In this document: positions 1 through 64,000 of the stretch, piece after piece | Numbering within the stretch: position 1 is the stretch's first letter | Layout: each line of letters opens with the position of its first letter | IMG/VR virus record: IMGVR_UViG_3300041411_000080 | Coordinates: 186,001-250,000 of that record | DNA from: a virus | Reading direction: 5' to 3' (one strand) | DNA length: 64,000 bases | Translations under genes and position numbers: made by a program | Notes under the pieces: model-generated | The model's input: the letters and a program-made list of their open reading frames with translations, nothing else | Told to the model about the DNA's origin: nothing | The model's database searches: none

Positions 1-334
1 CACTGCCTGTAACACTGAACGTACGAATACGTTCATCTTGGGAGATATCCAAAGGTTGGTTAACCTTAATGTCAATCCCCATGATCCGTTGGTACTGTTG
101 ATACGGTGGTTCCCGATCTAGGGCCAGCGGAGTTGGTTCTTGTGTGGGTGCCAGGATCTGAGAGAAATACGTTACTCGCCAGTTAGAACCATTGATCCAA
201 GCCAACATGCTCGATTGAGGCATGTACTTAGTATCAATGGCAATACCCCGATAAGCTTCAGGATAAGCCTTTACCTTGACGGGGTTTACCTGCTCAGAGA
301 CTGCTACACTCTCATCTTCTTCGTACAAAGGCAT
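1..334 (-). CDS. Virion-region protein, partial (N-terminus only)
   Basis: This gene begins at an ATG at 334 and runs off the left edge, so only the first 111 codons are visible. They open with MPLYEEDESVAV and include YMPQSSMLAWINGSNW. It starts 11 nt downstream of the stop of the 554-aa gene on the same strand and so probably belongs to the same late transcription unit. I do not recognise the family. A structural role is inferred only from its position beside inner-body and structural genes. Confidence 0.6.
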   Translation of the reverse strand, partial: MPLYEEDESVAVSEQVNPVKVKAYPEAYRGIAIDTKYMPQSSMLAWINGSNWRVTYFSQILAPTQEPTPLALDREPPYQQYQRIMGIDIKVNQPLDISQDERIRTFSVTGS

Positions 335-345
335 TTAAGTGTCCT

Positions 346-2010
346 CTATGTTTTCGGTTTACGTTCAGCAATGATGCCAGCGTAAAGCACGTTGGTTGGA
401 CCCCAGTTATCACGTCCGATCATCCCACCCCCTGGACCATTAGGACCTGTCTCATCAGGGTTGGTATCACCACGTTGAATCTTGGCGCAATGGATATCGG
501 ACATCTTAACGATACCAGTACGGAATGTAGGTACGTCTTTAGTCCAATCGGTAGTACCTTCGCCTGGCCACTTAGGATCAACTGTCCTTGGGCGACCTAC
601 ACCGAGTAGTTGCATTTTCTCGATAGGCTCACGACCAAAGCATGTAAAGAACATTCGAGCCAGTTGCCACAGTACAGTTGGATAACGACGCATCCCTTGC
701 CAATAGTCGTTAGGGATAGTCAACCAGTCACCATTAACAGAGATCTGAATATGGTAGTAGTAATGTGGATCTAGATCAGTCAACGTCTTAAGCTTGAGTG
801 TTCCGGGTTCCATTACCAAAGGTACTTTATGGCGTTCACCATTACGGTACAGTCGGATATTAAACAACCCACCGTCAATGAAAGCTTCTGTCCCTACAGT
901 ATCGAAGAACTCCAATACGTGTGGACTGAACGAGAAACGACCTAACGACTTAAAGTCCATGACGTATTTAAGGTCTTCACAGTCTAGTGCGATCAACCCA
1001 GTAAAGAATGTCAGATGCTCAGGGAACTCATCGGGTGCAACCCATTCGTCTACGTCTGGATACTGGATGTAAGGTAGTCCTCGACGTTGGGCTAGAATGA
1101 AAGCATGTTCCAACGATCCACGTAGATTGGTAGTCTTACGATCCACTTGCTGGTAGTTGTGATACAGGGGAGCCTCAGGACGGAAGATCTTAGGGATAGG
1201 GCATTGATGCACTACCATTGGATATTCAACGTACAAATGAGTAGGACGATCGTAACGACAGATATAACTGAAGTTAACCTCATAGGCACCAGATTTATCT
1301 GAGACCGGCTGTGGCGTCTCTGGAGTGTTGATGAAGTCGAAGTGACCCACGACATCAACTTGACGTTCATAGATCGACAGCTGACCGTGTGTGCCCGTCA
1401 TGGTGGTCATATCAGTAGTTGGTTGAATAAACCGTTCGTCCAACCAATCTTTAAACTCTTTCCCACTAGGCCAAGCTGATTTCTCCATCGTATCGTAGAG
1501 ACCTCTGAACAGAGCCATCAATGGATGTGGAATGTTGTAATGGTACTCGAGGAAGAATGTGAGATCACCTACACCTTGAGACAACCGGATACGCATGTCA
1601 TCAAGCCAACGCTGTGCAATAACAACGTTAGGGGCTTGGTAACGGATATCAATACGGAAGTCAACAAAGCGACGTACTGGACGAACTACAATCCCACGAG
1701 TCTCATCGATAAAGATCGGAAAGTTCTCTTGACACTTAACGGCTGTGGACAAAGTGAAGTTCTCTTCGGCCAGTTCTTCGTAGGTTACTTCCACACGGGT
1801 TTCTGGATCGAAGTGAACGGCGTTAGCGGTATCACAGCAATTACCGAACATCCCGTTATTCATAGGAACTGTTTCAGAACGTCCGGGGAAATATACATTA
1901 GTATCTTTAGGCAGACCCATGAAGTTAGCGATCTGGCTCACGGCACTTACAGATACGGAACGCATGATGGTTTCGTATACGTCTGGTAGAACAATAACGG
2001 CGGAGGCCAT
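346..2010 (-). CDS. Virion structural protein, 554 aa, function unknown
   Basis: The frame is open from 2049, but I choose the ATG at 2010 (MASAVIVLPDV) because GAGGG lies 7-8 nt upstream; the longer N-terminus would run through the hairpin region. The protein is a mixed alpha/beta type with no signal peptide or membrane segment. The middle is rich in Tyr and Phe (for example FFLEYHYNIP), and the C-terminus has a Pro/Gly stretch (NGPGGGMIGRDNWGP). Neighbours are inner-body proteins on one side and another late gene on the other. No enzymatic motif is visible. Structural assignment rests on context only. Confidence 0.65.
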   Translation of the reverse strand: MASAVIVLPDVYETIMRSVSVSAVSQIANFMGLPKDTNVYFPGRSETVPMNNGMFGNCCDTANAVHFDPETRVEVTYEELAEENFTLSTAVKCQENFPIFIDETRGIVVRPVRRFVDFRIDIRYQAPNVVIAQRWLDDMRIRLSQGVGDLTFFLEYHYNIPHPLMALFRGLYDTMEKSAWPSGKEFKDWLDERFIQPTTDMTTMTGTHGQLSIYERQVDVVGHFDFINTPETPQPVSDKSGAYEVNFSYICRYDRPTHLYVEYPMVVHQCPIPKIFRPEAPLYHNYQQVDRKTTNLRGSLEHAFILAQRRGLPYIQYPDVDEWVAPDEFPEHLTFFTGLIALDCEDLKYVMDFKSLGRFSFSPHVLEFFDTVGTEAFIDGGLFNIRLYRNGERHKVPLVMEPGTLKLKTLTDLDPHYYYHIQISVNGDWLTIPNDYWQGMRRYPTVLWQLARMFFTCFGREPIEKMQLLGVGRPRTVDPKWPGEGTTDWTKDVPTFRTGIVKMSDIHCAKIQRGDTNPDETGPNGPGGGMIGRDNWGPTNVLYAGIIAERKPKT

Positions 2011-2052
2011 GGTGTAGCCCTCAATTAAAAAGATCATAAGATCCGGCATAAA

Positions 2053-2072
2053 CCCCTACCCGAAGGTAGGGG
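2053..2072 (-). terminator. Hairpin terminator after the 921-aa gene
   Basis: CCCCTACC and GGTAGGGG pair around a CGAA loop. On the minus strand the stem is followed by TTTATGCCGG, the tail seen after many hairpins in this window. It lies just downstream of the stop at 2081. Confidence 0.75.
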
Positions 2073-2080
2073 CATTATGT

Positions 2081-4846
2081 TTACTTGATTGCTTTCTTAG
2101 CAACACCACAGCAAGCGTCAGCTACATCAACGCAATGCTTAGTGATGAACTTGTACAGATCGACGTGTGCTTGAGCAGAGAGCTTCATTGCTGTAGCCAA
2201 TGCATCCACACCTTGTTCGTCACCCTTAACACGACTGTCTGCACCGATTGGCAATGCGCGATCACGAGTAGTACGAATCTTGGATACGCTGCTAACAGCG
2301 CGATCACCCGTAGTGTCAGCCAGCTTACGTGCAATAGCAACGTATGCTTTAGCAAACTTCAGCAGGTTAGCGATATCACCCTTGGACAGTTTGTAAGTAG
2401 AGCTTTCGCTTGTCTTACCAGACTTAACGCCGACTGGAATACCGGTGTGACCCAGTGCTTCGAGTTTGTCGTTACGGGAACTACCGCCAGCTTCACGGAT
2501 CTCAAGTTTGCAACCACCCAACAGACCTTTAGTAAAGGCTGTACTTGGGAAAGCTTCTTTGGTACCACGCAATGCAACAGCTGCATCTAGAGCCTTATCG
2601 ATCTCTTTATCAGAACCTGCACCGATCACGTCATTCAGAGCTTTAATCAGATTGTTCTGGAAAGTCTCAGATGCCTTGATCCCTTTTACAGAGATATCAG
2701 TAGTCAGTTTAAGATCGTCGCCTACTGCTTTAACCAGATTGGTTTCTTCGGTAGACAGATGGCCACGAATACCAGAGATGTCACCGGTAGCGAAGTCAGC
2801 GTCTTTCAATTGAACCAAGCATAGATCGATTTGTTTGTCCAGTGCATCAGCACGAGTCTTAACTTTATCGACCATGCCACTAGCCCACCACTTCTCAACC
2901 TGATGGCTGATGCGATGAGTTGCAGTAGTGATACGGGACAACATACCACGGAAAGATTCCAGAGTAGCCCGATAGGCCAGATCCAAGTCTTTACCGCTGT
3001 AGTCTTCCAGAGCTACTTTAGCAGGAGTCTTATCTTCGAAGTGTGGATCAAGAGCAGCCATCTTCTTACGGAAGGGTTCTACCGAGCCATTCATGAATGC
3101 CAGCAAACCAGCATCATAACGTTCGTTAGCAATACCCAGTTCCAGCAGAGCACGGAAGGTCTCCAGAGATTCTTTCTCTTTCTGAAGTTCTTCAATGGTC
3201 TTGTCACCGATATCCGCTTCCTTCTCTTCAGCATCGCCCCACTCACCAACTTCAGCAGCGTCAGCCATAGCTTCTTCTACATCTTCATCAGTGGTATCGA
3301 CGTCTACATCTTTGACATCCACTTCGCCAGCTTCAAAGTCAGCTGGTTCTTCAGTTTCTTCGATTTCTCCAGCCTCAGCATCCACAGCCCCAGTTTCGTC
3401 AGGGACTTCTTCGCTAGTTTCATCAGGAGACTCGTCAGCAGTTTCTTCAACAGCATCACCGGCATCTTCTTCTACCTCAGCAGTTGCATCAGCTACATCG
3501 TCCATCCCGTCTTGCAGGTCTTCAGAAGTCTGATCAGTTGTGGACTCTTCTACGGTTGCAGCAGAACCGTCACTGTCACCCATGTCACCACCAGCAGGGG
3601 TCAGATCTTCCTCAGCATCAACACCGAGTTCTTCTGCACCTTCCAATGGAGTATCATCGTCTTCAGCATCTGGTTCTTCAGTTACCTGAGTAGCAGTGGT
3701 TTCATCGTCACCCGAAGTAGCCGGAGCTTCAGCTTCTGCAACAATCTCTTCGCCGTTGTTCTGATCATCCGAAACAGTAGTATCGCCAGTCTCAGGAATC
3801 TCACCCGATTGCTCTGGGGTTTCATCTGCAATGAAAGCAGTTTGGTCAGCATCGGAACTAGCAGCTTCAGCAGTTACGTCGGCGGCTTCGTTCTGTTGCT
3901 CTACCTCTTCGGTAACGTCTGGGGTTTCAGTTGAATCATCGGTCGACGTTTCAGCACTCTCATCACCCGTGCTATCGCTAGACTCGGGTGGGCTATCGGC
4001 CAGAGGATCTTCTGTACTAGTATCGTCGACACCCAGATCAGTAGTATCTGTATCACCAGCAGATACATCATCAGTACCCAGATCATCGGGAGTAGACTCA
4101 TCAGTGGTAGTATCGGTACTATCACCCAAGTCTTCAGCGCCATCCAGAGGCGTGTCATCATCTTCTGCTGCATCGCCACCGAGATCTCCCAAATCGTCAG
4201 TACCTGCATCATCGGTACCAGCGGCTACATCACCGAGATCATCGCCACCCGCATCGAGGGTATCATCATTGATGGCTTCGCCGAGTTCTTCGTCGGAGTT
4301 CTCATCAACTTCTGCTGCTTCTTGATGAATGTCTTTAGCGGCAGCTTCTTCCTCTACCTCTTCTTCGATATCATCTTCAGCCGCGTCTTCTTCAGCATTC
4401 TCAGCTGCTTGTTCTTCGGTAACGGCATTACCGTTAACGTCAGTATCTTCACTGGCTTCACCGCCAGTTGCTTCAGCGGTTGCTTCTTGAACGATCTCGT
4501 CCTTAGTCGCAGCAGCTTGTTCACCCTCTTGGAACAGTTCGGTCATCTCAACGGATTGCTCACTGTCACCAGTGGTGGCATCTACAACTGGTGCGCCGTC
4601 AAGAGGAGTGGTATCTTCGGTCTGAGTGATATCAGCTTTGTCGTCTGCTCCGATTTCTTCTTTCGGAGTGGCTTGACCAATATCATCGCCTGCCTCAGTA
4701 GTATCCGCGTCAGGTACGATGGGTGCAACTACTTCTTCAGCATCAGCTGTCGAGATAGCGCCCTGCTCATCAAGTTCCTTAGCAGTCTCTTCAGTGTGAT
4801 CTTCTTTAGACACTCGGAAAAGATTTTGGGAAGTCACTTTCAACAT
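2081..4846 (-). CDS. Inner-body protein precursor with giant acidic propeptide, 921 aa
   Basis: Residues about 15-560 are extremely rich in Asp, Glu, Ala and Thr, with degenerate repeats such as DDTPLDGAEDLG and DDTPLEGAEELG. This is the look of a disordered, scaffold-like propeptide. The C-terminal 350 residues are helical and carry VALEDY (about 610) and TLESF (about 630), matching the small-residue-X-Glu sites that the phiKZ prohead protease is known to cut. The same layout of acidic N-part, LE-[DS]-[YF] motif and amphipathic helices recurs in the next genes. I infer an internal head protein whose propeptide is removed during maturation. It is the largest member of the series here. Confidence 0.7.
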   Translation of the reverse strand: MLKVTSQNLFRVSKEDHTEETAKELDEQGAISTADAEEVVAPIVPDADTTEAGDDIGQATPKEEIGADDKADITQTEDTTPLDGAPVVDATTGDSEQSVEMTELFQEGEQAAATKDEIVQEATAEATGGEASEDTDVNGNAVTEEQAAENAEEDAAEDDIEEEVEEEAAAKDIHQEAAEVDENSDEELGEAINDDTLDAGGDDLGDVAAGTDDAGTDDLGDLGGDAAEDDDTPLDGAEDLGDSTDTTTDESTPDDLGTDDVSAGDTDTTDLGVDDTSTEDPLADSPPESSDSTGDESAETSTDDSTETPDVTEEVEQQNEAADVTAEAASSDADQTAFIADETPEQSGEIPETGDTTVSDDQNNGEEIVAEAEAPATSGDDETTATQVTEEPDAEDDDTPLEGAEELGVDAEEDLTPAGGDMGDSDGSAATVEESTTDQTSEDLQDGMDDVADATAEVEEDAGDAVEETADESPDETSEEVPDETGAVDAEAGEIEETEEPADFEAGEVDVKDVDVDTTDEDVEEAMADAAEVGEWGDAEEKEADIGDKTIEELQKEKESLETFRALLELGIANERYDAGLLAFMNGSVEPFRKKMAALDPHFEDKTPAKVALEDYSGKDLDLAYRATLESFRGMLSRITTATHRISHQVEKWWASGMVDKVKTRADALDKQIDLCLVQLKDADFATGDISGIRGHLSTEETNLVKAVGDDLKLTTDISVKGIKASETFQNNLIKALNDVIGAGSDKEIDKALDAAVALRGTKEAFPSTAFTKGLLGGCKLEIREAGGSSRNDKLEALGHTGIPVGVKSGKTSESSTYKLSKGDIANLLKFAKAYVAIARKLADTTGDRAVSSVSKIRTTRDRALPIGADSRVKGDEQGVDALATAMKLSAQAHVDLYKFITKHCVDVADACCGVAKKAIK

Positions 4847-4875
4847 GTTGTTTTACCTTTGTAGTATTGCTTAAT

Positions 4876-4907
4876 GTGGTTAGGTAGTTCGTCCTCCACC
4901 TAACCAC
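4876..4907 (-). terminator. Inverted repeat between two inner-body genes
   Basis: A perfect 10-bp inverted repeat (GTGGTTAGGT / ACCTAACCAC) with a 12-nt loop lies between the stop at 4949 and the start at 4846. It could end the upstream transcript or form a leader hairpin; there is no T-tract. AT-rich sequence at 4914-4933 next to it may hold the promoter of the 921-aa gene. Confidence 0.45.
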
Positions 4908-4948
4908 GGGACGAATTTATACTATCAGATAATAAGTCAGCAATGTGG

Positions 4949-6058
4949 TTAGTTGTTGGCATCACAAACGTTCAAGATGGCGGACATATTCCGCGTCATC
5001 AGGGCCAGCAGGCTGAGGTAGGGGTTAACCAACCAGTTGTTAAATGCTTCCAACAAAAGAATGTAATTGGTTGCAGCTTGTAGGTCAGCACCTTCATAAA
5101 CACCATTCGCTACGTCCTTACGGATCGCATCTAGATACTTAATGAGGTCACCTACACGAGTGGATCTACGACCACGTGCCATTACACCAATACGAGTAGA
5201 CAGATCGGTAGCGGTTGCAATAACCTGACGAAGGATGCTTTGTTCAATCGACCGGGCAAACACATCAAACTCGACGTATTCTGGTGGCGACTTTGGTTCA
5301 GCATCCGAAGGTTGCAACAGAAACTCTTGTCCGATCAATTGCTCGAACTGTTCACCCTCAGGGTTCTTGTTCAGAACGATGAGTTGTTGGTTACCCAACA
5401 TGTGTGGTCCCATGAAACGACTACCCTGATCGTTAAAGCCGTTGACCTTAGCGAAACCTACAGGACTCACATTGCTCAACAGGTTAACCAGTGTATCGAG
5501 TGCATTGGGTTCAGTCGGACGGATCGTCATGATAGCTGGGATAAGCTTCAGCAGCTCATCGTCTTGCCAGCGGTAGTACTTACGAACCATCTGGTCCACA
5601 GACTTTAAATACATCATCAGTCGTTGCGGGTCATTGATGATACGGAAGTTGATAGACAAATTCTGAAGACGTGTATCGATCTTGAACTTACCTTCTTTGT
5701 TCACTCGGTGGTTAGCACGGGATTCAGTATTGATCTGTTCTGCACGGTTGATGATCTTAACGAGGTTAAGACTAATACCAGCTGTACCGTTAGCTACGTC
5801 TTCGATCATGCGTGAAAGGAAACGGATGAGGGTATCGAGTAACCGCATAAATAGGTTCTGGTCCTCACCGGCTTCTAAGCCTAGGGCGAATTGTTTGGTA
5901 GAGCGTTGACGATCATTGCGGTAGTGTTCAACCGATCCAATTAAGGTAAGGATCTCAGCAGCCAGCAAATCATCAGCTTCTAACAGGTCACTCAGTACCT
6001 TAGGATTAGCTTGAACACCCTCAGTTGGATGTTCCTGATATTTAATATCTTCGGTCAT
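4949..6058 (-). CDS. Inner-body/internal head protein, 369 aa
   Basis: A short acidic N-terminus (about 1-60) ends in ALGLEAGED, a candidate protease site of the G-L-E type, followed by a strongly amphipathic helix (LFMRLLDTLIRFLSRMIED). This arrangement matches the neighbouring paralogs, although the rest of the sequence has diverged. The C-terminus is helical and hydrophobic (NPYLSLLALMTRNMSAIL) but has no clear membrane segment. AGGT stands about 8 nt before the ATG. The internal-head role is inferred from architecture and position. Confidence 0.6.
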   Translation of the reverse strand: MTEDIKYQEHPTEGVQANPKVLSDLLEADDLLAAEILTLIGSVEHYRNDRQRSTKQFALGLEAGEDQNLFMRLLDTLIRFLSRMIEDVANGTAGISLNLVKIINRAEQINTESRANHRVNKEGKFKIDTRLQNLSINFRIINDPQRLMMYLKSVDQMVRKYYRWQDDELLKLIPAIMTIRPTEPNALDTLVNLLSNVSPVGFAKVNGFNDQGSRFMGPHMLGNQQLIVLNKNPEGEQFEQLIGQEFLLQPSDAEPKSPPEYVEFDVFARSIEQSILRQVIATATDLSTRIGVMARGRRSTRVGDLIKYLDAIRKDVANGVYEGADLQAATNYILLLEAFNNWLVNPYLSLLALMTRNMSAILNVCDANN

Positions 6059-6076
6059 AGCGATACCTAAATAAAA

Positions 6077-6096
6077 CGGGGCACCGAAGTGCCCCG
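6077..6096 (-). terminator. Hairpin terminator after the 450-aa inner-body gene
   Basis: CGGGGCAC and GTGCCCCG pair around CGAA. On the minus strand the stem is followed by TTTTATTT, a conventional T-rich tail. It lies directly downstream of the stop at 6103. Confidence 0.75.
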
Positions 6097-6102
6097 TCGA
6101 GA

Positions 6103-7455
6103 TTATGCTTCAGCTTTGGAGCCAGACTCGATAATCTTGATCTGTTGCCCAACTGCAACGCAGTGTGCCTTGGCGTACTTGACCAGATAGTCAACAATCT
6201 CACCAGCCCGTGGCGAAGACTCTTGAACCATTTTACCGACCTTCATAGCCATTTCATCATACACACCTTGGTTCTCTTTGCCGCCTTTGGCCATGGCTCG
6301 CTTAGTAGCCTCCATGAGCTTATTACCGGCTTTAGAGATCTTCTCCGTTTCAGGACGAATCTCTTTGAGTTGTACCAGCAGTGCTTTGATGTCACGCACA
6401 TGTTTACGCAGAGCCGCAGTAGTAGCGACTGGAATATCTTGCGACTTCTGATCGAGAGCAGGACCTTGATCATTCGCATGGCTTACACCAATCGATAGAC
6501 CATGTTCACTGATGTCAAGAGAAAAGTTGCCTGGGAGGCGATCTTTATCAGCTTGCTGTTCAAACAGGAATTGCAGAGGTTTGGAGTACTGGTCAAAGAA
6601 TGCATCCAGTTCTTCTGTTCCAGCGCCGTCGGCATCAAACTTCAGCACGCCCTTGGTCATGCCGTCGAGAAACTTGACAACTGCTTCTGGATAGGCGTAA
6701 GAAGCGAAGTGTGCAAGACCATGTACATCAGGACTTACCACACGATCGAATTCACCTTGAGCATTCAGCAGATATGCACTATTAAAGGTAAAGGTACCTT
6801 CGCCACCAGGAGCTTTGATCTTAGACAGTTGTTGATCCAATTGATCTACGGCACGCTCTACTTGGGATACACCATCCCAGCAGTTCTGTCCGGCACGCTT
6901 GATGAACTCGATGATCCGCTGGACAATCTCCAAGAATCTCTTCAGAGCAGACGAACTGGCTTCTTTCAGATCTTCCAGAGTAATGGTTGCGAGATCATGT
7001 TGTTCACGTGGACTTTTAGCTGTAAAGGATTCCATCGAACCAATCTTAGAGCTAACCCCAAGAACTCGACCAGCTTCACGCAGTTGTACTTGCAACAGCT
7101 TAGCCGACGTCGAATCGATACCGTTAAACCCAGTAGCACGAACGATGGTTTTGTATTCCTCCATCGCGGTTTGCAAGGCAATGAGTTGTTCGGCTTTCTC
7201 TTGCAGAGCGGTATGCTCACAAACAGTTTGCTCGATCATCACCTCAGCATTAGTAACCGGGATATCTTCGATTGGAGCTACCACTACTTCTTCAGTAATA
7301 GGAGTGTCGGTTGGAGCGGTAATAGGTACAGCTGCCGATGGGCTATCGGCTGGACTGACAACAGTTTCTTCTACCATCAGTTCGGCTGGGGGAGCGTCTT
7401 GGAATTCTTCCACGCTTACTCCCACGTCAGCCATTGCTTCTTTAAACAGACTCAT
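6103..7455 (-). CDS. Inner-body protein precursor, 450 aa
   Basis: Residues 1-85 are acidic and Pro/Val-rich (propeptide-like). A conserved segment NGIDSTSAKLLQVQLREAG precedes SMESF at about residue 140, a good small-X-Glu cleavage site, and then the amphipathic helix FLEIVQRIIEFIKRAGQNCW. The 390-aa neighbour has the equivalent order VDGLDSVARQMMQINLRQLK ... GLESF ... KVINRLIELAKQF, so the two are clear paralogs. I infer a head-internal protein matured by the phage protease. The start has AGGA about 9 nt upstream. Confidence 0.72.
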   Translation of the reverse strand: MSLFKEAMADVGVSVEEFQDAPPAELMVEETVVSPADSPSAAVPITAPTDTPITEEVVVAPIEDIPVTNAEVMIEQTVCEHTALQEKAEQLIALQTAMEEYKTIVRATGFNGIDSTSAKLLQVQLREAGRVLGVSSKIGSMESFTAKSPREQHDLATITLEDLKEASSSALKRFLEIVQRIIEFIKRAGQNCWDGVSQVERAVDQLDQQLSKIKAPGGEGTFTFNSAYLLNAQGEFDRVVSPDVHGLAHFASYAYPEAVVKFLDGMTKGVLKFDADGAGTEELDAFFDQYSKPLQFLFEQQADKDRLPGNFSLDISEHGLSIGVSHANDQGPALDQKSQDIPVATTAALRKHVRDIKALLVQLKEIRPETEKISKAGNKLMEATKRAMAKGGKENQGVYDEMAMKVGKMVQESSPRAGEIVDYLVKYAKAHCVAVGQQIKIIESGSKAEA

Positions 7456-7485
7456 GTGTAAATTCCTCAGGATGGGATTATAGGA

Positions 7486-8658
7486 TTAGGCCAATGCGTC
7501 CAGTTCTTTACGAACGGTTGCGTTACGGGCAGCACCCACACGAGCCAAGTAGCGGATGATAGGATCATAATGAGGGTTAAGACGAGTAATCAAATCCATC
7601 ATCATATTCGAGATAGCATCAAGACCATCGCGCGCACCTTTAAAGATAGTTTCCCCGCGGCGACCTTCTAGATCACCCAGAGCTTTGGCCAAGGTAGACA
7701 TCTCTTTAAGGACGTTAGCTTCTTCACCGTACAACTTACCCAGAGCAGTCATGGTGGCCATGTTCTTACGAAGGGTACCGGTCATCTCGATCTCAGTACG
7801 AATCTCGTAGGTGTGCGTTGCAGGCGGTTTGGCGGCATCTTCTACATCAACCAACTCAGGACCCAAAGCGACATACTTAAATCCGATACCTTTGTTACCC
7901 GGTAGAACGGCTTTGGTGATACTGGCAACCAGAGACTCATGATTACCAATGAAACCAGCGTTAGCATTGAAGTTCTCGGAGTTACCGGACTCAACGTCGT
8001 ATTCACTGATCATCTTCTTAGCACGGGTGATCTGGTCGATAGCGTACTTAGGCCATTGGGTAAGGAAGAACTTGATTACGTCCTGCTCAGACTTACAGTC
8101 ATCAATGCAGAACTTACCATCGGCAAAGAGGATACCTGGGTTGTCGATCGTGATGGTACGATCACCCTCATGGAACTCTTGTGAAACGTGCTCATTAGAA
8201 CTGCGTTTCTTTCTGCGGATCTGATCAATCAGTTGTTCGGATGTAGTCTTAACTGTTTCCAGACCAGACATCATCTTCGAAGCAAACTGTTTAGCCAACT
8301 CAATCAAACGATTGATCACCTTCATGATCTTCTCACCGAGACTATGAATAGACTCAGAGAAATCCTCAACCGACAAAGTATCTTTGGAAAGGTCGAACGA
8401 TTCCAGGCCTACCGAGTTACGACTAAGTTTCAACTGACGCAAGTTAATCTGCATCATCTGACGGGCGACTGAATCTAGCCCATCTACACCGGCGGCAGCT
8501 ACTTGATCACGGTAATGTTCAAGAGCGGAGCGGACACCCATGAGTTCTTGAATCTCTAAAACAGAATCCTGAACAGAGTTAGCGTCCATGTCATGAGTAT
8601 CGATGTCACCAACAAGATCAGGCAGGTTACTTGGATTTTGACGAGTATCGTCGTGCAT
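7486..8658 (-). CDS. Inner-body protein precursor, 390 aa
   Basis: This is a paralog of the preceding gene. It has an N-terminal propeptide of about 84 residues, then GLESFDL (candidate cleavage after E), then an amphipathic helix and a basic patch (RRKKRSS). Residues about 30-75 hold the shared VDGLDSVARQMMQINLRQLK block. The spacing of 30 nt from the 450-aa gene suggests cotranscription. No enzyme motif is visible. The inner-body call rests on paralogy plus what is known of proteolysed phiKZ inner-body proteins. Confidence 0.7.
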   Translation of the reverse strand: MHDDTRQNPSNLPDLVGDIDTHDMDANSVQDSVLEIQELMGVRSALEHYRDQVAAAGVDGLDSVARQMMQINLRQLKLSRNSVGLESFDLSKDTLSVEDFSESIHSLGEKIMKVINRLIELAKQFASKMMSGLETVKTTSEQLIDQIRRKKRSSNEHVSQEFHEGDRTITIDNPGILFADGKFCIDDCKSEQDVIKFFLTQWPKYAIDQITRAKKMISEYDVESGNSENFNANAGFIGNHESLVASITKAVLPGNKGIGFKYVALGPELVDVEDAAKPPATHTYEIRTEIEMTGTLRKNMATMTALGKLYGEEANVLKEMSTLAKALGDLEGRRGETIFKGARDGLDAISNMMMDLITRLNPHYDPIIRYLARVGAARNATVRKELDALA

Positions 8659-8683
8659 AATTAATCCCTTGTACTAAATAAGA

Positions 8684-8703
8684 AGGGGAGGCGAACCTCC
8701 CCT
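8684..8703 (-). terminator. Hairpin terminator after the 639-aa gene
   Basis: AGGGGAGG and CCTCCCCT pair around CGAA, followed on the minus strand by TCTTATTTAG. It sits 5 nt beyond the stop of the 639-aa inner-body gene. Confidence 0.7.
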
Positions 8704-8708
8704 AAGGT

Positions 8709-10628
8709 TTACCAAGCCTTAGCCATGGCTTCCAATACAGCTACAGTATTAGCGCCTTGGCGTGCAAGGAATTTAACCGTGCGGAAGAACTCATCCAGGT
8801 TATATGCTTCCTGCATTTTGCTAATGACGTAAGCTTGGATTTTCTGGCGCTGATCTTCTTCCAAATCCTTACCTGAACCCTTACGGAATTCAATCAGGGC
8901 TTTGGACATGTCTTCTTGGGCTTTAGTCATGATGTCCAGCACACGATTGCTACCCAACAGTGTCAAGAACTTTACAGTATCTTTGATCTGCAATTTCATG
9001 TCACCAAGGTCTACATCAATCTTTGCGTGGTCTGGAACATCTCTTTGTTCTTTGTTATCAAGGAATTTGATAAACTGACCTTCCTTACGCAGTACGTGAT
9101 CACCTGGAAGATTAAGAGATGCACTAAGGTGACTTCTTTTCTGATCTTCAACGATATCCTCTAATTCTTCTAGAATAGAATCATTAGCTGGGCGTTTCAA
9201 AACCATGATAAATTTGTTTACCATATCAACGCGGATATAGTTGTATTGCTGACGAAGAAATTCGTTACACTTCATCAGATCGCTGTCGAGATGGTCGCCT
9301 ACGAAAATACCGGTCTTCCACATATCAGGGTTAGTTTGAACAGTAACTACGTCCGACTTCGGATCACCAGACAACTTATCGATCACCCCTTTAGCGGCTT
9401 CAGCTTTAGTCAGGATACCATTCACACCAGCTTTATATTTACCCCACATCATCTCGGCCCGTGCCAACAGCTCTTTAATCCACTTGAGCACCTTGGCGCC
9501 GATCTCGGCAGCTCGGTCTGTCAAAGATTTCTCATTGACCTCGGCATCTTCTACAGCGGCACGCGGTGTAGTCAGATAACCTTCCATACCGGTAGCACGA
9601 ACTTTAAGACCACAGATCTGGTCGATGTGTTCCAAGCCAGCTTGCAGTACCGCAGCAGCCTGTTTAGAGATGCGCTTGTTAGAACGAAGAATCTGAAGGT
9701 GTTGCTCGATAGCAACCTGAGCACCATGCAGTGTATCTACTGCATCTTGGATGCGACCAATCTCAGCAATCTCTGGTAGATCCAGTGGATCAGTTTCTAC
9801 AGCGGTCAGTTTTTCGGCTACTTCTGGAGCAAGCGGTTCATTACCATGGGCAGTTGGCTCAGTAGTGATGGCTTGTTCTACTACAGCATCGTAGTTCTCT
9901 TTAGAGACTTTACGGGTAGCATGAATCTCAGCTTGGCGCTTGAGCAATTCAATACGAGCTTTACCAGTACCGACCGCTTCATTGATGCACTCAAGACTCA
10001 GCTTAGTTACGCCACTTGGCTTACCAGCACGATGGTTAATAAACCCGATTGTTTGGCGAAGACGTTCTTGATCCCGACGAGGGTAACCGATGATGTCGAA
10101 ACGACCGGCGTGTTGGGCATAGTCTTCAAGCGACTTGGTTGCGGACTCAGTTTTCTTGATCTCTGCATCAGTCGCTTCAGCCGTATCGTGTTCCAGTTTT
10201 GGTTCATCAGCTTCGGCCTCCGATTCTTCTGCATCGTCTTTCTTTACGAATGGCGGTGCTTTGGTTGCCCCATCACCGGCTTCGGCATCGGTATCTTTGG
10301 AACCTTCATCCGGCTTAGTTGCAGGAGGAGTTGGTTTCGATTCTGTGCTGTCGTCAGACTTGGCTGGAGCTGGTTTGGATTCACCTGTCTCAGCAGACTC
10401 TTTAACAGTGTCGAACTGCTTTTCTGTGGCGTCATCAGTATCTTCCTTCTCAGGAATTACTTTAGCAGGACCCGGACTATTGGTGTCAGTACCAACGTCC
10501 CCGGTTTTGGTACCGGCAGCTACGGTCTGGGCATTGGGAACTTCTTTAACGCCATCATTCAATGGCTCATGTGCGTCAGCAAAGTCTTCTTTGCTACCGA
10601 CTAGTTTACTCAGGTGGAAAAAGGACAT
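8709..10628 (-). CDS. Inner-body protein precursor with long low-complexity N-terminus, 639 aa
   Basis: Residues about 25-170 are low-complexity (Lys, Glu, Asp, Thr, Pro, Ala), resembling a disordered propeptide. A block HIDQICGLKVRATGMEGY at about 330-350 parallels the pre-cleavage block of the paralogs; TGMEGY offers a G-M-E site. An amphipathic helix (VLKWIKELLARAEMMW) follows at the expected distance. The C-terminal 150 residues are helical (KAQEDMSKALIEF). AGAGAG lies upstream of the ATG. It is separated from its neighbours by hairpins on both sides, so it is probably a separate transcript. Confidence 0.7.
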   Translation of the reverse strand: MSFFHLSKLVGSKEDFADAHEPLNDGVKEVPNAQTVAAGTKTGDVGTDTNSPGPAKVIPEKEDTDDATEKQFDTVKESAETGESKPAPAKSDDSTESKPTPPATKPDEGSKDTDAEAGDGATKAPPFVKKDDAEESEAEADEPKLEHDTAEATDAEIKKTESATKSLEDYAQHAGRFDIIGYPRRDQERLRQTIGFINHRAGKPSGVTKLSLECINEAVGTGKARIELLKRQAEIHATRKVSKENYDAVVEQAITTEPTAHGNEPLAPEVAEKLTAVETDPLDLPEIAEIGRIQDAVDTLHGAQVAIEQHLQILRSNKRISKQAAAVLQAGLEHIDQICGLKVRATGMEGYLTTPRAAVEDAEVNEKSLTDRAAEIGAKVLKWIKELLARAEMMWGKYKAGVNGILTKAEAAKGVIDKLSGDPKSDVVTVQTNPDMWKTGIFVGDHLDSDLMKCNEFLRQQYNYIRVDMVNKFIMVLKRPANDSILEELEDIVEDQKRSHLSASLNLPGDHVLRKEGQFIKFLDNKEQRDVPDHAKIDVDLGDMKLQIKDTVKFLTLLGSNRVLDIMTKAQEDMSKALIEFRKGSGKDLEEDQRQKIQAYVISKMQEAYNLDEFFRTVKFLARQGANTVAVLEAMAKAW

Positions 10629-10667
10629 GTTCTAGACTCTCTTTGGAATTAGAATAACATAGCATAA

Positions 10668-10688
10668 TGGGAACCACGTAGGTTCCCA
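10668..10688 (-). terminator. Hairpin terminator after the 449-aa gene
   Basis: TGGGAACC and GGTTCCCA pair around a 5-nt loop. The minus-strand tail is ATTATGCTATG, a variant of the TTATGCC tail. It lies 5 nt past the stop at 10694. Confidence 0.7.
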
Positions 10689-10693
10689 CTTGG

Positions 10694-12043
10694 CTATTGA
10701 TCGAGTTTCTCTTGTACAGGTTGAGCAGGTTTCTCAAGCGGTGCTTCGTACGCTTTCAACTCAAGATCAGCAATAAAGCCCATGGCCCCCAGCAATCTAA
10801 GTTGACCAGCTAAAGCATTGTTGTAGTCACTTACTAAACGAGTCATGGAGTTCATGATCGTGGTCAGGTCTCTAACGACATTGGATACGTTAGGTTTGTT
10901 AGGTTGTTGTACTTCAGCATCTGGATCATCACCGCGACTACCACTGAGGTCACCACCTACTCCAGGCATATCGTCATCACGAATGTTCCGAAGGTTATTA
11001 CGGATCTTATCTGCGGATCGTTCCAGCTTACGAATCTCCGTAGAGATCTTTTGGTCGTAGCCTTTACTACCAGCTAACCGTTTAGCAATCCCCAGTAGGT
11101 AACTAACCCGTTGACGGATGGTCGTTGGTGGATCAACTTTGATGGTGTTGTCAGACTCATTGATCGGCTGTACATCCGGGATCTTTAAATACCGGAAACG
11201 CATCGATCGAACCACATTCATGAAATAGCCCCAATCCTTATTATTAAGGTTAGGGTTTTCTGGATCTTGGTTCTCATTCTGATCAGGAGCCGGACCTGAG
11301 TAATACAGTGCCCTTTCACCTTGAGCAGTTTTACTACGAACAACATAAGCCGCCGAACGGAAACGATGGTCAGGTTCATCCAAAGGTTCAAAGTTCTTCA
11401 TCCACTTATTAGCAGTGAAGAGTTCGAATCGCATGGCTGAGCCATCATCCCACGATTGGTTCACATTAACCGTAGACAGTAGTTTGTCGACTTGCTTAAA
11501 GTACTGCATCATGACTTTGTCGTAGAAGTCAAAGATGTTGTTGGTATTCTCCAATACCGGGCGAATGTCTTTCGGTTGGAATCCACCGTTAATAGAGAAC
11601 TTAAGATTCTTCTTAACAGAGACTTCTTCCTTGAAAGGTTTAGAGTTAGCTTTACTGGCCAACCCACTCAACATCTCAAGACGTTCAACCAAACGTTCGG
11701 CACCAGACTGGATAATCTTTGCGTAGCCAAACAGATCACTCTGAAATCTACGCATGTTTACTTTCACTCTTTCCCAAGCCTGTTCCGCTGCCCGGTCGAC
11801 GTCTTCTGTAGAGATCACTTCTGTCAGGTTATACTTCTCGAGGGCATAACCGATGAGCTGGGTTTCACCCTGCTCGATTACAGTAAAGAGCTGCTCTAAG
11901 GCAACCATTTCCTCGACGAGTTTCTCTGAACGTACTCGGTGTGATTCTAGTGAAGCGAGGTAGTCATTGGACAAGACGTTAAAATCGGCGGGTATTACCC
12001 CGCCGAAATTATCAGGTTGGGACTGGTTAACGGAATTAACCAT
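10694..12043 (-). CDS. Internal head / virion protein, 449 aa
   Basis: YALEKY at about residue 66-71, followed by helical heptad-rich sequence (WERVKVNMRRFQSDLFGYA), gives the same LE-[KS]-[YF] plus helix order as the inner-body series, but with a shorter N-part. There is a flexible Asp/Gly/Pro segment around 340-370 (DDDMPGVGGDLSGSRGDD). Strong GGAGGG precedes the ATG. It leads a run with the two following minus-strand genes at 8-9 nt spacing. Membership of the inner-body family is plausible but weaker than for the other paralogs. Confidence 0.55.
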   Translation of the reverse strand: MVNSVNQSQPDNFGGVIPADFNVLSNDYLASLESHRVRSEKLVEEMVALEQLFTVIEQGETQLIGYALEKYNLTEVISTEDVDRAAEQAWERVKVNMRRFQSDLFGYAKIIQSGAERLVERLEMLSGLASKANSKPFKEEVSVKKNLKFSINGGFQPKDIRPVLENTNNIFDFYDKVMMQYFKQVDKLLSTVNVNQSWDDGSAMRFELFTANKWMKNFEPLDEPDHRFRSAAYVVRSKTAQGERALYYSGPAPDQNENQDPENPNLNNKDWGYFMNVVRSMRFRYLKIPDVQPINESDNTIKVDPPTTIRQRVSYLLGIAKRLAGSKGYDQKISTEIRKLERSADKIRNNLRNIRDDDMPGVGGDLSGSRGDDPDAEVQQPNKPNVSNVVRDLTTIMNSMTRLVSDYNNALAGQLRLLGAMGFIADLELKAYEAPLEKPAQPVQEKLDQ

Positions 12044-12051
12044 GATCCCTC

Positions 12052-12585
12052 CTAGCGATTAACTTGCTCAGGGACAGTACCGAACAGTAGATGTAGGGTA
12101 TACATCAGATCATCGAAACCGCCTTTGTGAGACAACCACTTCTGAAGAACTTTAGCAGAGTCCGTTGGGACATCCAGCTTATCCATCATGAAGTAGATCT
12201 CACGACGACCTTCAACCGATTCAGTTACAACAGGAACGTTGTACGAAACCAGTGCAGGCCAAGTGTGGATACTGAACTTACGTGTACCACTTGCAATGAA
12301 GCGAATGGTGTCCAATACGAACGCGTAGTTCTGATCGGTAAGCATGGCATTGGAATCCTGACGGATGAACCAGCTATACTCACCAGCAAACAGTTCCTGT
12401 GCAAGGTCGACTACTTTCTTACGAAATTGCCAAGTGATTGCTTGCTTAGGGAAGTTAGTGAATTCCACAAAGAGTTCATGAACCCGTGGATCACCTTGAC
12501 GCATCTCGAATCGTTTGCCAGCTTTATACTGACCACCGGAGTATTCGCGATTACCGTCAAATGGTTTAACAGCATTAGTCGCCAT
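12052..12585 (-). CDS. Small virion-region protein, 177 aa
   Basis: A compact soluble protein beginning MATNAVKPFDGNREY, with aromatic residues throughout and no membrane segment or known motif. GGAGG lies 5 nt before the ATG. Spacing of 8-9 nt to the genes on both sides shows a tight operon with the 449-aa and 297-aa proteins. I do not recognise it; a head or neck component is a guess from position. Confidence 0.6.
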   Translation of the reverse strand: MATNAVKPFDGNREYSGGQYKAGKRFEMRQGDPRVHELFVEFTNFPKQAITWQFRKKVVDLAQELFAGEYSWFIRQDSNAMLTDQNYAFVLDTIRFIASGTRKFSIHTWPALVSYNVPVVTESVEGRREIYFMMDKLDVPTDSAKVLQKWLSHKGGFDDLMYTLHLLFGTVPEQVNR

Positions 12586-12594
12586 GATGCCTCC

Positions 12595-13488
12595 TTAGTG
12601 CAGGCCAGCTTTCTCTTCGGTCTTACGCATCTCGTATTCATATTCAGAAATACGTTTCTCGTAAGCTTGGATCTGTTTCTGGACAACTGGGTTAGATGGG
12701 TTACCAGCGTACATGTCTTTGAGTTCTTGCAGTCGCAGTTGCAGACCGTAGAATTCTTCCTTAGCTTCGTGGTAACGATTAACCTGCATCTCAGCCAAGA
12801 ACTTGCCCATCAACATGAAAGGGTTGTTACGTGGAGAGAAGCCGTCCATTTCCAGTGGGTCAGTCTTCTGAGTACCCAGAGACTGTTGAGCCAGTTGGAA
12901 AGTCTGTGGATCTACAGTAGCGTTAGAGGCTTTCTGGATACGAGACTTGAACTCAGCTGGTGGAATCGACATGGTAACGTACAGACCAGCGAACTGATCC
13001 ATGTTAGTGTCGATCCATTCCGATTCAGCAGCCGACCACTTAGGAGCGGTAGCTTTACCGACGGCCAGTGCTTCTTGAGCAATAGCAAACAGCATGAACT
13101 TACGTGCATACCTGATGTAGAATGCCAGAGCTTCAATGAACTTCAAAACGTTTGCACGCTCAAAGGACATGTTGCTATTGGTGAACTGAACACTGAAGGC
13201 AGTCCGCACATCTTTCTCGATGATGTCGAAATAGCTACGGATGTTCGACAAGTTGTTGAGCATCAGACCCAACGAGTTACCGTTGAAGTTAACGTAACGA
13301 CGATGGACGGTATCCATACGTTTCATCAGCATCGACTTCATCTGTAGGCCACCAAAGGCTTCACGGACTTCATCGATGAATGGAGCAACGGTATCATCGT
13401 ACTCCATCTTCAGCTGATCAACGACCGTCATTACTTGACGACGCTCCATCACTGCGGGGAGCGATTCAATAAAGGCAAGAATACTCAT
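12595..13488 (-). CDS. Virion-region protein with C-terminal coiled coil, 297 aa
   Basis: The N-terminal two thirds is helical and hydrophobic (FIEALAFYIRYARKFMLFAIAQEALAV, a long amphipathic rather than transmembrane stretch). Residues about 230-297 are a charged coiled coil (YHEAKEEF...EKRISEYEYEMRKTEEKAG). It is cotranscribed with its neighbours at 9-11 nt spacing. No family was recognised. Coiled-coil structural proteins are common in this region of phiKZ-like genomes. Confidence 0.6.
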   Translation of the reverse strand: MSILAFIESLPAVMERRQVMTVVDQLKMEYDDTVAPFIDEVREAFGGLQMKSMLMKRMDTVHRRYVNFNGNSLGLMLNNLSNIRSYFDIIEKDVRTAFSVQFTNSNMSFERANVLKFIEALAFYIRYARKFMLFAIAQEALAVGKATAPKWSAAESEWIDTNMDQFAGLYVTMSIPPAEFKSRIQKASNATVDPQTFQLAQQSLGTQKTDPLEMDGFSPRNNPFMLMGKFLAEMQVNRYHEAKEEFYGLQLRLQELKDMYAGNPSNPVVQKQIQAYEKRISEYEYEMRKTEEKAGLH

Positions 13489-13499
13489 CGTAGATTCCC

Positions 13500-14705
13500 T
13501 TAGATGTTAGTGTGCATTTGTTTGCTGAACATTTTGAAGATCTCGGTGATATCCTGACCTTTCGATTTCTCAGCAACCTTGATGTCGTCGATTCTCCAGC
13601 TAGAAGCCAGGTCAACGCCACGGTGATAGATGGTTACACGGTTCCAACGCTCGTCTACAGCCATCAACATCAGCAGGTAGGAGTTATCGAAGAACTTCTT
13701 ACGTACGTTAACGTCATCGATCTTAGCGTACAGGGTGTTAGCAGCTTTCTTCATGGTGGTAGTAGAGATGATGGCGATGTTAGATGCATCAGCCAGACTC
13801 AGACGACCCGATTGGATTGCTTGGGATACGTTGTTACGACGACGATCGAGGATAGTCTTGTAGACACCCGATTTGTCAGTCATCAATGCAGTCATATGTG
13901 CATCGATCATATCCTGACCCATAACGAAGTCGCGCCACAGTTTGATCTGTCCAGACTTCACCAAGAACAGGCGGTGAGCCCAAGTATCACGTCCACCAGC
14001 AGTAAAGATATGAGTGATTGTATCGGAAGGCACAACCGCAGGAATGAGTTTAATCATAACTGGGAGCTTGGCACTTTCGTTACCGGACTTAACTTCAACG
14101 TTGAGCAGTTTACCAATTGCAAGGTTCTCCGCTTCATAAACTTTCTGGGAATCCCCAGACTTCATGCCATGTACTGGAGCTTTATCGCCCTTCTGATCGT
14201 AGTCGTCATCCTTGCCACCAAATGCTTCAAGAGCAACTTGTTGGGCAGCGTATTTCTCTTCCGAGTATTCAGCGATCAGACCTTGACGGACCGGTTGTGC
14301 AAATGCTTCGAGAGCAGGCAGGCCGTTAGCATAAGTTTCCGTTGCGTATACCGCAGAACGGAAGTTCTCAAAACCTAGTGCACTGGCACCGCTACGCTCA
14401 GGGTTAAGCGTATCAAATACCTTAAGGGTATCAATCTTACCCACGCCAAACACCATGTTAACTGCTTGCAGGTAATAACCGGCATAGAGACTAACACCCA
14501 GCTTGAGCAGGTCTAAAACGTATGGTTGATCAGCGATGCTTTGATCGATGATAGTGATGGGTTCTACTCGCAGCGGTTTCGTGATATCGGCCAGCGAGCT
14601 AATGCTAGACATCGACTTCGCAGCAGTCAACACTGTTGCCATGAGGTCGCGCCCGACAGCAGCAGCGTCTCCACGAATTGCGGAGTTAATAATGGGTAAT
14701 GGCAT
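13500..14705 (-). CDS. Virion structural protein, 401 aa
   Basis: The N-terminal 160 residues contain several small-X-Glu motifs (ALEAF twice, GFENF), so proteolytic maturation is possible. A charged Lys/Asp linker (KDDDYDQKGDK) leads into a more globular alpha/beta C-terminal domain. It diverges from the plus-strand gene at 14743, leaving only 37 nt for both control regions. A GGAAGAGAGAG purine run precedes the ATG. It is not recognisably one of the inner-body paralogs, so I call it a head-related structural protein only. Confidence 0.55.
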   Translation of the reverse strand: MPLPIINSAIRGDAAAVGRDLMATVLTAAKSMSSISSLADITKPLRVEPITIIDQSIADQPYVLDLLKLGVSLYAGYYLQAVNMVFGVGKIDTLKVFDTLNPERSGASALGFENFRSAVYATETYANGLPALEAFAQPVRQGLIAEYSEEKYAAQQVALEAFGGKDDDYDQKGDKAPVHGMKSGDSQKVYEAENLAIGKLLNVEVKSGNESAKLPVMIKLIPAVVPSDTITHIFTAGGRDTWAHRLFLVKSGQIKLWRDFVMGQDMIDAHMTALMTDKSGVYKTILDRRRNNVSQAIQSGRLSLADASNIAIISTTTMKKAANTLYAKIDDVNVRKKFFDNSYLLMLMAVDERWNRVTIYHRGVDLASSWRIDDIKVAEKSKGQDITEIFKMFSKQMHTNI

Positions 14706-14742
14706 ACTCTCTCTTCCTTTAATTGACTAAGAGATTAAGAAA

Positions 14743-15792
14743 ATGGCTTTAAGTGATTTCATCAATCAGATTATTAAGAACACGGGTTTGTCTCCGCGGG
14801 ATCAAGCTGTACATGATACCTTTCGCGGGTTGAATATTACTGGCCGTAACAACGCTGTTCCCCTTAACACAGAGAACCACGGTTACACATTCTTTACTCG
14901 TCCGTATCTGAATTTGTCTGACTCAAACTGCATGGTCGATCGACGGTTGCAAATGCTGCTAAACCCGAACCCATGGAGTATCGAACGCAGAGTACGAGCG
15001 TATCTAGATCCAGAACAACACAAGGACAAAGGTCCAGATTGGTGTCCAGGTGTGGACATGCTAAACCCTTTCATTCCTTTGTTATCCAACAACTTGATTA
15101 GTCTTACCGGTTGGGAAGACTTCACGCTGAACCTGGCTACAACGGCTCCGGGTGTATATCGTGATGCGATGGCATATGTAGACGACGTTCCGTACCAATA
15201 TGGTACTTATGACCTACAGATGACAACCCGTAACATTGACGGAGATCCTATAACATGGATGATGGCGATGATGGAAATCTATATGGGCCTTAACCGGGAA
15301 GGTCGGATTATGCCCTATCCTGAATTGCTAATGCTCAACGAATACGATGCTAACATCCGTATCTACCGACTGGTAATGGACTCTACCAAAACTTACGTTC
15401 AACGAATGGCTGCTCCTGGAGCTGCACTTGCTATGAACGCCCCTACTGGCCAAGGTCTGAACTTCACAGGGGACGGTTCTGAAACCCCGTATCAAACTGT
15501 GAGTGATCAACTGAACTTTAGTTGGCGTTGCATGGGTTTGACAATTTACGACTATATCCTCATTTATGAGTTTAACGAGTTGGTACAGGAATTCAACCCA
15601 GCGATGATGGATGATCAACGTGGTAAAGCTACAGTCAAGCTGAAACCTAACGAGAAAGACTGGTTCAACTTTGAAGCTTATCCTTACATTAACGTGGATG
15701 CCCACAATGAATTGGAATGGCACGTAATGCGTAGTGATTATGAAGCTCGCTTCGGTGGTAACCTCAAACTCAATTATCAAGATCAGCAATAA
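14743..15792 (+). CDS. Virion structural protein, 349 aa (tail/baseplate candidate)
   Basis: A Trp-, Tyr- and Met-rich soluble protein without membrane segments, with a beta-rich middle (YVDDVPYQYGTYDLQM) and QGLNFTGDGSETPYQ near 245. It is followed after 9 nt by the 974-aa structural gene on the same strand; the pair is a two-gene plus-strand island inside minus-strand virion genes and probably forms one unit. The sequence reads like a phage tail or connector component, but I cannot name the family. Confidence 0.55.
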   Translation: MALSDFINQIIKNTGLSPRDQAVHDTFRGLNITGRNNAVPLNTENHGYTFFTRPYLNLSDSNCMVDRRLQMLLNPNPWSIERRVRAYLDPEQHKDKGPDWCPGVDMLNPFIPLLSNNLISLTGWEDFTLNLATTAPGVYRDAMAYVDDVPYQYGTYDLQMTTRNIDGDPITWMMAMMEIYMGLNREGRIMPYPELLMLNEYDANIRIYRLVMDSTKTYVQRMAAPGAALAMNAPTGQGLNFTGDGSETPYQTVSDQLNFSWRCMGLTIYDYILIYEFNELVQEFNPAMMDDQRGKATVKLKPNEKDWFNFEAYPYINVDAHNELEWHVMRSDYEARFGGNLKLNYQDQQ

Positions 15793-15801
15793 GGTATTTC
15801 A

Positions 15802-18726
15802 ATGAGCAGCTTTAAAGATAACCTTTACGAGGTTCTTCGTAACCCGGCACTGATCCAGTCGTTGATGTTAAACGAATTGGACTCACAGCTGAACCCCGAT
15901 CCAAATAACCCCACTTACGATATTCCAGATGGTAGTCTTCCTTTCGTATATCTGATGGAATGCGGTAGCATAGAAACAGCTGCTAACATCAGTGAGATTG
16001 AAGCGTTGATGCGTCGTCTGTATGCACGGCAAGCAATCACCCAAGACGAGCTGTACCTACACATGTCAGATGATGACTACTTGGGACGCTTCGCTATTCC
16101 TTCGAGTACGCCTTGGATGTTGATCCTTGACTACGATGAGGTCATTGCTAAGGCTGTGCCGTTTGGTGATCAGGGACTCAAGCGTTTGGTTATCCCACGA
16201 CTGACTCAATTCAGTGCTGGTGGTCTACCATTCACAATGCAGTATCCAATCCAAATGACCGTCATGCGTCATGGTGGTGTAACAGTCGAATACGTTCTGG
16301 ACAAGGAATCTCCTATCCAAGCGTTGACCACTAACATCGTTGAATGGGATATGATGATTTCTAAGGTGGACAATCAACGTCGCCGTTTGATGGCTATGAC
16401 CATCCCCGTCTACCAATTCCAAGTGCGTACCTATTCGGATGTACTTAACCCTGAAGACTTGTTCCAAACTGAGTACACCTTCGATAACCAGTTCTATTAC
16501 GCTCGAGCTTATATCTCCCGTGATAACGAACAGACGTGGGAAGAGATCAAAACGACTCACTCGGATCTGACGTACGACCCTATGGAACTCACCATGGTGT
16601 TTAAGGTTGTGAATAACTCCTTGAAGGTGAGTATCCCTACAGTTTACGTGACTACAGGTTTGGCTGAAGGTTCTATTCGGGTCGACATCTATACCACGTT
16701 GGGACCATTGGACCGTGACATGGGTAGCGTTCAAGATACGGACTTCAAAGTACAGTTCAATTCGATCGACGATGATAAAACCTTTACCGCTCCACTCGAT
16801 ACCCTGACGACCTGTCAACCATTGGCACGTCAACGTGTTACCGGTGGTGCAAGTGCGATGGCTTTTGATAAACTGCGTGAGCAAGTTATCAATAACACTT
16901 TGGGTCCAATGCAAGTTCCGATTACCAATGTGCAGTTGTCTGCTCAGTTGGATCGCCGTGGCTATGCACTGGTAACTAACGTCGATAACATCACCAATTT
17001 GGAATACCTCGCCTCACGTCGCCTAAGCACCCCTCAGGCGTTGGATGTAGTTTCTGGGGCAGGTGTAGCCATGTCACAGATTACGTTCAACATGGACAGT
17101 ATCTCGGGCTCTCAGCATGTATCTGACAACGGTCTTCGGCAAACTCTGCTCCCTTCGATGCTTTATGCATTTAATCAGGGTAAAGTCACGCCATTGACTG
17201 ACGCAGCTATTGAACGTTTGGATGGAATGACTGCTGAACAGCGTGCACGTGAGATGAACAACTCTCGTTATGTGTACTCGCCTTTCCATAACGTACTGGA
17301 TGCATCGAATAACAACTTCGACATGCGTCCTTACTACTTGGACAATCCAGTTATCACACAGAAACTGTTTGTGGGTGAGAACGACACCGCTAACTTGCAA
17401 GTAGCCATTAAAGAGTACGACGTATATCGCACTCCTAAAGGTTACGGTATCCGAATCAAATTGGAATCCGGTGAACAGTTCCGTAAGTTGGAAGATAACC
17501 AAATCGTAGTTCAGATTGGTTACCAACCAGATGGTGAAAATCGTTGGGCCTCGGTGAATGGTGTTCAGACTGGTATTCAAGACCAAGAACGTATCTTTGA
17601 GTTCAACATCGAATCCAACTTCGACTTGAATCAAGCGGGTGAACTTCGCACCACTAACATGAGTATGTTCAGTACTGTACAGAATGACTACTTTGTCAAA
17701 CTGTTGGCAGATCTGGATGTTACCGTTTGCGTGGTCAACTCTATCACTCCGGGTTACCAACCTAATGACCTTGATGAGATGGTTCAAGTACACTTGTTGC
17801 CAGCACAGTTCATGACTGTTACCCGTGAACGTCTTAAGGTCACGTTTGGTTACGACCTTACTCGTCTGTGGCGTCGTAGCCGTCCTGTACTGAGTTCTGA
17901 GAGCTATAAGAAGTATGACCATAACGTACCAGCCTACTACACTACTACGGTGTATGAGACTGATGCCAACGGCAACATCATTATCGAGATCAAACCTGAT
18001 GGTACTTTGGATTACAAGGTTCTCCATCGCGTAGGTGATCCGGTATTGGATGTCAATGGTAATCCAGTGTTCGATCATCGAGCTGGTGATCCTATCATCG
18101 ATGCTGATGGTAACCCTATCTTGCTGGAACCACGTAAGCTGTTGTATGAGACCACGTTGTTTATGGTTGATGGCTTGTTCTACTACGCTAATGAGCGTGA
18201 TGCTGCTAACTACGCCAAAGAGATCCCTATGGAAATCGTGACGTGGATTCAGAATGACATCGCAGCTCTCGATTCTCGGTTGTTGAGTGAGGCTGAGCTT
18301 TACCTCTATCCAACTACGACCTATGGTGAAACTGTAGCGAGTATCCGTGAAGGTCAACAGGTTACCATTCCTGTGGATCAAGCATTTAGTCTGAGTTTCT
18401 ACCTAAGTCGTTCGGGTTACACTAACCCAACGATTCGACCTAGTCTGATTGATAACGCTAAGTCGATCGTTAACGAACATCTGCAACGTAGCACTATCAG
18501 CATGTCTGACATTATTGCTAAGCTGAAGGAAACTTCTGGTGAAGACGTAATGGCTATCGAAGCAACTGGTTTGGGTGGGACTAACAACTTCACTATCTTG
18601 ACAGTTGAAGACGATGCAGTGCGGTTGGCTGTACGTAAGAAACTGGTAGTGTTGCCTAACCAAGAACTCACCGTTGAAGATGACGTTGTATTCAACTGGT
18701 ATCGCCACACGCTTGAACCCGTCTAA
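15802..18726 (+). CDS. Large virion structural protein, probably baseplate/tail, 974 aa
   Basis: A long, beta-rich protein. Around residues 710-775 it has repeated Gly/Asn/Asp turns (DPVLDVNGNPV, DPIIDADGNPI) spaced like short tandem beta-hairpins. The C-terminal 100 residues (SIVNEHLQRSTISMSDIIAKL) resemble the terminal domain of baseplate-wedge proteins in style, without a decisive motif. AAGGTATTTCA precedes the ATG. It ends against a convergent inner-body gene with a shared terminator. The baseplate role is inferred. Confidence 0.55.
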   Translation: MSSFKDNLYEVLRNPALIQSLMLNELDSQLNPDPNNPTYDIPDGSLPFVYLMECGSIETAANISEIEALMRRLYARQAITQDELYLHMSDDDYLGRFAIPSSTPWMLILDYDEVIAKAVPFGDQGLKRLVIPRLTQFSAGGLPFTMQYPIQMTVMRHGGVTVEYVLDKESPIQALTTNIVEWDMMISKVDNQRRRLMAMTIPVYQFQVRTYSDVLNPEDLFQTEYTFDNQFYYARAYISRDNEQTWEEIKTTHSDLTYDPMELTMVFKVVNNSLKVSIPTVYVTTGLAEGSIRVDIYTTLGPLDRDMGSVQDTDFKVQFNSIDDDKTFTAPLDTLTTCQPLARQRVTGGASAMAFDKLREQVINNTLGPMQVPITNVQLSAQLDRRGYALVTNVDNITNLEYLASRRLSTPQALDVVSGAGVAMSQITFNMDSISGSQHVSDNGLRQTLLPSMLYAFNQGKVTPLTDAAIERLDGMTAEQRAREMNNSRYVYSPFHNVLDASNNNFDMRPYYLDNPVITQKLFVGENDTANLQVAIKEYDVYRTPKGYGIRIKLESGEQFRKLEDNQIVVQIGYQPDGENRWASVNGVQTGIQDQERIFEFNIESNFDLNQAGELRTTNMSMFSTVQNDYFVKLLADLDVTVCVVNSITPGYQPNDLDEMVQVHLLPAQFMTVTRERLKVTFGYDLTRLWRRSRPVLSSESYKKYDHNVPAYYTTTVYETDANGNIIIEIKPDGTLDYKVLHRVGDPVLDVNGNPVFDHRAGDPIIDADGNPILLEPRKLLYETTLFMVDGLFYYANERDAANYAKEIPMEIVTWIQNDIAALDSRLLSEAELYLYPTTTYGETVASIREGQQVTIPVDQAFSLSFYLSRSGYTNPTIRPSLIDNAKSIVNEHLQRSTISMSDIIAKLKETSGEDVMAIEATGLGGTNNFTILTVEDDAVRLAVRKKLVVLPNQELTVEDDVVFNWYRHTLEPV

Positions 18727-18727
18727 G

Positions 18728-18771
18728 ACGACATATTGCCCCTGCTTAATCGCAGGGGCTTTATGCTGTTA
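18728..18771 (+). repeat. 44-nt repeat, copy 1 (inverted relative to 26059-26102)
   Basis: The reverse complement of 26059-26102 matches this stretch at 43 of 44 positions; the only difference is one base in the hairpin loop. The arms outside the stem differ from each other (ACGACATATT versus TTTATGCTG), so orientation is defined and the two copies are inverted. The copies bound 18772-26058. Confidence 0.85.
18738..18759. terminator. Bidirectional hairpin between convergent genes
   Basis: GCCCCTGC and GCAGGGGC pair around TTAATC. It serves the plus-strand gene ending at 18726 (tail TTTATGCTG) and the minus-strand gene ending at 18769. It is the core of one copy of the 44-nt inverted repeat. 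Confidence 0.85.
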
Positions 18772-20016
18772 CATACCCATCTTCTTAAGAATCTCATCCC
18801 AGATCTTATTCAACTTAGTTACCACTACGCGCTTAACGTCTTCATCACCATTCTTAGCAATTTGATCCATCAGGACCTCACGACCACGAATGTAGAAGTT
18901 AGCCATAGTTGCAGAAGCTTTGTAGTAATCTGCGTAGAGTTTCTGCTTGAAGGTGATTACACGTTCCAAACCATGGATACAGCCAGTGATGTTCTCAACG
19001 GTCTGCACCAAGATATCTACTTCTTTCAGGTCATCGAAATTAGCGTTACGTTTGATGTTACGCATTTCTTTTGCCAGACGTTGTACTTGAATGATGTTGT
19101 GCGATGGTGCATACACAGGTCGACCAACCAAACGCTTCGGATGCATCCAGAACTCTGTACCCAGATGAGTAAAGAAGAAGTCAACATCGTCTTCAGCTAC
19201 TTGAAGTTCTTCGAGAGCTTCAGCGGTAACATGTAGATCAGTTGCAAAGTCAATACCGATCGCCATTGGTTTGTTCTGTTCGATGTGAGTCTTCAGGGAA
19301 GCCACGTCTTTCATCAACAGGTTAAAGGTGTAATCGATATCTTTGTCCGCATGGACAATAACCGAGTCTTTACCCTTAACGCCAAATGCAATCAGCATGG
19401 ACTCACTACGAGTCAACTTAGGATCGCTCAGTACTTGCTTAGCGATAGCGGTCATCTCTGGAAGCATGTCCACACCAGCCAGCTTGTTACGTACCAGACA
19501 ATCATTGAATGCGTTGTACATGGATTGCAGGTTAGAATCCAGAGCTTTCAACCGCATGCGGATAGTGTTCTCTGAGTTCCATACCACACGACACCAGTCA
19601 ACCAGCTTAATGACGTAGTCCAAGAACTTGAAGAACCACTCTTTCAAAGTAGTCCCGATCTCAGCCAAGGTAGCCTCTTGCGAAACGACTTGGTTAATCA
19701 TTGTACGGTTAGGTGTAAACATTCCCTCATAAGCTTCCAAAGCAACCTTTGGAGAGAGGGTCATAAACGGGGACATTCGATCACGGATACTACGCAGTGC
19801 TTTGATATCAGCAGCCGATACACCTTCATGGGAGATGGTGTGGTAGAGGTCACGTGTAGCCTTCAGGCATTCAACGGTAACAGCCAATGCTTGACCGGCG
19901 TCAACGTCACTTACCTCGTTTGGTGTAACTGGTTCTTCGGAGTGTTCTTCCAACTTATCCAGTACAGCATCGAGGGATTGGACTTGTTCGTCCAGAATTT
20001 GATCTTCAGTCAGCAT
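18769..20016 (-). CDS. Inner-body protein precursor, 415 aa
   Basis: A propeptide-like acidic N-terminus (about 1-45) is followed by SPKVALEAYEG at about 90-98 (A-L-E cleavage candidate) and, 35 residues later, the amphipathic helix LKEWFFKFLDYVIKLVDW. This is the architecture of the inner-body series at 2081-12043, so this is a detached member separated by the plus-strand structural genes. Strong AGGAGG precedes the ATG. The start overlaps the end of the 101-aa gene by 11 nt. A head-internal location is inferred from paralogy. Confidence 0.68.
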   Translation of the reverse strand: MLTEDQILDEQVQSLDAVLDKLEEHSEEPVTPNEVSDVDAGQALAVTVECLKATRDLYHTISHEGVSAADIKALRSIRDRMSPFMTLSPKVALEAYEGMFTPNRTMINQVVSQEATLAEIGTTLKEWFFKFLDYVIKLVDWCRVVWNSENTIRMRLKALDSNLQSMYNAFNDCLVRNKLAGVDMLPEMTAIAKQVLSDPKLTRSESMLIAFGVKGKDSVIVHADKDIDYTFNLLMKDVASLKTHIEQNKPMAIGIDFATDLHVTAEALEELQVAEDDVDFFFTHLGTEFWMHPKRLVGRPVYAPSHNIIQVQRLAKEMRNIKRNANFDDLKEVDILVQTVENITGCIHGLERVITFKQKLYADYYKASATMANFYIRGREVLMDQIAKNGDEDVKRVVVTKLNKIWDEILKKMGM

Positions 20017-20311
20017 TGCCGACCTCCTTTAGTTTATCTGCATGTAACTTCTTTCGAAGGTCATACATCTCGAGCCGGATAATCTCATTGATGATCTTAG
20101 CTCGTGCGATTTGTGTTCCGCGTTCAGGATCAAACGTTTTATAGTTAGCGACGATTGCATCAGCAACCAATCGCTCACCATTCTTAAGTCTGACCATTAC
20201 GACCACCACTGACATATCAGTATCAATGATGATCTTCTCCATGGCGATAAGAGCTTTAGCGGTGGCTTTAGTAATACGAGGGTGACGGGGGTTGTCATCG
20301 CTGGTATCCAT
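20006..20311 (-). CDS. Small protein, 101 aa, unknown
   Basis: A short helical and basic protein (MDTSDDNPRHPRITKATAKAL) with one hydrophobic strand-like block (IIIDTDMSVVVVMV). GGGAGT precedes the ATG. It overlaps the 415-aa inner-body gene by 11 nt, pointing to translational coupling. I do not recognise the family. Confidence 0.6.
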   Translation of the reverse strand: MDTSDDNPRHPRITKATAKALIAMEKIIIDTDMSVVVVMVRLKNGERLVADAIVANYKTFDPERGTQIARAKIINEIIRLEMYDLRKKLHADKLKEVGNAD

Positions 20312-20322
20312 AGCCTACTCCC

Positions 20323-20763
20323 TTAGCCTTCGCTTGCGAGCGTCGACAGAACCATACGCATACCGTTCTGGGCACGCATGAATTCAAGGTTAGTGAGCAG
20401 TGCAGTGGCAGCAACGGTCTCAGCACCAGTCTGATGTTGTTCAGCGGTGTGGGACTTCATAGCGGCTTCCATGATGGAGATATCGCAACCACCAACAATC
20501 AGTTCGTGACGGATAGAAATAACCTGCTTGAAGATTTCCAGAGCCAGTTTAGAGTCCAGCGAGATGTTCTCGTTGATCTGGCTAATTACCTTACGTGCTT
20601 CATCAGCATAATCGGCAGCGTTGTCGATAGCAGACTTAGCTGGGTCGATAGGGAAGTGATAACCCAGAGCGTTAGCAACCATCATAGCCCGAAGGATGCG
20701 GTCATTGCCTTCCTGGGTCTTTACTTCTTTCAGGTATTTCGAGATTTCATAACCAATACGCAT
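20323..20763 (-). CDS. Helical protein, 146 aa, unknown
   Basis: Almost entirely helical in appearance (SAIDNAADYADEARKVISQINENI), with no membrane segment. It lies in a run of four minus-strand genes spaced 11-12 nt or overlapping, between the metallopeptidase and an inner-body gene. AAGGT lies upstream of the ATG. A virion or head-assembly role is only contextual. Confidence 0.6.
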   Translation of the reverse strand: MRIGYEISKYLKEVKTQEGNDRILRAMMVANALGYHFPIDPAKSAIDNAADYADEARKVISQINENISLDSKLALEIFKQVISIRHELIVGGCDISIMEAAMKSHTAEQHQTGAETVAATALLTNLEFMRAQNGMRMVLSTLASEG

Positions 20764-20775
20764 TGTGAGGTACCT

Positions 20776-22044
20776 TTACAGTTTACGGAGTTTGTGTGCC
20801 TGTAGGAACAGGTCGTTGTTCATGAGTGATTCTAAATCATCTTCAACCTTAGTATTCTGTCGTTGCTTACGCAGATCAGGGCGGAAGAAATTAACAAAAC
20901 TTTCGATTACCGAAGTGTTAGTAGAATACTCTTTGACGATAGCGTCAATAGCATCGATGTCAGCTGTGATTTCATCACGACTAAGTGGACCAGGATTCTT
21001 TAGTTGAGCAATCAGGTCACGGCGTACTCGGATGTTACGCGTCATTGGGTCATCGTAACGTGCAGCTGTTCCATCATGGATCAGAGGATCGTACATGATC
21101 ATCCCGATTACAGCTACCGGTAACAAGACCAAGCTAACTAGGACCTTTGCTGTTTCAGCATACCAACGGCGCCCATGCAGTTGTGGGTCACCGTAGTGGC
21201 GGTCATGCTTATAGTTACTACTCACCAGATACTTGCCATAACCTAGACGAGTAGCGAACATATCGGCAAGCTGCTCTTCACGACGGTTAGCCATGATGGG
21301 GTTATTGGTTAGGTGGTGCCGTGGTGCACCCTTCAGCAAGCTGAGTATAACCCGCTTAGCATTCTCTTCAGTTTTACCGCTCATGAACTCATCACGGATA
21401 TCCTGAGGAACGTTCTCGTCAATCCAACGTTGGTTAAAGATATCCAACTTGAGTTTGTTAGGCTTTTTGCCCAATAGGATTTCGATACCGTCTGTCAGAT
21501 AGTAGTTCAACCAGATGTAATCACCTAGAGTCATGAACGTATTGAAGATGTGACCGAACTCATGGAGTAGTGTTGCAATCAGTTCGTTCTGAGTATAGAA
21601 CTCTGGATTGAAGAAGATCCAATCTGTAAAGAACAGTTTAAACGAAAGTAGTTCAGCTAGAGAGCCTTTGACTGTTACGTTCTTAAGGTCGATCTCTAAC
21701 ACTTGATGTAACGATACACTATCGTCAGATACGATTTTGTATGCTGGATCAGCGTAGTACCTTGAACCTGAGTGACCATTGAACCACATTGCAGATATCA
21801 CACCTGCGGATGGTCCATCGATGGTAAACATGTCGATCGTTATATTGACTCCGACTACACGCTTAACGTCTTTAATAAACTTAGAGCTGATCTTACCCAT
21901 GTCGTCATAGAGAGTAGTGGGTTGGTCATGTGGATAAGTAGGCCATAGTGCACGCACATCCTTCACGTAGGTCTCTACCAACTTCACCAAGGGTGTCTTT
22001 GCTCCAATGGCTAGCATCTCTAATGAGATAATTTCTTTGTACAT
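20776..22044 (-). CDS. Zinc metallopeptidase with a membrane segment, 422 aa
   Basis: LLHEFGH at about residues 159-165 is an HExxH zinc-protease motif, and EEQLADMF some 95 residues later has the acidic residues expected for a third zinc ligand in gluzincin-like enzymes. A hydrophobic stretch VSLVLLPVAVIGMIMY at about 305-320 looks like one transmembrane helix, followed by a soluble tail of about 100 residues. GAGGAT precedes the ATG. It is the promoter-proximal gene of a four-gene minus-strand unit that includes an inner-body protein, so it may act in the virion or on host membrane proteins. It is unrelated in motif to the serine-type phiKZ prohead protease. Substrate unknown. Confidence 0.7.
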   Translation of the reverse strand: MYKEIISLEMLAIGAKTPLVKLVETYVKDVRALWPTYPHDQPTTLYDDMGKISSKFIKDVKRVVGVNITIDMFTIDGPSAGVISAMWFNGHSGSRYYADPAYKIVSDDSVSLHQVLEIDLKNVTVKGSLAELLSFKLFFTDWIFFNPEFYTQNELIATLLHEFGHIFNTFMTLGDYIWLNYYLTDGIEILLGKKPNKLKLDIFNQRWIDENVPQDIRDEFMSGKTEENAKRVILSLLKGAPRHHLTNNPIMANRREEQLADMFATRLGYGKYLVSSNYKHDRHYGDPQLHGRRWYAETAKVLVSLVLLPVAVIGMIMYDPLIHDGTAARYDDPMTRNIRVRRDLIAQLKNPGPLSRDEITADIDAIDAIVKEYSTNTSVIESFVNFFRPDLRKQRQNTKVEDDLESLMNNDLFLQAHKLRKL

Positions 22045-22118
22045 GGGAGATCCTCAATTGTAATCATAAAGATTGTGTTAAGAAATACTTGAGAGTGCTC
22101 ATCTAATGTAGACTAGAC

Positions 22119-22188
22119 TAAGAGCAACGGAGGGGGGCTTTTTATTTTAATTAATATAAGCGATTAGCTTATAGCCTTATTGCTCTTA
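22119..22188. other. Nested inverted repeats in a divergent intergenic region
   Basis: A 9-bp inverted repeat (TAAGAGCAA / TTGCTCTTA) encloses GGAGGGGGGCTTTTTATTTT and a second hairpin, ATAAGC-GATTA-GCTTAT at 22156-22172. The 215-nt region separates the metallopeptidase from the DNA polymerase and is the largest promoter-bearing gap in this part. It could be a regulatory structure for either gene. Confidence 0.45.
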
Positions 22189-22213
22189 TCATTCATCTTC
22201 AGGATGAATAAAC

Positions 22214-22242
22214 TTGACCGTATTAAGTTATACAGCTATACA
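22214..22242 (+). promoter_or_regulatory. sigma70-like promoter before the DNA polymerase
   Basis: TTGACC (22214-22219) and TATACA (22237-22242) are separated by exactly 17 nt, close to the bacterial sigma70 consensus. They sit 18 nt before the ATG, which has GGGG as ribosome binding site. The short leader is unusual, and phage polymerases are expected to transcribe this genome, so this may be coincidental. Confidence 0.4.
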
Positions 22243-22259
22243 CACATTGGGGCACTGCA

Positions 22260-24365
22260 ATGAGCGAAGATTTCAAACAGGAAGATGTGGTAGGCATTGA
22301 AGCCAAACACATTACCTTTGTAAGTGAACGTGGTGGTCGTAATGACATGCACGTTGTGAAAGAAGTTGTACACCTTAAGGACAAGCGTAGGATTAGTCGA
22401 ATCAAAATGATTCCTAACTACGAAAGACCTTTCTATATCGATCCAGCAGTTTACAAAGAAGAACGACTGAGACCGTACAAAGAGAAGAAGGACTATATGC
22501 CGCTGAATAAGCTGCGTAAGTTCATGACTACTCAGTCTAAGATGCCATTTGCAGTAGCAAAGGCTTTGAAAGATTACAGCATGGGACCTAACCCAAGGAT
22601 GCGACAGTTAAGTCGTAGCCCTTACCTTTATGGCTCTGACGTAAGTTCTGTATGCTGCTTGAAGAACGACTATCGGACCGACTATCCGGGATTGATCTCA
22701 CGTAACACCGTAGCAGGTGGCGACATCGAGACCAACGTATACGAAGATGAGAACGATGGGCAGATCATCTGTATGTCTGTTACTCACAAGTCTAACGTAT
22801 ACCTTGCTTATCTGCGTCATTGGGTACAAGACCTTAAAGATCCCATTAAAGAAACGTTTGAAGAACTCGAACGTATTCCTGAATTGGTTACACTGCGTAA
22901 AGCGCGTAACCTGAACATTCAGATCGAAGTAGTAGAGACTCCAGCTGATATCGTTATTCAGTGCATGAAGCGATTGCATGAATGGAAGCCTGACTTCTTT
23001 GCCTTCTGGAACATCGACTTCGACATGTCCAAAATCTTGGCTACGTTGGAGCGTTATGGGATTGATCCAGCTGACGTGTTCAGTGATCCTAATGTCCCTA
23101 AACAGTTTAAGTACTTCCACTATCGTCAAGACCAAGCGATGAACACCACAGCTTCTGGTGTGACTAAGTCTAAAGGTCCAGAAGATCAGTGGCATTGGAT
23201 TACAGCTCCAGCTAGTTTCCAATGCATCGACTCTATGTCTACGTATCGCGTTACTCGTTTGGCTAAGGGTAAGGAATCCAGTTATGCGTTAGATGCAATC
23301 CTTCGTAAAGAACTAAGCGTGGATGAAGAGTCTGAGATTAAGACAGAAGAAGAACTCAAAGCCTTCATTAAGAACGCTAACAAAGCAATGGAAGACCGTT
23401 CGGGTAGTCACCCTTACTGGAGCGTATCGAACCCAGCTGAAGATGTTATCACAACCGAGACCGTTACTGAGACTATTGAAGTTGAAGACGACGATGAGGA
23501 AGAGACTGAGGAAGGGGAAGATGATGACACCGTACCAGACTTCGATGATGACGATACTGTATCAGCGATCTATGAATTCGAAGAACACACGTACGAAGTA
23601 GAACACCGTGAGCCAGTATGGAAATCGGTTGATGAACTCGTATGGGGTGTTAACGTTTTTGAAGGTTACAAGGTTAGCTTTAAGCTGAACTTTGGTAAGT
23701 TGAAGTTTGCAGAAACCGACCACCTGTTCGGGATCGAATGGCACAAAGTGATGCAGACCCAACATAAGGTCCGCTACGGTCTTTACAACATCATCGACAG
23801 TATTCGACTAGAACAACTCGATGAGAAGATCAATGACTTGGCCAGTTCGATTACATTGTTCTCTAAGTCTTCGGACTTTAAGAACTTTAACTCGAACCCT
23901 AAGCGACTCTGTGACGACATGCACTTCTGGTACCTTAACCGACCAGAGCCATGTGTGATTGGTTCTAGTTCTGACCAGATGGTTCATGACTTAGACAAAT
24001 ACGTTGTGGGTCATGATGGGTGGATCGTTACACTGCCTTCCTATATGGCAGGTCCTAATGGTGTTAAGTGTGTTAAAGACTTACCGGACTATCGTTCGTT
24101 GATCTGGACACACGTAGCTGACTTGGACATCGTATCGACTTACCCTAACGTTAGTCAGATCCTGAACATTGCTCGTGAAACTACGGTTATGGAAACTGCT
24201 GCCATCCAAGGCATTAGCGATCACCATAAACGTGAGCTGGGTGTTAACCTGACGGGTTGCCGTGTGAACGTTCTGGAGATTGGCCAGAAGATTCTTAAGG
24301 CTCCACGCTTGGATGTTATCCTTGCAGCTTATCTTGCCTCTAAAGAAACTGAAGTCCCAAAGTAA
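22260..24365 (+). CDS. Family-B DNA polymerase, exonuclease and motif-A part, 701 aa
   Basis: Exo I is seen as GGDIETNVY (about 155), Exo II as FWNIDFDM (about 250) and Exo III as YNIIDSIRL (about 507): the 3'-5' proofreading exonuclease. ADLDIVSTYPN at about 620 matches palm motif A (DxxSxYP). An acidic linker (EDDDEEETEEGEDDD, about 405-425) interrupts the exonuclease domain. The ORF stops about 80 residues after motif A, and neither motif B (KxxxNSxYG) nor motif C (DTD) is present here or elsewhere in the window, so the rest of the polymerase must be encoded elsewhere or be very divergent. The stop directly follows a -1 slippery heptamer. Confidence 0.82.
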   Translation: MSEDFKQEDVVGIEAKHITFVSERGGRNDMHVVKEVVHLKDKRRISRIKMIPNYERPFYIDPAVYKEERLRPYKEKKDYMPLNKLRKFMTTQSKMPFAVAKALKDYSMGPNPRMRQLSRSPYLYGSDVSSVCCLKNDYRTDYPGLISRNTVAGGDIETNVYEDENDGQIICMSVTHKSNVYLAYLRHWVQDLKDPIKETFEELERIPELVTLRKARNLNIQIEVVETPADIVIQCMKRLHEWKPDFFAFWNIDFDMSKILATLERYGIDPADVFSDPNVPKQFKYFHYRQDQAMNTTASGVTKSKGPEDQWHWITAPASFQCIDSMSTYRVTRLAKGKESSYALDAILRKELSVDEESEIKTEEELKAFIKNANKAMEDRSGSHPYWSVSNPAEDVITTETVTETIEVEDDDEEETEEGEDDDTVPDFDDDDTVSAIYEFEEHTYEVEHREPVWKSVDELVWGVNVFEGYKVSFKLNFGKLKFAETDHLFGIEWHKVMQTQHKVRYGLYNIIDSIRLEQLDEKINDLASSITLFSKSSDFKNFNSNPKRLCDDMHFWYLNRPEPCVIGSSSDQMVHDLDKYVVGHDGWIVTLPSYMAGPNGVKCVKDLPDYRSLIWTHVADLDIVSTYPNVSQILNIARETTVMETAAIQGISDHHKRELGVNLTGCRVNVLEIGQKILKAPRLDVILAAYLASKETEVPK

Positions 24366-24415
24366 CTTACCGGTGGAAGCGTCGCGGAGGATTTGAATGC
24401 TCCTCCGTTGGCGAC
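24356..24415 (+). promoter_or_regulatory. Candidate -1 ribosomal frameshift signal at the DNA polymerase stop
   Basis: In the polymerase frame the codons read GTC CCA AAG TAA. CCCAAAG (24356-24362) fits the X XXY YYZ slippery rule exactly, and slipping back one base avoids the stop. Eighteen nt later a strong hairpin follows: GTCG (24381-24384) plus CGGAGGA (24385-24391), a 9-nt loop, TCCTCCG (24401-24407), a 4-nt bulge, and CGAC (24412-24415). The -1 frame then encodes KVTYRWKRRGG and continues without a stop to 24733. The spacer is longer than in typical frameshift sites. Confidence 0.6.
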
Positions 24416-24442
24416 AAACGTTTCAGTGCACTCTTTGCCTAT

Positions 24443-24733
24443 ATGCCGGATGGACGAACTATCGAGTGTCATTATCAGTGTGATGTTAAAGGTTACAATC
24501 CAGGTGGTACAAACTGGAGAGACGGGAAAGGTAAACCTCCTTTGGATACGTCCATAGACCTCTGGGGAGCTTATAAAGATCTTTGGCGAGTGTGGGCCAA
24601 GGCTAACCCGGAACTCATGCGTGAGCTGGCTGTAGGCGCTCAAGCTAATGATCTGTGGTTAAGTGATTGCTTTGCTAATACCGACATCTCCCAAGCCAGA
24701 GCTTTATGCGAACTATTGAATGAGGGTTACTAA
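24443..24733 (+). CDS. Conserved phage protein, possibly expressed as a -1 frameshift extension of DNA polymerase
   Basis: The first ATG in frame is 24443, but no Shine-Dalgarno precedes it, and the frame upstream codes well back to 24359: VTYRWKRRGGFECSSVGDKR then FSALFAYMPDGRTIE. I recall a widespread phage family with just this beginning (basic, GG, CSS.GDKRFSA..A.LPDGRTIE..YQ.DVKGY), so the true protein very likely starts at or before 24359, where no ATG, GTG or TTG exists. The conserved C-terminus (LSDCFANTDISQARALCELLNE) is intact. Either it is fused to the polymerase by frameshifting or it has lost its N-terminus. Biochemical function unknown to me. It overlaps the next ATG by 1 nt. 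Confidence 0.65.
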   Translation: MPDGRTIECHYQCDVKGYNPGGTNWRDGKGKPPLDTSIDLWGAYKDLWRVWAKANPELMRELAVGAQANDLWLSDCFANTDISQARALCELLNEGY

Positions 24734-25257
24734 TGAACGAGGAAGCTAAGACGTTCGATGTAAAGAAACTAGACGGTGAAGCAACGACCGCTTACTTGGC
24801 TATGCCAGATGCAATTAAGTTGTTAGTCCGGTGGGTTGAATTACCTGACATGCACATGTTGAATGAGTTGATGGATGTAGCTGAGAAACTCAAAGCTATT
24901 AAGCCATTGCCTGAAGGAACTAACCTGTTCCGTGGATTCTATCCTACGTCTGCTTATCAAGACACTATGGGTTTGATGAAGCGGGATTGGTTGGGGGCTA
25001 ACGTAAAACCTCATCGTGCAGGTGAGACTTATACGTACGCTCTAGAACGTCCTCTAAGCTTCACTACAGATCAATCCATGGCTGAGGCTTACGGTTCAAC
25101 TGTAATACAGCTACACGGCCAACCAGAGGCTTACGTTTGGATTACAGACGAGCTTAACCTGTTGCTTGCCACAGCTAGACGTAAAGAAGCTAAATCGGAG
25201 AAAGAAGTGATTGTACTTCCTCCCTTCGATGCACACTTCACGATCCTTAAGTCATAA
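24733..25257 (+). CDS. Probable mono-ADP-ribosyltransferase, 174 aa
   Basis: The order of motifs fits the R-S-E class of ADP-ribosyltransferases: NLFRGF (Arg, about residue 65), ERPLSFTTDQSMAEAYG (Ser-Phe-Thr, about 109), and SEKEVIVLPPF (E-x-E, about 155-157, followed by the typical hydrophobic strand). Such enzymes transfer ADP-ribose from NAD to host proteins; T4 Alt and ModA modify host RNA polymerase. The length is that of a single catalytic domain with a short helical N-part. It starts in the stop of the previous gene (TAATGA), so it is translationally coupled. Substrate unknown. The call is from motif order only. Confidence 0.6.
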   Translation: MNEEAKTFDVKKLDGEATTAYLAMPDAIKLLVRWVELPDMHMLNELMDVAEKLKAIKPLPEGTNLFRGFYPTSAYQDTMGLMKRDWLGANVKPHRAGETYTYALERPLSFTTDQSMAEAYGSTVIQLHGQPEAYVWITDELNLLLATARRKEAKSEKEVIVLPPFDAHFTILKS

Positions 25258-25260
25258 ACG

Positions 25261-25278
25261 GCTTCCCTTCGGGGAAGC
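25261..25278 (+). terminator. Hairpin terminator after the ADP-ribosyltransferase gene
   Basis: GCTTCCC and GGGAAGC pair around TTCG, followed by TTTATGCCGTC, the most complete form of the recurring tail. It lies directly after the stop at 25257. Confidence 0.85.
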
Positions 25279-25365
25279 TTTATGCCGTCAATCTTATAGT
25301 TGTTACAAAACAGGTCAGCTGATATGATTGGATTAATGTTAAGTCTCACTGAGGGAATGTAAAGT

Positions 25366-26061
25366 ATGATCGAACAGTATCTAGCTTGGGCAGGATTTAG
25401 CAACACTGCCAACCCTGATGATCCAATGGTCAAAGGTGGGCAGGTAGCTTATGCAACTCCGGGTACTTATATCTGGACTGTCCCTGAGGGAGTTACATCT
25501 ATTAGCGTAGTGGTTGTTTCAGCAGGCCAACAAGGTCGTGCTCAAGCAGCTGCCGCAGTTAACGCCGGCCGCGGTGGGTCTGTACGATGGAAGAATAACA
25601 TACCGGTAGTACCGGGTGAAACTTATACCCTCGTGGTAGGTAGTGGTGGTATCGCACAGTCTGTTCCGTCAGGCACAGCTAGTGAACACCAGACTGATTA
25701 CGCATCTAGTGCATTTGGTTTATTCGTGGGAGTTACATCCGCAGAGTCTACACCAAAGTCTGCTGAGATCGGCGGTGGCGATGGCGCGAATGGTGGCTCA
25801 GGTACTGGTCAAACATTCTATGGTGGTAACAGTGCAAGCTTCAATGGTGATAACTCAGTCGTTAACGGTCAAGGTATCACATTACTGAACGTAGTCTCTC
25901 CACGTAGCGGTATTAATGGTGGACCATGTGGCGGTGGCGGTGGTGCAATCGCTGTAAGTAGTGGTAACCGTTCTTGTGGTAAAGGTGGTGACGGCGGTAT
26001 CCGCATCATGTGGGGTAACGGTCGTGCTTACCCAGGTACACAGATTGCTGATCGTCCATAA
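25366..26061 (+). CDS. Glycine-rich virion/adhesin-like protein, 231 aa
   Basis: A short N-terminal part (about 1-30) is followed by a domain that begins VAYATPGTYIWTVPEGVTSISV, as in many phage tail-fibre and receptor-binding proteins, and continues with Gly-rich loops (GGGDGANGGSGTG, GGPCGGGGGAIAV, GKGGDGGIRI). Such polyglycine-rich domains often pack as glycine helices and bind surface receptors. GAGGGA lies upstream of the ATG. It has its own region between two terminators, so it is probably a single-gene unit. The adhesin role is inferred from domain style. Confidence 0.65.
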   Translation: MIEQYLAWAGFSNTANPDDPMVKGGQVAYATPGTYIWTVPEGVTSISVVVVSAGQQGRAQAAAAVNAGRGGSVRWKNNIPVVPGETYTLVVGSGGIAQSVPSGTASEHQTDYASSAFGLFVGVTSAESTPKSAEIGGGDGANGGSGTGQTFYGGNSASFNGDNSVVNGQGITLLNVVSPRSGINGGPCGGGGGAIAVSSGNRSCGKGGDGGIRIMWGNGRAYPGTQIADRP

Positions 26062-26102
26062 CAGCATAAAGCCCCTGCAATTAAGCAGGGGCAATATGTC
26101 GT
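26059..26102 (-). repeat. 44-nt repeat, copy 2 (inverted relative to 18728-18771)
   Basis: The reverse complement matches copy 1 with one mismatch in the loop. Both copies touch or overlap the stop codons of the flanking convergent genes. Confidence 0.85.
26071..26092. terminator. Bidirectional hairpin between convergent genes
   Basis: GCCCCTGC and GCAGGGGC pair around AATTAA, between the stops at 26061 (plus) and 26102 (minus). It is the core of copy 2 of the 44-nt inverted repeat. Confidence 0.85.
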
Positions 26103-27454
26103 TAATTCAGTTTACTGAAGAACTCAAGTACACGGGAGTGGTACTGTGTAGGTACACCACGGATCAAGGAACCGGTATCGGTCTGAGCACGCAGTTCAGT
26201 CAACGGGTCAGCGTATACCAAGAACAGAGTCAGCAGAGCAGCATGGGATTCCTGAGTTTTGCTAGGAGTACGCATGTCTTCGATGAAACGGAATGCATAG
26301 GTATCTTCAAACAGTTGACCCGGAGCACGGTTAGCACGGAAGTAGTCAAGCAGCAGATTCATTGCACTACGGCTAGCAGCTGGATCTTCCAGACGGATAG
26401 CATAGTTGATGACTTCCATCAGCAACTTCTGAGCTTCACCACCAGTGGCTGGAGTAACCGCTTTACCCGGCTTCATTACGTTAGCAAATGCTGCCAACGA
26501 TCCTTCGATGTAAGATTGATTCATTTCGGTTAGACCTTCGTATGTAATTTGTTTGGTAACAGATGCTTTCTGAGCTTCAGTTACGACAGGAGTTGTAGCG
26601 GTCGGAGTTTGGGTAGCAATAACTTTGTCTACTTGACCAGTACGATGACGATAGTTAGTCAGGATAGCCTGTACATCTTGCGATGGTACATTCAGTGCCA
26701 GACGATCTTTCAGTTCTAGGGCCAAGCCGGCTGGCAGGGTAACGCCTTCTGGCTGAATTTCTCCCAAAGCCCAACTCTCGAGTTCTTGAGTAGACCATTC
26801 ATGTTCACGACGGAACTTGCGGGTTTCATCTTTGACCCAAGCACCCTTGGACGTTTTGGCAGGTACAATGCCCTGCTCCAGAAACGCCTTGCACTCTTCG
26901 AGGGTCCATGCGTTGGACAGCTTCGATTCACGAATGCGGTGTTCGGTGATAGCTTGCTTAACTGTGGAGTGATAAACGTCTACATCTACTTTACCAGTGA
27001 TGTAAGCTTCCAGTTCATCAGTAGTCCAAGTCGTTACAGGACGATCGTTCAGAGTAGGTTTAGCAGGTTCTTCAACTTCCTCCTCAACTTCGTCATTCAG
27101 ACCTGGATTGGATTCTTCATTTGCACGTTCATCTTCAGCTGCTGTCTGCTCGTCTTCTACAGACTCTTCCAGTGCACTTACTTCATCAGTAGTGATTTCA
27201 CCTTCAGGAGCTGCAAGGAAGGAGGCTTCATCAAGATGAGCATAAGTTGGAGTTTGACCACGAGCATAAGTAGGAGCGGTATCAACGTCACCGAGATCTT
27301 CACCTTGAGGATCAACTACGTGTACGTTAATAGTGTCACCCTCACGAGTTACACTTTCTACTTCCTTAATTTGTTCAACTGGAGTTTCCAGATCAGCAGG
27401 AGTAGTTTTGACTGCGGCCAAAGCAGCGAAGCCAGCGAATTTATTTTTAGCCAT
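26102..27454 (-). CDS. Unknown protein with acidic N-part and three Trp-centred repeats, 450 aa
   Basis: Residues about 60-140 are acidic and low-complexity. Three related units follow: WTTDELEAYITGKVD, WTLEECKAFLEQGIVP and WSTQELESWALGEIQP, each a W-[ST]-x2-E-[LC]-x-[AS]-[YFW] helix ending in a Gly turn, which suggests three copies of a small helical fold. A helical C-domain (about 300-450) contains NYAIRLEDPAASRSAMNLLL. The gene lies next to the virion-type RNA polymerase beta' part, perhaps as a partner or virion protein. I do not recognise the family. Confidence 0.6.
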   Translation of the reverse strand: MAKNKFAGFAALAAVKTTPADLETPVEQIKEVESVTREGDTINVHVVDPQGEDLGDVDTAPTYARGQTPTYAHLDEASFLAAPEGEITTDEVSALEESVEDEQTAAEDERANEESNPGLNDEVEEEVEEPAKPTLNDRPVTTWTTDELEAYITGKVDVDVYHSTVKQAITEHRIRESKLSNAWTLEECKAFLEQGIVPAKTSKGAWVKDETRKFRREHEWSTQELESWALGEIQPEGVTLPAGLALELKDRLALNVPSQDVQAILTNYRHRTGQVDKVIATQTPTATTPVVTEAQKASVTKQITYEGLTEMNQSYIEGSLAAFANVMKPGKAVTPATGGEAQKLLMEVINYAIRLEDPAASRSAMNLLLDYFRANRAPGQLFEDTYAFRFIEDMRTPSKTQESHAALLTLFLVYADPLTELRAQTDTGSLIRGVPTQYHSRVLEFFSKLN

Positions 27455-27515
27455 TGTGTTTAACCTTGGTTGGAATTTGTGAGGGGACTGCTAGCAATCC
27501 CCATTTCATAAGATG

Positions 27516-28859
27516 TTAGGTAATGCGTGCGTGCATATCCCATTTAACTGTACGGAGTGTCGAACTGTGCATCTTCGACATGAACACCATCAAGAAGCGT
27601 CCACCAACACCAGCTGTAGCGGCAGGGATACCGTTAGGGTTCTCAGCCAATGCAGTACCAGCACACACAGCGCAGATGTTCTTACCTTTACCGATGGTGC
27701 CTTTCTCGATATCACGACCTGCTTTACAAGTCATTGGTCCACGAATAGCGATACGTTGACCACGTAGACCTGGAGCGGCCTCTTTCGTAATCAGTACAGA
27801 CTCACCATCTTGAATATACGAGTAACCCACAAGGTCCTCGTAGTTGAAATCGGAAACCATCGTTGGAACACCCAACCATGTTTTGCAATCGTCTTCAATG
27901 ATTCGAGCAGTACCAACCATTCGGTAAATCGTTTTAGTGGATTCCCCACCCAGTGCTGTTTGTGCACCACGGTTATAAGAACCGAATCGCAGTGAGTTGT
28001 TCATCACAGACATGTGGTCGGTATCAATACCTTCCTCAAGAGACTTCGAGATAAACTCAACAGTCGTACCATCAGAGAAAGGAGATTCACCACCGAACAT
28101 GTAATGCACTTTACGTCGTGCACCTTCAAGCTTCTTCTTAGCTTTATAGAAGACTTGGGACTCATCGCCATCCAAGTGTTCGTCGTCTACCTTAGAGGCA
28201 ATAACCGATAGTTCAGCTACCGCAGCAGGATCACTAAGACGATGTTTGTTCTTCTCAATCCAAGCAGCCCGGATCTCAGGCCATTTAGGGTTAGAGATAA
28301 GAGACTTACGAGTGGTCGAGGTTACCAGTCCGTCAGCATAGCCTGGGATCGCCAGACAGTGGTCACAGAACTTAAGGTACTGCCAAACGTAAAGCTTACC
28401 GCCTGTAGCCATTTCAGTTTCATCGCCATCATCCCGATCATCGATCATGTTGTCCAAGATGAAGTCTTCGAACTTGGAGGGAACAATAGTACCCGCAGCA
28501 AAAGGAATCAGATCACCAAACGGTTCAACCAAACACAGGTGGTTAAAGAACACGTTCCCGTAAGTGGTTCGTAGTGGCTCAGTTCCTTTATAGTTGTCTA
28601 GCTCTCCCGGTTGGAGTATGAACTCATCGCGGAAGTGAATAGGCGCTTGTCCTTCAACGTAGTCATCAATATATTCGACCACATCGTTAGAATCACCATT
28701 ACGGTAGAAATACATCTTACCGTCTTTAAAGTAGGGCTTGTATCTGAAGTCTGGAGTTTCATCATTGTTGTAGATGATACTGACCAAACTATTCATCCAG
28801 ATACGCTTGCGACCCATCCCGGCTTTCAGAGCCTCAAGGAAATAATCACGTAGCTTCAT
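27516..28859 (-). CDS. RNA polymerase beta' C-terminal part, virion type (phiKZ gp80-like), 447 aa
   Basis: KNICAVCAGTALAENP followed by GVGGRFLMVFMSKMHSSTL corresponds to the bacterial beta' segment around CARCYGRDLA and GEPGTQLTMRTFH, near the C-terminal end of the catalytic region. It is a second, distinct copy relative to the 659-aa beta' part at 35499. phiKZ-like phages carry two such polymerases, and the shorter copy in this genome position corresponds to the one packaged in the virion for early transcription (as I recall gp80). The catalytic NADFDGD is not in this protein and belongs to a partner subunit. The start overlaps the 283-aa gene by 14 nt. Confidence 0.72.
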   Translation of the reverse strand: MKLRDYFLEALKAGMGRKRIWMNSLVSIIYNNDETPDFRYKPYFKDGKMYFYRNGDSNDVVEYIDDYVEGQAPIHFRDEFILQPGELDNYKGTEPLRTTYGNVFFNHLCLVEPFGDLIPFAAGTIVPSKFEDFILDNMIDDRDDGDETEMATGGKLYVWQYLKFCDHCLAIPGYADGLVTSTTRKSLISNPKWPEIRAAWIEKNKHRLSDPAAVAELSVIASKVDDEHLDGDESQVFYKAKKKLEGARRKVHYMFGGESPFSDGTTVEFISKSLEEGIDTDHMSVMNNSLRFGSYNRGAQTALGGESTKTIYRMVGTARIIEDDCKTWLGVPTMVSDFNYEDLVGYSYIQDGESVLITKEAAPGLRGQRIAIRGPMTCKAGRDIEKGTIGKGKNICAVCAGTALAENPNGIPAATAGVGGRFLMVFMSKMHSSTLRTVKWDMHARIT

Positions 28860-29697
28860 CTAAGTTACCAACGTTACGTTTGATGACAGCGATCTCGTCT
28901 AACATGAATCGCCTTTCCATCGGGTTATCAGTGTAATCATCCAAAGATGCATCGATCTGTCGCCAGATACCACTAAGTGGCAAATCACTGAAGAAAGCCA
29001 GACCTACCATTTGACCAGCTGCTTCAACTGGGTTACGGGATTCTAGCTGTGCAAAACTTAGAGTGATCAGTTCCTCGTAAGGACGACCTACTCGTACACC
29101 TGAGTTAGCGAGTTCTAACATCAGGCTAAACTTACCAGACTCATTCGTGGAGAGCAGACGGTTAATAACCTTTACTCGAGCGGTGTCTACACGTGTACCG
29201 ACGTACTCACCTTGAGTCTTCAGTCGGACATTAATAGACTCACGCAGATAACCGATAATCTCGTCACTCACTTCCTCGATATGCTCCAGAGCTACATCTG
29301 GTTGATGTTCAGTGAAGTAAGGTACGATATGTGCAATCGTTTCTTGGTTATCATAGTCACTGTTAAAGATATGAGCTAGATCTTCTGGAATGATGTACTG
29401 TGGGATGTAGATGAGTGTCTTATAAATGTCATGTCGAAGTTTCAACGATGCATCATCACCCAATGTAATACCGAAGTCATTCAAGCAGTAGTTCATAGCG
29501 TACGTCAGAATGTCTTGGACTCGGGCAACCAACATACTGGAGTCGGCATTGTCATCAGCCATCATCAATACTTGATTAAGCTCATCGAGTGCCAAGCCAT
29601 AGTCTTTCTCCAATAGAGTATCGACGACGTCAGAAATGATCTGCATCTGCTCTGGTGGAATTAAGCTCGAGAGGGCATCTTGGATTTCGAGTTTCAT
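28846..29697 (-). CDS. Helical protein upstream of the virion-type beta' gene, 283 aa
   Basis: An acidic, all-helical soluble protein (DALSSLIPPEQMQIISDVVDTLLEKDYGLALDELN is its opening, abridged here as DALSSLIPPEQMQ). AGGTACTTAA precedes the ATG. It overlaps the beta' gene by 14 nt and is the first gene of a three-gene minus-strand unit, diverging from 29819 across 121 nt. Translational coupling suggests a partner of the virion polymerase, but nothing in the sequence names it. Confidence 0.6.
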   Translation of the reverse strand: MKLEIQDALSSLIPPEQMQIISDVVDTLLEKDYGLALDELNQVLMMADDNADSSMLVARVQDILTYAMNYCLNDFGITLGDDASLKLRHDIYKTLIYIPQYIIPEDLAHIFNSDYDNQETIAHIVPYFTEHQPDVALEHIEEVSDEIIGYLRESINVRLKTQGEYVGTRVDTARVKVINRLLSTNESGKFSLMLELANSGVRVGRPYEELITLSFAQLESRNPVEAAGQMVGLAFFSDLPLSGIWRQIDASLDDYTDNPMERRFMLDEIAVIKRNVGNLDEAT

Positions 29698-29818
29698 TTA
29701 AGTACCTTTAAGGAATAGGTTTAACATACCGTTAGGTTGTTCCGTACTCTTTAATAAGAAGCAAAGTTTACCGAGTGTGTATTATCTATGTTATCAACCG
29801 TGACGTAAGGAATATCCA

Positions 29819-30511
29819 ATGGACCTCAGCAATGCTCAAATCCAAGCTCCAACTGGACACCCGCCACATGAATGGACTGCTGAAGAAGAGGCGCATCTAG
29901 AAAATGCCCTTCGTACAGTAGCCAAGCAAGAAGACCGCGAACACTCCCTTATTCCAGGTGCCCACGAATTTGCTGGTCGCCCACCACCGACACCCGAAGA
30001 TGAAGCCCGCCTTAAGGCTGCACTCGATAAGATCTTTAGCAAGGAATCCAAAATGGAACAAGCAACTCCAACCGTAGACATGAATGAAGTAATCGAAAAA
30101 TCTGCTGAAGCAGCTAATGAACTGCTGGCCCAAGATGGCTGGGCTATTGTTCATCAACTGCATGAAGCGGCATTGGCCCTGATCAATCAAACCGGTTTGG
30201 TCGTTCTGCCGATCATGACCAACATTGAACAATACAAACTTAAGTTGACAGACCCAGTTGGGTTTGAGAAGCGTTTTGCTACGCTCTCCAATGACGTTAC
30301 GCATCTGATGGTTGCAGTGAAAGCACTGGGTGAGAAGTCTGCCGGTAAGAAAGGCAAACCTACAGCTGAAGAACTGGATACCATCGGCAAACTGACTATG
30401 GACTATACCAAGGTCCAAGGTCACATCGAACAAGCTGTCCAACCGCTCATTCTGGTTCTCATTGAAGAACTGGAAGCTGTTGGTATTACCGAATTGAAAG
30501 TAGAGGCTTAA
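29819..30511 (+). CDS. Virion/tail-assembly region protein, 230 aa
   Basis: The N-terminal 80 residues are Pro/Glu-rich with two related helix units (WTAEEEAHLENALRTVAKQE and PTPEDEARLKAALDKIFSKE). The remainder is helical (ANELLAQDGWAIVHQLHEAA). AAGGAAT lies before the ATG. The stop is 3 nt before the ATG of the 531-aa gene, so the two are cotranscribed. Position immediately before a frameshifting chaperone-like pair suggests a tail component or assembly factor. Confidence 0.55.
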   Translation: MDLSNAQIQAPTGHPPHEWTAEEEAHLENALRTVAKQEDREHSLIPGAHEFAGRPPPTPEDEARLKAALDKIFSKESKMEQATPTVDMNEVIEKSAEAANELLAQDGWAIVHQLHEAALALINQTGLVVLPIMTNIEQYKLKLTDPVGFEKRFATLSNDVTHLMVAVKALGEKSAGKKGKPTAEELDTIGKLTMDYTKVQGHIEQAVQPLILVLIEELEAVGITELKVEA

Positions 30512-30513
30512 GC

Positions 30514-32109
30514 ATGGGTGACAACGAAACGATTGAGTCGAGTGAAGTACCTGATCAGTTCGAACAAGATGATGGTTACGTGAATGTATTCGTAGCCTCT
30601 CCAGAATCTAACGGGATGCCTCCAAGTTTGGACGTACCCGAAGAGGAACCAGAGCCTGAACCACTCTGGACTCCTGAGCAGAAAGCTCAAAACTTCGAAC
30701 ATGAACGTAAAGCTGCTGGCACACCTATCGAAGGTGAGAAGTCTATCATCTCTTACGTCCGTGAAAACTTCGATACAGTTAACGCTGTACTGGAACGTAA
30801 CAACGAACTGCTTGAAGCAATGCGTCAAGGTCAGCTCACTAACGCTGACACTGATGTCCGCTGGTTGGCTTCGCTGATCTCTGGGTTGCAGAACATCTCT
30901 CTGGATGAAGCCCCTAGTGGTGCACTGTACCGTGAAGGTTCTTTCTGGCGTGATGGTTGCTCCGTACCTAATCATCCGAAACTGGTTCGTCCGGGCCGTC
31001 CTGCTCAGAAATATGAGAAAGGTAAACGGCAGTCCAAAGAAGCAGCACTTGCTTACCTGAGCTATCGTTCGGGTATGGGCGGTACTTACGAGACCTTCCT
31101 ACCGCATTCCGGTATTTGGGTACGCCTACGTCGCCCATCGCTGGGTGAAGTAGTTGCAATGCAAACAGAACTTCAGTCGATCCGTGTACAACTCGGTAAC
31201 GATACTAAAGGTCTGGCCTTCTCGCATGCAAGCTTCCGTATGCTGGATGCTGTAACCGATCTGGCGATCAGTTGCGTAACTGGTTCTAACCGTCAGTACA
31301 AAACTGCATCGGACCTTGAGTCTGAGATCAGTATCTTCGACGAAAGCATTCTGCATCACGCACTGGCTTCGGTAATGTACCCAGATGGTTTCAACTACTC
31401 GGTACCTTGCATCGCTGACCCACGTAACTGCTCTGGCGTTACTGAGTTCAAGATGAACATGTCGAACATCGTTAACTACGATGACTCGGTATACACTGTT
31501 GAACAACGTAAGTTCATTGCTAAGCGTCTGGAGCCACAACCGGAAGATGCCTTCACTGAATACCGCAAGGCTTTCAGTATCGGTAACCCTAAAGTGTTCT
31601 GGATGGGTGATGTCGGTGTTAAGCTCTCTCCACCGTCCGTAGCGGAACGTCGTATCGCAGCTAAGCTTTGGTATGATACTCTCATTGAAATGTCCCACGG
31701 CGCCTTTAACGAGTCCCCAGAGGGTAATCAACGCTTCGAGTACATCCGTCGTCTGCAACAGGCTACTAAAGCCACTCAATACGCTCACTGGGTATCGGCA
31801 ATCTATCTGAAAGATGAAGAAGCCGTTGACTTTGAAGATCAACTCTTCACTGACGATCCTGAAGTTATCATGGAGTTCATCTCCTCGACGCTTTCCGAAC
31901 ATGAGTACTTTGATAGCTTCGCTGAGAAGGTTAACACTTTCTCTAATGAATCGATCATCGGTGTTATTGCAATGCCTTCGCACAACTGCACTGAGTGTAA
32001 CTCCCCACAAGGGATTGCATTCAATGAACGCTTGCCTCACTTGGTGCCGATGGACATGCTATCAACGTTTTTTACGTTAGCGGCCCGGAAAGTGTCGCAC
32101 CAGGGGTAG
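30514..32109 (+). CDS. Tail-assembly (chaperone-like) protein, 531 aa, upstream frame of a -1 frameshift pair
   Basis: The N-terminus (1-85) is acidic and disordered. The middle contains RLRRPSLGEVVAMQTEL and a long helical region. The C-terminus has MPSHNCTECNSPQG (possible metal site) and ends VPMDMLSTFFTLAARKV, a style of ending (CxxC, then VP-[LI]-D...FFTL) I associate with tail-assembly or baseplate-assembly proteins of large phages. The two Phe codons are TTT TTT, the slip site, and the -1 frame runs on to 32555. Lambda-type tail chaperones use the same long/short strategy. Role inferred. Confidence 0.62.
   Translation: MGDNETIESSEVPDQFEQDDGYVNVFVASPESNGMPPSLDVPEEEPEPEPLWTPEQKAQNFEHERKAAGTPIEGEKSIISYVRENFDTVNAVLERNNELLEAMRQGQLTNADTDVRWLASLISGLQNISLDEAPSGALYREGSFWRDGCSVPNHPKLVRPGRPAQKYEKGKRQSKEAALAYLSYRSGMGGTYETFLPHSGIWVRLRRPSLGEVVAMQTELQSIRVQLGNDTKGLAFSHASFRMLDAVTDLAISCVTGSNRQYKTASDLESEISIFDESILHHALASVMYPDGFNYSVPCIADPRNCSGVTEFKMNMSNIVNYDDSVYTVEQRKFIAKRLEPQPEDAFTEYRKAFSIGNPKVFWMGDVGVKLSPPSVAERRIAAKLWYDTLIEMSHGAFNESPEGNQRFEYIRRLQQATKATQYAHWVSAIYLKDEEAVDFEDQLFTDDPEVIMEFISSTLSEHEYFDSFAEKVNTFSNESIIGVIAMPSHNCTECNSPQGIAFNERLPHLVPMDMLSTFFTLAARKVSHQG
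32066..32076 (+). promoter_or_regulatory. Candidate -1 frameshift slip site (CGTTTTTTACG)
   Basis: In the 531-aa frame the codons are ACG TTT TTT ACG. Slipping back one base on the six-T run (32068-32073) moves translation into the frame that reads TTT TAC GTT AGC and stays open to 32555. There is no convincing long hairpin directly downstream. Confidence 0.6.
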
Positions 32110-32555
32110 AAGCACGTGATCCTAAATCCAGTCGCTTGGCCATTGATCTAAGCGACCCGGATGGACATGTCACAATGCTTTCCTTTGGCTTGCAGGAGGT
32201 AGAGAACTCCCGCTTGGAAGATCTCTATATGACTCAAGGGCCAATGCGTCCTGTTGTTACAGAGATGGTCACCCGCAAGGCGTACCAGCAAGATCGCGGT
32301 ATCTGCACACACCAAACCAATGACCCCTTAGACCTAGTGCGTCTGCACCCTAAGGAAGATATTGTTGAAGGTGGTCCTAAACGAACATGGCAACGTAAGT
32401 ATGCTAACTACCGAATAAAAGATGTGTGGGGCATTAGTGTCCTAGACTTCTTTGAGTTGACCTTTGACGAGGCTCGATTCTACGTAGAGTATGCACAGAC
32501 CATCTCCGTTCAAGAAGGGATTAGTGCAAACCAACTCATGAATGGGTTGCGATAA
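32070..32555 (+). CDS. Downstream frame of the frameshift pair (C-terminal extension, about 161 codons)
   Basis: The frame opens after a stop at 32025-32027 and has no ATG, GTG or TTG before TTG at 32136, yet it codes convincingly through the overlap: YVSGPESVAPGVEARDPKSS, then LAIDLSDPDGHVTMLSFGL. I therefore read it as an extension added to the 531-aa protein by -1 slippage at the T-run, giving a fusion of about 680 residues. The extension is a soluble mixed alpha/beta domain ending GISANQLMNGLR. If instead it starts at TTG 32136, no good ribosome binding site is seen. Probable role: the minor, longer tail chaperone. Confidence 0.6.
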   Translation, partial: FYVSGPESVAPGVEARDPKSSRLAIDLSDPDGHVTMLSFGLQEVENSRLEDLYMTQGPMRPVVTEMVTRKAYQQDRGICTHQTNDPLDLVRLHPKEDIVEGGPKRTWQRKYANYRIKDVWGISVLDFFELTFDEARFYVEYAQTISVQEGISANQLMNGLR

Positions 32556-32578
32556 CGCAAAAAAAAATAAGACATAAC

Positions 32579-32600
32579 GCCCCCTCCGATTGGAGGGGGC
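32579..32600. terminator. Bidirectional hairpin between convergent units
   Basis: GCCCCCTCC and GGAGGGGGC form a 9-bp stem around GATT, followed by TTATGCCGTTT on the plus strand. It ends the tail-assembly unit and also lies 10 nt past the stop of the first small membrane-protein gene on the minus strand. Confidence 0.85.
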
Positions 32601-32610
32601 TTATGCCGTT

Positions 32611-32823
32611 TCAGAGTGTTGCATCCACCATAGCCTTAATAACCATGATGAACGCAGCGGCGATAATTGCCACCAGATTGAATAAGAAGAAGAATCCCAT
32701 CCAAGCATAGGTGCTCTCGCTGAGGAACAACTTGATATTAAAGCTACAGATCATCAACCTTCCTAACGCTTTGAAGAACAGGAAGGCATAGACCATAGCT
32801 ACCAGCAACAGTAGATAGTCCAT
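32611..32823 (-). CDS. Small membrane protein, 70 aa
   Basis: Two hydrophobic segments (LLLLVAMVYAFLFFKALG near the N-terminus and MGFFFLFNLVAIIAAAFIMV near the C-terminus) predict two transmembrane helices separated by a short polar loop. GAGGTGAC lies just before the ATG. It is the last of six tiny membrane-protein genes on the minus strand. Function unknown. Confidence 0.65.
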   Translation of the reverse strand: MDYLLLLVAMVYAFLFFKALGRLMICSFNIKLFLSESTYAWMGFFFLFNLVAIIAAAFIMVIKAMVDATL

Positions 32824-32826
32824 ACG

Positions 32827-32976
32827 TCACCTCTTGAACAGTTCCAGAAAATTCCAGAATGCCCAACCGTTTAAACAAAATAGCACGATGCCAAGCAAGG
32901 TCCACCAACGCCGAAGCGTCATCATACCGAGTGACAACAACGCTACCGCGATGTAGAACAGAACCAAGATGGCCAT
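32827..32976 (-). CDS. Small membrane protein, 49 aa
   Basis: The start is taken at 32976 (MAILVLFYIAVALLSLGMM) because AAGGAGTAGTC precedes it; the longer open frame lacks a site. Two transmembrane helices are predicted (about 2-19 and 26-43, LLGIVLFCLNGWAFWNFLEL). It overlaps nothing but lies 3 nt from the next gene. Unknown function. Confidence 0.65.
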   Translation of the reverse strand: MAILVLFYIAVALLSLGMMTLRRWWTLLGIVLFCLNGWAFWNFLELFKR

Positions 32977-32978
32977 GA

Positions 32979-33155
32979 CTACTCCTTTAACGTCTCCAGA
33001 AACATCATGAACGAGTACCCATCCAATACCAGCAACGCGATACACGATAGCATTACCAAGACCGTTGCCATCGGAGTCTCGCATTTGAGCCCGATGAAAA
33101 AGATCCATATTGCTAACAGTAATACCAACACATGAAGCAGAACTATAGCGAACAT
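32979..33155 (-). CDS. Small membrane protein, 58 aa
   Basis: The ATG at 33155 is preceded by AGAGGAGGTTAAT, so the longer frame to 33269 is rejected. The product (MFAIVLLHVLVLLLAIWIFFIG, then ATVLVMLSCIALLVLDGYSF) has two predicted transmembrane helices. It ends FLETLKE, resembling the end FLELFKR of the 49-aa neighbour; both also have a WNF/YSFM-type turn, so the two may be duplicated copies. A TATATTAC element lies 25 nt upstream. Confidence 0.68.
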   Translation of the reverse strand: MFAIVLLHVLVLLLAIWIFFIGLKCETPMATVLVMLSCIALLVLDGYSFMMFLETLKE

Positions 33156-33179
33156 ATTAACCTCCTCTAGTTCATGGTT

Positions 33180-33187
33180 GTAATATA
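33180..33187 (-). promoter_or_regulatory. TATATTAC early-promoter-like octamer
   Basis: The minus strand reads TATATTAC here, upstream of the 58-aa membrane-protein gene. This matches the early promoter core I recall for phiKZ. Surrounding sequence is AT-rich. Confidence 0.45.
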
Positions 33188-33202
33188 CTGTTATAACTGG
33201 TT

Positions 33203-33418
33203 CTAATGTCGTCCTATAACAACGAGGGATGTAATGATTAATAACACCCCCATGCCAACCGTTGACCAAGTCAGTCGTCTAAACCAATTCCATTGCTTTG
33301 TCGGAACCGGGAAACCCCTGCGCTTCATCCGTTCAGACATGACGACCATACCACCTAACTGAAGTACGATTATTACAAGCACCGTCCCAAAAACAAAACC
33401 TAGATGTTCAAAGATCAT
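33203..33418 (-). CDS. Small membrane protein, 71 aa
   Basis: Two hydrophobic segments (FVFGTVLVIIVLQLGGMVV and WSTVGMGVLLIITSLVVIG) flank a basic loop (MKRRGFPVPTKQWNWFRR). The positive-inside rule puts the loop in the cytoplasm. The ATG overlaps the stop of the 75-aa gene (ATGA), so translation is coupled. Unknown function. Confidence 0.65.
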   Translation of the reverse strand: MIFEHLGFVFGTVLVIIVLQLGGMVVMSERMKRRGFPVPTKQWNWFRRLTWSTVGMGVLLIITSLVVIGRH

Positions 33419-33642
33419 ACAGTTCCCCTCGCAAGCATTTCAAGATACACGGCTTCTACAAACTGCACCAGAAACCATGTCCCAAGGCCCAGACAGACCA
33501 TTACAAAGCTTCCAAGCATGTACCTGCCATAACGGTAGTCTCTTGGTTTGTACATCGCCAGATGGAACAGGAGAGCTTCTATGGTACCACCAATTGCAAT
33601 TACTAAAGCGATTGCCTTCACTACAGCAATCCACGTCATCAT
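33415..33642 (-). CDS. Small membrane protein, 75 aa
   Basis: Two predicted transmembrane helices (VVKAIALVIAIGGTIEALLF and MLGSFVMVCLGLGTWFLVQF) are joined by a basic loop (YKPRDYRYGR). It overlaps both neighbours by 4 nt (ATGA at each junction), showing strict coupling within the membrane-protein cluster. Confidence 0.65.
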   Translation of the reverse strand: MMTWIAVVKAIALVIAIGGTIEALLFHLAMYKPRDYRYGRYMLGSFVMVCLGLGTWFLVQFVEAVYLEMLARGTV

Positions 33643-33848
33643 TGGTAGAGACCCTTACTAAGATTCAGTGCTACAGCCAACCACTGTAAAGCGACGATAA
33701 CGAAAGTACCACTGATAACCATACCCTTCAGGACACCCTGTGTCATGTAGGTTTCATATGGGCGACACATACGGACTACGCAATAAATAATCGCAATCAG
33801 TACCAAAGCAATAGCCAGTGCAAACAAATGGTTTATCGCGTACGACAT
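33639..33848 (-). CDS. Small membrane protein, 69 aa, first of the cluster
   Basis: The helices HLFALAIALVLIAIIYCVV and VISGTFVIVALQWLAVAL are separated by MCRPYETYMTQGVLKG. It follows a terminator at 33871-33888, so the cluster 33848-32611 may have its own promoter in the short gap or depend on read-through. The helix-loop-helix layout is the same as in the 71- and 75-aa neighbours. Confidence 0.65.
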   Translation of the reverse strand: MSYAINHLFALAIALVLIAIIYCVVRMCRPYETYMTQGVLKGMVISGTFVIVALQWLAVALNLSKGLYQ

Positions 33849-33870
33849 TATAACTCCAGACGAAATAAAG

Positions 33871-33888
33871 CCCCTCCCGAAGGAGGGG
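33871..33888 (-). terminator. Hairpin terminator after the helicase gene
   Basis: CCCCTCC and GGAGGGG pair around CGAA, with CTTTATTTCG following on the minus strand. It lies 5 nt past the stop at 33893. Confidence 0.8.
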
Positions 33889-33892
33889 ACTA

Positions 33893-35437
33893 TTACATGG
33901 CAATACGCATCATCTTGAAGTTAAGCGTTCGACCAGCGAAGTGCTCTTTCTTATTAATGGCGTACCTTGTATGTTGAGGGATTGCCTCACAAGCCAAGAA
34001 CGTAAGCCTTGGCGTTAGATCAGGGAAGTCACGAAGTTTCCGTAGACGCCCTAGGATCTGAATGTTATCTTTCTTGGAGTCAGTTGCTTGGAGCAAACCA
34101 ACCTCACGAAGGTTAGGAATGTCAACACCAGTACCCGAGGACTTAATCGTCGAGACAGTGATATCGTTCTTAAGCAATCGCTCATAAGGACAGCCCGAAA
34201 CGTGCCCGTTGATCTCCAGATCAGGGAACATATCAACTAGGTACTGCGTTAACGTTTCAATGAACGCAACCGTAGCACACAGCAACAACATTTTCTGACC
34301 CGGCTGACGATCTTTGATGAACAACCCCGAACAAATCTTACCAACCATCTTAAGGTAATTGTGTAACCGCGTCTTGTCTTTCATCATCACGGTTTCATAA
34401 CGCGCATGGTTATACGTGTTCTTGAACGGAGTTAGATAGTCTTTGGGCTTGATCTTAGGTTCTGAATAGATCAGACCCAAACAGTTGATGTACACGTCGA
34501 TACTAGGTAGTCTCACCATAGTCTCCGGCGGTAGCATCTTCTCGATCATCTTCGTTACGTAAGCATTACCTGTAAAAGGAGTAGCAGACAGATAGATTTG
34601 AAGATTAACATTGCTATACATATCGATGCGATACACAAGCCCTGGATCTTCTTGGATCTCGTCGTTGATCTGCATGCCCACTTTGATAGCCTCATGGAAC
34701 CGTGGAGGCGGAGCGTTATAACCCAGAGCAACAATTTCATGGCCATACTTTTCGAAGTTGTCAATGTACGAGCGGTACGTGACGTTGGAGATGACGATAA
34801 CGTCAACGCCCTCCAGGTCATTTTCTATTCCTCTGTCAATGAGTTTTTGGAGTTCAGCTGAACCACTTACCGTCATGTATTTCAATAGGGTCGGGTTAGC
34901 GTATCCTTTATAGGTGTTCTGCAATGCCTCAATCCAAATACCGAAGTACTTAGGCGGAACCATTACTACAGCACGACCACCACGTTGAGCAAGAGCGGCT
35001 AACGCACTGAGCGTCTTACCCTTACCTGTTTGTAGATCAACACGTGCCGAGTGGTAACCCGGCCTCAGGATGTCTTCAACAATTAACTCTTGGTAATCCC
35101 GTAGTACGTATTTCTCGTACATTTCATAAGAAGCACCCGCAGCTACTGGGATCGGAATCTCAGTTAACTCGATAGCTTCTCTTGGGATGTTTCGGTTGGC
35201 TAGATAATTCACAAGGTCTTCGTAGGTATTGCGATGGATGTAGACCTCTTTGAAGTCTTCAAACACACCGTAATACTTCTTCTTCAACTCCATGATCATC
35301 CGGCCACCCGGAAGCTTCTTAGGTTCCTTCAGACTTAAGCCTTCAAGGAAACCAGCCATCTTCTCAAACGTATCTCGTGTGAATCCCGATAGGCGAACTC
35401 CGTGCGTATAACGTTCAGCTTTTAATAGCGGTTGCAT
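33893..35437 (-). CDS. SF2 DNA/RNA helicase (UvsW-like), 514 aa
   Basis: Walker A is DLQTGKGKT (about 134-142), preceded by LRDYQ (Q-like motif); Walker B is the variant INDEIQ (about 257-262), motif III is LSATPF (about 282), and motif VI is ILGRLRKLRDF near 455. A poorly conserved N-domain (1-115) resembles the accessory domain of phage UvsW-type helicases. ATP-driven unwinding or branch migration during replication or repair is the known role of the family. It follows the beta' gene downstream across a terminator, the position I recall for the phiKZ gp75 helicase. No clear Shine-Dalgarno precedes the ATG. Confidence 0.8.
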   Translation of the reverse strand: MQPLLKAERYTHGVRLSGFTRDTFEKMAGFLEGLSLKEPKKLPGGRMIMELKKKYYGVFEDFKEVYIHRNTYEDLVNYLANRNIPREAIELTEIPIPVAAGASYEMYEKYVLRDYQELIVEDILRPGYHSARVDLQTGKGKTLSALAALAQRGGRAVVMVPPKYFGIWIEALQNTYKGYANPTLLKYMTVSGSAELQKLIDRGIENDLEGVDVIVISNVTYRSYIDNFEKYGHEIVALGYNAPPPRFHEAIKVGMQINDEIQEDPGLVYRIDMYSNVNLQIYLSATPFTGNAYVTKMIEKMLPPETMVRLPSIDVYINCLGLIYSEPKIKPKDYLTPFKNTYNHARYETVMMKDKTRLHNYLKMVGKICSGLFIKDRQPGQKMLLLCATVAFIETLTQYLVDMFPDLEINGHVSGCPYERLLKNDITVSTIKSSGTGVDIPNLREVGLLQATDSKKDNIQILGRLRKLRDFPDLTPRLTFLACEAIPQHTRYAINKKEHFAGRTLNFKMMRIAM

Positions 35438-35457
35438 AAAAAATTAACAAGGTAGAC

Positions 35458-35479
35458 GAGAGAGGCCGTAGCCTCTCTC
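35458..35479 (-). terminator. Hairpin terminator after the non-virion beta' C-part gene
   Basis: GAGAGAGGC and GCCTCTCTC form a perfect 9-bp stem around CGTA. On the minus strand it is followed by GTCTACCTTGTTAATTTTTT, which runs to the helicase start, so terminator and helicase leader share this gap. Confidence 0.8.
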
Positions 35480-35498
35480 GAATGCCCCGACCTCCGTC

Positions 35499-37478
35499 TT
35501 AGTTAAGCTTTCCTCCCATCACCGCATTCACATAAGGGTGATCATTACGTTGCGTATACAGGAAGCTTGCAGGGTTGGCAAATGGTTCATGTTGCTTCTC
35601 GAAAGCCATCGTGCCAGCCAGATCTCGCGATTGCATCAGTTTGTTATACTTCTCAAACTGACCACTGATCCCCGGCTTAGGCAGGTTGAAGTCTTTCTGC
35701 TGGATAGATTTTACTGTCATAGCATACGCGAGGACTTCGCAGTGTACCCATGGCAGATGGATCTTTTCGTTTACCAGCTGAGCAGTAGCAACCACACCTT
35801 CGATTACGGAAGAGTAGTTCTTTAGATAAGTCTTGCTAGTAAAACCTACCTTGTCGGAACTCAGTTTCGAACCTTCAGTGTCGGAACCCGAATGGAGGAA
35901 GGACTGGATTCGCTTCATCACTTCGTACATGTTAACGTGCTTGTACGGCAGTGTCAGGAAAGGTAGATTGAAATCAAACCCTTCCATGTCGATGATAATG
36001 TTGCCACGATCATCAGGAGTCCAACGTACTTCTTTAACATGCTTCAACATGTCAAGAGACAGGCTAGCCTTACGGTTATACAACGATACCGTCAGGACAT
36101 CACCTACGTCTTCACCATTCACATTACGGACCAAACCACAGCGCGTCATCTCTGTTGCAGACGTCGGTGGATAGCCATGCAGGTTTTCGATCATCAGTAC
36201 GTCAGCAAGGTGTTCTGCTTCGGCACGGGCAATCATCAGCTTAAAGCCTTTACCTGCAAGTTCTTTCTTCAGATACAACGTTTCTGATTGAGCACCCTCA
36301 CGCAGATAGTTAGCTTCAATGCCACCCAACTTATATTGCTCTACCGCAGAAGTTGCGTCAGTATGCTTGGTAGACAATACAGACGAGGTGATCTTGTCAC
36401 CCATCGATACTGCTGCTACCTGACCGATGTTAGTTCCGTGAGGAATGTTATCCGCCAGCAGACCATAACACGTTGAGCAAACGCCTTGTGGATCTTTGTG
36501 GACGCAACCGATAACGGATCGCATCTTGATACGCTTACCGATCAGGTGAGTTTCCTCGCCCGTCAGTACATCCATCTTACCGGTCTCTTCGTTCAGATAG
36601 AACTTACCGTTCATGGATTTGAGATAACCTTTCATTACCGGGAAGGTAACGTAATCGGCACCACAATCACCACGATGTAGGTTTCGTACATACTGAGCGA
36701 TCAGCTGAGACTTACGGTTGAAGTACTCGGTTACCCGGAGCAGCTCTTTGTTATACAGCAGAGCTTTAGTACCAGAACGGGATTCAACCATGTTCTCGTA
36801 CAGACCCCAGATACCTTCGATATAACCTTGCATTACTGGTTCTGGGAAGATATCAGAGTTGATGTCTGTTGGGAAACCACGAGGACCGAATGCTTGATAC
36901 AGCTGTTCGATCTTTTGTGTACCAGACTTAAGACCCTCGATGATCGAGTTACCGATAAACAGGTCGGGGTCCATAAACGCGTCTTTCAGTTTCTTATAGG
37001 CTACACCCTCGATGCCATGTGTTGTAGGCTCAATGTCAGTATTGGCCTCACGGACTTTGGGGTGCTGCCATACATCGTTAATCTCAAACATGCTGAGAGT
37101 CGCGAAGTATTCAGGAAGCTTTAGGGCGGATTGATTGTAGAACACGTTCTTAGCTTCAATGGCCAATCGGGCCAAGTGTTCTGGATCTACTGGAGTTGGA
37201 TTAGTGGCATAGATGTGCCAGATAATCTTATTCAGCATCTTAACCAGAGACTTCGCTGTAACGCGTTGTTCTTGAAGGTGATGTTCCTTCAAGATCGGTA
37301 CCTCGGGATATGCTTTGAAAGGTGCCCAGAGCATGGCAGACAACTTAGTGATCCGGTCCTTAGTGATGACGTCTCCGTCACCGAACTTGATCTTGTGCCA
37401 TTCAGCTGGAAGTGCAAACAAATCATCGTAAGACATCTGTGCGATTTGTTGTGCGCTATATTCGTTCAGTTTTCTCAT
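35499..37478 (-). CDS. RNA polymerase beta' C-terminal part, non-virion type (phiKZ gp74-like), 659 aa
   Basis: The stretch from ENMVESRSGTKALLYNKELL to LHRGDCGADY corresponds to the bacterial bridge-helix/trigger-loop region (SHGARKGLADTALKT...EDDCGT). GVCSTCYGLLADNIPHGTNIG followed by VAAVSMGDKITSSVLSTKH corresponds to CARCYGRDLA and [20 protein letters not shown]. The catalytic NADFDGD lies in the separate 486-aa protein at 53700. Together these form the phage polymerase that transcribes middle and late genes inside the phage nucleus. The ATG overlaps the stop of the beta gene by 4 nt (ATGA), which would favour equal synthesis of both subunits. Confidence 0.88.
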   Translation of the reverse strand: MRKLNEYSAQQIAQMSYDDLFALPAEWHKIKFGDGDVITKDRITKLSAMLWAPFKAYPEVPILKEHHLQEQRVTAKSLVKMLNKIIWHIYATNPTPVDPEHLARLAIEAKNVFYNQSALKLPEYFATLSMFEINDVWQHPKVREANTDIEPTTHGIEGVAYKKLKDAFMDPDLFIGNSIIEGLKSGTQKIEQLYQAFGPRGFPTDINSDIFPEPVMQGYIEGIWGLYENMVESRSGTKALLYNKELLRVTEYFNRKSQLIAQYVRNLHRGDCGADYVTFPVMKGYLKSMNGKFYLNEETGKMDVLTGEETHLIGKRIKMRSVIGCVHKDPQGVCSTCYGLLADNIPHGTNIGQVAAVSMGDKITSSVLSTKHTDATSAVEQYKLGGIEANYLREGAQSETLYLKKELAGKGFKLMIARAEAEHLADVLMIENLHGYPPTSATEMTRCGLVRNVNGEDVGDVLTVSLYNRKASLSLDMLKHVKEVRWTPDDRGNIIIDMEGFDFNLPFLTLPYKHVNMYEVMKRIQSFLHSGSDTEGSKLSSDKVGFTSKTYLKNYSSVIEGVVATAQLVNEKIHLPWVHCEVLAYAMTVKSIQQKDFNLPKPGISGQFEKYNKLMQSRDLAGTMAFEKQHEPFANPASFLYTQRNDHPYVNAVMGGKLN

Positions 37479-39802
37479 GCATATTCCCCTAAGCCCAATG
37501 CATCTTCCAAGTTAACCCCACTTGGCAGACCCAATGCATCGGTAATACGTTCTGTCAAGCCAGTATCTGCGAAATTATCGAAGCTACTGTTATATGTTGC
37601 CAAACGCTTTTGTGCACGTTTTACTTCATGACTCACCTTTGGTCCGATGTAAGGCTTTGGTGCCTCAGTGATAACCGGATTACTGGCCATGTACTCAGCG
37701 TACCCAGGACTTGGTTCATACACGAACTCGACGCCACGCATCTCGAGCATGTGATCCAATAGTGCCACTGGTCGACTATTGCCGAATGGAACTTTCTCAC
37801 GATCTACAGCACGTTCAATATCAGTTGGACGCTCCGCAGTCAAGATACTGTTAATCACATTGGTGTGTGCCAATGGGTTGTTGGTTTGATCCAACAGTTC
37901 CATGGTAGCCTCGGGACCTACAGTACAGTTATACGAACGAGTCTCAGATTCACCGAAGGAACGAATAGCAGATTCACGGCCCGGTGTACTGGATCGATCA
38001 TTGTTATTGAGTTTCGATGGGAGACCGAATTGTTGAACCTTAACAGATGCTACAGCGGACCAGTCATCACCAATCTTCTCGAGCAACATCATGTACAGCG
38101 GACCGATCAGAACTTTATCTTTGGTAGTGATCTCCTTACCGTTAGGACCCATGAGTGTTACAGGAGTATGGTTAGGACAGAACCGACTATTAATGACGGT
38201 GTCCATTGCTGTTGGAAGGTGAGTCTCATCATCAATCGGAGTGAAGATATAACTGAAGCCTTGCTCCATAACTTCGTGGATGTACTCTTTCCGATTTGGA
38301 TGGTCTTTCATGATGTCGTGCATCGCTGGAGCAATGATCCACCAGAGTTCCTGGAACTCGTTGAATGCATAGTCGATGAACGCTTGATCGTTTGCTTTTG
38401 GATTGCTACGCAGATCTTGTTTGCTAAGGATACCGTGACGCTCGAAGCCAGCTTCAACACGAATGCGTTGAGCCAAGTCACGAACCGCCGCACCGAAACC
38501 ATGTTCGTAGATACGACCATAGTTAGATCGACGCATAGTCGAACCACCGAAGATCACTACGTCTGCTATATTACCAAATTCATCCCTCGGCATTTGTGAT
38601 CGTGGTAGCGTCTTACATACAACGCCTTTACCACCGTGGAAGTCAGTGATCTTGTAAGCACCACCCGGCTCTTTCAGGGATTCATAAGTGATCTCGATAC
38701 GCCATTCGTCCAGAGGATCAAGACGATACATCCGAGTCAGCTTACGCTGGTTAGCTGCTTGAGGCAGATAGATCATTGCCTCTACTACCAATTGGTTGAA
38801 CTCGTCAGTGATCCGCAAGCGGTCTTTACGTTTAGCCTTCAACGAATAGTAGAATTTCAAGACATCGTTGTAATACGTGCACAGTGCATCGTAATACTTC
38901 ATCAGCTGCTTCTCCATCCCAGATGGAGTGAAGCTTGGGTTCTGACGTTCATCACGATAGATCTTGATGTCTTTAACGATTGCACCCGGTTCACCAATCA
39001 CAACTTTATCGAAGGTACGATCGATTTCACGAAGGGCGCGAGGAGTCATCTCAGCTGGAGACAGATCGTCGTCCAGATCTCGCATTGCAAACACTACGCC
39101 ATCAGGACGAATCTTTTCACCGATGTCTGGGAATGGTTTATTACCATACGCATTCAACAGGAAACTCTTACGACCACAACTGGCAATAGCTGTACCATAA
39201 GCACGTGGGGCGAACTCTTCGAGAATCTCATCGGAGATCAAGAATCCGTCTTCAATGGTGGCATAGTGAGATAGGAAACATGCCTGTACGTTCAGACCTG
39301 CACAGAAGTGTCCATCTTTACTTAACCCTGCCGACTGAGACAGAATGGTATCTTTAGGAATCATTGCACCGGGATGAATGTTTTCCCATACTTCTTTATT
39401 ACGTTCAAGCTTGAAGCCGAAGGTTTGGTGGAAACTCATGAACTCCGGTACGCGCAATACGCCGACGGTTTTGTATTCGTCATAGTAGTGTTCGTAGAAG
39501 ATCGTTGTCTCTGGGTTATGTTTAATGGAGTCAGCACCGTGACCAGTTGGGTACTTACGTAATACCGAAAGGATCTGACAGTCTTCTGGAATCCTCACAT
39601 CGAAACTATGTTCGCCGAACCGCAGTTCACCACCGGTTTGGAACCAGCGGGGTTCTGCGCCTTTGATCACTGGAGCCTGAGTAATCTGACCCAGCAACAT
39701 CGCACCACGAGCTGCGGAGGTAGTACCGAACCATGGATCAATAATCGCGTTACCAGCATAGTGGTATCTGATCTCACGAGCTACCCGTTTCATCTCAAAC
39801 AT
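37475..39802 (-). CDS. RNA polymerase beta C-terminal part, non-virion type (phiKZ gp71-73-like), 775 aa
   Basis: GLNVQACFLSHYATIEDGFL matches bacterial [20 protein letters not shown], and DFHGGKGVVCKTLPRSQMP then DEFGNIADVVIFGG matches the [26 protein letters not shown] block with the catalytic lysines and histidine, followed by RSNYGRIYEHGFG (bacterial RMNIGQILETHLG). The N-terminal beta half must be a separate gene outside this window. In phiKZ this gene is, as I recall, interrupted by an intron; here it is a single uninterrupted frame. GAGGAAATTAA precedes the ATG. It forms one unit with the beta' C-part. Confidence 0.88.
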   Translation of the reverse strand: MFEMKRVAREIRYHYAGNAIIDPWFGTTSAARGAMLLGQITQAPVIKGAEPRWFQTGGELRFGEHSFDVRIPEDCQILSVLRKYPTGHGADSIKHNPETTIFYEHYYDEYKTVGVLRVPEFMSFHQTFGFKLERNKEVWENIHPGAMIPKDTILSQSAGLSKDGHFCAGLNVQACFLSHYATIEDGFLISDEILEEFAPRAYGTAIASCGRKSFLLNAYGNKPFPDIGEKIRPDGVVFAMRDLDDDLSPAEMTPRALREIDRTFDKVVIGEPGAIVKDIKIYRDERQNPSFTPSGMEKQLMKYYDALCTYYNDVLKFYYSLKAKRKDRLRITDEFNQLVVEAMIYLPQAANQRKLTRMYRLDPLDEWRIEITYESLKEPGGAYKITDFHGGKGVVCKTLPRSQMPRDEFGNIADVVIFGGSTMRRSNYGRIYEHGFGAAVRDLAQRIRVEAGFERHGILSKQDLRSNPKANDQAFIDYAFNEFQELWWIIAPAMHDIMKDHPNRKEYIHEVMEQGFSYIFTPIDDETHLPTAMDTVINSRFCPNHTPVTLMGPNGKEITTKDKVLIGPLYMMLLEKIGDDWSAVASVKVQQFGLPSKLNNNDRSSTPGRESAIRSFGESETRSYNCTVGPEATMELLDQTNNPLAHTNVINSILTAERPTDIERAVDREKVPFGNSRPVALLDHMLEMRGVEFVYEPSPGYAEYMASNPVITEAPKPYIGPKVSHEVKRAQKRLATYNSSFDNFADTGLTERITDALGLPSGVNLEDALGLGEYA

Positions 39803-40038
39803 TTAATTTCCTCAAACTCACACATAGCCAGGTTGTAAACGGCATAAGCCTCTGACCCCGGATCATGCGCTAACACGAACCGATGCCAATCAACATTACC
39901 TCCAATCTCATTACATACTAGTTTGCCCTCAAGTAGTTCTTTACGAAGAATCTCCTCTAAAGGAGGTCCAGTATATTTTGGCATGCTTCTATAATACGCT
40001 AGTGGATCTTTTAAAGCTTCGGCAATCTGACAGGACAT
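39790..40038 (-). CDS. Small protein preceding the beta gene, 82 aa
   Basis: It begins MSCQIAEALKDPLAYYRS and ends EFEEIKCLR; soluble, with four Cys residues and no recognised motif. GAGAGGTGAG lies before the ATG. The end overlaps the polymerase beta gene by 13 nt, and an early-type promoter element lies 25 nt upstream, making this the leader gene of the beta/beta' operon. Confidence 0.6.
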   Translation of the reverse strand: MSCQIAEALKDPLAYYRSMPKYTGPPLEEILRKELLEGKLVCNEIGGNVDWHRFVLAHDPGSEAYAVYNLAMCEFEEIKCLR

Positions 40039-40062
40039 AACTCACCTCTCTTAGACATGGCT

Positions 40063-40089
40063 ATTATATAGATCTCAAATAAAATCTAT
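40063..40089 (-). promoter_or_regulatory. Early-promoter-like element, weak copy
   Basis: On the minus strand: ATAGATTTTATTTGAGATCT then ATATAAT. It shares the TTTATTTGAGAT-[TC]-TATAT core with copies at 52242 and 58446 and, more loosely, with the 35-nt pair before ChmA and the gp68-like gene. It sits upstream of the 82-aa gene and the RNA polymerase operon. Confidence 0.5.
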
Positions 40090-40100
40090 GGAGTCCTTCA

Positions 40101-40463
40101 ATGGCTTTTACAATCATGACACTAAAGGAAGATCCTGGTCCGGGGATGTTTTACGACCCCAAGTTCAGGCACATCCTAGAAATGCATATGAACCAACTCA
40201 AGACGATTTACGGTATAAAGCATGAACTGACCGCAGCAGAGCTTTATCAGTTTGAGGGAGACTTTTCAGGCTTCCTGATGTCTAAAGGTCATCAACTGGA
40301 AACACATTGGTTGTTCACCCGTGTGAATGGGATGACTAACCCGAATCAGTTTGGCCGAGAACTAAGGGACCCACTAAAGCGCACTTACCCTACGTACTGG
40401 ATCGAACCTAGACCCAATGCAGTCGCTGAGTTACAGCAGTACTTCATTACCCTGAGACCTTAA
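40101..40463 (+). CDS. Unknown protein, 120 aa
   Basis: A soluble protein (MAFTIMTLKEDPGPGMFYDP) with aromatic and charged residues and no known motif. GGAGT lies 7 nt before the ATG. It is a lone plus-strand gene between minus-strand genes, and its stop overlaps the convergent 85-aa gene by 4 nt. Function unknown. Confidence 0.55.
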   Translation: MAFTIMTLKEDPGPGMFYDPKFRHILEMHMNQLKTIYGIKHELTAAELYQFEGDFSGFLMSKGHQLETHWLFTRVNGMTNPNQFGRELRDPLKRTYPTYWIEPRPNAVAELQQYFITLRP

Positions 40464-40717
40464 ACCGCGCCGTGCATCTTAACGTATTTATCAGTGCAGT
40501 AATGTGGTTTATCTAGACCGTAACGTTCTAGGTCTTTCTTGAATGCATCCACTGTGGCCCGGTGCTTCTTTACGCTACCGAAGCCGATACCTTTCATGTA
40601 GTGGATAACACCTAGGGGTGAAACCAAAGTAACTGTTAGACAGTCAGTGCCCTCAGTATTCTGCCAAGTATCACCTTGACATGGATACTCATCACTCAGA
40701 TTGTTTGGATGTGACAT
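40460..40717 (-). CDS. Unknown small protein, 85 aa
   Basis: MSHPNNLSDEYPCQGDTWQN opens a mixed protein with four Cys/His-type residues (C, C, H-Y-C, H) but no regular zinc pattern. AAGGGT lies before the ATG. It follows the terminator at 40750 and is convergent with the 120-aa gene. Confidence 0.55.
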   Translation of the reverse strand: MSHPNNLSDEYPCQGDTWQNTEGTDCLTVTLVSPLGVIHYMKGIGFGSVKKHRATVDAFKKDLERYGLDKPHYCTDKYVKMHGAV

Positions 40718-40749
40718 TGATTACCCTTTGAAAAAATAAAACATAGACC

Positions 40750-40765
40750 GGGGTCCGAAGACCCC
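40750..40765 (-). terminator. Hairpin terminator after the 445-aa gene
   Basis: GGGGTC and GACCCC pair around CGAA. The minus strand continues GGTCTATGTTTTATTTTTTC, a T-rich tail. GGCATAAAC precedes the stem on the minus strand, so the conserved tail appears on the opposite side and could also serve plus-strand transcripts. Confidence 0.75.
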
Positions 40766-40780
40766 AGTTTATGCCGTCTT

Positions 40781-42118
40781 TTAGATCAGACCAAGACCGC
40801 CATTACCTGCGCCTTGACCAGTTGGTGTAGCTGCCATGAATGGGTTAACGGGACCATTGTTCTGTACTGGTGCACCGCCCATCCAAGTTGGAGCTGCTAC
40901 CGCTGCTGGAGCGAAAGCATTGTTATTGCCTTGGAAGCCATTGTTGAATGACTGTGGCGCAAACTGAGGTTGTTGCTGATTGAACGTTACTGGTACGAAA
41001 CCAGTATTCATCACTGGAGCTGGCTGTTGTTGGAAACCACCAGTAGCTGCCTGTGGCTGAGTAGCGTTCAGGAAGTCTGCCATCGAAGCAGCTTTCTTAC
41101 CCGTGGTCGGTTCTTCAGAATGCTTAACTTCAAGCACTTGACGACTCGGTTGTGGGATTACCTGACGCGGTGCTTCAGCTTGAGCTTTCGCTACAGCTGC
41201 CTTCTTCGCGACGCTTACAGTTTCGCTAGCTTCTTCTGGTTGTGCATCAGTCTTACCTTCGTTACCGGAGTAAGGAGGGATGTCCGCATAATGCTTGGTG
41301 ATGATGTCACCAATGTCCAGATCGAACAGAGCGAATGGCTTAACTGGGAGATGCAACTTCTCAGCATAGGCTTCGATCGATTCGTTCAGTACGGTTGCGG
41401 TCTTGTGATACGCAGTCAGCAAGCTGATGAAGTATGGAGCCACACGTGCCGTAGTACCGAAGGAGTATTCCTCTGGGTTCTCGCCATTAGGTACCAGCAG
41501 ATCGAACAGAGCGATCAGCGTAGGACGCTGTTTCTTCGGAACTGTTACGCCCAACACGTTAGTGTCTTTGAGGTCAGCCTTCAGATCTTCGATAATCGGG
41601 AAACGGATGATGCACGAACGGTTTACTTTCTTACCATCGTGCTTGCCACCGTTCTTCAGATACACAGTCAACAGACGGTTCTTCTTAACGGCTGCGCCAA
41701 CCAGCTTCTCGAACAATTCCTTGGTAGTCTTGTCCGCATTGGACAGCTTCTTCAGGAACTCAGTGCACTCGAGTGGCAAGTCTTTGTGAGTGTCTTTATC
41801 GACAGCCACTTGCAACAGACCTTGACCCAGAGTAACCAGAGCATGAGCGATACATGCCTTGGCTTGACGTTGCAACATCTGGATGACAGGCGAAGTACCT
41901 TCACGAGACATTACTTCACAGCCTGGGTGATAAGGCTGATAGTCTTCACCATAGCCTTTACGCTGCCAGTCTTTAGTTGGCAGTACCAGACGACGACCTT
42001 CAACTTTCATTGGGGTCAGTGTACCGGTTGGGTGTTTCTGACTGATCATGCCTTCGTCATCAACGACGAGGGAGAATGCATTCAGAGATTGTTTATAGGA
42101 GTCCAAGATCGGCGACAT
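40781..42118 (-). CDS. Conserved phiKZ-like protein with Gln/Asn/Pro-rich tail, 445 aa (gp70 position)
   Basis: The N-terminal 285 residues are a globular, positively charged domain (KKNRLLTVYLKNGGKHDGKK). Residues about 285-350 are an Ala/Lys/Glu linker, and the last 85 are Gln, Asn, Phe, Pro-rich (FNQQQPQFAPQSFNNGFQGN). It overlaps the 560-aa gene by 26 nt and lies directly before the polymerase unit. By order it would match phiKZ gene 70. The charge and disordered tail suggest a nucleic-acid-associated or nucleus-localised factor, but no domain is recognised. Confidence 0.6.
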   Translation of the reverse strand: MSPILDSYKQSLNAFSLVVDDEGMISQKHPTGTLTPMKVEGRRLVLPTKDWQRKGYGEDYQPYHPGCEVMSREGTSPVIQMLQRQAKACIAHALVTLGQGLLQVAVDKDTHKDLPLECTEFLKKLSNADKTTKELFEKLVGAAVKKNRLLTVYLKNGGKHDGKKVNRSCIIRFPIIEDLKADLKDTNVLGVTVPKKQRPTLIALFDLLVPNGENPEEYSFGTTARVAPYFISLLTAYHKTATVLNESIEAYAEKLHLPVKPFALFDLDIGDIITKHYADIPPYSGNEGKTDAQPEEASETVSVAKKAAVAKAQAEAPRQVIPQPSRQVLEVKHSEEPTTGKKAASMADFLNATQPQAATGGFQQQPAPVMNTGFVPVTFNQQQPQFAPQSFNNGFQGNNNAFAPAAVAAPTWMGGAPVQNNGPVNPFMAATPTGQGAGNGGLGLI

Positions 42119-43775
42119 TGTTGCTTACTCCGTTGAAAGCTTGAGGATTGAATTGTGCAGCTTGTGCTACTGGATGTTGGTATTGCTGGTAACCCTGACC
42201 GGTTGCGAACTGGTTCATGTTAACCACATCATTATCACCGTCAATTACTTTCTTAACCAGCCAAGTAATGTCGTTAGCGATGTTACCAGACAGCTGATGG
42301 TTACGAGTGATCACCGGAGAGAACAGACTATCAGCGAAAGTCGGCGCTACGAAACGTTCAACAGCTTCGTTACCGATAGAGATATCGATAATCGATTCAC
42401 CAGCCAAGTCAGAGATCATGGAGATCTTGAACGGCAGCTGATTACCACGAGTGATGTTGTGTAGTACGTCTACCTTGATCCGGCGCTCCAGTTCGATGAT
42501 GTACGGGCGCATGTCAATACCGTTGATGATACTGGCAGTTGCCTTTGGATGGATCTCGAACAGATATTCGTTTGGACCATTGCCGTTAGTTACCGCGAAC
42601 GATACTTGACGGAAGAACGTATCCATCATGATCGATGGGATAGTCTGAGCCAACAGCGATGCACCGATAGAAGTATAGTCAGCACCGTTCCAGTTCTGAG
42701 ACTGACCAGCGTGGGATACTTTACGGATACTACGGCCATCGTCCATGGAGAAACGCGCTACGGATGGTTGACGCAGTTCAGGGAACAGCTGTTGCAGTTC
42801 ACCCCACGTTACATAACCCTTTTCCATATAACCGGTGTGGTCACGCAGGATTTGCAGGAATGTATTGCTGGTGATGGAACTGTTACGGCACATGGCCGCT
42901 GCTTCACCGAACAGAACTTCGTTCGAGTCAGTACCACGGCTGAACAGAATGTCATCAGTGTCATGAGTCGACGAGTTATACTCTTTACGAGCATGCTGAT
43001 AAGCACTCAACGAACTCGACAGATAACGAACTGGCGAAGTATCTTTACGCATCGAATACTTGAACGAACCACCTTCACCAACCATGGTGCGATGATCATA
43101 CTCAGCATCGATCTTAACATCGATCAAGCCATTGTTTTGCAGATTCTGTGCAACTGCACGGGTCTGCATCTTATTGAAGTTATCTTCAGGACGGATCAAG
43201 AAGCTGGATGGCTTCGCGAACATCCCATTGTCACCACCAACCATGTTCACCGGAGAGATGATTTGGTTAGAGCCGATGATCTTAGCCTGAGTCTGAGGAC
43301 CGTTAGGCGTATTGATGATCGATTCAGCTACTACGGTTTCGGAGTTGAAGTACACTCGCATCTTAGGGTCCATCAGACCCGCTTGAATAGCTGCATCACA
43401 GTGGTCGGAATAACCATAGAAGATACGCTGAGTGGTTGCACCTTTGAAGAACGGATGCTCTTCGAATACACGACACATGATGCGGAAGCGGCGAGAGTTG
43501 AAGGACTCTGGAATCATTACCTCACCTTCGACCATAGCCTGAGGTGTGATCACGTTTGCCGCGATCTCTTGTACGGCACTGACACCAAGATTCAAACCAT
43601 CATTAGTTGCCTCACGCAGCTGTTTAACCACATGCTCGGAAGTGTTCGGGTTAAACGGACGAAGCCATTGAGCTTGATAGGTACCAGTCTGAACGGCGAT
43701 GAAACCATTCTCACCAAAACGGATCTTGGTGTTACCGGTATTACCTACGGAAGCGCCAGTGTTGATATTGAACAT
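42093..43775 (-). CDS. Conserved phiKZ-like protein, 560 aa (gp69 position)
   Basis: A globular protein (MFNINTGASVGNTGNTKIRF) with a Gln-rich C-terminal 40 residues (YQQYQHPVAQAAQF). It has no motif I can name. AGAGGTTACAC precedes the ATG. It lies between the gp68-like subunit and the 445-aa protein, with 10 nt and -26 nt spacing. In phiKZ the gene at this place is reported to be needed for protein import into the phage nucleus (Imp1/PicA, gp69 as I recall); equating it with this protein is inference from order alone. Confidence 0.55.
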   Translation of the reverse strand: MFNINTGASVGNTGNTKIRFGENGFIAVQTGTYQAQWLRPFNPNTSEHVVKQLREATNDGLNLGVSAVQEIAANVITPQAMVEGEVMIPESFNSRRFRIMCRVFEEHPFFKGATTQRIFYGYSDHCDAAIQAGLMDPKMRVYFNSETVVAESIINTPNGPQTQAKIIGSNQIISPVNMVGGDNGMFAKPSSFLIRPEDNFNKMQTRAVAQNLQNNGLIDVKIDAEYDHRTMVGEGGSFKYSMRKDTSPVRYLSSSLSAYQHARKEYNSSTHDTDDILFSRGTDSNEVLFGEAAAMCRNSSITSNTFLQILRDHTGYMEKGYVTWGELQQLFPELRQPSVARFSMDDGRSIRKVSHAGQSQNWNGADYTSIGASLLAQTIPSIMMDTFFRQVSFAVTNGNGPNEYLFEIHPKATASIINGIDMRPYIIELERRIKVDVLHNITRGNQLPFKISMISDLAGESIIDISIGNEAVERFVAPTFADSLFSPVITRNHQLSGNIANDITWLVKKVIDGDNDVVNMNQFATGQGYQQYQHPVAQAAQFNPQAFNGVSNNVADLGLL

Positions 43776-43785
43776 GTGTAACCTC

Positions 43786-45366
43786 TTACTGATTGATCTG
43801 AGCCAGGTGAATCACAACTTCAGTGATCGTGTGCTTGATGGTTTGCGGAAGGATCAGCACTCGGTTGTGAGTAACTTGATTGGCTTCTTTGAACAACTTA
43901 TCTGGTCCATGGTAAACCCAGTTTGAGCCACGGATAGAATGGTTACAGTTGTTGATTGCGAGACCTGCCATGTTTTCAGGCTTAGGAGTCTCATTACCAT
44001 TTTGCGGTGTCTTCTGAAGTTTCATGTGCGGGAACAGTTCATCCAGTTGTGGACGGAACCGATTCGCGATACGAGAACCCTGACGAGTTTGACTCAGTTG
44101 CGTTGTGGAATCATGAGACCCATGGCGCAACGGTTCAACCTGCATCAGGATGGCGGCATCATTAAAGCCCCAATGCCATAGCAGTGCCTGAGTTGTAGCC
44201 AACAGGTAGTTCACTGGTAGTTTGGAGATATGGTAGAATGCTCTCGCTGGGAATGCCTTAGCCATTACCCACTGTGCAAGCAGGATTTGGTGTGGACGGA
44301 TCTCAACGTTACCAACGGAAGTGATACAGCTAATACATTGCCTGAGTTTATCTTTGCAGATCGTTGGATCTACTTCTTCTGCCAGCAGTTCATAATCCAT
44401 TGCATCGATGTTGTAAGCTTCGATGTCACCTGGACTGATACGACCTTTAGTTTTGTGAGATTCGATGAACGATGTTTTATCTTCGTCATCACCGCCACCG
44501 CCTTCAGGAAGTTTCTTAGCTACACGGTCAGCGGTACTACGTTCTGCTGGTGTGAGGTTAGTCATCACATAGCGGAAGATGTTTGCAACGATCGAGTGAC
44601 TGGTTGGATCGTTCAGTGGAATGATTGTCAGACGACGAACCAAGACTTTGGATTGCAGCAGTACACGAATGTCAGTGGAACTCAGACCAGCCCAAGCGCG
44701 TGCCAACGATAGTGGTTCATCATCAACACAGTACTTAACATAACCGCCGAGCTTATCGAATACAGTTGGGATCTCTTCACCCAATACATCGACTTCGTTC
44801 ATTGGCCAGTTAGCCAGTTCAGTCTCAGACACGAGACCGATTACGTTGTTCTCTTTATACAGCTCTTGATCGGTGCATTGATCAATGTACTCACCCCAAA
44901 CTGGAATCATAGCTTGGAGAGCCAGAGCTACAGTTGCGATGTTGATATAGTCAGACTTCAGATAAGTTTGCTCACGCTTGTTATAGCGAGAGTCTTCCGT
45001 GATGGTATCCTGGATATCAGCAGGGATGTGCAAGTTACCGATAGTCAGCAACCAACGGCGCAGCCGGTTCATTGGGATCTGTTTATAGATCTCCCCGATG
45101 TGGTGAATCAAACTACTAACGAGCATCGATGGATCGAAACCCATCTTGAACAGCTTATGGATTTCTTCATAGCTGTGGAACAACCGATCTTGCGTAGGTG
45201 CATCAACGTTTTCTAGATAGCCATTCAACTCCAAGAAGACCCGATTAGGATCAGCCAATTTAACTTTACTGTACGCACGAGCACTCCATGACAATTCAAC
45301 ATCGCCATGTGTAACACTCACCTGAGTAAAGCCATTGCCCTGTACATTAGTTACAGCAAATTTCAT
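43786..45366 (-). CDS. Non-virion RNA polymerase accessory subunit candidate (phiKZ gp68-like), 526 aa
   Basis: The size (526 aa) and place agree with the fifth subunit of the phiKZ non-virion RNA polymerase (gp68), which has no bacterial counterpart and is needed for promoter-dependent transcription. The sequence is mixed alpha/beta with a flexible loop (KLPEGGGGDDEDKTSF, about 285-300). AGAGGTTCGCT precedes the ATG. The gene is driven by the 35-nt early-type element at 45389-45423, nearly the same as the one before ChmA. Assignment is by synteny and length; no motif proves it. Confidence 0.55.
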   Translation of the reverse strand: MKFAVTNVQGNGFTQVSVTHGDVELSWSARAYSKVKLADPNRVFLELNGYLENVDAPTQDRLFHSYEEIHKLFKMGFDPSMLVSSLIHHIGEIYKQIPMNRLRRWLLTIGNLHIPADIQDTITEDSRYNKREQTYLKSDYINIATVALALQAMIPVWGEYIDQCTDQELYKENNVIGLVSETELANWPMNEVDVLGEEIPTVFDKLGGYVKYCVDDEPLSLARAWAGLSSTDIRVLLQSKVLVRRLTIIPLNDPTSHSIVANIFRYVMTNLTPAERSTADRVAKKLPEGGGGDDEDKTSFIESHKTKGRISPGDIEAYNIDAMDYELLAEEVDPTICKDKLRQCISCITSVGNVEIRPHQILLAQWVMAKAFPARAFYHISKLPVNYLLATTQALLWHWGFNDAAILMQVEPLRHGSHDSTTQLSQTRQGSRIANRFRPQLDELFPHMKLQKTPQNGNETPKPENMAGLAINNCNHSIRGSNWVYHGPDKLFKEANQVTHNRVLILPQTIKHTITEVVIHLAQINQ

Positions 45367-45388
45367 AGCGAACCTCTGTTATGTACTA

Positions 45389-45423
45389 CACCTGTATGAT
45401 ATAAATCTGAACTTTTTTCTATT
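45389..45423 (-). promoter_or_regulatory. 35-nt early-promoter-like element before the gp68-like gene
   Basis: This stretch equals 57369-57403 at 34 of 35 positions. On the minus strand it reads AATAGAAAAAAGTTCAGATT followed by TATATCATAC. It ends 23 nt before the ATG. Conservation in non-coding DNA before two early-class genes points to a promoter for the virion RNA polymerase. Confidence 0.7.
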
Positions 45424-45497
45424 GACCCTGAACCGGGCGAGAGGGCATAGGGCAACCCTGAGTTAAACTCAAGATCGCCGTATGTTAAAGGAAGGAC

Positions 45498-46253
45498 TTA
45501 GAAGTCAAAGTTTGGGAGTTCTTTGTCATCGAAGGAATCGAAGCCAGTACCGCCACCGCCTTGTGGACGAGGACGTTGGCCACCACCACCATTGCCGCCA
45601 CCGTAGCTGTTACCACCACCTTGCTTACCGCCTGGGCCAGCACCGCCATTCATGTTGGCAGGGTTAGCAACGTTCTTCGCATTAGGATCGAAGTTACCAC
45701 CGGTCAGCAGGTTGTAGATCATTGGCTCAACAGTACGAGCGAAACCGTTAGCATAAGCTACGGACATTGCTTCAACGCTCAGCAGGGAACCATCGCCATT
45801 CTGGATACCATGATATTTGGTAGGACCGAAGAAGAAGCGAATGCGTGGACGGTTCTGTTGCGAACTCAGTACAGCGATGTAGATACGACCATCGGTAGCT
45901 TTACCGATTACCAGAGTGGACAGAGTCATTACTCGATCCAGTTTCTTACCTGCAACGAAGTCATCTTGATAGATCAGCTTGAGTTCGTTCGGGGTATCAG
46001 GGACACCTTCAGTCAGCTTGCGCAGGTAGGCCATTGCTACTGCGAAAGTACCGAGGTCCATGTTGAAATCGATCTTACCATTGTTCAGGTCACCCTGTAC
46101 GTTGGTTTTGACAGTAACCCGTGGACAGTTACCATAAACACCAAAGCGCAGGTTAGGACGCTTGTTAGAACCTTCAACGGGATCAGCAAACATCCAGTTG
46201 GACATTACCGAGAAGATGTTCAGAACTGGTGCTGGGAAGTTTTGTTGCGACAT
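45498..46253 (-). CDS. SSB-like protein with Gly-rich linker and acidic tip, 251 aa
   Basis: The start is taken at 46253 (MSQQNFPAP) with GGAGTTATACCCC upstream; the longer TTG start would include that site. Residues about 1-185 form a beta-rich domain. A Gly/Asn linker follows (GGAGPGGKQGGGNSYGGGNG), then RPRPQ and the ending FDSFDDKELPNFDF. A globular domain, flexible Gly-rich linker and acidic-aromatic tip is the layout of bacterial single-stranded DNA-binding proteins, where the tip recruits replication proteins. An RNA-binding nucleus-associated protein is an alternative. The OB fold itself is not provable by eye. Confidence 0.5.
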   Translation of the reverse strand: MSQQNFPAPVLNIFSVMSNWMFADPVEGSNKRPNLRFGVYGNCPRVTVKTNVQGDLNNGKIDFNMDLGTFAVAMAYLRKLTEGVPDTPNELKLIYQDDFVAGKKLDRVMTLSTLVIGKATDGRIYIAVLSSQQNRPRIRFFFGPTKYHGIQNGDGSLLSVEAMSVAYANGFARTVEPMIYNLLTGGNFDPNAKNVANPANMNGGAGPGGKQGGGNSYGGGNGGGGQRPRPQGGGGTGFDSFDDKELPNFDF

Positions 46254-46323
46254 GGGGTATAACTCCAATTGGATTAAATTACACTTCGCGAGAGTGTGGT
46301 ACGTAGTATATGCTGCTGGAGTA

Positions 46324-47151
46324 TTATCTCAGCGTAGCATATGATTCTTTAAGTTCTTTCGATCCGTAAGCCTGAATGTCATGATACAGCTTGCCTTCGG
46401 TGGTAACAGGTGACCACTTCTTATTGATAGCTAACTGACGTAACTGACCTACGATCGCTCGTGGTTGAGGCACTAGATCCACGCCATCTCCAAACACCTG
46501 AATGGTGTATTTGAGGAACGGCATGGGTGTATCCTCTTTTATGTTGTTTAGCTTTGTATACCACATTTGCCATGGCTTGAACTTACCCGTGTGGGATTCA
46601 AGCAATAGCAGACGTTGGAAGTGTTCCTTCCATAACAACTCATGTGGGTAGTGAGTCATGAGAGCAACAGTACCTTCACTAGGTGGAGGTTTCTTATTGA
46701 TCTCTAGAACTTCTATCCCCTCAGCTTTCATTCGCTGAGACAACTCAATAGCGGCGTACCGCTCGTAAACTTCATATGCCATTTGTTTAGGCGTTTTGGC
46801 TTCTTTAAAGGTAGCCTTGGGAAACATCCACTTCATTGCGTCTTTACCTGCAATGTAATAGCGGACCTTCGCCCTAGCTCCTGACTGTGCCAATGCAACC
46901 GGGATAGTCTGGACCTCCTGCATCAGAACCTCGACAGCCGCAGCTGGATTCAAGTTCGCTACTTCAGATGTAGGTACAGCCGACCAAAGATTCCGAGCCA
47001 ACGTTCTAAGGTTGACCCAGATCTCTTTTACCGATTTAACGTCAATTGGTTGCTTAGGTGGATTCGGATGAGTACCTAAATAACCCTCAAAGGCAAGAGA
47101 GGTTCCGATACTAACAGGTATCTGCCCAACTTCTCTTTCAATGAGATCCAT
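46324..47151 (-). CDS. Unknown protein, 275 aa, next to SbcD-like nuclease
   Basis: A soluble basic protein (MDLIEREVGQIPVSIGTSLA ... KKPPPSEGTVALMTHYPHEL). It starts 3 nt after the stop of the nuclease gene, with AAGGGATAAACC as binding site, so it is cotranslated with it. No motif is recognised. Recombination or repair involvement is contextual. Confidence 0.55.
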   Translation of the reverse strand: MDLIEREVGQIPVSIGTSLAFEGYLGTHPNPPKQPIDVKSVKEIWVNLRTLARNLWSAVPTSEVANLNPAAAVEVLMQEVQTIPVALAQSGARAKVRYYIAGKDAMKWMFPKATFKEAKTPKQMAYEVYERYAAIELSQRMKAEGIEVLEINKKPPPSEGTVALMTHYPHELLWKEHFQRLLLLESHTGKFKPWQMWYTKLNNIKEDTPMPFLKYTIQVFGDGVDLVPQPRAIVGQLRQLAINKKWSPVTTEGKLYHDIQAYGSKELKESYATLR

Positions 47152-47154
47152 GGT

Positions 47155-48300
47155 TTATCCCTTAACTAACTCTTTAAATCTCATAGCGCAACGTTCCACG
47201 GTCGTCTCTGAGTGCCCTTGGTTTTCCAGCTCATACAACAACAGTTCAAGAATGTTATCCTTGGTGATAGGGACAAATTCTGACATGTCGAAGTTCCGCA
47301 TGGACTCCATCACAGTATTCTTCTTGGCGGTAGCTTTTTCCACAGTGATCTGCCAATCGAAAGCTTGGTACTCTCGACGATAGGAATCAATGTCACCGTT
47401 AGCTACATCACCCGGATCACACCTTAGGCGAATAGAAGAACCTCGAGGCAGGTCTTTAATACGTTCTTTGATCTGGAAGTTAAGTTCTTTGGTATCTAAC
47501 CCATGGACTTCCCAAGTAACGTATTTCTTAGCTCCCCGGTTCTCAATGAACGTAGCGGTGAATGTATCATCCTTACGGACTTCAAAGTGGAACATGCCTT
47601 TAGGGATTTCATCAGCATGGCAGATTCGATCAAATGAACCAGCGGCATAGATCCTTTCATTAACAGTCATGTTGTGAACGTGACCGATGAGGATTTGATG
47701 TTTCACTAAGGCGAGGTATTCTTGTTCGTCATGTGTAGGTTCTTCAACGATGCTAGGTAGCTGATAACTGAATGCCCCGTGCATTACAGCGAAGTCTACC
47801 TGTGTAATACCCATCTCCTTCATCTTAGCTTTCACTTGACCCAAGGTCACGGAAGTACTCGGATGCCATTTGTCAGGGACAAAAAGGAAATGAGCGTCAA
47901 AGCGCTCGTTGTATAGAATCTCTAGTTCTTTAGCGTAGTGTAGTTCCACCGGAATATTGGCGTTAACTTTCTGCTCAATAAAGAACTGAGACTGCTTACG
48001 GTCATGACTAGGTGTTCCTTCTACTATATACAGGTGTACGTCGTACGCAGCACATTTATACAGCAGGATTGTGATCCAACGGTTAATAGCGTTTACGTCA
48101 TCATCACCGTTGTTCAACTGACGATCAAATAGATCCCCAGTAATAATGACCATGTCGAGTGTTTTCAACAGGTCATCTGTAATCAAACGTTGTAGGTTTT
48201 TGATGATGTGAGATGCTGGAGTCAAGCGATGCCCTAAATGGACATCGCCTAAACTAATGTACTTGAATACTCCAGGCGTCTTAGTCCGGTCAGTCTTCAT
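47155..48300 (-). CDS. SbcD/Mre11-type metallophosphoesterase nuclease, 381 aa
   Basis: Metal-binding motifs appear in order: SLGDVHLGH (D-x-H), ITGDLFDRQ (GDxxD), EGTPSHDRKQ (the phage variant of GNHD), VMHGAF, and IGHVHNM (GHxH). This is the two-metal phosphoesterase core of SbcD, Mre11 and T4 gp47, which with a Rad50-like partner processes DNA ends. No partner ATPase is seen in this window. I prefer the ATG at 48300 (MKTDRTKTPG) over a GTG 30 nt upstream; it overlaps the preceding gene by 11 nt. The C-terminal 110 residues would be the partner-binding region. Confidence 0.8.
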   Translation of the reverse strand: MKTDRTKTPGVFKYISLGDVHLGHRLTPASHIIKNLQRLITDDLLKTLDMVIITGDLFDRQLNNGDDDVNAINRWITILLYKCAAYDVHLYIVEGTPSHDRKQSQFFIEQKVNANIPVELHYAKELEILYNERFDAHFLFVPDKWHPSTSVTLGQVKAKMKEMGITQVDFAVMHGAFSYQLPSIVEEPTHDEQEYLALVKHQILIGHVHNMTVNERIYAAGSFDRICHADEIPKGMFHFEVRKDDTFTATFIENRGAKKYVTWEVHGLDTKELNFQIKERIKDLPRGSSIRLRCDPGDVANGDIDSYRREYQAFDWQITVEKATAKKNTVMESMRNFDMSEFVPITKDNILELLLYELENQGHSETTVERCAMRFKELVKG

Positions 48301-48907
48301 CCAATAATCCGTCGCTTTGGAATGGGTCACCCGCCAGCTGAATTACTTCACCTGTGCTACTGGTTGTAGTAGTAATTGGGGAGCCATCAAGCGAGTACAA
48401 CGGATTACCCTCGTCGTCGAGGAAGGTCTTTCCGTACAACGCGAGAATGGCCCCAACTGGGACAAGGAGTTTCTCTTCGATCGGAACGATCTGAGAGATC
48501 TGATGTAGGTATTCAGTGATGTACTGTTCTACCGGTTCATTGGTACCACGATGCCGCAACATAGAAGCATGTTCGATCAAGTGGTTAACCGTGATCCCAC
48601 CGTTAGTGGAACTCATGGATGTATCCACACGTGCATGCAATGGAGGTACAGTAAACAAAGTAACGGTTTTACCATCGCGTACACCCGCTACACGCAGAGG
48701 CATAGTCAATTCAACTACGTACCGCTTATAACGAGCTAGGTTGTTTTCATCCCATGGCCTTTGGAGCAATGGAACGATCTGATGTTCAAACACGTCTTCT
48801 GCAACAACAGGGGTTTGCCGTTCGTCGTTGGAGAGGATGTCTGCACAAGCTCGCATCACCTCCATCTCACTAACCCGCATACCCGCGAGATAGTTAACCT
48901 TCGACAT
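48290..48907 (-). CDS. Unknown protein, 205 aa
   Basis: A soluble protein (MSKVNYLAGMRVSEMEVMRA) with an acidic end (GDPFQSDGLLDED). GAGGTAACAGAG precedes the ATG. It overlaps both neighbours (14 nt with the 172-aa gene, 11 nt with the nuclease), so it is in the same coupled series. Function not recognised. Confidence 0.55.
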   Translation of the reverse strand: MSKVNYLAGMRVSEMEVMRACADILSNDERQTPVVAEDVFEHQIVPLLQRPWDENNLARYKRYVVELTMPLRVAGVRDGKTVTLFTVPPLHARVDTSMSSTNGGITVNHLIEHASMLRHRGTNEPVEQYITEYLHQISQIVPIEEKLLVPVGAILALYGKTFLDDEGNPLYSLDGSPITTTTSSTGEVIQLAGDPFQSDGLLDED

Positions 48908-49412
48908 TCTCTGTTACCTCAGCAGGCTTTGCAGTGGTATAAGCGATAATGTTAACCAGTAGCTCTTTACGATCAGCGAAGAGGTTTGGGTTAGCATCAA
49001 AGAATTCACTGAACGGACCACAGCCATCATTCATGATGTTTTCTGGATCTCGTGCCAAAGCGTAGTTATAGCCACCATCTTCGAGTTTGGTGACTACTAC
49101 AGTCTGGCTGTTTTCAGTAACAGTCTTACCGTCAACAGGATAGATGTCAAACCCACGCTCCAGTGCCGCTACGCCTTTTGCAGCGTCTTCAATGGAATGG
49201 TCTAGGTTGTCTGTCAAACCTTTGAAGGTATTGCTCAGAACGCGTGCTACGCGGACTTCAAAAGCATCTTCACCCGACTTGAACAACTTCAGGACCTTCA
49301 GAATAGTCTGGTCCATATCATGCAATCGTTTCTGAATAGTGGCTTGCGTTTGTTTGATAGTGGCTACGTCTTGGGCCAGCTGATCTAGTGGGCTATTAGG
49401 TGTAGTGTCCAT
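48894..49412 (-). CDS. Coiled-coil protein, 172 aa
   Basis: Residues about 8-50 form a heptad-like coiled coil (LAQDVATIKQTQATIQKRLH). The middle is helical and the C-terminal part mixed. The binding site is weak (GGATAATTAA). It begins 4 nt after the stop of the 135-aa gene. Unknown function. Confidence 0.55.
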   Translation of the reverse strand: MDTTPNSPLDQLAQDVATIKQTQATIQKRLHDMDQTILKVLKLFKSGEDAFEVRVARVLSNTFKGLTDNLDHSIEDAAKGVAALERGFDIYPVDGKTVTENSQTVVVTKLEDGGYNYALARDPENIMNDGCGPFSEFFDANPNLFADRKELLVNIIAYTTAKPAEVTENVEG

Positions 49413-49416
49413 TTAA

Positions 49417-49824
49417 TTATCCATTGTTGATTTTAGCGATTCTGACGACTCGTCCGTCCTCGACATAAACAAGCTTACCGACTGTATAGGGTCTACCAGA
49501 GTTATCGTAGACTGTCCCTGTAAAGCTGATGGAATACTGATCAGGTTTAGTAGGGTCATCAGCTGTGACCTCTACGATTGCTTCAGCAGTATTACCGTAA
49601 ACAGATTGGAACTTAGTCTGAAGGTCTTCAGCCATTTGTTGTTCGAGACCGAGCATGTCACCAGCATTAGTCTTCAATGTATATTGCATTGAGGTATTTT
49701 GTTCAGCATGTAGTACTGAGTCAGATGCTTCGGTTGCAATGTAGCAGGACAACAGGTAATCTGCCGTACCAGCAAAGTCATTAATCCAACCGGAAACACC
49801 TAGCGTGGGTAGGAACTTAGGCAT
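49417..49824 (-). CDS. Unknown protein, 135 aa
   Basis: A beta-rich small protein (MPKFLPTLGVSGWINDFAGT; YSISFTGTVYDNSGRPYTVG; LVYVEDGRVVRIAKINNG) of the kind seen as phage structural subunits. GGTGATTT precedes the ATG. It is followed by the coiled-coil gene at 4 nt spacing. Family not recognised. Confidence 0.5.
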   Translation of the reverse strand: MPKFLPTLGVSGWINDFAGTADYLLSCYIATEASDSVLHAEQNTSMQYTLKTNAGDMLGLEQQMAEDLQTKFQSVYGNTAEAIVEVTADDPTKPDQYSISFTGTVYDNSGRPYTVGKLVYVEDGRVVRIAKINNG

Positions 49825-49852
49825 AAATCACCAAAAAAGAAAGGGTATAGAT

Positions 49853-49872
49853 GCGGAGCCCTAAGGCCCCGC
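49853..49872 (-). terminator. Hairpin terminator after the 150-aa gene
   Basis: GCGGAGCC and GGCCCCGC pair around CTAA with one A-C mismatch. It lies 5 nt past the stop at 49877. The minus-strand tail contains CTTTCTTTTTTGG some 10 nt further. Confidence 0.6.
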
Positions 49873-49876
49873 GATT

Positions 49877-50329
49877 TTACTCGGTTCGGTTAATGCGGCG
49901 ATAACATTGCAGAACCGGATGATCCGATGGAATCATGAGGCCCAGCAAGTGGATCTGACCACCAGCATTAGGAATGTCGTAAGTGACAGAATGAACCAAA
50001 TCAAGATCACTTACTGCTGTGGCATTAGCCCAGAAGTTATATCGAGCGTCACCAAACTCAACTTGTGCGATACCCAGTAGACCTGTAAACAGACCTAGTA
50101 CCCCACCGTCTTCTTCGTACATCTTGAAGTCCCACTCAACCAACTGAGTGCGTACGCCGTTTTCATCTTCAACCCAAGCTAGTTCATCATCAAGGGTATA
50201 TTGCCCTTGTGGGTTCCGCTTAAGAAGAATGTATTGCTGTGGATCGAATGGCCCTTTCTCTGCAACCAGAGCAGCAAAGCGTGGCAAATCGTTAATGCTG
50301 GCATAGGTGCCGAAAGTATTATCACTCAT
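49877..50329 (-). CDS. Unknown protein of the NDLP...DHP group, 150 aa
   Basis: The N-terminal YASINDLPRF and the near-terminal HLLGLMIPSDHP are shared in order with the 149-aa gene at 50820 (YTSLNDLPGR; HVLRLPQDHP), marking them as distant paralogs. The rest is beta-rich with conserved aromatic residues. GAGGGC lies before the ATG. It is a single gene between two hairpins. Function unknown. Confidence 0.55.
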   Translation of the reverse strand: MSDNTFGTYASINDLPRFAALVAEKGPFDPQQYILLKRNPQGQYTLDDELAWVEDENGVRTQLVEWDFKMYEEDGGVLGLFTGLLGIAQVEFGDARYNFWANATAVSDLDLVHSVTYDIPNAGGQIHLLGLMIPSDHPVLQCYRRINRTE

Positions 50330-50362
50330 GTGAAGCCCTCTGTAAAAAAAATAACAAGTGAA

Positions 50363-50380
50363 TGGAACCCGAAGGTTCCA
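50363..50380 (-). terminator. Hairpin terminator after the 132-aa gene
   Basis: TGGAACC and GGTTCCA pair around CGAA. On the minus strand it is followed by TTCACTTGTTATTTTTTTTA, a good T-rich tail. Confidence 0.75.
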
Positions 50381-50400
50381 CTACACAAGATATTGCAGAG

Positions 50401-50799
50401 TTATGCCGCTGCGCTATGTTCGTCCGCATCCGGTACGATCAATGGTGCATCTTCCATGTATGGAAGACGAATCATAAACTGATTAACTGGAATACCGTGG
50501 TCCATCGGATCAAGTCCACCGAAGGCAACTTTCACCTGATGCAGTTGACCACCAAAGAAATGGATAGCCAATCGTGCTGGTAACTTACCAAAGTTTACGG
50601 TATCCATCGAGAAGTCACGACCGTGGAACAGATGATCCCCCACGCCCGATACCACACTGATGTGCGGTCGAATGTATCTTTCAAAGATCTCTGGGGTATA
50701 AGCAATGTCACCTCCCCATTCAGAGAAGAGAATCCATTTACCGTCTTCTTCTTTCTGGAAGTGATAGTTCAGAACTACTTGTTCTTTAGCTTCAGACAT
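50401..50799 (-). CDS. Unknown protein, 132 aa
   Basis: MSEAKEQVVLNYHFQKEEDG opens a beta-rich protein with a hydrophobic centre (ARLAIHFFGGQLHQVKVAFGG) and an acidic end. It lies between two NDLP...DHP paralogs and may be a third, more diverged member (its NQFMIRLPYMEDAP stands where the others have xLMIPxDHP). Evidence for homology is weak. Confidence 0.5.
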   Translation of the reverse strand: MSEAKEQVVLNYHFQKEEDGKWILFSEWGGDIAYTPEIFERYIRPHISVVSGVGDHLFHGRDFSMDTVNFGKLPARLAIHFFGGQLHQVKVAFGGLDPMDHGIPVNQFMIRLPYMEDAPLIVPDADEHSAAA

Positions 50800-50819
50800 G
50801 ACTATTACTCTTGAGTTGA

Positions 50820-51269
50820 TTAAGCAGCTGTTCCACCGTATACGTCTAAATCCACTGATTTACGATACACGACTTCTTCTTCCTGGAACAACCAGTTAGC
50901 CGGATGATCTTGTGGCAACCGCAACACGTGCACTTGGTAATAAGCACCGTCTTTACCTTCTTGCCAGATCTCGTGGCAGAACGCTTCTTGTCCGCGCGTG
51001 AAATAGGGCAGGTGATAACGTTCGCCTTCCCATTGGATCACGACTGTATTGAAAGGTGTGGTGTGTACACCTTTAATATCAGGACAGTTCACGAACTCTT
51101 CTGGCTTAAAGCGTGGTCTACGCTCATTGGTCTCATCGATACCACGGTAAGCAAAGCTACCCGCACGGTTACGATAGAAGTCGTTGTACTCAGTAGTAGA
51201 GTAAACGGTTACGACTTCATTTGGGCCACGACCAGGCAGGTCATTAAGACTTGTGTATTCAGTTTGCAT
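50820..51269 (-). CDS. Unknown protein of the NDLP...DHP group, 149 aa
   Basis: YTSLNDLPGRGPNEVVTVYS at the start and VHVLRLPQDHPANWLFQ near the end match the pattern of the 150-aa gene at 49877. GAGGTAGAC precedes the ATG. A terminator stands on its upstream side, so the 149- and 132-aa genes form a two-gene unit. Function unknown. Confidence 0.55.
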   Translation of the reverse strand: MQTEYTSLNDLPGRGPNEVVTVYSTTEYNDFYRNRAGSFAYRGIDETNERRPRFKPEEFVNCPDIKGVHTTPFNTVVIQWEGERYHLPYFTRGQEAFCHEIWQEGKDGAYYQVHVLRLPQDHPANWLFQEEEVVYRKSVDLDVYGGTAA

Positions 51270-51287
51270 GTCTACCTCGGAATAAAT

Positions 51288-51307
51288 GAGAGCCCCGTAG
51301 GGCTCTC
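51288..51307 (-). terminator. Hairpin terminator after the 203-aa gene
   Basis: GAGAGCCC and GGGCTCTC pair around CGTA, with TCATTTATTCCG following on the minus strand. It lies 11 nt past the stop at 51318. Confidence 0.75.
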
Positions 51308-51317
51308 TTATGGGGTC

Positions 51318-51929
51318 TTACAGCAGATTACCGATTGGACTGGTTGGGTCCATCTCGTGTTCATCCAACGAACGGTTAACAAGGTTCCAAGTACGGATGA
51401 TGTCAACCTTCTCAAACAGCGTCAGCTCTTTATCTTCTTCTGGTACGTTCTCATAGAAATCGTTCCATTCAAAGTGAGTGTCTTTAACGATGGCCATGCC
51501 ATCCATCACTCGACGATAGTCATAGTGGTTCACACCGATAGCATTACCATGATAGTTGGTATAGCTACCAGCATAACCTTCGACCGAGTCATTGAGATAC
51601 ATATCTCGCAGACGTGGTTCAGCCATGATGTACCGTTGCATAATCGGGTTAGCTGTTTGAAGCTGCTCGATGCTGTTGCAATAGTGGATGTTGTTACCCA
51701 TCCAACTAGTGTCAGCCTTCGCAGTTAGGTTCCGTAGAGCCTGCAATGCATCTGACTCGGAGATCGTCTGATAGAACGTCCGTGCTTTATTGAACCATCC
51801 AGCTGTGGTAGCTGTTACGTTCTGCATCAGGTTGTGCGTGCGCTCTTGGAGCCAGTTCGTGGTATTCGAATCGAGATAGCCGCCAGCAGCGATATCCATC
51901 AGGTCAACGCCGTAGGCTTGTTGTAACAT
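51318..51929 (-). CDS. Unknown protein, 203 aa
   Basis: A helical soluble protein (MLQQAYGVDLMDIAAGGYLD; NLTAKADTSWMGNNIHYCNS) with an acidic C-terminal part (YENVPEEDKELTLFEKVDII). GGGAGGAATGAAAT precedes the ATG. It follows the 93-aa gene by 17 nt. Family not recognised. Confidence 0.55.
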   Translation of the reverse strand: MLQQAYGVDLMDIAAGGYLDSNTTNWLQERTHNLMQNVTATTAGWFNKARTFYQTISESDALQALRNLTAKADTSWMGNNIHYCNSIEQLQTANPIMQRYIMAEPRLRDMYLNDSVEGYAGSYTNYHGNAIGVNHYDYRRVMDGMAIVKDTHFEWNDFYENVPEEDKELTLFEKVDIIRTWNLVNRSLDEHEMDPTSPIGNLL

Positions 51930-51946
51930 ATTTCATTCCTCCCATA

Positions 51947-52228
51947 TCACCAGTTGACGTGATCAAGTGAGTCAGGTATAAAGGGTTCTTTCAACTCTTT
52001 ATACATTTGCGCGATCAGGTCAATAACCTGAAATGGCGTTGGTCTACCCATTGCCTTAATGCGTTTTTCAAGTTGATCTAAGTTGATGCGTTTATCCATC
52101 GTCTTTACCTTGGATCTATCTAGGAGAGCTTCTATCTTTTCACGGATTTCAACTCGACTGTTTGAATCAACCCGTATACCACCAACCCCGTCACCTAATT
52201 TAACCAGCTCAGCAATACACGGATTCAT
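51947..52228 (-). CDS. Unknown small protein, 93 aa
   Basis: A basic helical protein (KIEALLDRSKVKTMDKRINL) beginning MNPCIAELVKLGDGVGGIRV. AGGGGATATGA precedes the ATG. An early-promoter-like element lies 14 nt upstream. It probably leads the 93-aa/203-aa unit. Function unknown. Confidence 0.55.
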   Translation of the reverse strand: MNPCIAELVKLGDGVGGIRVDSNSRVEIREKIEALLDRSKVKTMDKRINLDQLEKRIKAMGRPTPFQVIDLIAQMYKELKEPFIPDSLDHVNW

Positions 52229-52241
52229 TCATATCCCCTTA

Positions 52242-52266
52242 GTGATATAGATCTGAAATAAAGTCT
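52242..52266 (-). promoter_or_regulatory. Early-promoter-like element, weak copy
   Basis: The minus strand reads AGACTTTATTTCAGATCTAT then ATCAC. It shares the TTTATTT-[CG]-AGAT-[CT]-TATAT core with copies at 40063 and 58446 and lies just upstream of the 93-aa gene. Confidence 0.5.
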
Positions 52267-52447
52267 ACTCAGTCAATTGGCTATCTAAGTCAAACTTCCG
52301 TTCAACCCGCAGTTTACGCTTACGCGCAGCTCTCACTAGGACACGTGCATCTTTACGGTCTTTGTAAGTACCATGCGTAGGAACAACACAGCGCCATTCT
52401 TCTGGGATGGTAACTTCTTTACCACGTCGTATTCTAGTTTCAGCCAT
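52265..52447 (-). CDS. Basic small protein, 60 aa
   Basis: A strongly basic sequence (MAETRIRRGKEVTIPEEWRC ... RVLVRAARKRKLRVERKFDL) that could bind nucleic acid. The ATG overlaps the stop of the 418-aa gene (ATGGCTGA), a coupled start. Its stop lies inside the promoter element of the next unit. Unknown family. Confidence 0.55.
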   Translation of the reverse strand: MAETRIRRGKEVTIPEEWRCVVPTHGTYKDRKDARVLVRAARKRKLRVERKFDLDSQLTE

Positions 52448-53696
52448 TGAACAAACTCGTTACGTCTACTTCGACCTTAACCAGATCAAAGAAAGGGTGA
52501 TTGCGTGGAATCATCAACGCTGTGACTTCACTGTAAACGTCACTAGAGATACCAAGGATCTCATAGTTAACCCCGACCTCGACAGTGTAGTTACTATCAC
52601 GAACACTGATACCGACCCTACTAAAGCCGTTAACGAAGTTATAGAACGGTTCACTGTAAACAGATTCACGTTTCGGCAAGCCGCCCATTTTAATAGGGTA
52701 CTTACGACCATTATATTCGACGAACCAAGAACCGGCTTCATCTGTACTAATGCATACATCTGTGTTTTCGATCATATCAGGTTCTTCTGTTTCTAATTGA
52801 GGTAGGACTGGAATGAATGGTGGTCCGATCTTGCTGATGAGGTCGACGAGTGCATTCGCCCAATACATAATTTCAGGCGAACCTAGCATCGTGAACAGGA
52901 TAACCCGATCAACAGGATTGTTATCTAGATCTAATCCAATGCCGCATGACCACATGTAGAATGGATGGATCAGACGCATTACTTCATAGCGATGCTTACA
53001 TTCTTCTGCGGCTTCGGTATAATCTAGACCTAGCGCATGTGACAACACTGTACTCCATGGATCAGAGTACAACGTCTCTTTTACTGTATCGTAGAACGCA
53101 TCAGCCAATACGTGGAGATCCGTACTGACCTGACCTACTGGCCAGATATTAAGTAGTTCCCGCACTTCGTTCATCAACCACTCCGTACTTTGCTCATACG
53201 TGAGATCACTGTAGCTCATGTGAATGAAGGGCTTGTTGCAGCGTTCCCAGAAATCTCGCCTGAAAGCGTCTTCGCTAGAAAACTTTGCTCGGTTACGGAT
53301 TCGCCATAGATCGAAAGGATGCGGCAAGTGGAACGCACCCATCAACCTTTCGTATTCATCCATACTTCCTATGGGCCCAATGGGTTGATAGCACGCCGAC
53401 ATTATTTTCCAACGGTCGTCTGTCCAACGCATGTTTACTACGTGTGTCCACCATGTTGCGGCAGCCACTCTACTACGACGTTCTTTGGCGTCCAATATGT
53501 CCTCAGCCCTTTGTGCTTCTACCTTCGCTTGGTTCTCCCGCCAGTTGGCCCGAAACTCAAGCAACTTTTTTCTGAAGAACCCGTAAGGCGCCCGGTTCGT
53601 TACACTGGTTAGGTCATCCAAAGCTTCCCGTTCAGCTATGCACAACCTGTCGGGGTTGTGACAAAGACAGACGGTCCGACAGGCTGGTGTGTGCAT
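52440..53696 (-). CDS. Unknown protein, 418 aa, between beta' N-part and small genes
   Basis: The N-terminus carries a His/Cys-rich start (MHTPACRTVCLCHNPDRLC: C6, C10, C12, C19), a possible metal site, then a charged helix (KVEAQRAEDILDAKERRSRV). The C-terminal 110 residues end VTALMIPRNHPFFDLVKV, the same LMIPxxHP motif as the small genes at 49877 and 50820. AAAGGGTAAG precedes the ATG, which stands 3 nt after the RNA polymerase gene, so both are cotranscribed. Function unknown. Confidence 0.55.
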   Translation of the reverse strand: MHTPACRTVCLCHNPDRLCIAEREALDDLTSVTNRAPYGFFRKKLLEFRANWRENQAKVEAQRAEDILDAKERRSRVAAATWWTHVVNMRWTDDRWKIMSACYQPIGPIGSMDEYERLMGAFHLPHPFDLWRIRNRAKFSSEDAFRRDFWERCNKPFIHMSYSDLTYEQSTEWLMNEVRELLNIWPVGQVSTDLHVLADAFYDTVKETLYSDPWSTVLSHALGLDYTEAAEECKHRYEVMRLIHPFYMWSCGIGLDLDNNPVDRVILFTMLGSPEIMYWANALVDLISKIGPPFIPVLPQLETEEPDMIENTDVCISTDEAGSWFVEYNGRKYPIKMGGLPKRESVYSEPFYNFVNGFSRVGISVRDSNYTVEVGVNYEILGISSDVYSEVTALMIPRNHPFFDLVKVEVDVTSLFNG

Positions 53697-53699
53697 AAC

Positions 53700-55160
53700 T
53701 TACCCTTTTAACCAATCTTCAAGTGAAGGGAGATAATCTTCGTGAACATAGTTAACCACAGTTTCCACTACAGGACCTTGCAGTTCTAGGTTACCGGAGA
53801 TCTGGTGTGGGTCGTCAGTACTGAGTACCCAAGTGTGTGGAGCAATACGGTCAGTCGCATCTGCCAGATAGTTGTCTGGAAGCAGAGTCAAGTTCAGTTG
53901 GTCGCCATCGAAGTCAGCGTTAGGAGACTTCAAGCACAACACCGACATACTGATCGAGTTATCACGCAAGTCAGTTTTGATCTTGGTGATAAAGAACTGT
54001 TGAGTCGAACCACGTTGCAAGGTTGGGTTACGGTGGAACGTACAGGCAGGACCTTTATACTTCGCTTCTGCGATCAGCTCTTGAAACAACTCATCCAAGA
54101 TGGGGTTGTATTGTAGAACGTGTTCGTAGATGAAGCTTTGGGCCTTACGCGTAGGCATCCGATACTTACGCTTGAGCTTGTTGATCAGGTGATACTTAAA
54201 CAGTTGACATGCAATGCCCCAAGGGATATGCAGTTCATCATAATCGTGCGGATCACTGATCGAGGTAATTACACCACGAGCAGTCAAGTTCAAACGACCA
54301 CCCAGAACGTGACGTCGACACAACCCAGGCTTCTGTGCAATACGCGACTTAGCCAGAGTCTTGTGATACAACGAATAGTTCTTCAGGGACTCTGCAACCC
54401 GATTCTGGACAACGATCGGCTTGATTGGGATTGGGCTACTACTAATGGAACAGAACGTCAGTACCGCTTCGATAGCCGGTCCAATAGGTTCATCCATGTA
54501 GTTACCGCTGGTAGTGGATTCCACCACGAAGCAGAGTTTGGATGGGATAGGAATATGTCGTGGAAACATCTTCCCTTTATTCTGCTGGATGAATTCGTTC
54601 ATCTCAGTTTTGTTATTGTTGATGATGTTAGCATCTAACAAGAACTGGAAGATCTCATCGAAGTTCTGAACGAAGTTGTTCAGACCACGAGGGAAGTTCT
54701 TCTGAAGCATTTTGTCAAGCTTACGTTTAGTCTCTTTGGAACTGATCGAGTTATAATCGTAACTATAACTGGTGTTCGTTAGATACTCAAGGAAATCGAA
54801 TTCCTTCATCGTCATGTAGTTAGACAGCATAATCCAGAGTTGTGGACAGATCAAACGATCTACCCCTTCTGGTGCTCGAATCCACATAGACGGAACGATT
54901 GGACGGTTACTGGTGGATACTACAGGACTACCGCAGTTCTCACAGATCACACCCAGTTTGTGTGCATCCGTAATATGGTCACAATCACAAGCAGCAGAGT
55001 TCTCTACTGCATCCGCATCCTGATAGTGCGAATAGAAGTGACGTTGGAACGCTTCTTTACCTTCTGCTGTACTGGTATTAAAGTCATTGGCATAAACCAG
55101 CTTGCCTTTGAAGTTGTCATGCACCACGTCTAAATCGACAATGGACAGATGTAGACCCAT
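53700..55160 (-). CDS. RNA polymerase beta' N-terminal part, non-virion type (phiKZ gp55-like), 486 aa
   Basis: SPNADFDGDQLNL near residue 418 is the catalytic motif that holds the Mg2+ ions in all multisubunit RNA polymerases. LGGRLNLTARGVITS (about 300) matches bacterial LGKRVDYSGRSVIVV, and RNPTLQRGSTQQF matches RAPTLHRLGIQAF. CDCDHITDAHKLGVICENCG (about 58-77) is a zinc-ribbon-like cluster. The C-terminal half of beta' is the separate gene at 35499. Together with the beta parts it transcribes phage DNA inside the nucleus. It is smaller than bacterial beta' N-regions because most insertions are missing. GAGGTTTCTTA precedes the ATG. Confidence 0.9.
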   Translation of the reverse strand: MGLHLSIVDLDVVHDNFKGKLVYANDFNTSTAEGKEAFQRHFYSHYQDADAVENSAACDCDHITDAHKLGVICENCGSPVVSTSNRPIVPSMWIRAPEGVDRLICPQLWIMLSNYMTMKEFDFLEYLTNTSYSYDYNSISSKETKRKLDKMLQKNFPRGLNNFVQNFDEIFQFLLDANIINNNKTEMNEFIQQNKGKMFPRHIPIPSKLCFVVESTTSGNYMDEPIGPAIEAVLTFCSISSSPIPIKPIVVQNRVAESLKNYSLYHKTLAKSRIAQKPGLCRRHVLGGRLNLTARGVITSISDPHDYDELHIPWGIACQLFKYHLINKLKRKYRMPTRKAQSFIYEHVLQYNPILDELFQELIAEAKYKGPACTFHRNPTLQRGSTQQFFITKIKTDLRDNSISMSVLCLKSPNADFDGDQLNLTLLPDNYLADATDRIAPHTWVLSTDDPHQISGNLELQGPVVETVVNYVHEDYLPSLEDWLKG

Positions 55161-55202
55161 TAAGAAACCTCATCACCAAAAGACAAAAAAGGAATAACTA
55201 AG

Positions 55203-55220
55203 CTGCTCCCGAAGGAGCAG
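55203..55220 (-). terminator. Hairpin in the ChmA - beta' gap (proximal)
   Basis: CTGCTCC and GGAGCAG pair around CGAA, 43 nt before the beta' start. It follows on the minus strand from the ChmA terminator; a T-rich stretch (CCTTTTTTGTC) comes 9 nt later. With the hairpin at 55355 it makes a double stop between ChmA and polymerase. Apart from these, the 246-nt gap shows no convincing gene. Confidence 0.65.
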
Positions 55221-55354
55221 CCCAGTATTCTTTAGTCGATCATCACGCTCCATCTGGCCAGTACCGGTTGCTTGGAGTTTTACAGCCACATCTATTTATC
55301 CAGTATTTAGGTTAGACATGACTGGGTCTTTGTGAAGACCGTAGTTTGAGTGAT

Positions 55355-55376
55355 CCCAACCACCGAGATGGTTGGG
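55355..55376 (-). terminator. Hairpin terminator after chmA
   Basis: CCCAACCA and TGGTTGGG pair around a 6-nt loop, about 30 nt past the ChmA stop. GACGGCATAA precedes the stem on the minus strand, i.e. the TTATGCCGTC tail faces the plus strand. Confidence 0.7.
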
Positions 55377-55406
55377 TTATGCCGTCACTCGTCTAGCACT
55401 CGACTA

Positions 55407-57302
55407 TTAGTAGAAGCTACCAACGCTCGAGTTGTACTGAGGACCGTAGCCTTGTTGCTGACCACCGTACTGTTGTACTTGTGCGGTACCACCAACCTGG
55501 AACTGGTTGATTACCGAGTTACCGGTGAAGCGCTGACCCGAGTTCAGTACCGAAGTGTTGTCCATGGTTACGGACAGGCCAACTGCTACGATAGCAGCGT
55601 CCAGTGCTTCGATGAACTTAGGGTTGAAGGTGCAACGTTCGGCTTTGCCAGTGTAGGTAACAGTGCTACCCAGGTACTGACGGTCGAAGTTACGGCTCTG
55701 CTTAGCACGCTGATCCGGGTGGATGTTGGTGTTCTGCTGCGAACCGTAGTAAGCCCACCATTCGTTCAGGTTACCTTCCGATGCGTTCAGGGCACCGAGG
55801 TTGTCCAGTTCACGACGGTCACGCTTCTCGCCATCTTCGTCGAGGTAGTGACCCAGATCGATAGTCTGACCAGTCTTAACCAGAATCGGCTGAGTGGTGT
55901 AGTCGAAGAACTTACCGAAGTCTACGCCCAGCAGGTTGGTGATCTGACGAACTGCGGTTGCTACTGCTTTCTGTTGGTTCTCACCACCAGCAGCGTCCAA
56001 CAGCATGCCATCGATCGGACCGTTCTCACCCAGACGGTTGAGGTCGATCTGGAACACTGGCTTGTCTTTGATCATGCTTACGGTCAGCATGCCGAACTGA
56101 GCATCGTCGAACGATGCAGCCTTGGTGTCGATCTTGTTCTGAAGCTGCGACAGCCAGCCCAGAGCACCGATATCACGCAGGTCTTTAGCCTTACCAGTTT
56201 GTGGCAGGAATGGACGAGCCCAAGCGTGACCGTGAGTTGCACGGTATGCGTTAGACAGAGCCAACCAGTACATTTCTGGAGTGTTGGCCTGAATGCCATC
56301 AGCGTTACGTACGTCGGTGATTACGACAGCAGCGGTGCACGGTGGAACCGGCTGACCTACTTGCTGACCTGCACCGAAGAAGTTGCTCTGTTGAGCTTGC
56401 TGCTGGTACTCGAGGTTGGTGAACATCGACACTTGGTTCAGCTTGACGTCAGTCTCGTAGAACTCGTTGTCCTGCTGTTGGCCTTGACGACGAACACGCT
56501 GCATGCCTACAACCACGTCGGAACGGATTGGGTTACCCAGAGTATCGGTAACGGTCAGGTCACGGGTGTCGATCTTGGCAGCCAGAGTTTCTTCTTGGCC
56601 TTTCAGCATGCTGATGGTGAATGGCTTCTCACCGCTACGACGTTGCAGGTGATCTTCACAGGCGTTAACCGATTTGATCAGCAGAGCACGCAGTTGCAGT
56701 TCGGAATCCTTCAGGACCAGATCAGCAGGGATTGGGAAAGCACCAGCCAGAACGACTTCAGCGTTAGGCTTGCTCAGAGCAGCTTGCACGTAGGCAACCA
56801 GCTTACCGTGGTACTTCTTGCTGAATACGTCACCAACCGAAACTTCGGTTTCGATGACTTCTTGATGCATGCCGTTTTGCAGAGTGATCTTGCGGGTCGG
56901 CAGTTCGATCGATGCGTTCGGCATGATCAGAGGACGGATCACGATCAGAGCCTTACCGTTGATGGTGGCTGCTTTAGCGATGATCAGCGAGGACCAACCC
57001 ACTTGGTTTTGGTCACGGTCGAAACGCAGAATGCTGAAGTCGTCCTTCAGGTCTTGCGATTCTACAGCCTGAGCTTTCAGGCGGTTGAAGAGTTGCAGTG
57101 CTTCGCTCGAACGAGCGTCGCCACCTTGAGTCTTACCGGAACGCTCGAAGTTCGAGTTCAGGTCACGACCAGCGAATTGGTTTTGTTGCACTTGTGGTTG
57201 TTCCATTTGAGGCGCCTGCGTTTGTGGTGGTGCTTGGGTAACTGGAGCTTGTTGAACTGGTGCTTGAGTTTGGGTGGCACCGGTGTCTTTGTCACGAATC
57301 AT
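55407..57302 (-). CDS. chmA: ChmA (chimallin), phage nucleus shell protein, 631 aa
   Basis: The length of 631 residues equals, as I recall, that of the 201phi2-1 nucleus shell protein gp105. A Gln/Pro-rich disordered N-terminus (about 1-42) is followed by a short segment (NQFAGRDLNSNFERSG) suited to act as the N-terminal strap, then two globular domains (about 65-230 and 245-580) and a Gln/Gly/Tyr-rich tail (QQQGYGPQYNSSVGSFY). ChmA assembles into the single-layer lattice that encloses replicating phage DNA and excludes host nucleases. The adjacent non-virion beta' gene fits the phiKZ order 54-55. AAAGGAAAG precedes the ATG, and a 35-nt early-promoter element lies about 67 nt upstream. The gene looks more G+C-rich and codon-biased than its neighbours, as expected for very high expression. 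Confidence 0.85.
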   Translation of the reverse strand: MIRDKDTGATQTQAPVQQAPVTQAPPQTQAPQMEQPQVQQNQFAGRDLNSNFERSGKTQGGDARSSEALQLFNRLKAQAVESQDLKDDFSILRFDRDQNQVGWSSLIIAKAATINGKALIVIRPLIMPNASIELPTRKITLQNGMHQEVIETEVSVGDVFSKKYHGKLVAYVQAALSKPNAEVVLAGAFPIPADLVLKDSELQLRALLIKSVNACEDHLQRRSGEKPFTISMLKGQEETLAAKIDTRDLTVTDTLGNPIRSDVVVGMQRVRRQGQQQDNEFYETDVKLNQVSMFTNLEYQQQAQQSNFFGAGQQVGQPVPPCTAAVVITDVRNADGIQANTPEMYWLALSNAYRATHGHAWARPFLPQTGKAKDLRDIGALGWLSQLQNKIDTKAASFDDAQFGMLTVSMIKDKPVFQIDLNRLGENGPIDGMLLDAAGGENQQKAVATAVRQITNLLGVDFGKFFDYTTQPILVKTGQTIDLGHYLDEDGEKRDRRELDNLGALNASEGNLNEWWAYYGSQQNTNIHPDQRAKQSRNFDRQYLGSTVTYTGKAERCTFNPKFIEALDAAIVAVGLSVTMDNTSVLNSGQRFTGNSVINQFQVGGTAQVQQYGGQQQGYGPQYNSSVGSFY

Positions 57303-57368
57303 GATTCTTTCCTTTAGCGATTACGATTAACTTGATCAAGTTATGCGATTGGATCTGGGTTTCAGATT

Positions 57369-57403
57369 CACGTGTATGATATAAATCTGAACTTTTTTCT
57401 ATT
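57369..57403 (-). promoter_or_regulatory. 35-nt early-promoter-like element before chmA
   Basis: It is identical at 34 of 35 positions to 45389-45423. The minus strand reads AATAGAAAAAAGTTCAGATT then TATATCATAC. Two small hairpins lie upstream (57426-57444 with ACAGGC/GCCTGT arms; 57451-57468 with AACACT/AGTGTT arms), perhaps ending the preceding transcript. Confidence 0.72.
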
Positions 57404-57494
57404 AACGACGTTATAGACCTGAGCGACAGGCTATATTTGCCTGTGGGTGCAACACTGTAATTAGTGTTACATATGATACTACAAAAAGTATTCC

Positions 57495-57659
57495 TTAACT
57501 GGAAACCTTTTGCTTAACCTTTATCTGTTGAATGGTTCCGCGTTGTAAACGCTTGAACAGTCGACGTGCTGCATCATGGGTATGCTCAGCTTCTGGATAA
57601 ACACCGCCATGAAAGAAGTAACCTGTGTTAGCCACAACTTTAAAGAGATAGGATTCCAT
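57495..57659 (-). CDS. MESxLFK-family small protein, 54 aa
   Basis: The start is taken at 57659 (MESYLFKVVANTGYFFHGGV) with GAGGCGACCA upstream; the longer open frame lacks this. It is a paralog of the 57-aa gene at 58249: both read MES-[YF]-LFK, then T-[GH]-[YG]-F, GG, an AA-x-RL helix, and RG-[TS]-I-x2-IKV at the end. It lies directly upstream of the ChmA promoter region. Function unknown. Confidence 0.6.
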   Translation of the reverse strand: MESYLFKVVANTGYFFHGGVYPEAEHTHDAARRLFKRLQRGTIQQIKVKQKVSS

Positions 57660-57744
57660 TGGTCGCCTCATCAGGGAATAAGTTAAGGGTGGACAATCCA
57701 ATGACGGCATTGTCCTGTATTAAATATCACGCACAGGTATTTCT

Positions 57745-58059
57745 TTATTTCAGTGCACTGTACAACTTGTAGAAAGCGATCTCTTGTTCTAGTCGTGCGA
57801 TCTGAGCTTCTACATAAGGACGACACATCTGACCCTTCTTGGAGAGGTCTGCTTCGATCTTGTCACATTCGTCTGGCCACTTAGCTAACGACACCTTAAT
57901 CCCTTCAGGACCTTTCCAGTGGAGCGTTAGCAGGGTCTCGAAGAACTTACCGTTATCATGATGACTGATACTCAAGATACGACCGGGTAACCCATTAGCA
58001 CTGGTCAACCAATCTTCAGTATTCTGAAGTTGCTCGAATGGGATCTCACTTAATTTCAT
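57745..58059 (-). CDS. Unknown protein, 104 aa
   Basis: MKLSEIPFEQLQNTEDWLTS opens a small soluble protein; the second half is a charged coiled coil (LSKKGQMCRPYVEAQIARLEQEIA is its centre, abridged EAQIARLEQEIAFYKLY). GAGAACATTC precedes the ATG, and the start overlaps the preceding gene by 15 nt. Family not recognised. Confidence 0.55.
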   Translation of the reverse strand: MKLSEIPFEQLQNTEDWLTSANGLPGRILSISHHDNGKFFETLLTLHWKGPEGIKVSLAKWPDECDKIEADLSKKGQMCRPYVEAQIARLEQEIAFYKLYSALK

Positions 58060-58249
58060 GAATGTTCTCAGGTGTGATCACTTTAAAGGTGGGTTCCATA
58101 CCCGTCTGACCGAAACATTGGTTACGGCTTGGACGGTGTTGTTTCTGGATATCGTCGTGATGTTTCTGGTACATGGCTACCCGATGACTGGATACCTGAA
58201 ATGCTTCCACTGGGAACTCTACCAGTGCTCTGATGAATTCAGCTGACAT
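58046..58249 (-). CDS. Unknown small protein, 67 aa
   Basis: A His/Gln-rich sequence (YQKHHDDIQKQHRPSRNQCF) in a soluble protein. GGGGGTTTCTA precedes the ATG, which shares one base with the stop of the 57-aa gene (TAATG). It is the second gene of a coupled series 58422-57745. Function unknown. Confidence 0.5.
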   Translation of the reverse strand: MSAEFIRALVEFPVEAFQVSSHRVAMYQKHHDDIQKQHRPSRNQCFGQTGMEPTFKVITPENIHEIK

Positions 58250-58422
58250 TAGAAACCCCCACGATTGATACGAGCCACCTTAATCGAGACAATGCTACCG
58301 CGATGCATTCTAACCATCAGACGATCAGCTGCTTCCACGATAGTTTTAGGACACGTGAACAGTTGAGATCCACCGAGAGAGAACCCGTGAGTAACGCTAG
58401 CTTTAAACAGAAATGATTCCAT
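58249..58422 (-). CDS. MESxLFK-family small protein, 57 aa
   Basis: The ATG at 58422 is preceded by GGAGATTCATA; the upstream Met at 58464 would lie in the promoter element. MESFLFKASVTHGFSLGGSQ and RMHRGSIVSIKVARINRGGF align along their length with the 54-aa gene at 57495, so the two arose by duplication, with two unrelated genes between them. Function unknown. Confidence 0.6.
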   Translation of the reverse strand: MESFLFKASVTHGFSLGGSQLFTCPKTIVEAADRLMVRMHRGSIVSIKVARINRGGF

Positions 58423-58445
58423 TATGAATCTCCAGTTATTGTACA

Positions 58446-58475
58446 ACCATGATATAAATCTCAAATAAATTCTGT
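58446..58475 (-). promoter_or_regulatory. Early-promoter-like element, weak copy
   Basis: The minus strand reads CAACAGAATTTATTTGAGAT then TTATATCATG. It has the closest match to the TATATCAT end of the 35-nt pair among the weak copies. It lies 24 nt before the 57-aa gene. Confidence 0.55.
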
Positions 58476-58552
58476 TGCCCTTATAAAGGAAGGGAATGAT
58501 ATATACTGACTAGGCCCATTCTATAGTTTTAACAATTTATAGGGACAACCAA

Positions 58553-59638
58553 ATGTACGCACTCTTCAGGGATCAGCCTAACAGGAAACTGGGGCAAGCA
58601 CTCGATCCTAACCTCGCTTACGTACGACGTACGTTTAAGACTTTGATACACGATGTTAAACAGTACTACCGAAAAGCTCCTAAGTACGTTGACTCTAAGA
58701 ACATGATTGCGCTGATCATTCAACAGTACGTTATCAATACGAAGGTTGATGATAATGAATGGATTAACCAAGTAGAGCGTTGGTCACGAGGTTTCCTAAA
58801 AGACTTCGGTATTACCACGCCTATTAATAAAGGACGCATTCATCCAAAGGGTGTAACCTTAGGACCACAATCTGAAGAAGTTGTTATTGCGAGTTATGAG
58901 AAGTTTGATACAGTAGGTCTTGGTAAACGTTGGCGGGAGCTTACTCCGGTTAAGTATCTTTACCATACTCGTACCGACTGTACGCTTCCCATTATGAACA
59001 ACTCAACTCCGGGTCGTGCATTCGGTGTGATCAGTATTAACATTCCAATGCTGATGGTCCAATACCGTTACTGGCGTAGATGGCAGGAATCCTTAGGGGT
59101 TATCCAATTCGAGAACGCTTATCGCTTTGTGGGTAGTTTCGTATTACCTAACATGATCGACAGCTTCTTGGACATTGCCTTCTTTAATAGACTGGATCGT
59201 CAGTCTCAAAGTATCCCTACTCCGACCTTCCCTGTGTCTCATCCTTTCTATTTAACTGACCTGACTCCTAAGTTGGTAAGACTGGAAGAGTTCATTAACT
59301 TCGAAGCTATCCTTAAAGGGATTGAAGTTGAAGGCTTAGCAGCGATTGTTCCTATGCTCGTAGAGTCCAATCTATTCGAGACTCTTAAACTCCCACGTGA
59401 ACCTGTGACTTATCAGAACCAGTGGGCTATTACCTTAGCGAGGTTACCGGCAATTCGATACCTGTGCCGTATGGTCCTACGCAATCATGGTTACGACGCG
59501 TCTCAATTGAACGCTATCATGATTGACTTGATTGAAGGTTCAAACGATCAGATCTTCAACGCGATGGGCAATACCGAATATGTGAAGCAGTTCCGCAAAC
59601 AGATTCAAGAGTTGATCCGTGAACTAAAAGAAAAATGA
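58553..59638 (+). CDS. Unknown protein, 361 aa
   Basis: A basic soluble protein (MYALFRDQPNRKLGQALDPN; VEGLAAIVPMLVESNLFETL) with helical C-terminal half ending QIQELIRELKEK. AGGGACAACCAA precedes the ATG; the AT-rich stretch GATATATACTGAC at 58499-58511 may be its promoter. It is the only plus-strand gene in the last 20 kb and has its own terminator, so it is an independent unit. No motif recognised; replication or nucleus-related roles are possible but unsupported. Confidence 0.6.
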   Translation: MYALFRDQPNRKLGQALDPNLAYVRRTFKTLIHDVKQYYRKAPKYVDSKNMIALIIQQYVINTKVDDNEWINQVERWSRGFLKDFGITTPINKGRIHPKGVTLGPQSEEVVIASYEKFDTVGLGKRWRELTPVKYLYHTRTDCTLPIMNNSTPGRAFGVISINIPMLMVQYRYWRRWQESLGVIQFENAYRFVGSFVLPNMIDSFLDIAFFNRLDRQSQSIPTPTFPVSHPFYLTDLTPKLVRLEEFINFEAILKGIEVEGLAAIVPMLVESNLFETLKLPREPVTYQNQWAITLARLPAIRYLCRMVLRNHGYDASQLNAIMIDLIEGSNDQIFNAMGNTEYVKQFRKQIQELIRELKEK

Positions 59639-59644
59639 CATAAA

Positions 59645-59666
59645 GCCCCCTCCAATTGGAGGGGGC
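59645..59666. terminator. Bidirectional hairpin between convergent genes
   Basis: GCCCCCTCC and GGAGGGGGC form a 9-bp stem around AATT, followed by ATATGCCGTC. It stands between the stops at 59638 (plus) and 59675 (minus) and is the closest relative of the hairpin at 32579. Confidence 0.85.
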
Positions 59667-59674
59667 ATATGCCG

Positions 59675-60052
59675 TCAACGTTGGTGGTAAATAAGTACGC
59701 CTTCCTTACTTGGATTAGTTCGTGTATCCAACCCGATCAACTCAATGGTCCAATGGCTATCGCGATAAGAAACCGAATCCAATTTAAACTTTTCAACTAC
59801 GATCGCATAAACATCATCTTCCGATCGAGCAGCTACCATGAGTTCCATATAGCAGTCCCAGTCAAGCAGCTCATAACCTTCGAACGATTCCTCTGGATCA
59901 TCGCTAGGCACACCAAGTGAACTTACGTGCCAGATGAAGTTTCCGGTGTGGGTGGTATTACTGTCTGGATCACCGATCCGAACGAATTCGACCGAATGAT
60001 CGTTGCGCAGGTTAAACTTTTTAGAGTTACTGAAATCAATTGCCGACATCAT
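59675..60052 (-). CDS. Tandem-array small protein, member 1, 125 aa
   Basis: It contains the array pattern: beta-rich N-half with NFIWHVSS, then MELMVAARSEDDVYAIVVEK and WTIELIGLDTRTNPSKEGVL. The pattern (hydrophobic-[SA]-A-x5-A, then a strand, G-x-D, P-x-[RK], VLI) recurs in the genes at 60222, 60566, 60891 and 61427. It is the most diverged member. Its ATG overlaps the stop of the 52-aa gene. Function unknown. Confidence 0.55.
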   Translation of the reverse strand: MMSAIDFSNSKKFNLRNDHSVEFVRIGDPDSNTTHTGNFIWHVSSLGVPSDDPEESFEGYELLDWDCYMELMVAARSEDDVYAIVVEKFKLDSVSYRDSHWTIELIGLDTRTNPSKEGVLIYHQR

Positions 60053-60210
60053 TATTTCCCGATCAGAGTAGTCTCAAGTTTATCTGCTACTTCACGAAGT
60101 TTCTTAACGAACTCCTCGCGCTCTTTGGTGTTATGGATGATCTCGCTTCCATTACGACCGATATCTTGATAGATACCCCATACCTCGTCACTTACATCAA
60201 CCTTTTCCAT
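60052..60210 (-). CDS. Small helical protein, 52 aa
   Basis: This gene is easily overlooked because of its size: MEKVDVSDEVWGIYQDIGRN then a charged helix EREEFVKKLREVADKLETTL. AAAGAGAGTGCT precedes the ATG at 60210. The stop shares one base with the next ATG (TAATG), so it fills the gap between two array members exactly. Unknown function. Confidence 0.6.
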   Translation of the reverse strand: MEKVDVSDEVWGIYQDIGRNGSEIIHNTKEREEFVKKLREVADKLETTLIGK

Positions 60211-60221
60211 AGCACTCTCTT

Positions 60222-60557
60222 TTAAGCGTGAAGAAAATCCGTCATCAGAACAGGGTGTTCACGGTCAGGGAAATAGTCTTCCCCTTCAACCCGCGCCTCC
60301 CATTTAGTACCTGCATAATCCGAGTGGTTGTAGTCAGGTGTCATTCGTAACAGATGAGCAATAAAACGCTCATTAGCCTGAGCATAATTTGAAGCGCTCA
60401 AGATCATGCCTTCAACCATATCGTGACCGTTGCTATCTTTACCCTCATACTTCCACAACCAGGTCTTATCGGTAGGGAGGTCATCACGAGTAGACGTCGT
60501 CACCGTAAGATTATAGGTCTTATTTTTCTTATCGGAGAATTCAAGAATTGTAGACAT
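60222..60557 (-). CDS. Tandem-array small protein, member 2, 111 aa
   Basis: KTWLWKYEG, VEGMILSASNYAQANERFIA and EGEDYFPDREHPVLM match the 113-aa gene at 61427 (KYLWSFHT, YEGIILSAANKNAAYVLF, EGEDNYPTREHAVLL) closely enough to show recent duplication. AGGGGACTT precedes the ATG. Small single-domain alpha/beta protein of unknown function. Confidence 0.62.
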   Translation of the reverse strand: MSTILEFSDKKNKTYNLTVTTSTRDDLPTDKTWLWKYEGKDSNGHDMVEGMILSASNYAQANERFIAHLLRMTPDYNHSDYAGTKWEARVEGEDYFPDREHPVLMTDFLHA

Positions 60558-60565
60558 AAGTCCCC

Positions 60566-60889
60566 TTAGAACACCGGTGGTTTATATTCAATCATCAGAA
60601 TAGCCTTATCACGAGAAGGCATCAGATCAACCCCAGTCAAGTACACATCGAAGTGGTACCGTTCCTGCGCGGGTGAGAGGATATCGTTATTGAGGATCTC
60701 TTCTGCTTCACCAAAGCTAGCAGCTGATATGATCGCCTCGGTTACGTGATGACAATCCACGTAATGAGTTACTCTCGTGCCCAGACCAGCAACTTCAAAG
60801 GTTGCTCCCCGGTTAAAGAAATGGTACAAGTATTTAGCCTGACCATCGATAACCACTTCTGCTTCGTCAATACAGTTAAAGGTAGCCAT
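60566..60889 (-). CDS. Tandem-array small protein, member 3, 107 aa
   Basis: AKYLYHFFNRG, VTEAIISAASFGEAEEILNN and TGVDLMPSRDKAILMIE align with the other array members (xxLxSAxxxxxA, Gx-D, P-x-R, [VI]-L-[ML]). The ATG follows the preceding stop by 1 nt and lacks a strong Shine-Dalgarno, so it relies on coupled re-initiation. Function unknown. Confidence 0.6.
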   Translation of the reverse strand: MATFNCIDEAEVVIDGQAKYLYHFFNRGATFEVAGLGTRVTHYVDCHHVTEAIISAASFGEAEEILNNDILSPAQERYHFDVYLTGVDLMPSRDKAILMIEYKPPVF

Positions 60890-60890
60890 G

Positions 60891-61253
60891 TTAGTAGCAC
60901 ATCACGATTTTGTCAGCGCGACCAACAACAAAGTCTACGCCAATTCGTTCAACGGAGATAACAGCATCTTTGTAATAGTCGCCACGCAGGAAGATACGTT
61001 CGAATGTTTCGATGGCTTCGTTCATGGAAGAAGCAGAGATCAACAGTTCGGACATTTCTTTATCACCCACCTCCCCAGTTTGCTTGAATTGGAAGAGGTA
61101 GTTCTTATAACCGGCGGTATCGATGTCGGTACGATCATCACGATTGTAGGTGATGTTCATATCTTTACCAGTGACCACCGGACGAACCTTCTCAACAGGT
61201 TTGGCCTTTGCCTTAGGTGGTGCGGCAACTACGTTCAGCGGTGTGTTAAACAT
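60891..61253 (-). CDS. Tandem-array small protein, member 4, 120 aa
   Basis: The start is set at 61253 (MFNTPLNVVAAPPKAKAKPV), which overlaps the end of the 57-aa gene by 8 nt; the longer frame to 61307 would run deep into it. A Pro/Lys/Ala-rich extension (about 1-30) precedes the array domain: KNYLFQFKQ, MSELLISASSMNEAIETFER, ERIGVDFVVGRADKIVM. It is the only member with such an N-terminal extension. Confidence 0.58.
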   Translation of the reverse strand: MFNTPLNVVAAPPKAKAKPVEKVRPVVTGKDMNITYNRDDRTDIDTAGYKNYLFQFKQTGEVGDKEMSELLISASSMNEAIETFERIFLRGDYYKDAVISVERIGVDFVVGRADKIVMCY

Positions 61254-61419
61254 TCTTATTCCCCATGAGTGGTGTATCCCAGCTACCCATACGACCAAGG
61301 GAAGCATAGAAGGCAGGACTGTTCATGTAAGCCTGGCGACGGTTGAGTTCTTCAAGCGTTACCGGTTGACGTTTTGCAGCACGTCGCTTTTGTAACATGT
61401 CTTCAAGGAACTGTTTCAT
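61246..61419 (-). CDS. Small basic protein, 57 aa
   Basis: The ATG at 61419 has GAGGTTAAT directly upstream, so the longer open frame to 61722 is rejected. The sequence (MKQFLEDMLQKRRAAKRQPV then TLEELNRRQAYMNSPAFYAS) is a basic helix followed by a polar tail. It lies between two array members and overlaps the next start by 8 nt. Function unknown. Confidence 0.6.
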   Translation of the reverse strand: MKQFLEDMLQKRRAAKRQPVTLEELNRRQAYMNSPAFYASLGRMGSWDTPLMGNKNV

Positions 61420-61426
61420 ATTAACC

Positions 61427-61768
61427 TCAGTCATCGGTTGATTTAGCAGCGAGTAGGACGGCGTGTTCACGCGTGGGATAGTTGTCCTCACCTTCGCAAG
61501 TGAGATACCATTGAACCCCTTCGTAGTGATACGACTTCTCTGAGTTACGACGCAGTACTTCAAGGAACAATACGTAAGCAGCGTTTTTATTAGCCGCACT
61601 GAGTATAATACCCTCGTACAATCCGACCGACATAGCTTTTTCGGTATGGAACGACCACAGGTATTTCTTATTGTCGTCATAACCTTCGATCGGGATAACC
61701 CCCACAGGTACAACAAACACATTGATCTTGTCGTTACGCTTGTTGAGCAACGTCAGGAAGTCTGCCAT
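61427..61768 (-). CDS. Tandem-array small protein, member 5, 113 aa
   Basis: This is the best match to member 2 (60222): KKYLWSFHT, YEGIILSAANKNAAYVLFLE and LTCEGEDNYPTREHAVLLA. GAGGCGAACGACTG precedes the ATG, which shares a base with the stop of the 148-aa gene. It heads the array in the direction of transcription and may be its ancestral copy. Function unknown. Confidence 0.62.
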   Translation of the reverse strand: MADFLTLLNKRNDKINVFVVPVGVIPIEGYDDNKKYLWSFHTEKAMSVGLYEGIILSAANKNAAYVLFLEVLRRNSEKSYHYEGVQWYLTCEGEDNYPTREHAVLLAAKSTDD

Positions 61769-62214
61769 CAGTCGTTCGCCTCAGCTACTTTGATACTGTT
61801 ATGCAACTTACTAACCAAACCTTCAGCATAAGCAATAACCTTTTTGGTACTGCTGCTACTCATGATCAGATTCTGGAAGTGGTTGTACAGATAACGATTC
61901 CCCGGAGCATAGCAACCCAGAGCACTCACCCAAACGATGTCTTCGTCTGGCACGCGACGCTGCCTACGCAGATACAGGTTATCAAACATCTTGAGACACT
62001 CTACGTTGGTCCCCGGATGTTTAGCCCGCTCGATGTTAGGGTTCTCAGCCAATCGATCCCAGATCTCTCTGGAGGTCGATACAGTGACATACTTCAAATC
62101 AAGACGTGGTTGATGTGCACAGATAGCGGTATCGTAAGCTGCGAGCAAGTCTTCACCTTTAATACCGAAGTGACGACGTAGCATAGCGATCTTACTAAAA
62201 GCGGCATGACGCAT
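61768..62214 (-). CDS. Unknown protein, 148 aa
   Basis: A basic soluble protein (MRHAAFSKIAMLRRHFGIKG; LYLRRQRRVPDEDIVWVSAL). AAGGAGTTTAAT precedes the ATG, and a terminator lies upstream, so it probably starts the array operon. No motif recognised. Confidence 0.55.
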   Translation of the reverse strand: MRHAAFSKIAMLRRHFGIKGEDLLAAYDTAICAHQPRLDLKYVTVSTSREIWDRLAENPNIERAKHPGTNVECLKMFDNLYLRRQRRVPDEDIVWVSALGCYAPGNRYLYNHFQNLIMSSSSTKKVIAYAEGLVSKLHNSIKVAEAND

Positions 62215-62239
62215 ATTAAACTCCTTTAGGGCATAAAGC

Positions 62240-62255
62240 CCCTCCCGAAGGAGGG
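62240..62255 (-). terminator. Hairpin terminator after the 431-aa gene
   Basis: CCCTCC and GGAGGG pair around CGAA. The minus strand continues GGCTTTATGCCC, the conserved tail. It lies 9 nt past the stop at 62264. Confidence 0.82.
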
Positions 62256-62263
62256 ACCACTAT

Positions 62264-63559
62264 TTAAGCAACGATGGTTTCCAGAGGATGAGCAATACTC
62301 ATCGCTTCGGTTACCAGAGTTTGTCGATCGATCGACATGTTGTTTTTCAAGACAGCAGCACGAACTTGTGCAACGATCTCTGCGTGTTTCTCACCTTGCA
62401 GATCATCAGGCAGAAGATCCGGGGTGATGTAACGAGCCAGTGCGTTGTCGAGGTTCTGTTCGAAAGCAGCTTGACGTTCTTCGTTGGTCAGCTCCACCGC
62501 CGGAACATCCATGTGCAATAGTGGTGAGGTGAGACCACGACCTAATACAGCAGACGTAATTGGTTCTTCGGCTTGATCCTTCACTTCGCGACTAACACGT
62601 TCTACGATCGGAGCAGATGGGTCGGCTTTAGCTTGCATAGCGTTCAGCAGGTTAGCTTGATAGTCAGGCAGTTTCTCACCCGATGCCAGCTCTACGAAGT
62701 CTGCCAGTGGGATCTCTTTCAACAGACTACGTTTGTAGCTGTCTTGAGTATCCTGTTGAACCTTACCCAGCATGTTCAGGATGGTAGCACCCAGGACACG
62801 TTTGGTACGTGCGTTGCGCATGTTCGGCAGGTGGTTGGACTTAGGCTTGGACTTCTTACGCTTGACCTTACGCTTGGAATCACCATTGTAGTCAGCAACA
62901 GTCATCTTGTGCTTTGTAGCGTCAACATTTACCTGACCCGCGGCTTCAATCAGTTCAGCCAGTTCTTGGGTGCCTGGAGTTTCAGGAACGGTCAAGGCGT
63001 CACCCATTTTGTTGTTATGCGACGAGATGATTGAAATTTCACCGCGACGCTCACCGCCGAATACACCATGCTCTTTAGCTTGGGTAAGTTTAGCGATTTG
63101 CTCAGATTGTTCAGTAAATAGGGTCATGATGCCTTTTTCCTTGAGGGATTGTTGGACTGCGAAAGAACCCATTAGTTTTGTTCTTTCTTGAAATTGAATA
63201 TGCCGTACGGCGCCTAAAGTTTTGTACAGCTCAGTAAGGTTTTCCTCGTGTTCATCGTAAAGCTCACGAGCAAGATCCATTACTTCTTGGGAGTCCATGT
63301 GTTGACTTGGGACTGAACCCGAAAAGGAGCTATAGAGCATCTTCAGGTTAGGATCGCCAATCAACTCCCATACCCGACTGTGTACTTGATGCTGATGGAT
63401 ATCGTTATTCAAGGTGGCATACTTCAGCATCGAAGGTTTCATACCCAAGGTGCAAAGCGTGCTACCGGACATGGGCTGGAAGATCTCTTGACAGAGGTTG
63501 TTACCCCGAATACGCTCTGCGTCAGTCCAGGTGTCAGTCTTATACGGGTGCGGCAACAT
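62264..63559 (-). CDS. Unknown protein with basic linker, 431 aa
   Basis: I choose the ATG at 63559 (MLPHPYKTDTWTDAERIRGN), which has GGAGGTTGCTA upstream, over an ATG 33 nt earlier. A helical N-half contains HEENLTELYKTLGAVRHIQF. A strongly basic stretch lies at about 235-255 (SKRKVKRKKSKPKS), suggesting nucleic-acid contact, followed by a helical region with small-X-Glu motifs. It overlaps the 131-aa gene by 20 nt. Virion or nucleus-associated roles are both possible. Confidence 0.58.
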   Translation of the reverse strand: MLPHPYKTDTWTDAERIRGNNLCQEIFQPMSGSTLCTLGMKPSMLKYATLNNDIHQHQVHSRVWELIGDPNLKMLYSSFSGSVPSQHMDSQEVMDLARELYDEHEENLTELYKTLGAVRHIQFQERTKLMGSFAVQQSLKEKGIMTLFTEQSEQIAKLTQAKEHGVFGGERRGEISIISSHNNKMGDALTVPETPGTQELAELIEAAGQVNVDATKHKMTVADYNGDSKRKVKRKKSKPKSNHLPNMRNARTKRVLGATILNMLGKVQQDTQDSYKRSLLKEIPLADFVELASGEKLPDYQANLLNAMQAKADPSAPIVERVSREVKDQAEEPITSAVLGRGLTSPLLHMDVPAVELTNEERQAAFEQNLDNALARYITPDLLPDDLQGEKHAEIVAQVRAAVLKNNMSIDRQTLVTEAMSIAHPLETIVA

Positions 63560-63935
63560 TAGCAACCTCCAACAGTCGATCTCGATGATCACATTCAGCG
63601 TGGATATCCGATGTAACTTTGGTCATCAGTGCGCTGATATTCTCAGCGTGTAGCGCATTAACTCGTTTGATGTACTCGTCACGTGGAAGCACTACCTCAA
63701 CATTATTGAAACCACCGTTGAAGGAGCCGTAGCACGTTTCCTGTGTGGATGGTTCACCAATGTCGTTCAGAATGTTGCTCTGGACACAATAGTCCACGCG
63801 CACAGAATGAATCACCCCCGGATATTCTTTATCCTTAGAGATGTGGTATTCCGGTTTCATGTCAGCAAAGTTCGTGAAGACACATTCGTCTCCCTGACGC
63901 ATCAAACGGGTATTGCCAGTTCTTACCTTATCCAT
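63540..63935 (-). CDS. Unknown protein, 131 aa
   Basis: A soluble protein (MDKVRTGNTRLMRQGDECVF) with a Gly/Asn loop (YGSFNGGFNNVEVVLPRDEY) and a His/Asp-rich end. The ATG shares bases with the stop of the preceding gene (TGATG), and its end overlaps the 431-aa gene by 20 nt, so three genes are coupled here. Family not recognised. Confidence 0.55.
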   Translation of the reverse strand: MDKVRTGNTRLMRQGDECVFTNFADMKPEYHISKDKEYPGVIHSVRVDYCVQSNILNDIGEPSTQETCYGSFNGGFNNVEVVLPRDEYIKRVNALHAENISALMTKVTSDIHAECDHRDRLLEVANVAAPV

Positions 63936-64000
63936 CAGTTATCTTCACTCAGTTTGTGTACGGTATGGTTGTGGTCTTCAGACAGGATTACCCAGTCACC
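63935..64000 (-). CDS. C-terminal end of a gene running in from the right edge
   Basis: Only the last 21 codons are visible: GDWVILSEDHNHTVHKLSED then N and TGA. The stop overlaps the next ATG (TGATG), in keeping with the coupled genes here. Nothing can be said about function. Confidence 0.5.
   Translation of the reverse strand, partial: GDWVILSEDHNHTVHKLSEDN

What the first reader, a model, noticed from the sequence alone, without database searches (positions are those of the whole stretch)
24733..25257. Probable ADP-ribosyltransferase coupled to the polymerase unit
Ordered R / S-F-T / E-K-E motifs with matching spacing in a 174-aa protein point to an ART fold. In T4, ARTs modify host RNA polymerase. 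In a nucleus-forming phage with its own RNA polymerases the target may be different, for example translation or defence factors. Its start overlaps the previous stop, so it is made together with the domain at 24443.
Basis: partly seen in the sequence, partly recalled or inferred. Interest (0 to 1): 0.7.

Follow-up and report, generated by a model that had tools for sequence, protein, structure and literature searches.

The report
ADP-ribosyltransferase gene in nucleus-forming phage
A nucleus-forming giant phage carries, in one gene cluster with its DNA polymerase, a small enzyme that by sequence and predicted fold should attach ADP-ribose to a host molecule, as phage T4's Mod enzymes do; the enzyme class is known, but this family was unannotated and its target is unknown.

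Summary
The ORF is real (174 aa, 24733-25257 +) and under purifying selection (dN/dS 0.12 against an 86%-identical relative). It belongs to a small unannotated family (phrog_29772). In nine divergent members R67-G68, S109-x-T111 and E158 are invariant; the first Glu of "E-K-E" is not (E/Q/M). A profile of the nine matches a T4 ModA/ModB profile (hhalign 95.6%, E 1.2e-8; none of 200 column shuffles comes close), with R, S and Glu in register in a global alignment. Individual relatives weakly touch DRAT and ADP-ribosyltransferase exoenzyme models. A second AlphaFold model (pLDDT 78) has the expected strand order, and 8 of its 10 best PDB neighbours are ADP-ribosyltransferases, though with weak scores. 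So the ADP-ribosyltransferase reading stands; the target is unknown. The phage has its own RNA polymerases and a chimallin gene, so host RNA polymerase is not the obvious target. "Coupling" to the polymerase is co-expression at most: the nearest named relatives keep polymerase plus downstream domain but lack this gene, and other phages carry it elsewhere. Verdict: new member of a known kind. Side finding: a possible -1 frameshift site that would fuse the DNA polymerase to the intervening domain.

The parts
24733..25257 (+). ART gene, 174 aa, family phrog_29772
24931..24936 (+). R67-G68 codons (conserved Arg of R-S-E ARTs, on predicted strand 65-69)
   Evidence: invariant in 9 of 9 members; aligns with T4 ModB R73-G74; strand in model
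25057..25065 (+). S109-F-T111 codons (Ser motif on predicted strand 108-111)
   Evidence: S and T invariant in 9 of 9, F in 8 of 9; aligns with ModB S99-F-T
25198..25206 (+). E156-K-E158 codons; E158 is the expected catalytic Glu
   Evidence: E158 invariant in 9 of 9, E156 is E/Q/M; E158 in register with ModB E173 in global alignment
24362..24733 (+). phrog_9995 domain frame directly upstream, overlapping the ART start by 1 nt
   Evidence: phrog_9995 E 6.8e-35; whole frame back to 24362 protein-conserved
22260..24365 (+). DNA polymerase gene heading the same rightward gene run
   Evidence: phrog_3011 E 4.9e-228; equivalent of 201phi2-1 gp144
25260..25279 (+). terminator-like hairpin GGCTTCCC-TTCG-GGGAAGCT + TTTATG just after the ART
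   Evidence: fold z -2.3; compensatory T-A to A-T pair in L006; not called by the consensus scan, so its role is inferred

Best explanation
The gene encodes an R-S-E-type mono-ADP-ribosyltransferase. NAD binds the cleft formed by the R67 strand, the S109-x-T111 strand and the E158 loop; E158 promotes loss of nicotinamide, and ADP-ribose is passed to a residue on a target macromolecule, probably a host protein in the cytoplasm. It is probably made together with the DNA polymerase run rather than packaged like T4 Alt: it is translated from a start overlapping the upstream domain's stop and closes the gene run. Shown here: a conserved coding gene, invariant catalytic residues, profile homology to T4 ModA/ModB, ART-like predicted fold. 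Inferred: NAD transferase activity, host protein as substrate, time of expression, and the target (most likely translation or a defence component rather than host RNA polymerase, because the phage carries its own).
For: Nine-member family with invariant W34, R67, G68, S109, T111, A117, G121, E140, E158. hhalign against a ModA/ModB profile: 95.6%, E 1.2e-8, score 59.6 versus at most 22.7 in 200 column shuffles; reversed-profile control 0.15%. Single relatives match phrog_832 'RNA polymerase ADP-ribosylase' (1e-4), PF03496 (0.009) and PF07357 DRAT (best 0.0087). Model pLDDT 78, pTM 0.73, with R, S and E on strands in ART order. PDB neighbours are ARTs in 8 of the top 10. A DNA pattern of only the Ser-motif region, scanned over 2.9 million viral contigs, pulled out a new family member plus further proteins that by eye have RG before the motif. 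dN/dS 0.12.
Against: The window protein alone matches no ART model in Pfam or NCBIfam, and single-model hits of relatives are below curated cut-offs. Foldseek PDB E-values are at best 0.035 and TM-scores at most about 0.39. A first model from three sequences failed (pLDDT 35). When the R and S motif columns are masked, the match to ModA/ModB falls to P 0.008, so homology rests mostly on the motif regions. The first Glu of ExE is not conserved in the family. No activity data; target unknown.
Confidence: 0.85

Rival explanations
1. ART-fold NAD glycohydrolase, or a version that mainly consumes NAD: it lowers NAD rather than modifying a defined target.
For: The first Glu of ExE, which in arginine-specific ARTs helps transfer (own knowledge), is Q or M in six of nine members; some phage ARTs are proposed to be NADases (PMC9503650).
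Against: The window copy keeps E-x-E; a lytic phage needs NAD itself (general reasoning); Q-x-E enzymes of other families are transferases (own knowledge).
Confidence: 0.1
2. A special case of the best explanation: a counter-defence ART that, like the anti-CRISPR AcrIF11, modifies and disables one host immune protein.
For: Patchy, accessory distribution: present in the window phage and L006, absent from three close relatives and in different neighbourhoods in other phages. AcrIF11 shows that phages and plasmids use ARTs this way (PMC12421852).
Against: AcrIF11 is diphtheria-like, whereas this protein is R-S-E; no match to any PADLOC model; no neighbouring anti-defence gene recognised.
Confidence: 0.3
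3. A special case of the best explanation: an RNAylase that, like T4 ModB, uses NAD-capped RNA as well as NAD and links RNA to ribosomal proteins.
For: T4 ModB, which attaches NAD-RNA to rS1 and rL2 (PMC10468400), gave the best single-protein profile match of the T4 enzymes: P 1.2e-4, against 0.025 for ModA and 0.43 for Alt.
Against: RNAylation cannot be read from sequence; the resemblance is to the generic catalytic core.
Confidence: 0.15
4. Not an ART: an unrelated small protein with a chance R...SFT...EKE order.
For: No database names the family; PDB and Pfam scores for the window protein itself are weak.
Against: Invariance in nine divergent members, profile match at E 1e-8 with shuffle and reversal controls, and ART neighbours of the fold.
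Confidence: 0.04

Closest known systems
T4 ModB / ModA (phrog_832 C-terminal region, mono-ART)
   Same: Size about 170-210 aa; L-Y-R-G, S-F-[ST] and x-E motifs in the same order and in register in profile alignment; stand-alone phage gene.
   Different: R-to-S spacing 32-43 versus 24-27 and S-to-E spacing 49-53 versus 64-76; first Glu of ExE not conserved; this phage carries its own RNA polymerases, T4 does not.
DRAT, dinitrogenase reductase ADP-ribosyltransferase (PF07357)
   Same: Five of nine members touch the same DRAT stretch around the R and S motifs.
   Different: All far below the curated cut-off (12.7-15.7 versus 25 bits); window protein itself has no hit; no nitrogenase context.
ADP-ribosyltransferase exoenzyme family (PF03496) and solved R-S-E ARTs
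   Same: R-G / S-x-T / [EQ]-x-E order; neighbours in fold search.
   Different: Only one relative hits PF03496, at E 0.009; no secretion or delivery domain; a phage protein.
AcrIF11 (anti-CRISPR ART)
   Same: Small phage ART fold; 6kyf appears in the fold list (rank 32).
   Different: AcrIF11 is diphtheria-like (PMC12421852); the window family has invariant R and S in those places.
Ralstonia phage RP12 uncharacterised protein A0A1L7N0U9
   Same: Second-best viral fold match, E 4e-10, TM 0.71; 211 aa, the length of the phrog_29772 profile.
   Different: Unannotated, 21% identity; not studied further.

Membership tests
ART superfamily, R-S-E clade | Conserved Arg on the first core strand | tested here: met
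   R67 in 9 of 9, predicted strand 65-69
ART superfamily, R-S-E clade | Ser-x-Ser/Thr motif on a core strand | tested here: met
   S109 and T111 in 9 of 9, predicted strand 108-111
ART superfamily, R-S-E clade | Catalytic Glu, second position of [EQ]-x-E | tested here: met
   E158 in 9 of 9, in register with ModB E173 in global profile alignment
ART superfamily, R-S-E clade | First position E (Arg-type) or Q | tested here: inconclusive
   E in window, L006, L019; Q in four members; M in two
ART superfamily, R-S-E clade | Split beta-sheet ART fold | tested here: inconclusive
   Strand and helix order fits, pLDDT 78; 8 of top 10 PDB neighbours are ARTs but E at best 0.035, TM at most 0.39
ART superfamily, R-S-E clade | NAD-dependent ADP-ribosyl transfer | not testable with these tools
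   needs biochemistry
T4 ModA/ModB family | Direct match to phrog_832 | tested here: not met
   Window protein has no hit; only one relative at 1e-4. Profile-profile homology only
DRAT family (PF07357) | Score above curated cut-off of 25 bits | tested here: not met
   Best 15.7 bits, in a relative
AcrIF11 / diphtheria-like ARTs | Diphtheria-like active site in place of R-S | tested here: not met
   R67 and S109 invariant instead
phrog_29772 | Profile match | tested here: met
   All 7 members of A5 match at E up to 1, window at 3.6e-6, best 1.8e-10; one member only at 0.17

The most novel reading that the evidence does not exclude
A distinct ART family of phages that carry their own multisubunit RNA polymerases, with a variable [E/Q/M]-x-E position, whose target is not RNA polymerase but a cytoplasmic process peculiar to nucleus-forming infection (for example translation of exported mRNA, or a cytoplasmic defence protein), possibly by attaching NAD-capped RNA.
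Probability: 0.25. Interest if true: 0.7.

Novelty: new member of a known kind. Interest (0 to 1): 0.42.

Why it matters
Jumbo phages are known to carry ARTs, but a survey found them mostly in jumbo phages without their own RNA polymerase (PMC7824862). Here a family sits in phages that do have it: a phiKZ-type RNA polymerase subunit was found in 8 of 10 records carrying the gene, and the two without are fragments of 16 and 151 kb. That makes host RNA polymerase an unlikely main target and gives a clean entry point to ask what else a phage gains by ADP-ribosylation. It also gives a likely function to an unannotated protein family (phrog_29772).

Tried and rejected
First AlphaFold job with three sequences gave pLDDT 35 and was discarded. 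phmmer/hmmsearch against PDB sequences found no ART; the top chance hit was VPS28. NCBIfam and PADLOC: nothing relevant. The seven-member alignment was too divergent to seed a contig scan; scans from pairs gave few loci. A degenerate pattern on the Glu motif re-found known members plus one chance match, L025. T4 Alt and T4 DNA ligase as single-sequence comparisons gave nothing. NADAR as an eraser partner: absent from the window phage. Macro domain: present in the window phage but also in relatives without the ART, so not linked. AcrIF11 membership rejected on active-site type. Virion-packaged Alt-like delivery is not favoured because of the operon position, but packaging was not tested.

Full report
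WHAT IS THERE. The 174-aa ORF at 24733-25257 (+) exists as described. Its ATG shares one base with the TAA of the ORF before it, behind a GAGGG motif. In the closest relative found (L006, IMG/VR, 86% identical) the same two genes overlap by ATGA. Between the two phages the ORF shows dN 0.085 and dS 0.71, ratio 0.12, only in this frame, so it is a selected protein.

WHERE IT SITS. The window is part of a 320,858-base virus record. It carries subunits of a phiKZ-type RNA polymerase and, at 55410-57302 on the minus strand, a chimallin 66% identical to 201phi2-1 gp105. The phage is therefore of the nucleus-forming type, related to Pseudomonas phage 201phi2-1 (76% nucleotide identity over 38% of the stretch). 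The rightward run is DNA polymerase (22260-24365), phrog_9995 domain, ART, then a TTCG hairpin that keeps its pairing through a T-A to A-T change in L006. That hairpin is probably a terminator, though the consensus scan did not call it. The polymerase and domain are also adjacent in 201phi2-1, Viktualia and Psa21, but these three lack the ART. In 201phi2-1 and Viktualia two other small genes follow the domain. In other phages ART relatives lie by terminase (L015; BONAISHI about 5 kb from it), next to virion genes (SXP01, unannotated there) or among small unknown genes (Eowyn). So the ART is an accessory gene that appears to share an expression unit with the polymerase here. A functional tie to the polymerase is not supported.

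WHAT IT IS. Direct searches name nothing except phrog_29772, unannotated. Collecting relatives changed that. Nine distinct members from nine phages (relatives 21-86% identical to the window protein) share invariant W34, R67, G68, S109, T111, A117, G121, E140 and E158: the R, S-x-T and Glu of R-S-E ARTs. Individual relatives touch three separate ART models: phrog_832 'RNA polymerase ADP-ribosylase' (1e-4), PF03496 (0.009) and PF07357 DRAT in five members (best 0.0087). The nine-member profile against a nine-member T4 ModA/ModB profile gives 95.6% and E 1.2e-8 with LYRG and SFT in register. The best of 200 column-shuffled profiles scores 22.7 against 59.6; the reversed profile scores 12.9, and a forced global alignment puts E158 on ModB E173. 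Masking the R and S motif columns drops the match to P 0.008, so it depends mostly on the motif regions. A DNA pattern from the Ser-motif region, applied to 2.9 million viral contigs, recovered nine stretches. They include the new member L019 (same protein in L020 and L021) and further proteins (L017, L022, L023) that by eye have the RG motif before and, in L022 and L023, an ExE-like motif after; that is my reading, not a search result, and L022 has no Pfam match.

FOLD. With five eligible sequences AlphaFold gave pLDDT 78 and pTM 0.73: three N-terminal helices, strand 65-69 (R67), strands 99-104 and 108-111 (S109, T111), helix 114-120, strands 123-128 and 134-137, helix 139-148, strands 158-161 (E158) and 165-173. 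Residues 74-91 are uncertain. In the PDB eight of the ten best matches are ARTs, but with E of 0.035 or worse and TM up to 0.39. In viral models the best matches are 200-, 211- and 172-aa proteins, the second from Ralstonia phage RP12, at E 2e-11 to 2e-8; weaker ones include annotated ARTs, ModB and ModA (TM 0.52).

HOW IT PROBABLY WORKS. As a mono-ADP-ribosyltransferase using E158 and NAD. The activity is inferred from families whose Arg mutation is known to abolish it (ModB R73A/G74A, PMC10468400). Because the phage has its own polymerases, and because T4 ModB acts on ribosomal proteins rS1 and rL2, I rate translation and defence factors above host RNA polymerase as targets, but nothing here identifies the target.

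WHAT IS NEW. ARTs are reported in over 40% of jumbo phages (PMC9503650) and mostly in those lacking their own RNA polymerase (PMC7824862). This is a previously unnamed family of that known kind, in RNA-polymerase-bearing phages.

SIDE FINDING. The phrog_9995 domain frame has no start codon upstream of 24443, yet is open and conserved as protein from 24362 (25 of 27 residues identical, other frames interrupted). The polymerase ends GTC CCA AAG TAA; the heptamer C_CCA_AAG fits a -1 frameshift site and would lead straight into that frame. The heptamer followed at once or after one codon by a stop is kept in L006, 201phi2-1 and Viktualia, although the preceding codon differs. In 201phi2-1 and Viktualia a GTG start is also available; Psa21 uses another frame with a TTG. 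RNA structure downstream is not unusual (z -0.07). This is a lead, not a result.

Noticed in passing
window 24340-24443: Possible programmed -1 frameshift: DNA polymerase ends C_CCA_AAG-TAA and the -1 frame runs into the phrog_9995 domain, which lacks any start codon upstream of 24443 but is protein-conserved back to 24362. Heptamer kept in L006, 201phi2-1 and Viktualia; no unusual RNA structure.
   Followed up: partly
L001 5968-6534: An ART relative in Shewanella phage SXP01 is an unannotated gene in the GenBank record.
   Followed up: yes
L023, long ORF on the strand of the match: A 3022-aa phage ORF appears to hold several repeated ART-like segments (LYRG ... SSFT ... ExE-like) separated by a repeated CPESGCGR segment.
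   Followed up: no
G000:C1:181711-182046 (-), outside the window: Macro-domain protein in the same phage, also in 201phi2-1, Viktualia and Psa21 which lack the ART.
   Followed up: partly
window 25366-26061 and L006 5588-6952: Glycine-rich protein (PF21722, phrog_4474) follows the ART; in L006 an extra 221-aa ORF lies between them.
   Followed up: no
L008 4719-5419; L009 5791-6496: 201phi2-1 and Viktualia have a CPCC-motif protein and a second small gene in the slot taken by the ART here.
   Followed up: no

Follow-up and report, generated by a model that had tools for sequence, protein, structure and literature searches.

The DNA analyzed here, referred to as the window, is a 64,000-nt stretch corresponding to positions 186,001–250,000 of IMGVR_UViG_3300041411_000080, a virus record of 320,858 bases. 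The locus of interest is anchored on a plus-strand gene of 531 aa (30514..32109), the ortholog of phiKZ gp77 and 201phi2-1 gp136, whose product matches PHROG 4585 with an E-value of 2.4e-157 (PHIKZ077 being the phiKZ counterpart) and returns matches in 177 phage records. Upstream of it and co-directional lies the ortholog of phiKZ gp78 (29819..30511, plus strand; PHROG 14050), probably on one transcript with it; the same order of gp78, gp77 and a further ORF is found in 201phi2-1 and the annotated relatives. The C-terminal part of the 531-aa protein carries a CxxC motif and then ends in ...FFTLA, the frame-0 codons near the end of 30514–32109 reading ...TCA ACG TTT TTT ACG TTA GCG.... An earlier, sequence-only reading of this DNA had singled out ACG TTT TTT ACG in the gene, and both the sequence and its coordinates (32065–32076) are correct; within it lies the putative slippery heptamer G TTT TTT (32067..32073, plus strand).

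The −1 frame of the same strand is open over 32028..32555 (175 codons), as that reading had stated, and shares its first 82 nt with the end of the 531-aa gene. Its portion beyond the heptamer encodes a 160-aa extension (32073..32555, plus strand; YVSGPES...MNGLR), which corresponds to phiKZ gp76.4 and 201phi2-1 gp135 by PHROG 12109 (E 5.7e-51) and by alignments. Joining 30514–32073 to 32073–32555, with the frame switch placed after TTT TTT, yields a predicted long form of 680 aa with the junction peptide ...STFFYVSGPESVAPGVEAR. No strong terminator-like hairpin was found between the two frames of the window locus; a strong GC hairpin lies beyond the −1 ORF (32579..32600, assigned to neither strand) and, by its score, would terminate the opposing genes. 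Among the 44 main CDS of the window, an in-frame TTT TTT occurs only in the 531-aa gene and TTT TTC occurs once, and only the 531-aa gene has both an in-frame TTT TTY and a −1 frame that stays open beyond the stop. Farther along, on the minus strand (32611–33848), are five short ORFs in a row (69–93 aa) with translations that contain many hydrophobic stretches and resemble small membrane proteins.

Conservation of the overlapping reading frames

To this locus we compared a set of 85 loci comprising the window itself, 11 further Pseudomonas phages, 12 deeper relatives and 61 viral contigs, a few of them near-identical copies of the same phage. The set spans the phiKZ-like Pseudomonas phages through Goslar, PCH45, Miami and FLC6 to metagenomic jumbo phages. 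The scan of the contig collection was seeded with a 9-member gp77 set, because the full set of 24 gp77 proteins gave too diverse an alignment. At all 85 loci the end of gp77 is overlapped by a −1 ORF that extends beyond the gp77 stop, and the length of this ORF past the slip site falls between 151 and 181 codons (61 tabulated loci). SPN3US, added after the 85, has the same −1 layout, with the site GTT TTT TTC. The sole interrupted −1 extension is that of RVTF4 (2953–3201), broken after 82 codons by a natural mutation or an assembly error, with the annotated ORF resuming further on. The +1 frame was considered as the continuation and rejected, +1 ORFs being mostly short and all the annotated downstream CDS checked in the 12 deeper relatives lying in the −1 frame.

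This distribution bears on one alternative, namely that a single long gene has been split by an indel, whether a sequencing error or a genuine break. T-runs are indeed error-prone on some sequencing platforms; however, the split falls at an identical position in 85 records and contigs from very distant phages, the frame-0 end is itself conserved after the site, and no in-frame fusion occurs among the relatives examined. The comparison of relatives effectively refutes this explanation. Nor did any locus examined present the two genes clearly separated, an arrangement that the sequence-only reading had named as evidence against frameshifting; the T-run and the overlapping frame that it proposed to follow in relatives are conserved.

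Coding signal and start codons of the −1 frame

Both frames are conserved at the protein level around the site. When 14 colinear phiKZ-like loci are aligned pairwise, −1-frame amino-acid identity climbs from 0.24 in the 20 codons leading up to the site to 0.60 from the site on, while identity in frame 0 goes from 0.51 before it to 0.68 after it. The 3,538 −1 codons that separate the slip site from the first ATG in 61 non-redundant loci contain no stop, against about 304 expected if stops were as frequent there as in the −1 frame upstream (8.6%). A tblastn search with the −1 frame recovered 68 phage records, all of them Pseudomonas phages at BLAST sensitivity, with matches running from residue 1–14 on; the frame therefore codes through the overlap, as had been claimed from the window's letters.

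The start codons offer a second line of evidence, relevant to the possibility that the downstream protein is a separate gene, translated either from an internal start or, once the 531-aa frame has terminated, by coupled re-initiation. All public annotations examined draw the downstream CDS as separate, and TTG and ATG codons are available in the −1 frame. Yet the annotated starts are inconsistent, the earliest lying just ahead of the stop and the latest some 220 nt downstream: the downstream start overlaps the stop in 201phi2-1 and lies about 220 nt beyond it in phiKZ. In the window, the first possible −1 starts are TTG at 32136, before which the sequence-only reading had rightly seen no normal start, and then the first ATG at 32175; neither is preceded by a Shine–Dalgarno motif. 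Across the 61 loci such motifs are essentially absent before candidate starts, and the first ATG lies anywhere from 19 to 158 codons past the slip site, so that a start at TTG 32136 or elsewhere with its own binding site, the other observation that would have told against frameshifting, was found neither with a Shine–Dalgarno motif nor in conserved form. The −1 ORF thus appears to have no credible start of its own, and a separate gene would leave unexplained both the −1 coding conservation upstream of any start and the TTT TTY hexamer. We regard this alternative as very improbable.

Codon constraint at the probable slip site and the likely mode of frame switching

An automatic search recovered TTT TT(T/C) at frame-0 Phe-Phe, followed by at least 100 −1 codons, at 80 of the 85 loci. 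The FLC6 site, GTT TTT TTT CAG, was recovered by hand, and three contigs carry TTT TTG in place of TTT TT(T/C). Vibrio phage pVa-21 (3589–4083) has the overlapping −1 ORF with a poor site (GTA CTT TTT ACG; A CTT TTT). For closer inspection of the near-invariant hexamer we used a non-redundant set of 62 loci with less than 90% identity around the site, chosen by the presence of Phe-Phe at the site. Bases 1–5 are TTTTT in all 62, the full hexamer being TTTTTT in 41 and TTTTTC in 21. Given this mode of selection, the informative contrast is that of codon choice: at the 34 other Phe-Phe pairs in the same genes the first codon is always TTC (34/34) and never TTT (0/34), and TTT makes up 30% of Phe codons elsewhere in these genes. 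We quote no nominal probability, as the loci are related by descent and the counts are not independent events. A TTT TTY constraint of this kind is the pattern expected if two tRNA-Phe molecules slip simultaneously.

The base preceding the hexamer is T in 43 of the 62 loci, G in 11, A in 8 and C in none. The site conforms to the slippery heptamer type X XXY YYZ, with perfect P-site re-pairing only at the 43 loci where the preceding base is T; for this reason the G TTT TTT of the window is a near-canonical variant. In the reading we favor, the locus would be one gene with two readings. Most ribosomes would complete the 531-aa product, and a fraction, with tRNA-Phe in both sites on TTT TTT, would slip by −1; in the window, A-site re-pairing on TTT would be perfect and the P site would be mismatched at its first base only. 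Slipped ribosomes would then read 160 more codons, giving the 680-aa fusion, which would have its N-terminal 520 residues in common with the short form.

The T-run itself invites another explanation, in which the phage RNA polymerase inserts or omits Ts during transcription, so that edited mRNAs encode the fusion. Homopolymer runs prone to slippage in transcription are about 8–9 bases or more. Runs of 7–9 Ts are present at 38 of the 62 loci, and the phiKZ-like phages have multi-subunit polymerases of their own; such slippage is possible at the loci with 8–9 Ts. Against this, the run comprises only 5–6 Ts at the remaining 24 loci (5–7 at 45 of the 62); the window, with 6, is among those 24 and lacks a long homopolymer. 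The sixth base is often C, and the overall pattern is that of two in-frame Phe codons rather than of a long homopolymer. Because these 24 sites have only 5–6 Ts and the sixth base may be C, we infer that the slippage is ribosomal, and hold the transcriptional explanation to have only a slim chance of being correct.

Around the site, the comparison of relatives revealed no conserved RNA fold, pseudoknot or stem downstream; single-sequence folds of the downstream region gave z-scores from −0.1 to −3.8, mostly unremarkable. An Rfam search returned only a sub-threshold snoRNA-like match, and no upstream Shine–Dalgarno-like stimulator was evident on reading of the sequence. A stimulatory RNA structure or an upstream Shine–Dalgarno element is common in programmed −1 frameshifts without being universal. 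Taken on the coding and codon evidence, programmed −1 ribosomal frameshifting, giving a short form of 531 aa and a long form of 680 aa, is with high confidence the explanation of the locus, and the frameshift, deeply conserved in giant phages, is very likely real.

Gene neighborhood and candidate function

The order gp79 (opposite strand), gp78, gp77 and small ORF is retained in the phiKZ-like records and in most of the deeper relatives, CR5 and SPN3US differing in the orientation of neighbors. In the relatives compared, the gp78 ortholog precedes gp77 in the same direction and is a possible partner. Its SPN3US counterpart, judged by gene order, appears to be gp38, reported with four spectra, the fewest among the detected virion proteins. 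Neighbors of gp77 in phiKZ-like records include RNA polymerase subunits, a putative head protein and a helicase; no recognizable tail or tape-measure gene adjoins the locus in the records compared, and a search for plasmid homologs found none.

The sequence-only reading had proposed a pair of tail-assembly chaperones. What stands of this is a plausible architecture, short and long forms with a common N-terminal part, together with a weak remote resemblance to T4 gp26/gp51. The window protein has no Pfam match, and the cut-off of PF12322 (T4_baseplate) was not reached, 1 of 45 relatives matching at E 0.065, whereas T4 gp26 and T4 gp51 reach 215 and 177 bits with this model. PHROG 150, annotated as baseplate hub, is matched by 2 of the 45 gp77 members (best E 0.0032).

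Profile–profile comparisons with hhalign gave scores exceeding every column-shuffled control. The gp77 long-form profile scored 35.4 against T4 gp51 (null mean 15.2, maximum 23.2, 120 column shuffles), 26.5 against cyanophage gp26–gp51 fusions (null maximum 21.2, 120 shuffles) and 35.0 against the two together; across comparisons, shuffled-column means were about 15–16 and maxima 21–25 in 120 trials each, with reversed controls at 14–18. The HH probability against the T4 type is at most 31%, which is not significant, and the strongest match to gp51 is a zinc-type CxxC motif; for the −1 extension alone, 5 of 300 shuffles scored as well.

On the strength of these analogies, we consider it fairly likely that the short and long forms of gp77 are tail-assembly chaperones. 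By analogy with lambda G/GT and T4 gp26/gp51, they would act as chaperones in the assembly of the tail or baseplate hub and be left out of the virion, both forms escorting the tape-measure protein and recruiting tail subunits. The main competing possibility, which is fully compatible with the frameshift, is that the frameshift is real and its products are not chaperones, being, for example, structural proteins of the baseplate. The AH06 record calls the gene a baseplate protein, the homology to T4 is weak, the gene is unlinked to tail genes, and frameshifted capsid or tail proteins exist in other phages. On the other side, a short form ending at FF with an extended long form parallels T4 gp26/gp51 and lambda G/GT, and the 201phi2-1 record carries a mass-spectrometry note on gp138 and gp139 and none on gp135–137, as expected for proteins absent from virions. 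We therefore judge a non-chaperone role to be rather unlikely.

Comparison with known frameshifted tail genes

T4 gp26 ends in ...EFFELL at the point where its longer paralog gp51 continues for about 45 residues, and both match PF12322. In the cyanophage Syn9 (NC_008296, 6478–7391), the gp26 ORF ends TCT TTT TTC GGG TAG, and the C-terminus of gp51 lies in the −1 frame, starting before the annotated ATG, such that the annotated gp51 start is too late. The same arrangement recurs in 80 of 80 contigs of the cyanophage type: the gp26 ORF closes with NNT TTT TTC NNN stop, and the −1 frame encodes the C-terminus of gp51. When the two frames are joined in silico, the product can be aligned with T4 gp51 on both sides of the junction (hhalign 97.6%). 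Cyanophage gp51 has been described as about 20% as long as that of T4 (Sullivan et al. 2010, PMC3037559), a shortness that a −1 frameshift joining the gp26 and gp51 frames would explain.

The resemblance to gp77 consists in a short form ending in ...FF.. and a long form with a C-terminal extension. In T4, by contrast, the two forms are separate paralogous genes, and at gp77 they would be two frames of one gene; gp77 is moreover about twice as long, with an extension of 150–180 aa against roughly 45–70 in gp26/gp51, and the homology is suggestive only. A tentative evolutionary scenario, to which we give somewhat less than even weight, is that gp77/gp76.4 of the nucleus-forming giant phages and T4 gp26/gp51 are homologous. 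Their ancestor would have been a T-run frameshift gene encoding both forms of the hub or tail chaperone; phiKZ-like phages and cyanophages would have retained it, and in T4 a duplicate of the short gene, together with a long gene read in a single frame, would have taken its place. On present evidence gp77 probably works like gp26/gp51 and lambda G/GT, and may be a member of the T4 family.

Vladimirov et al. 2022 reportedly described tail chaperones made by frameshifting, among them a poly-T signal in T4-like phages. The PRFect (PMC10885494) and Adele (PMC12846349) papers cite that study for the short and long forms of T4-like tail chaperones and for the poly-T signal; the T4-like part of our observations is therefore not new, being attributed to that study by the papers citing it. 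The tail-chaperone locus of Vandenendeviridae/Andersonviridae (phage Adele, PMC12846349) likewise has a conserved GTTTTT slip site and an uninterrupted −1 frame; it belongs to another phage lineage and, unlike gp77, lies directly upstream of the tape-measure gene. Lambda produces G/GT by programmed −1 frameshifting (Xu et al. 2004; see PMC5009743 for a review). The likeness of gp77 to G/GT is one of architecture: gp77 has a T-rich heptamer and no recognizable tape-measure gene beside it, and so departs from the G/GT-type order directly upstream of that gene, an order that is usual rather than strictly defining. T4 gene 26 is likewise not directly upstream of the tape-measure gene.

Novelty and implications

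Open-access literature, to which our search was confined, yielded no description of a frameshift at gp77/PHIKZ077 in phiKZ-like phages, and the giant-phage papers checked there mention neither a frameshift nor phiKZ gp77. This agrees with the sequence-only reading, which knew of no such description, although a search of this kind cannot prove absence. The phiKZ-like locus is a new instance of a device that other phages were already known to use.

Under the frameshift reading, the start sites of the downstream CDS would be corrected in all annotated records examined, and two conserved 'hypothetical' genes of the phiKZ type would become one frameshifted gene with a testable function. The searchable papers yielded no tail chaperone in giant phages, and the locus may offer a handle on how their tails are assembled. 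A large and diverse phage lineage would thereby be added to those that set the ratio of two assembly proteins by frameshifting.
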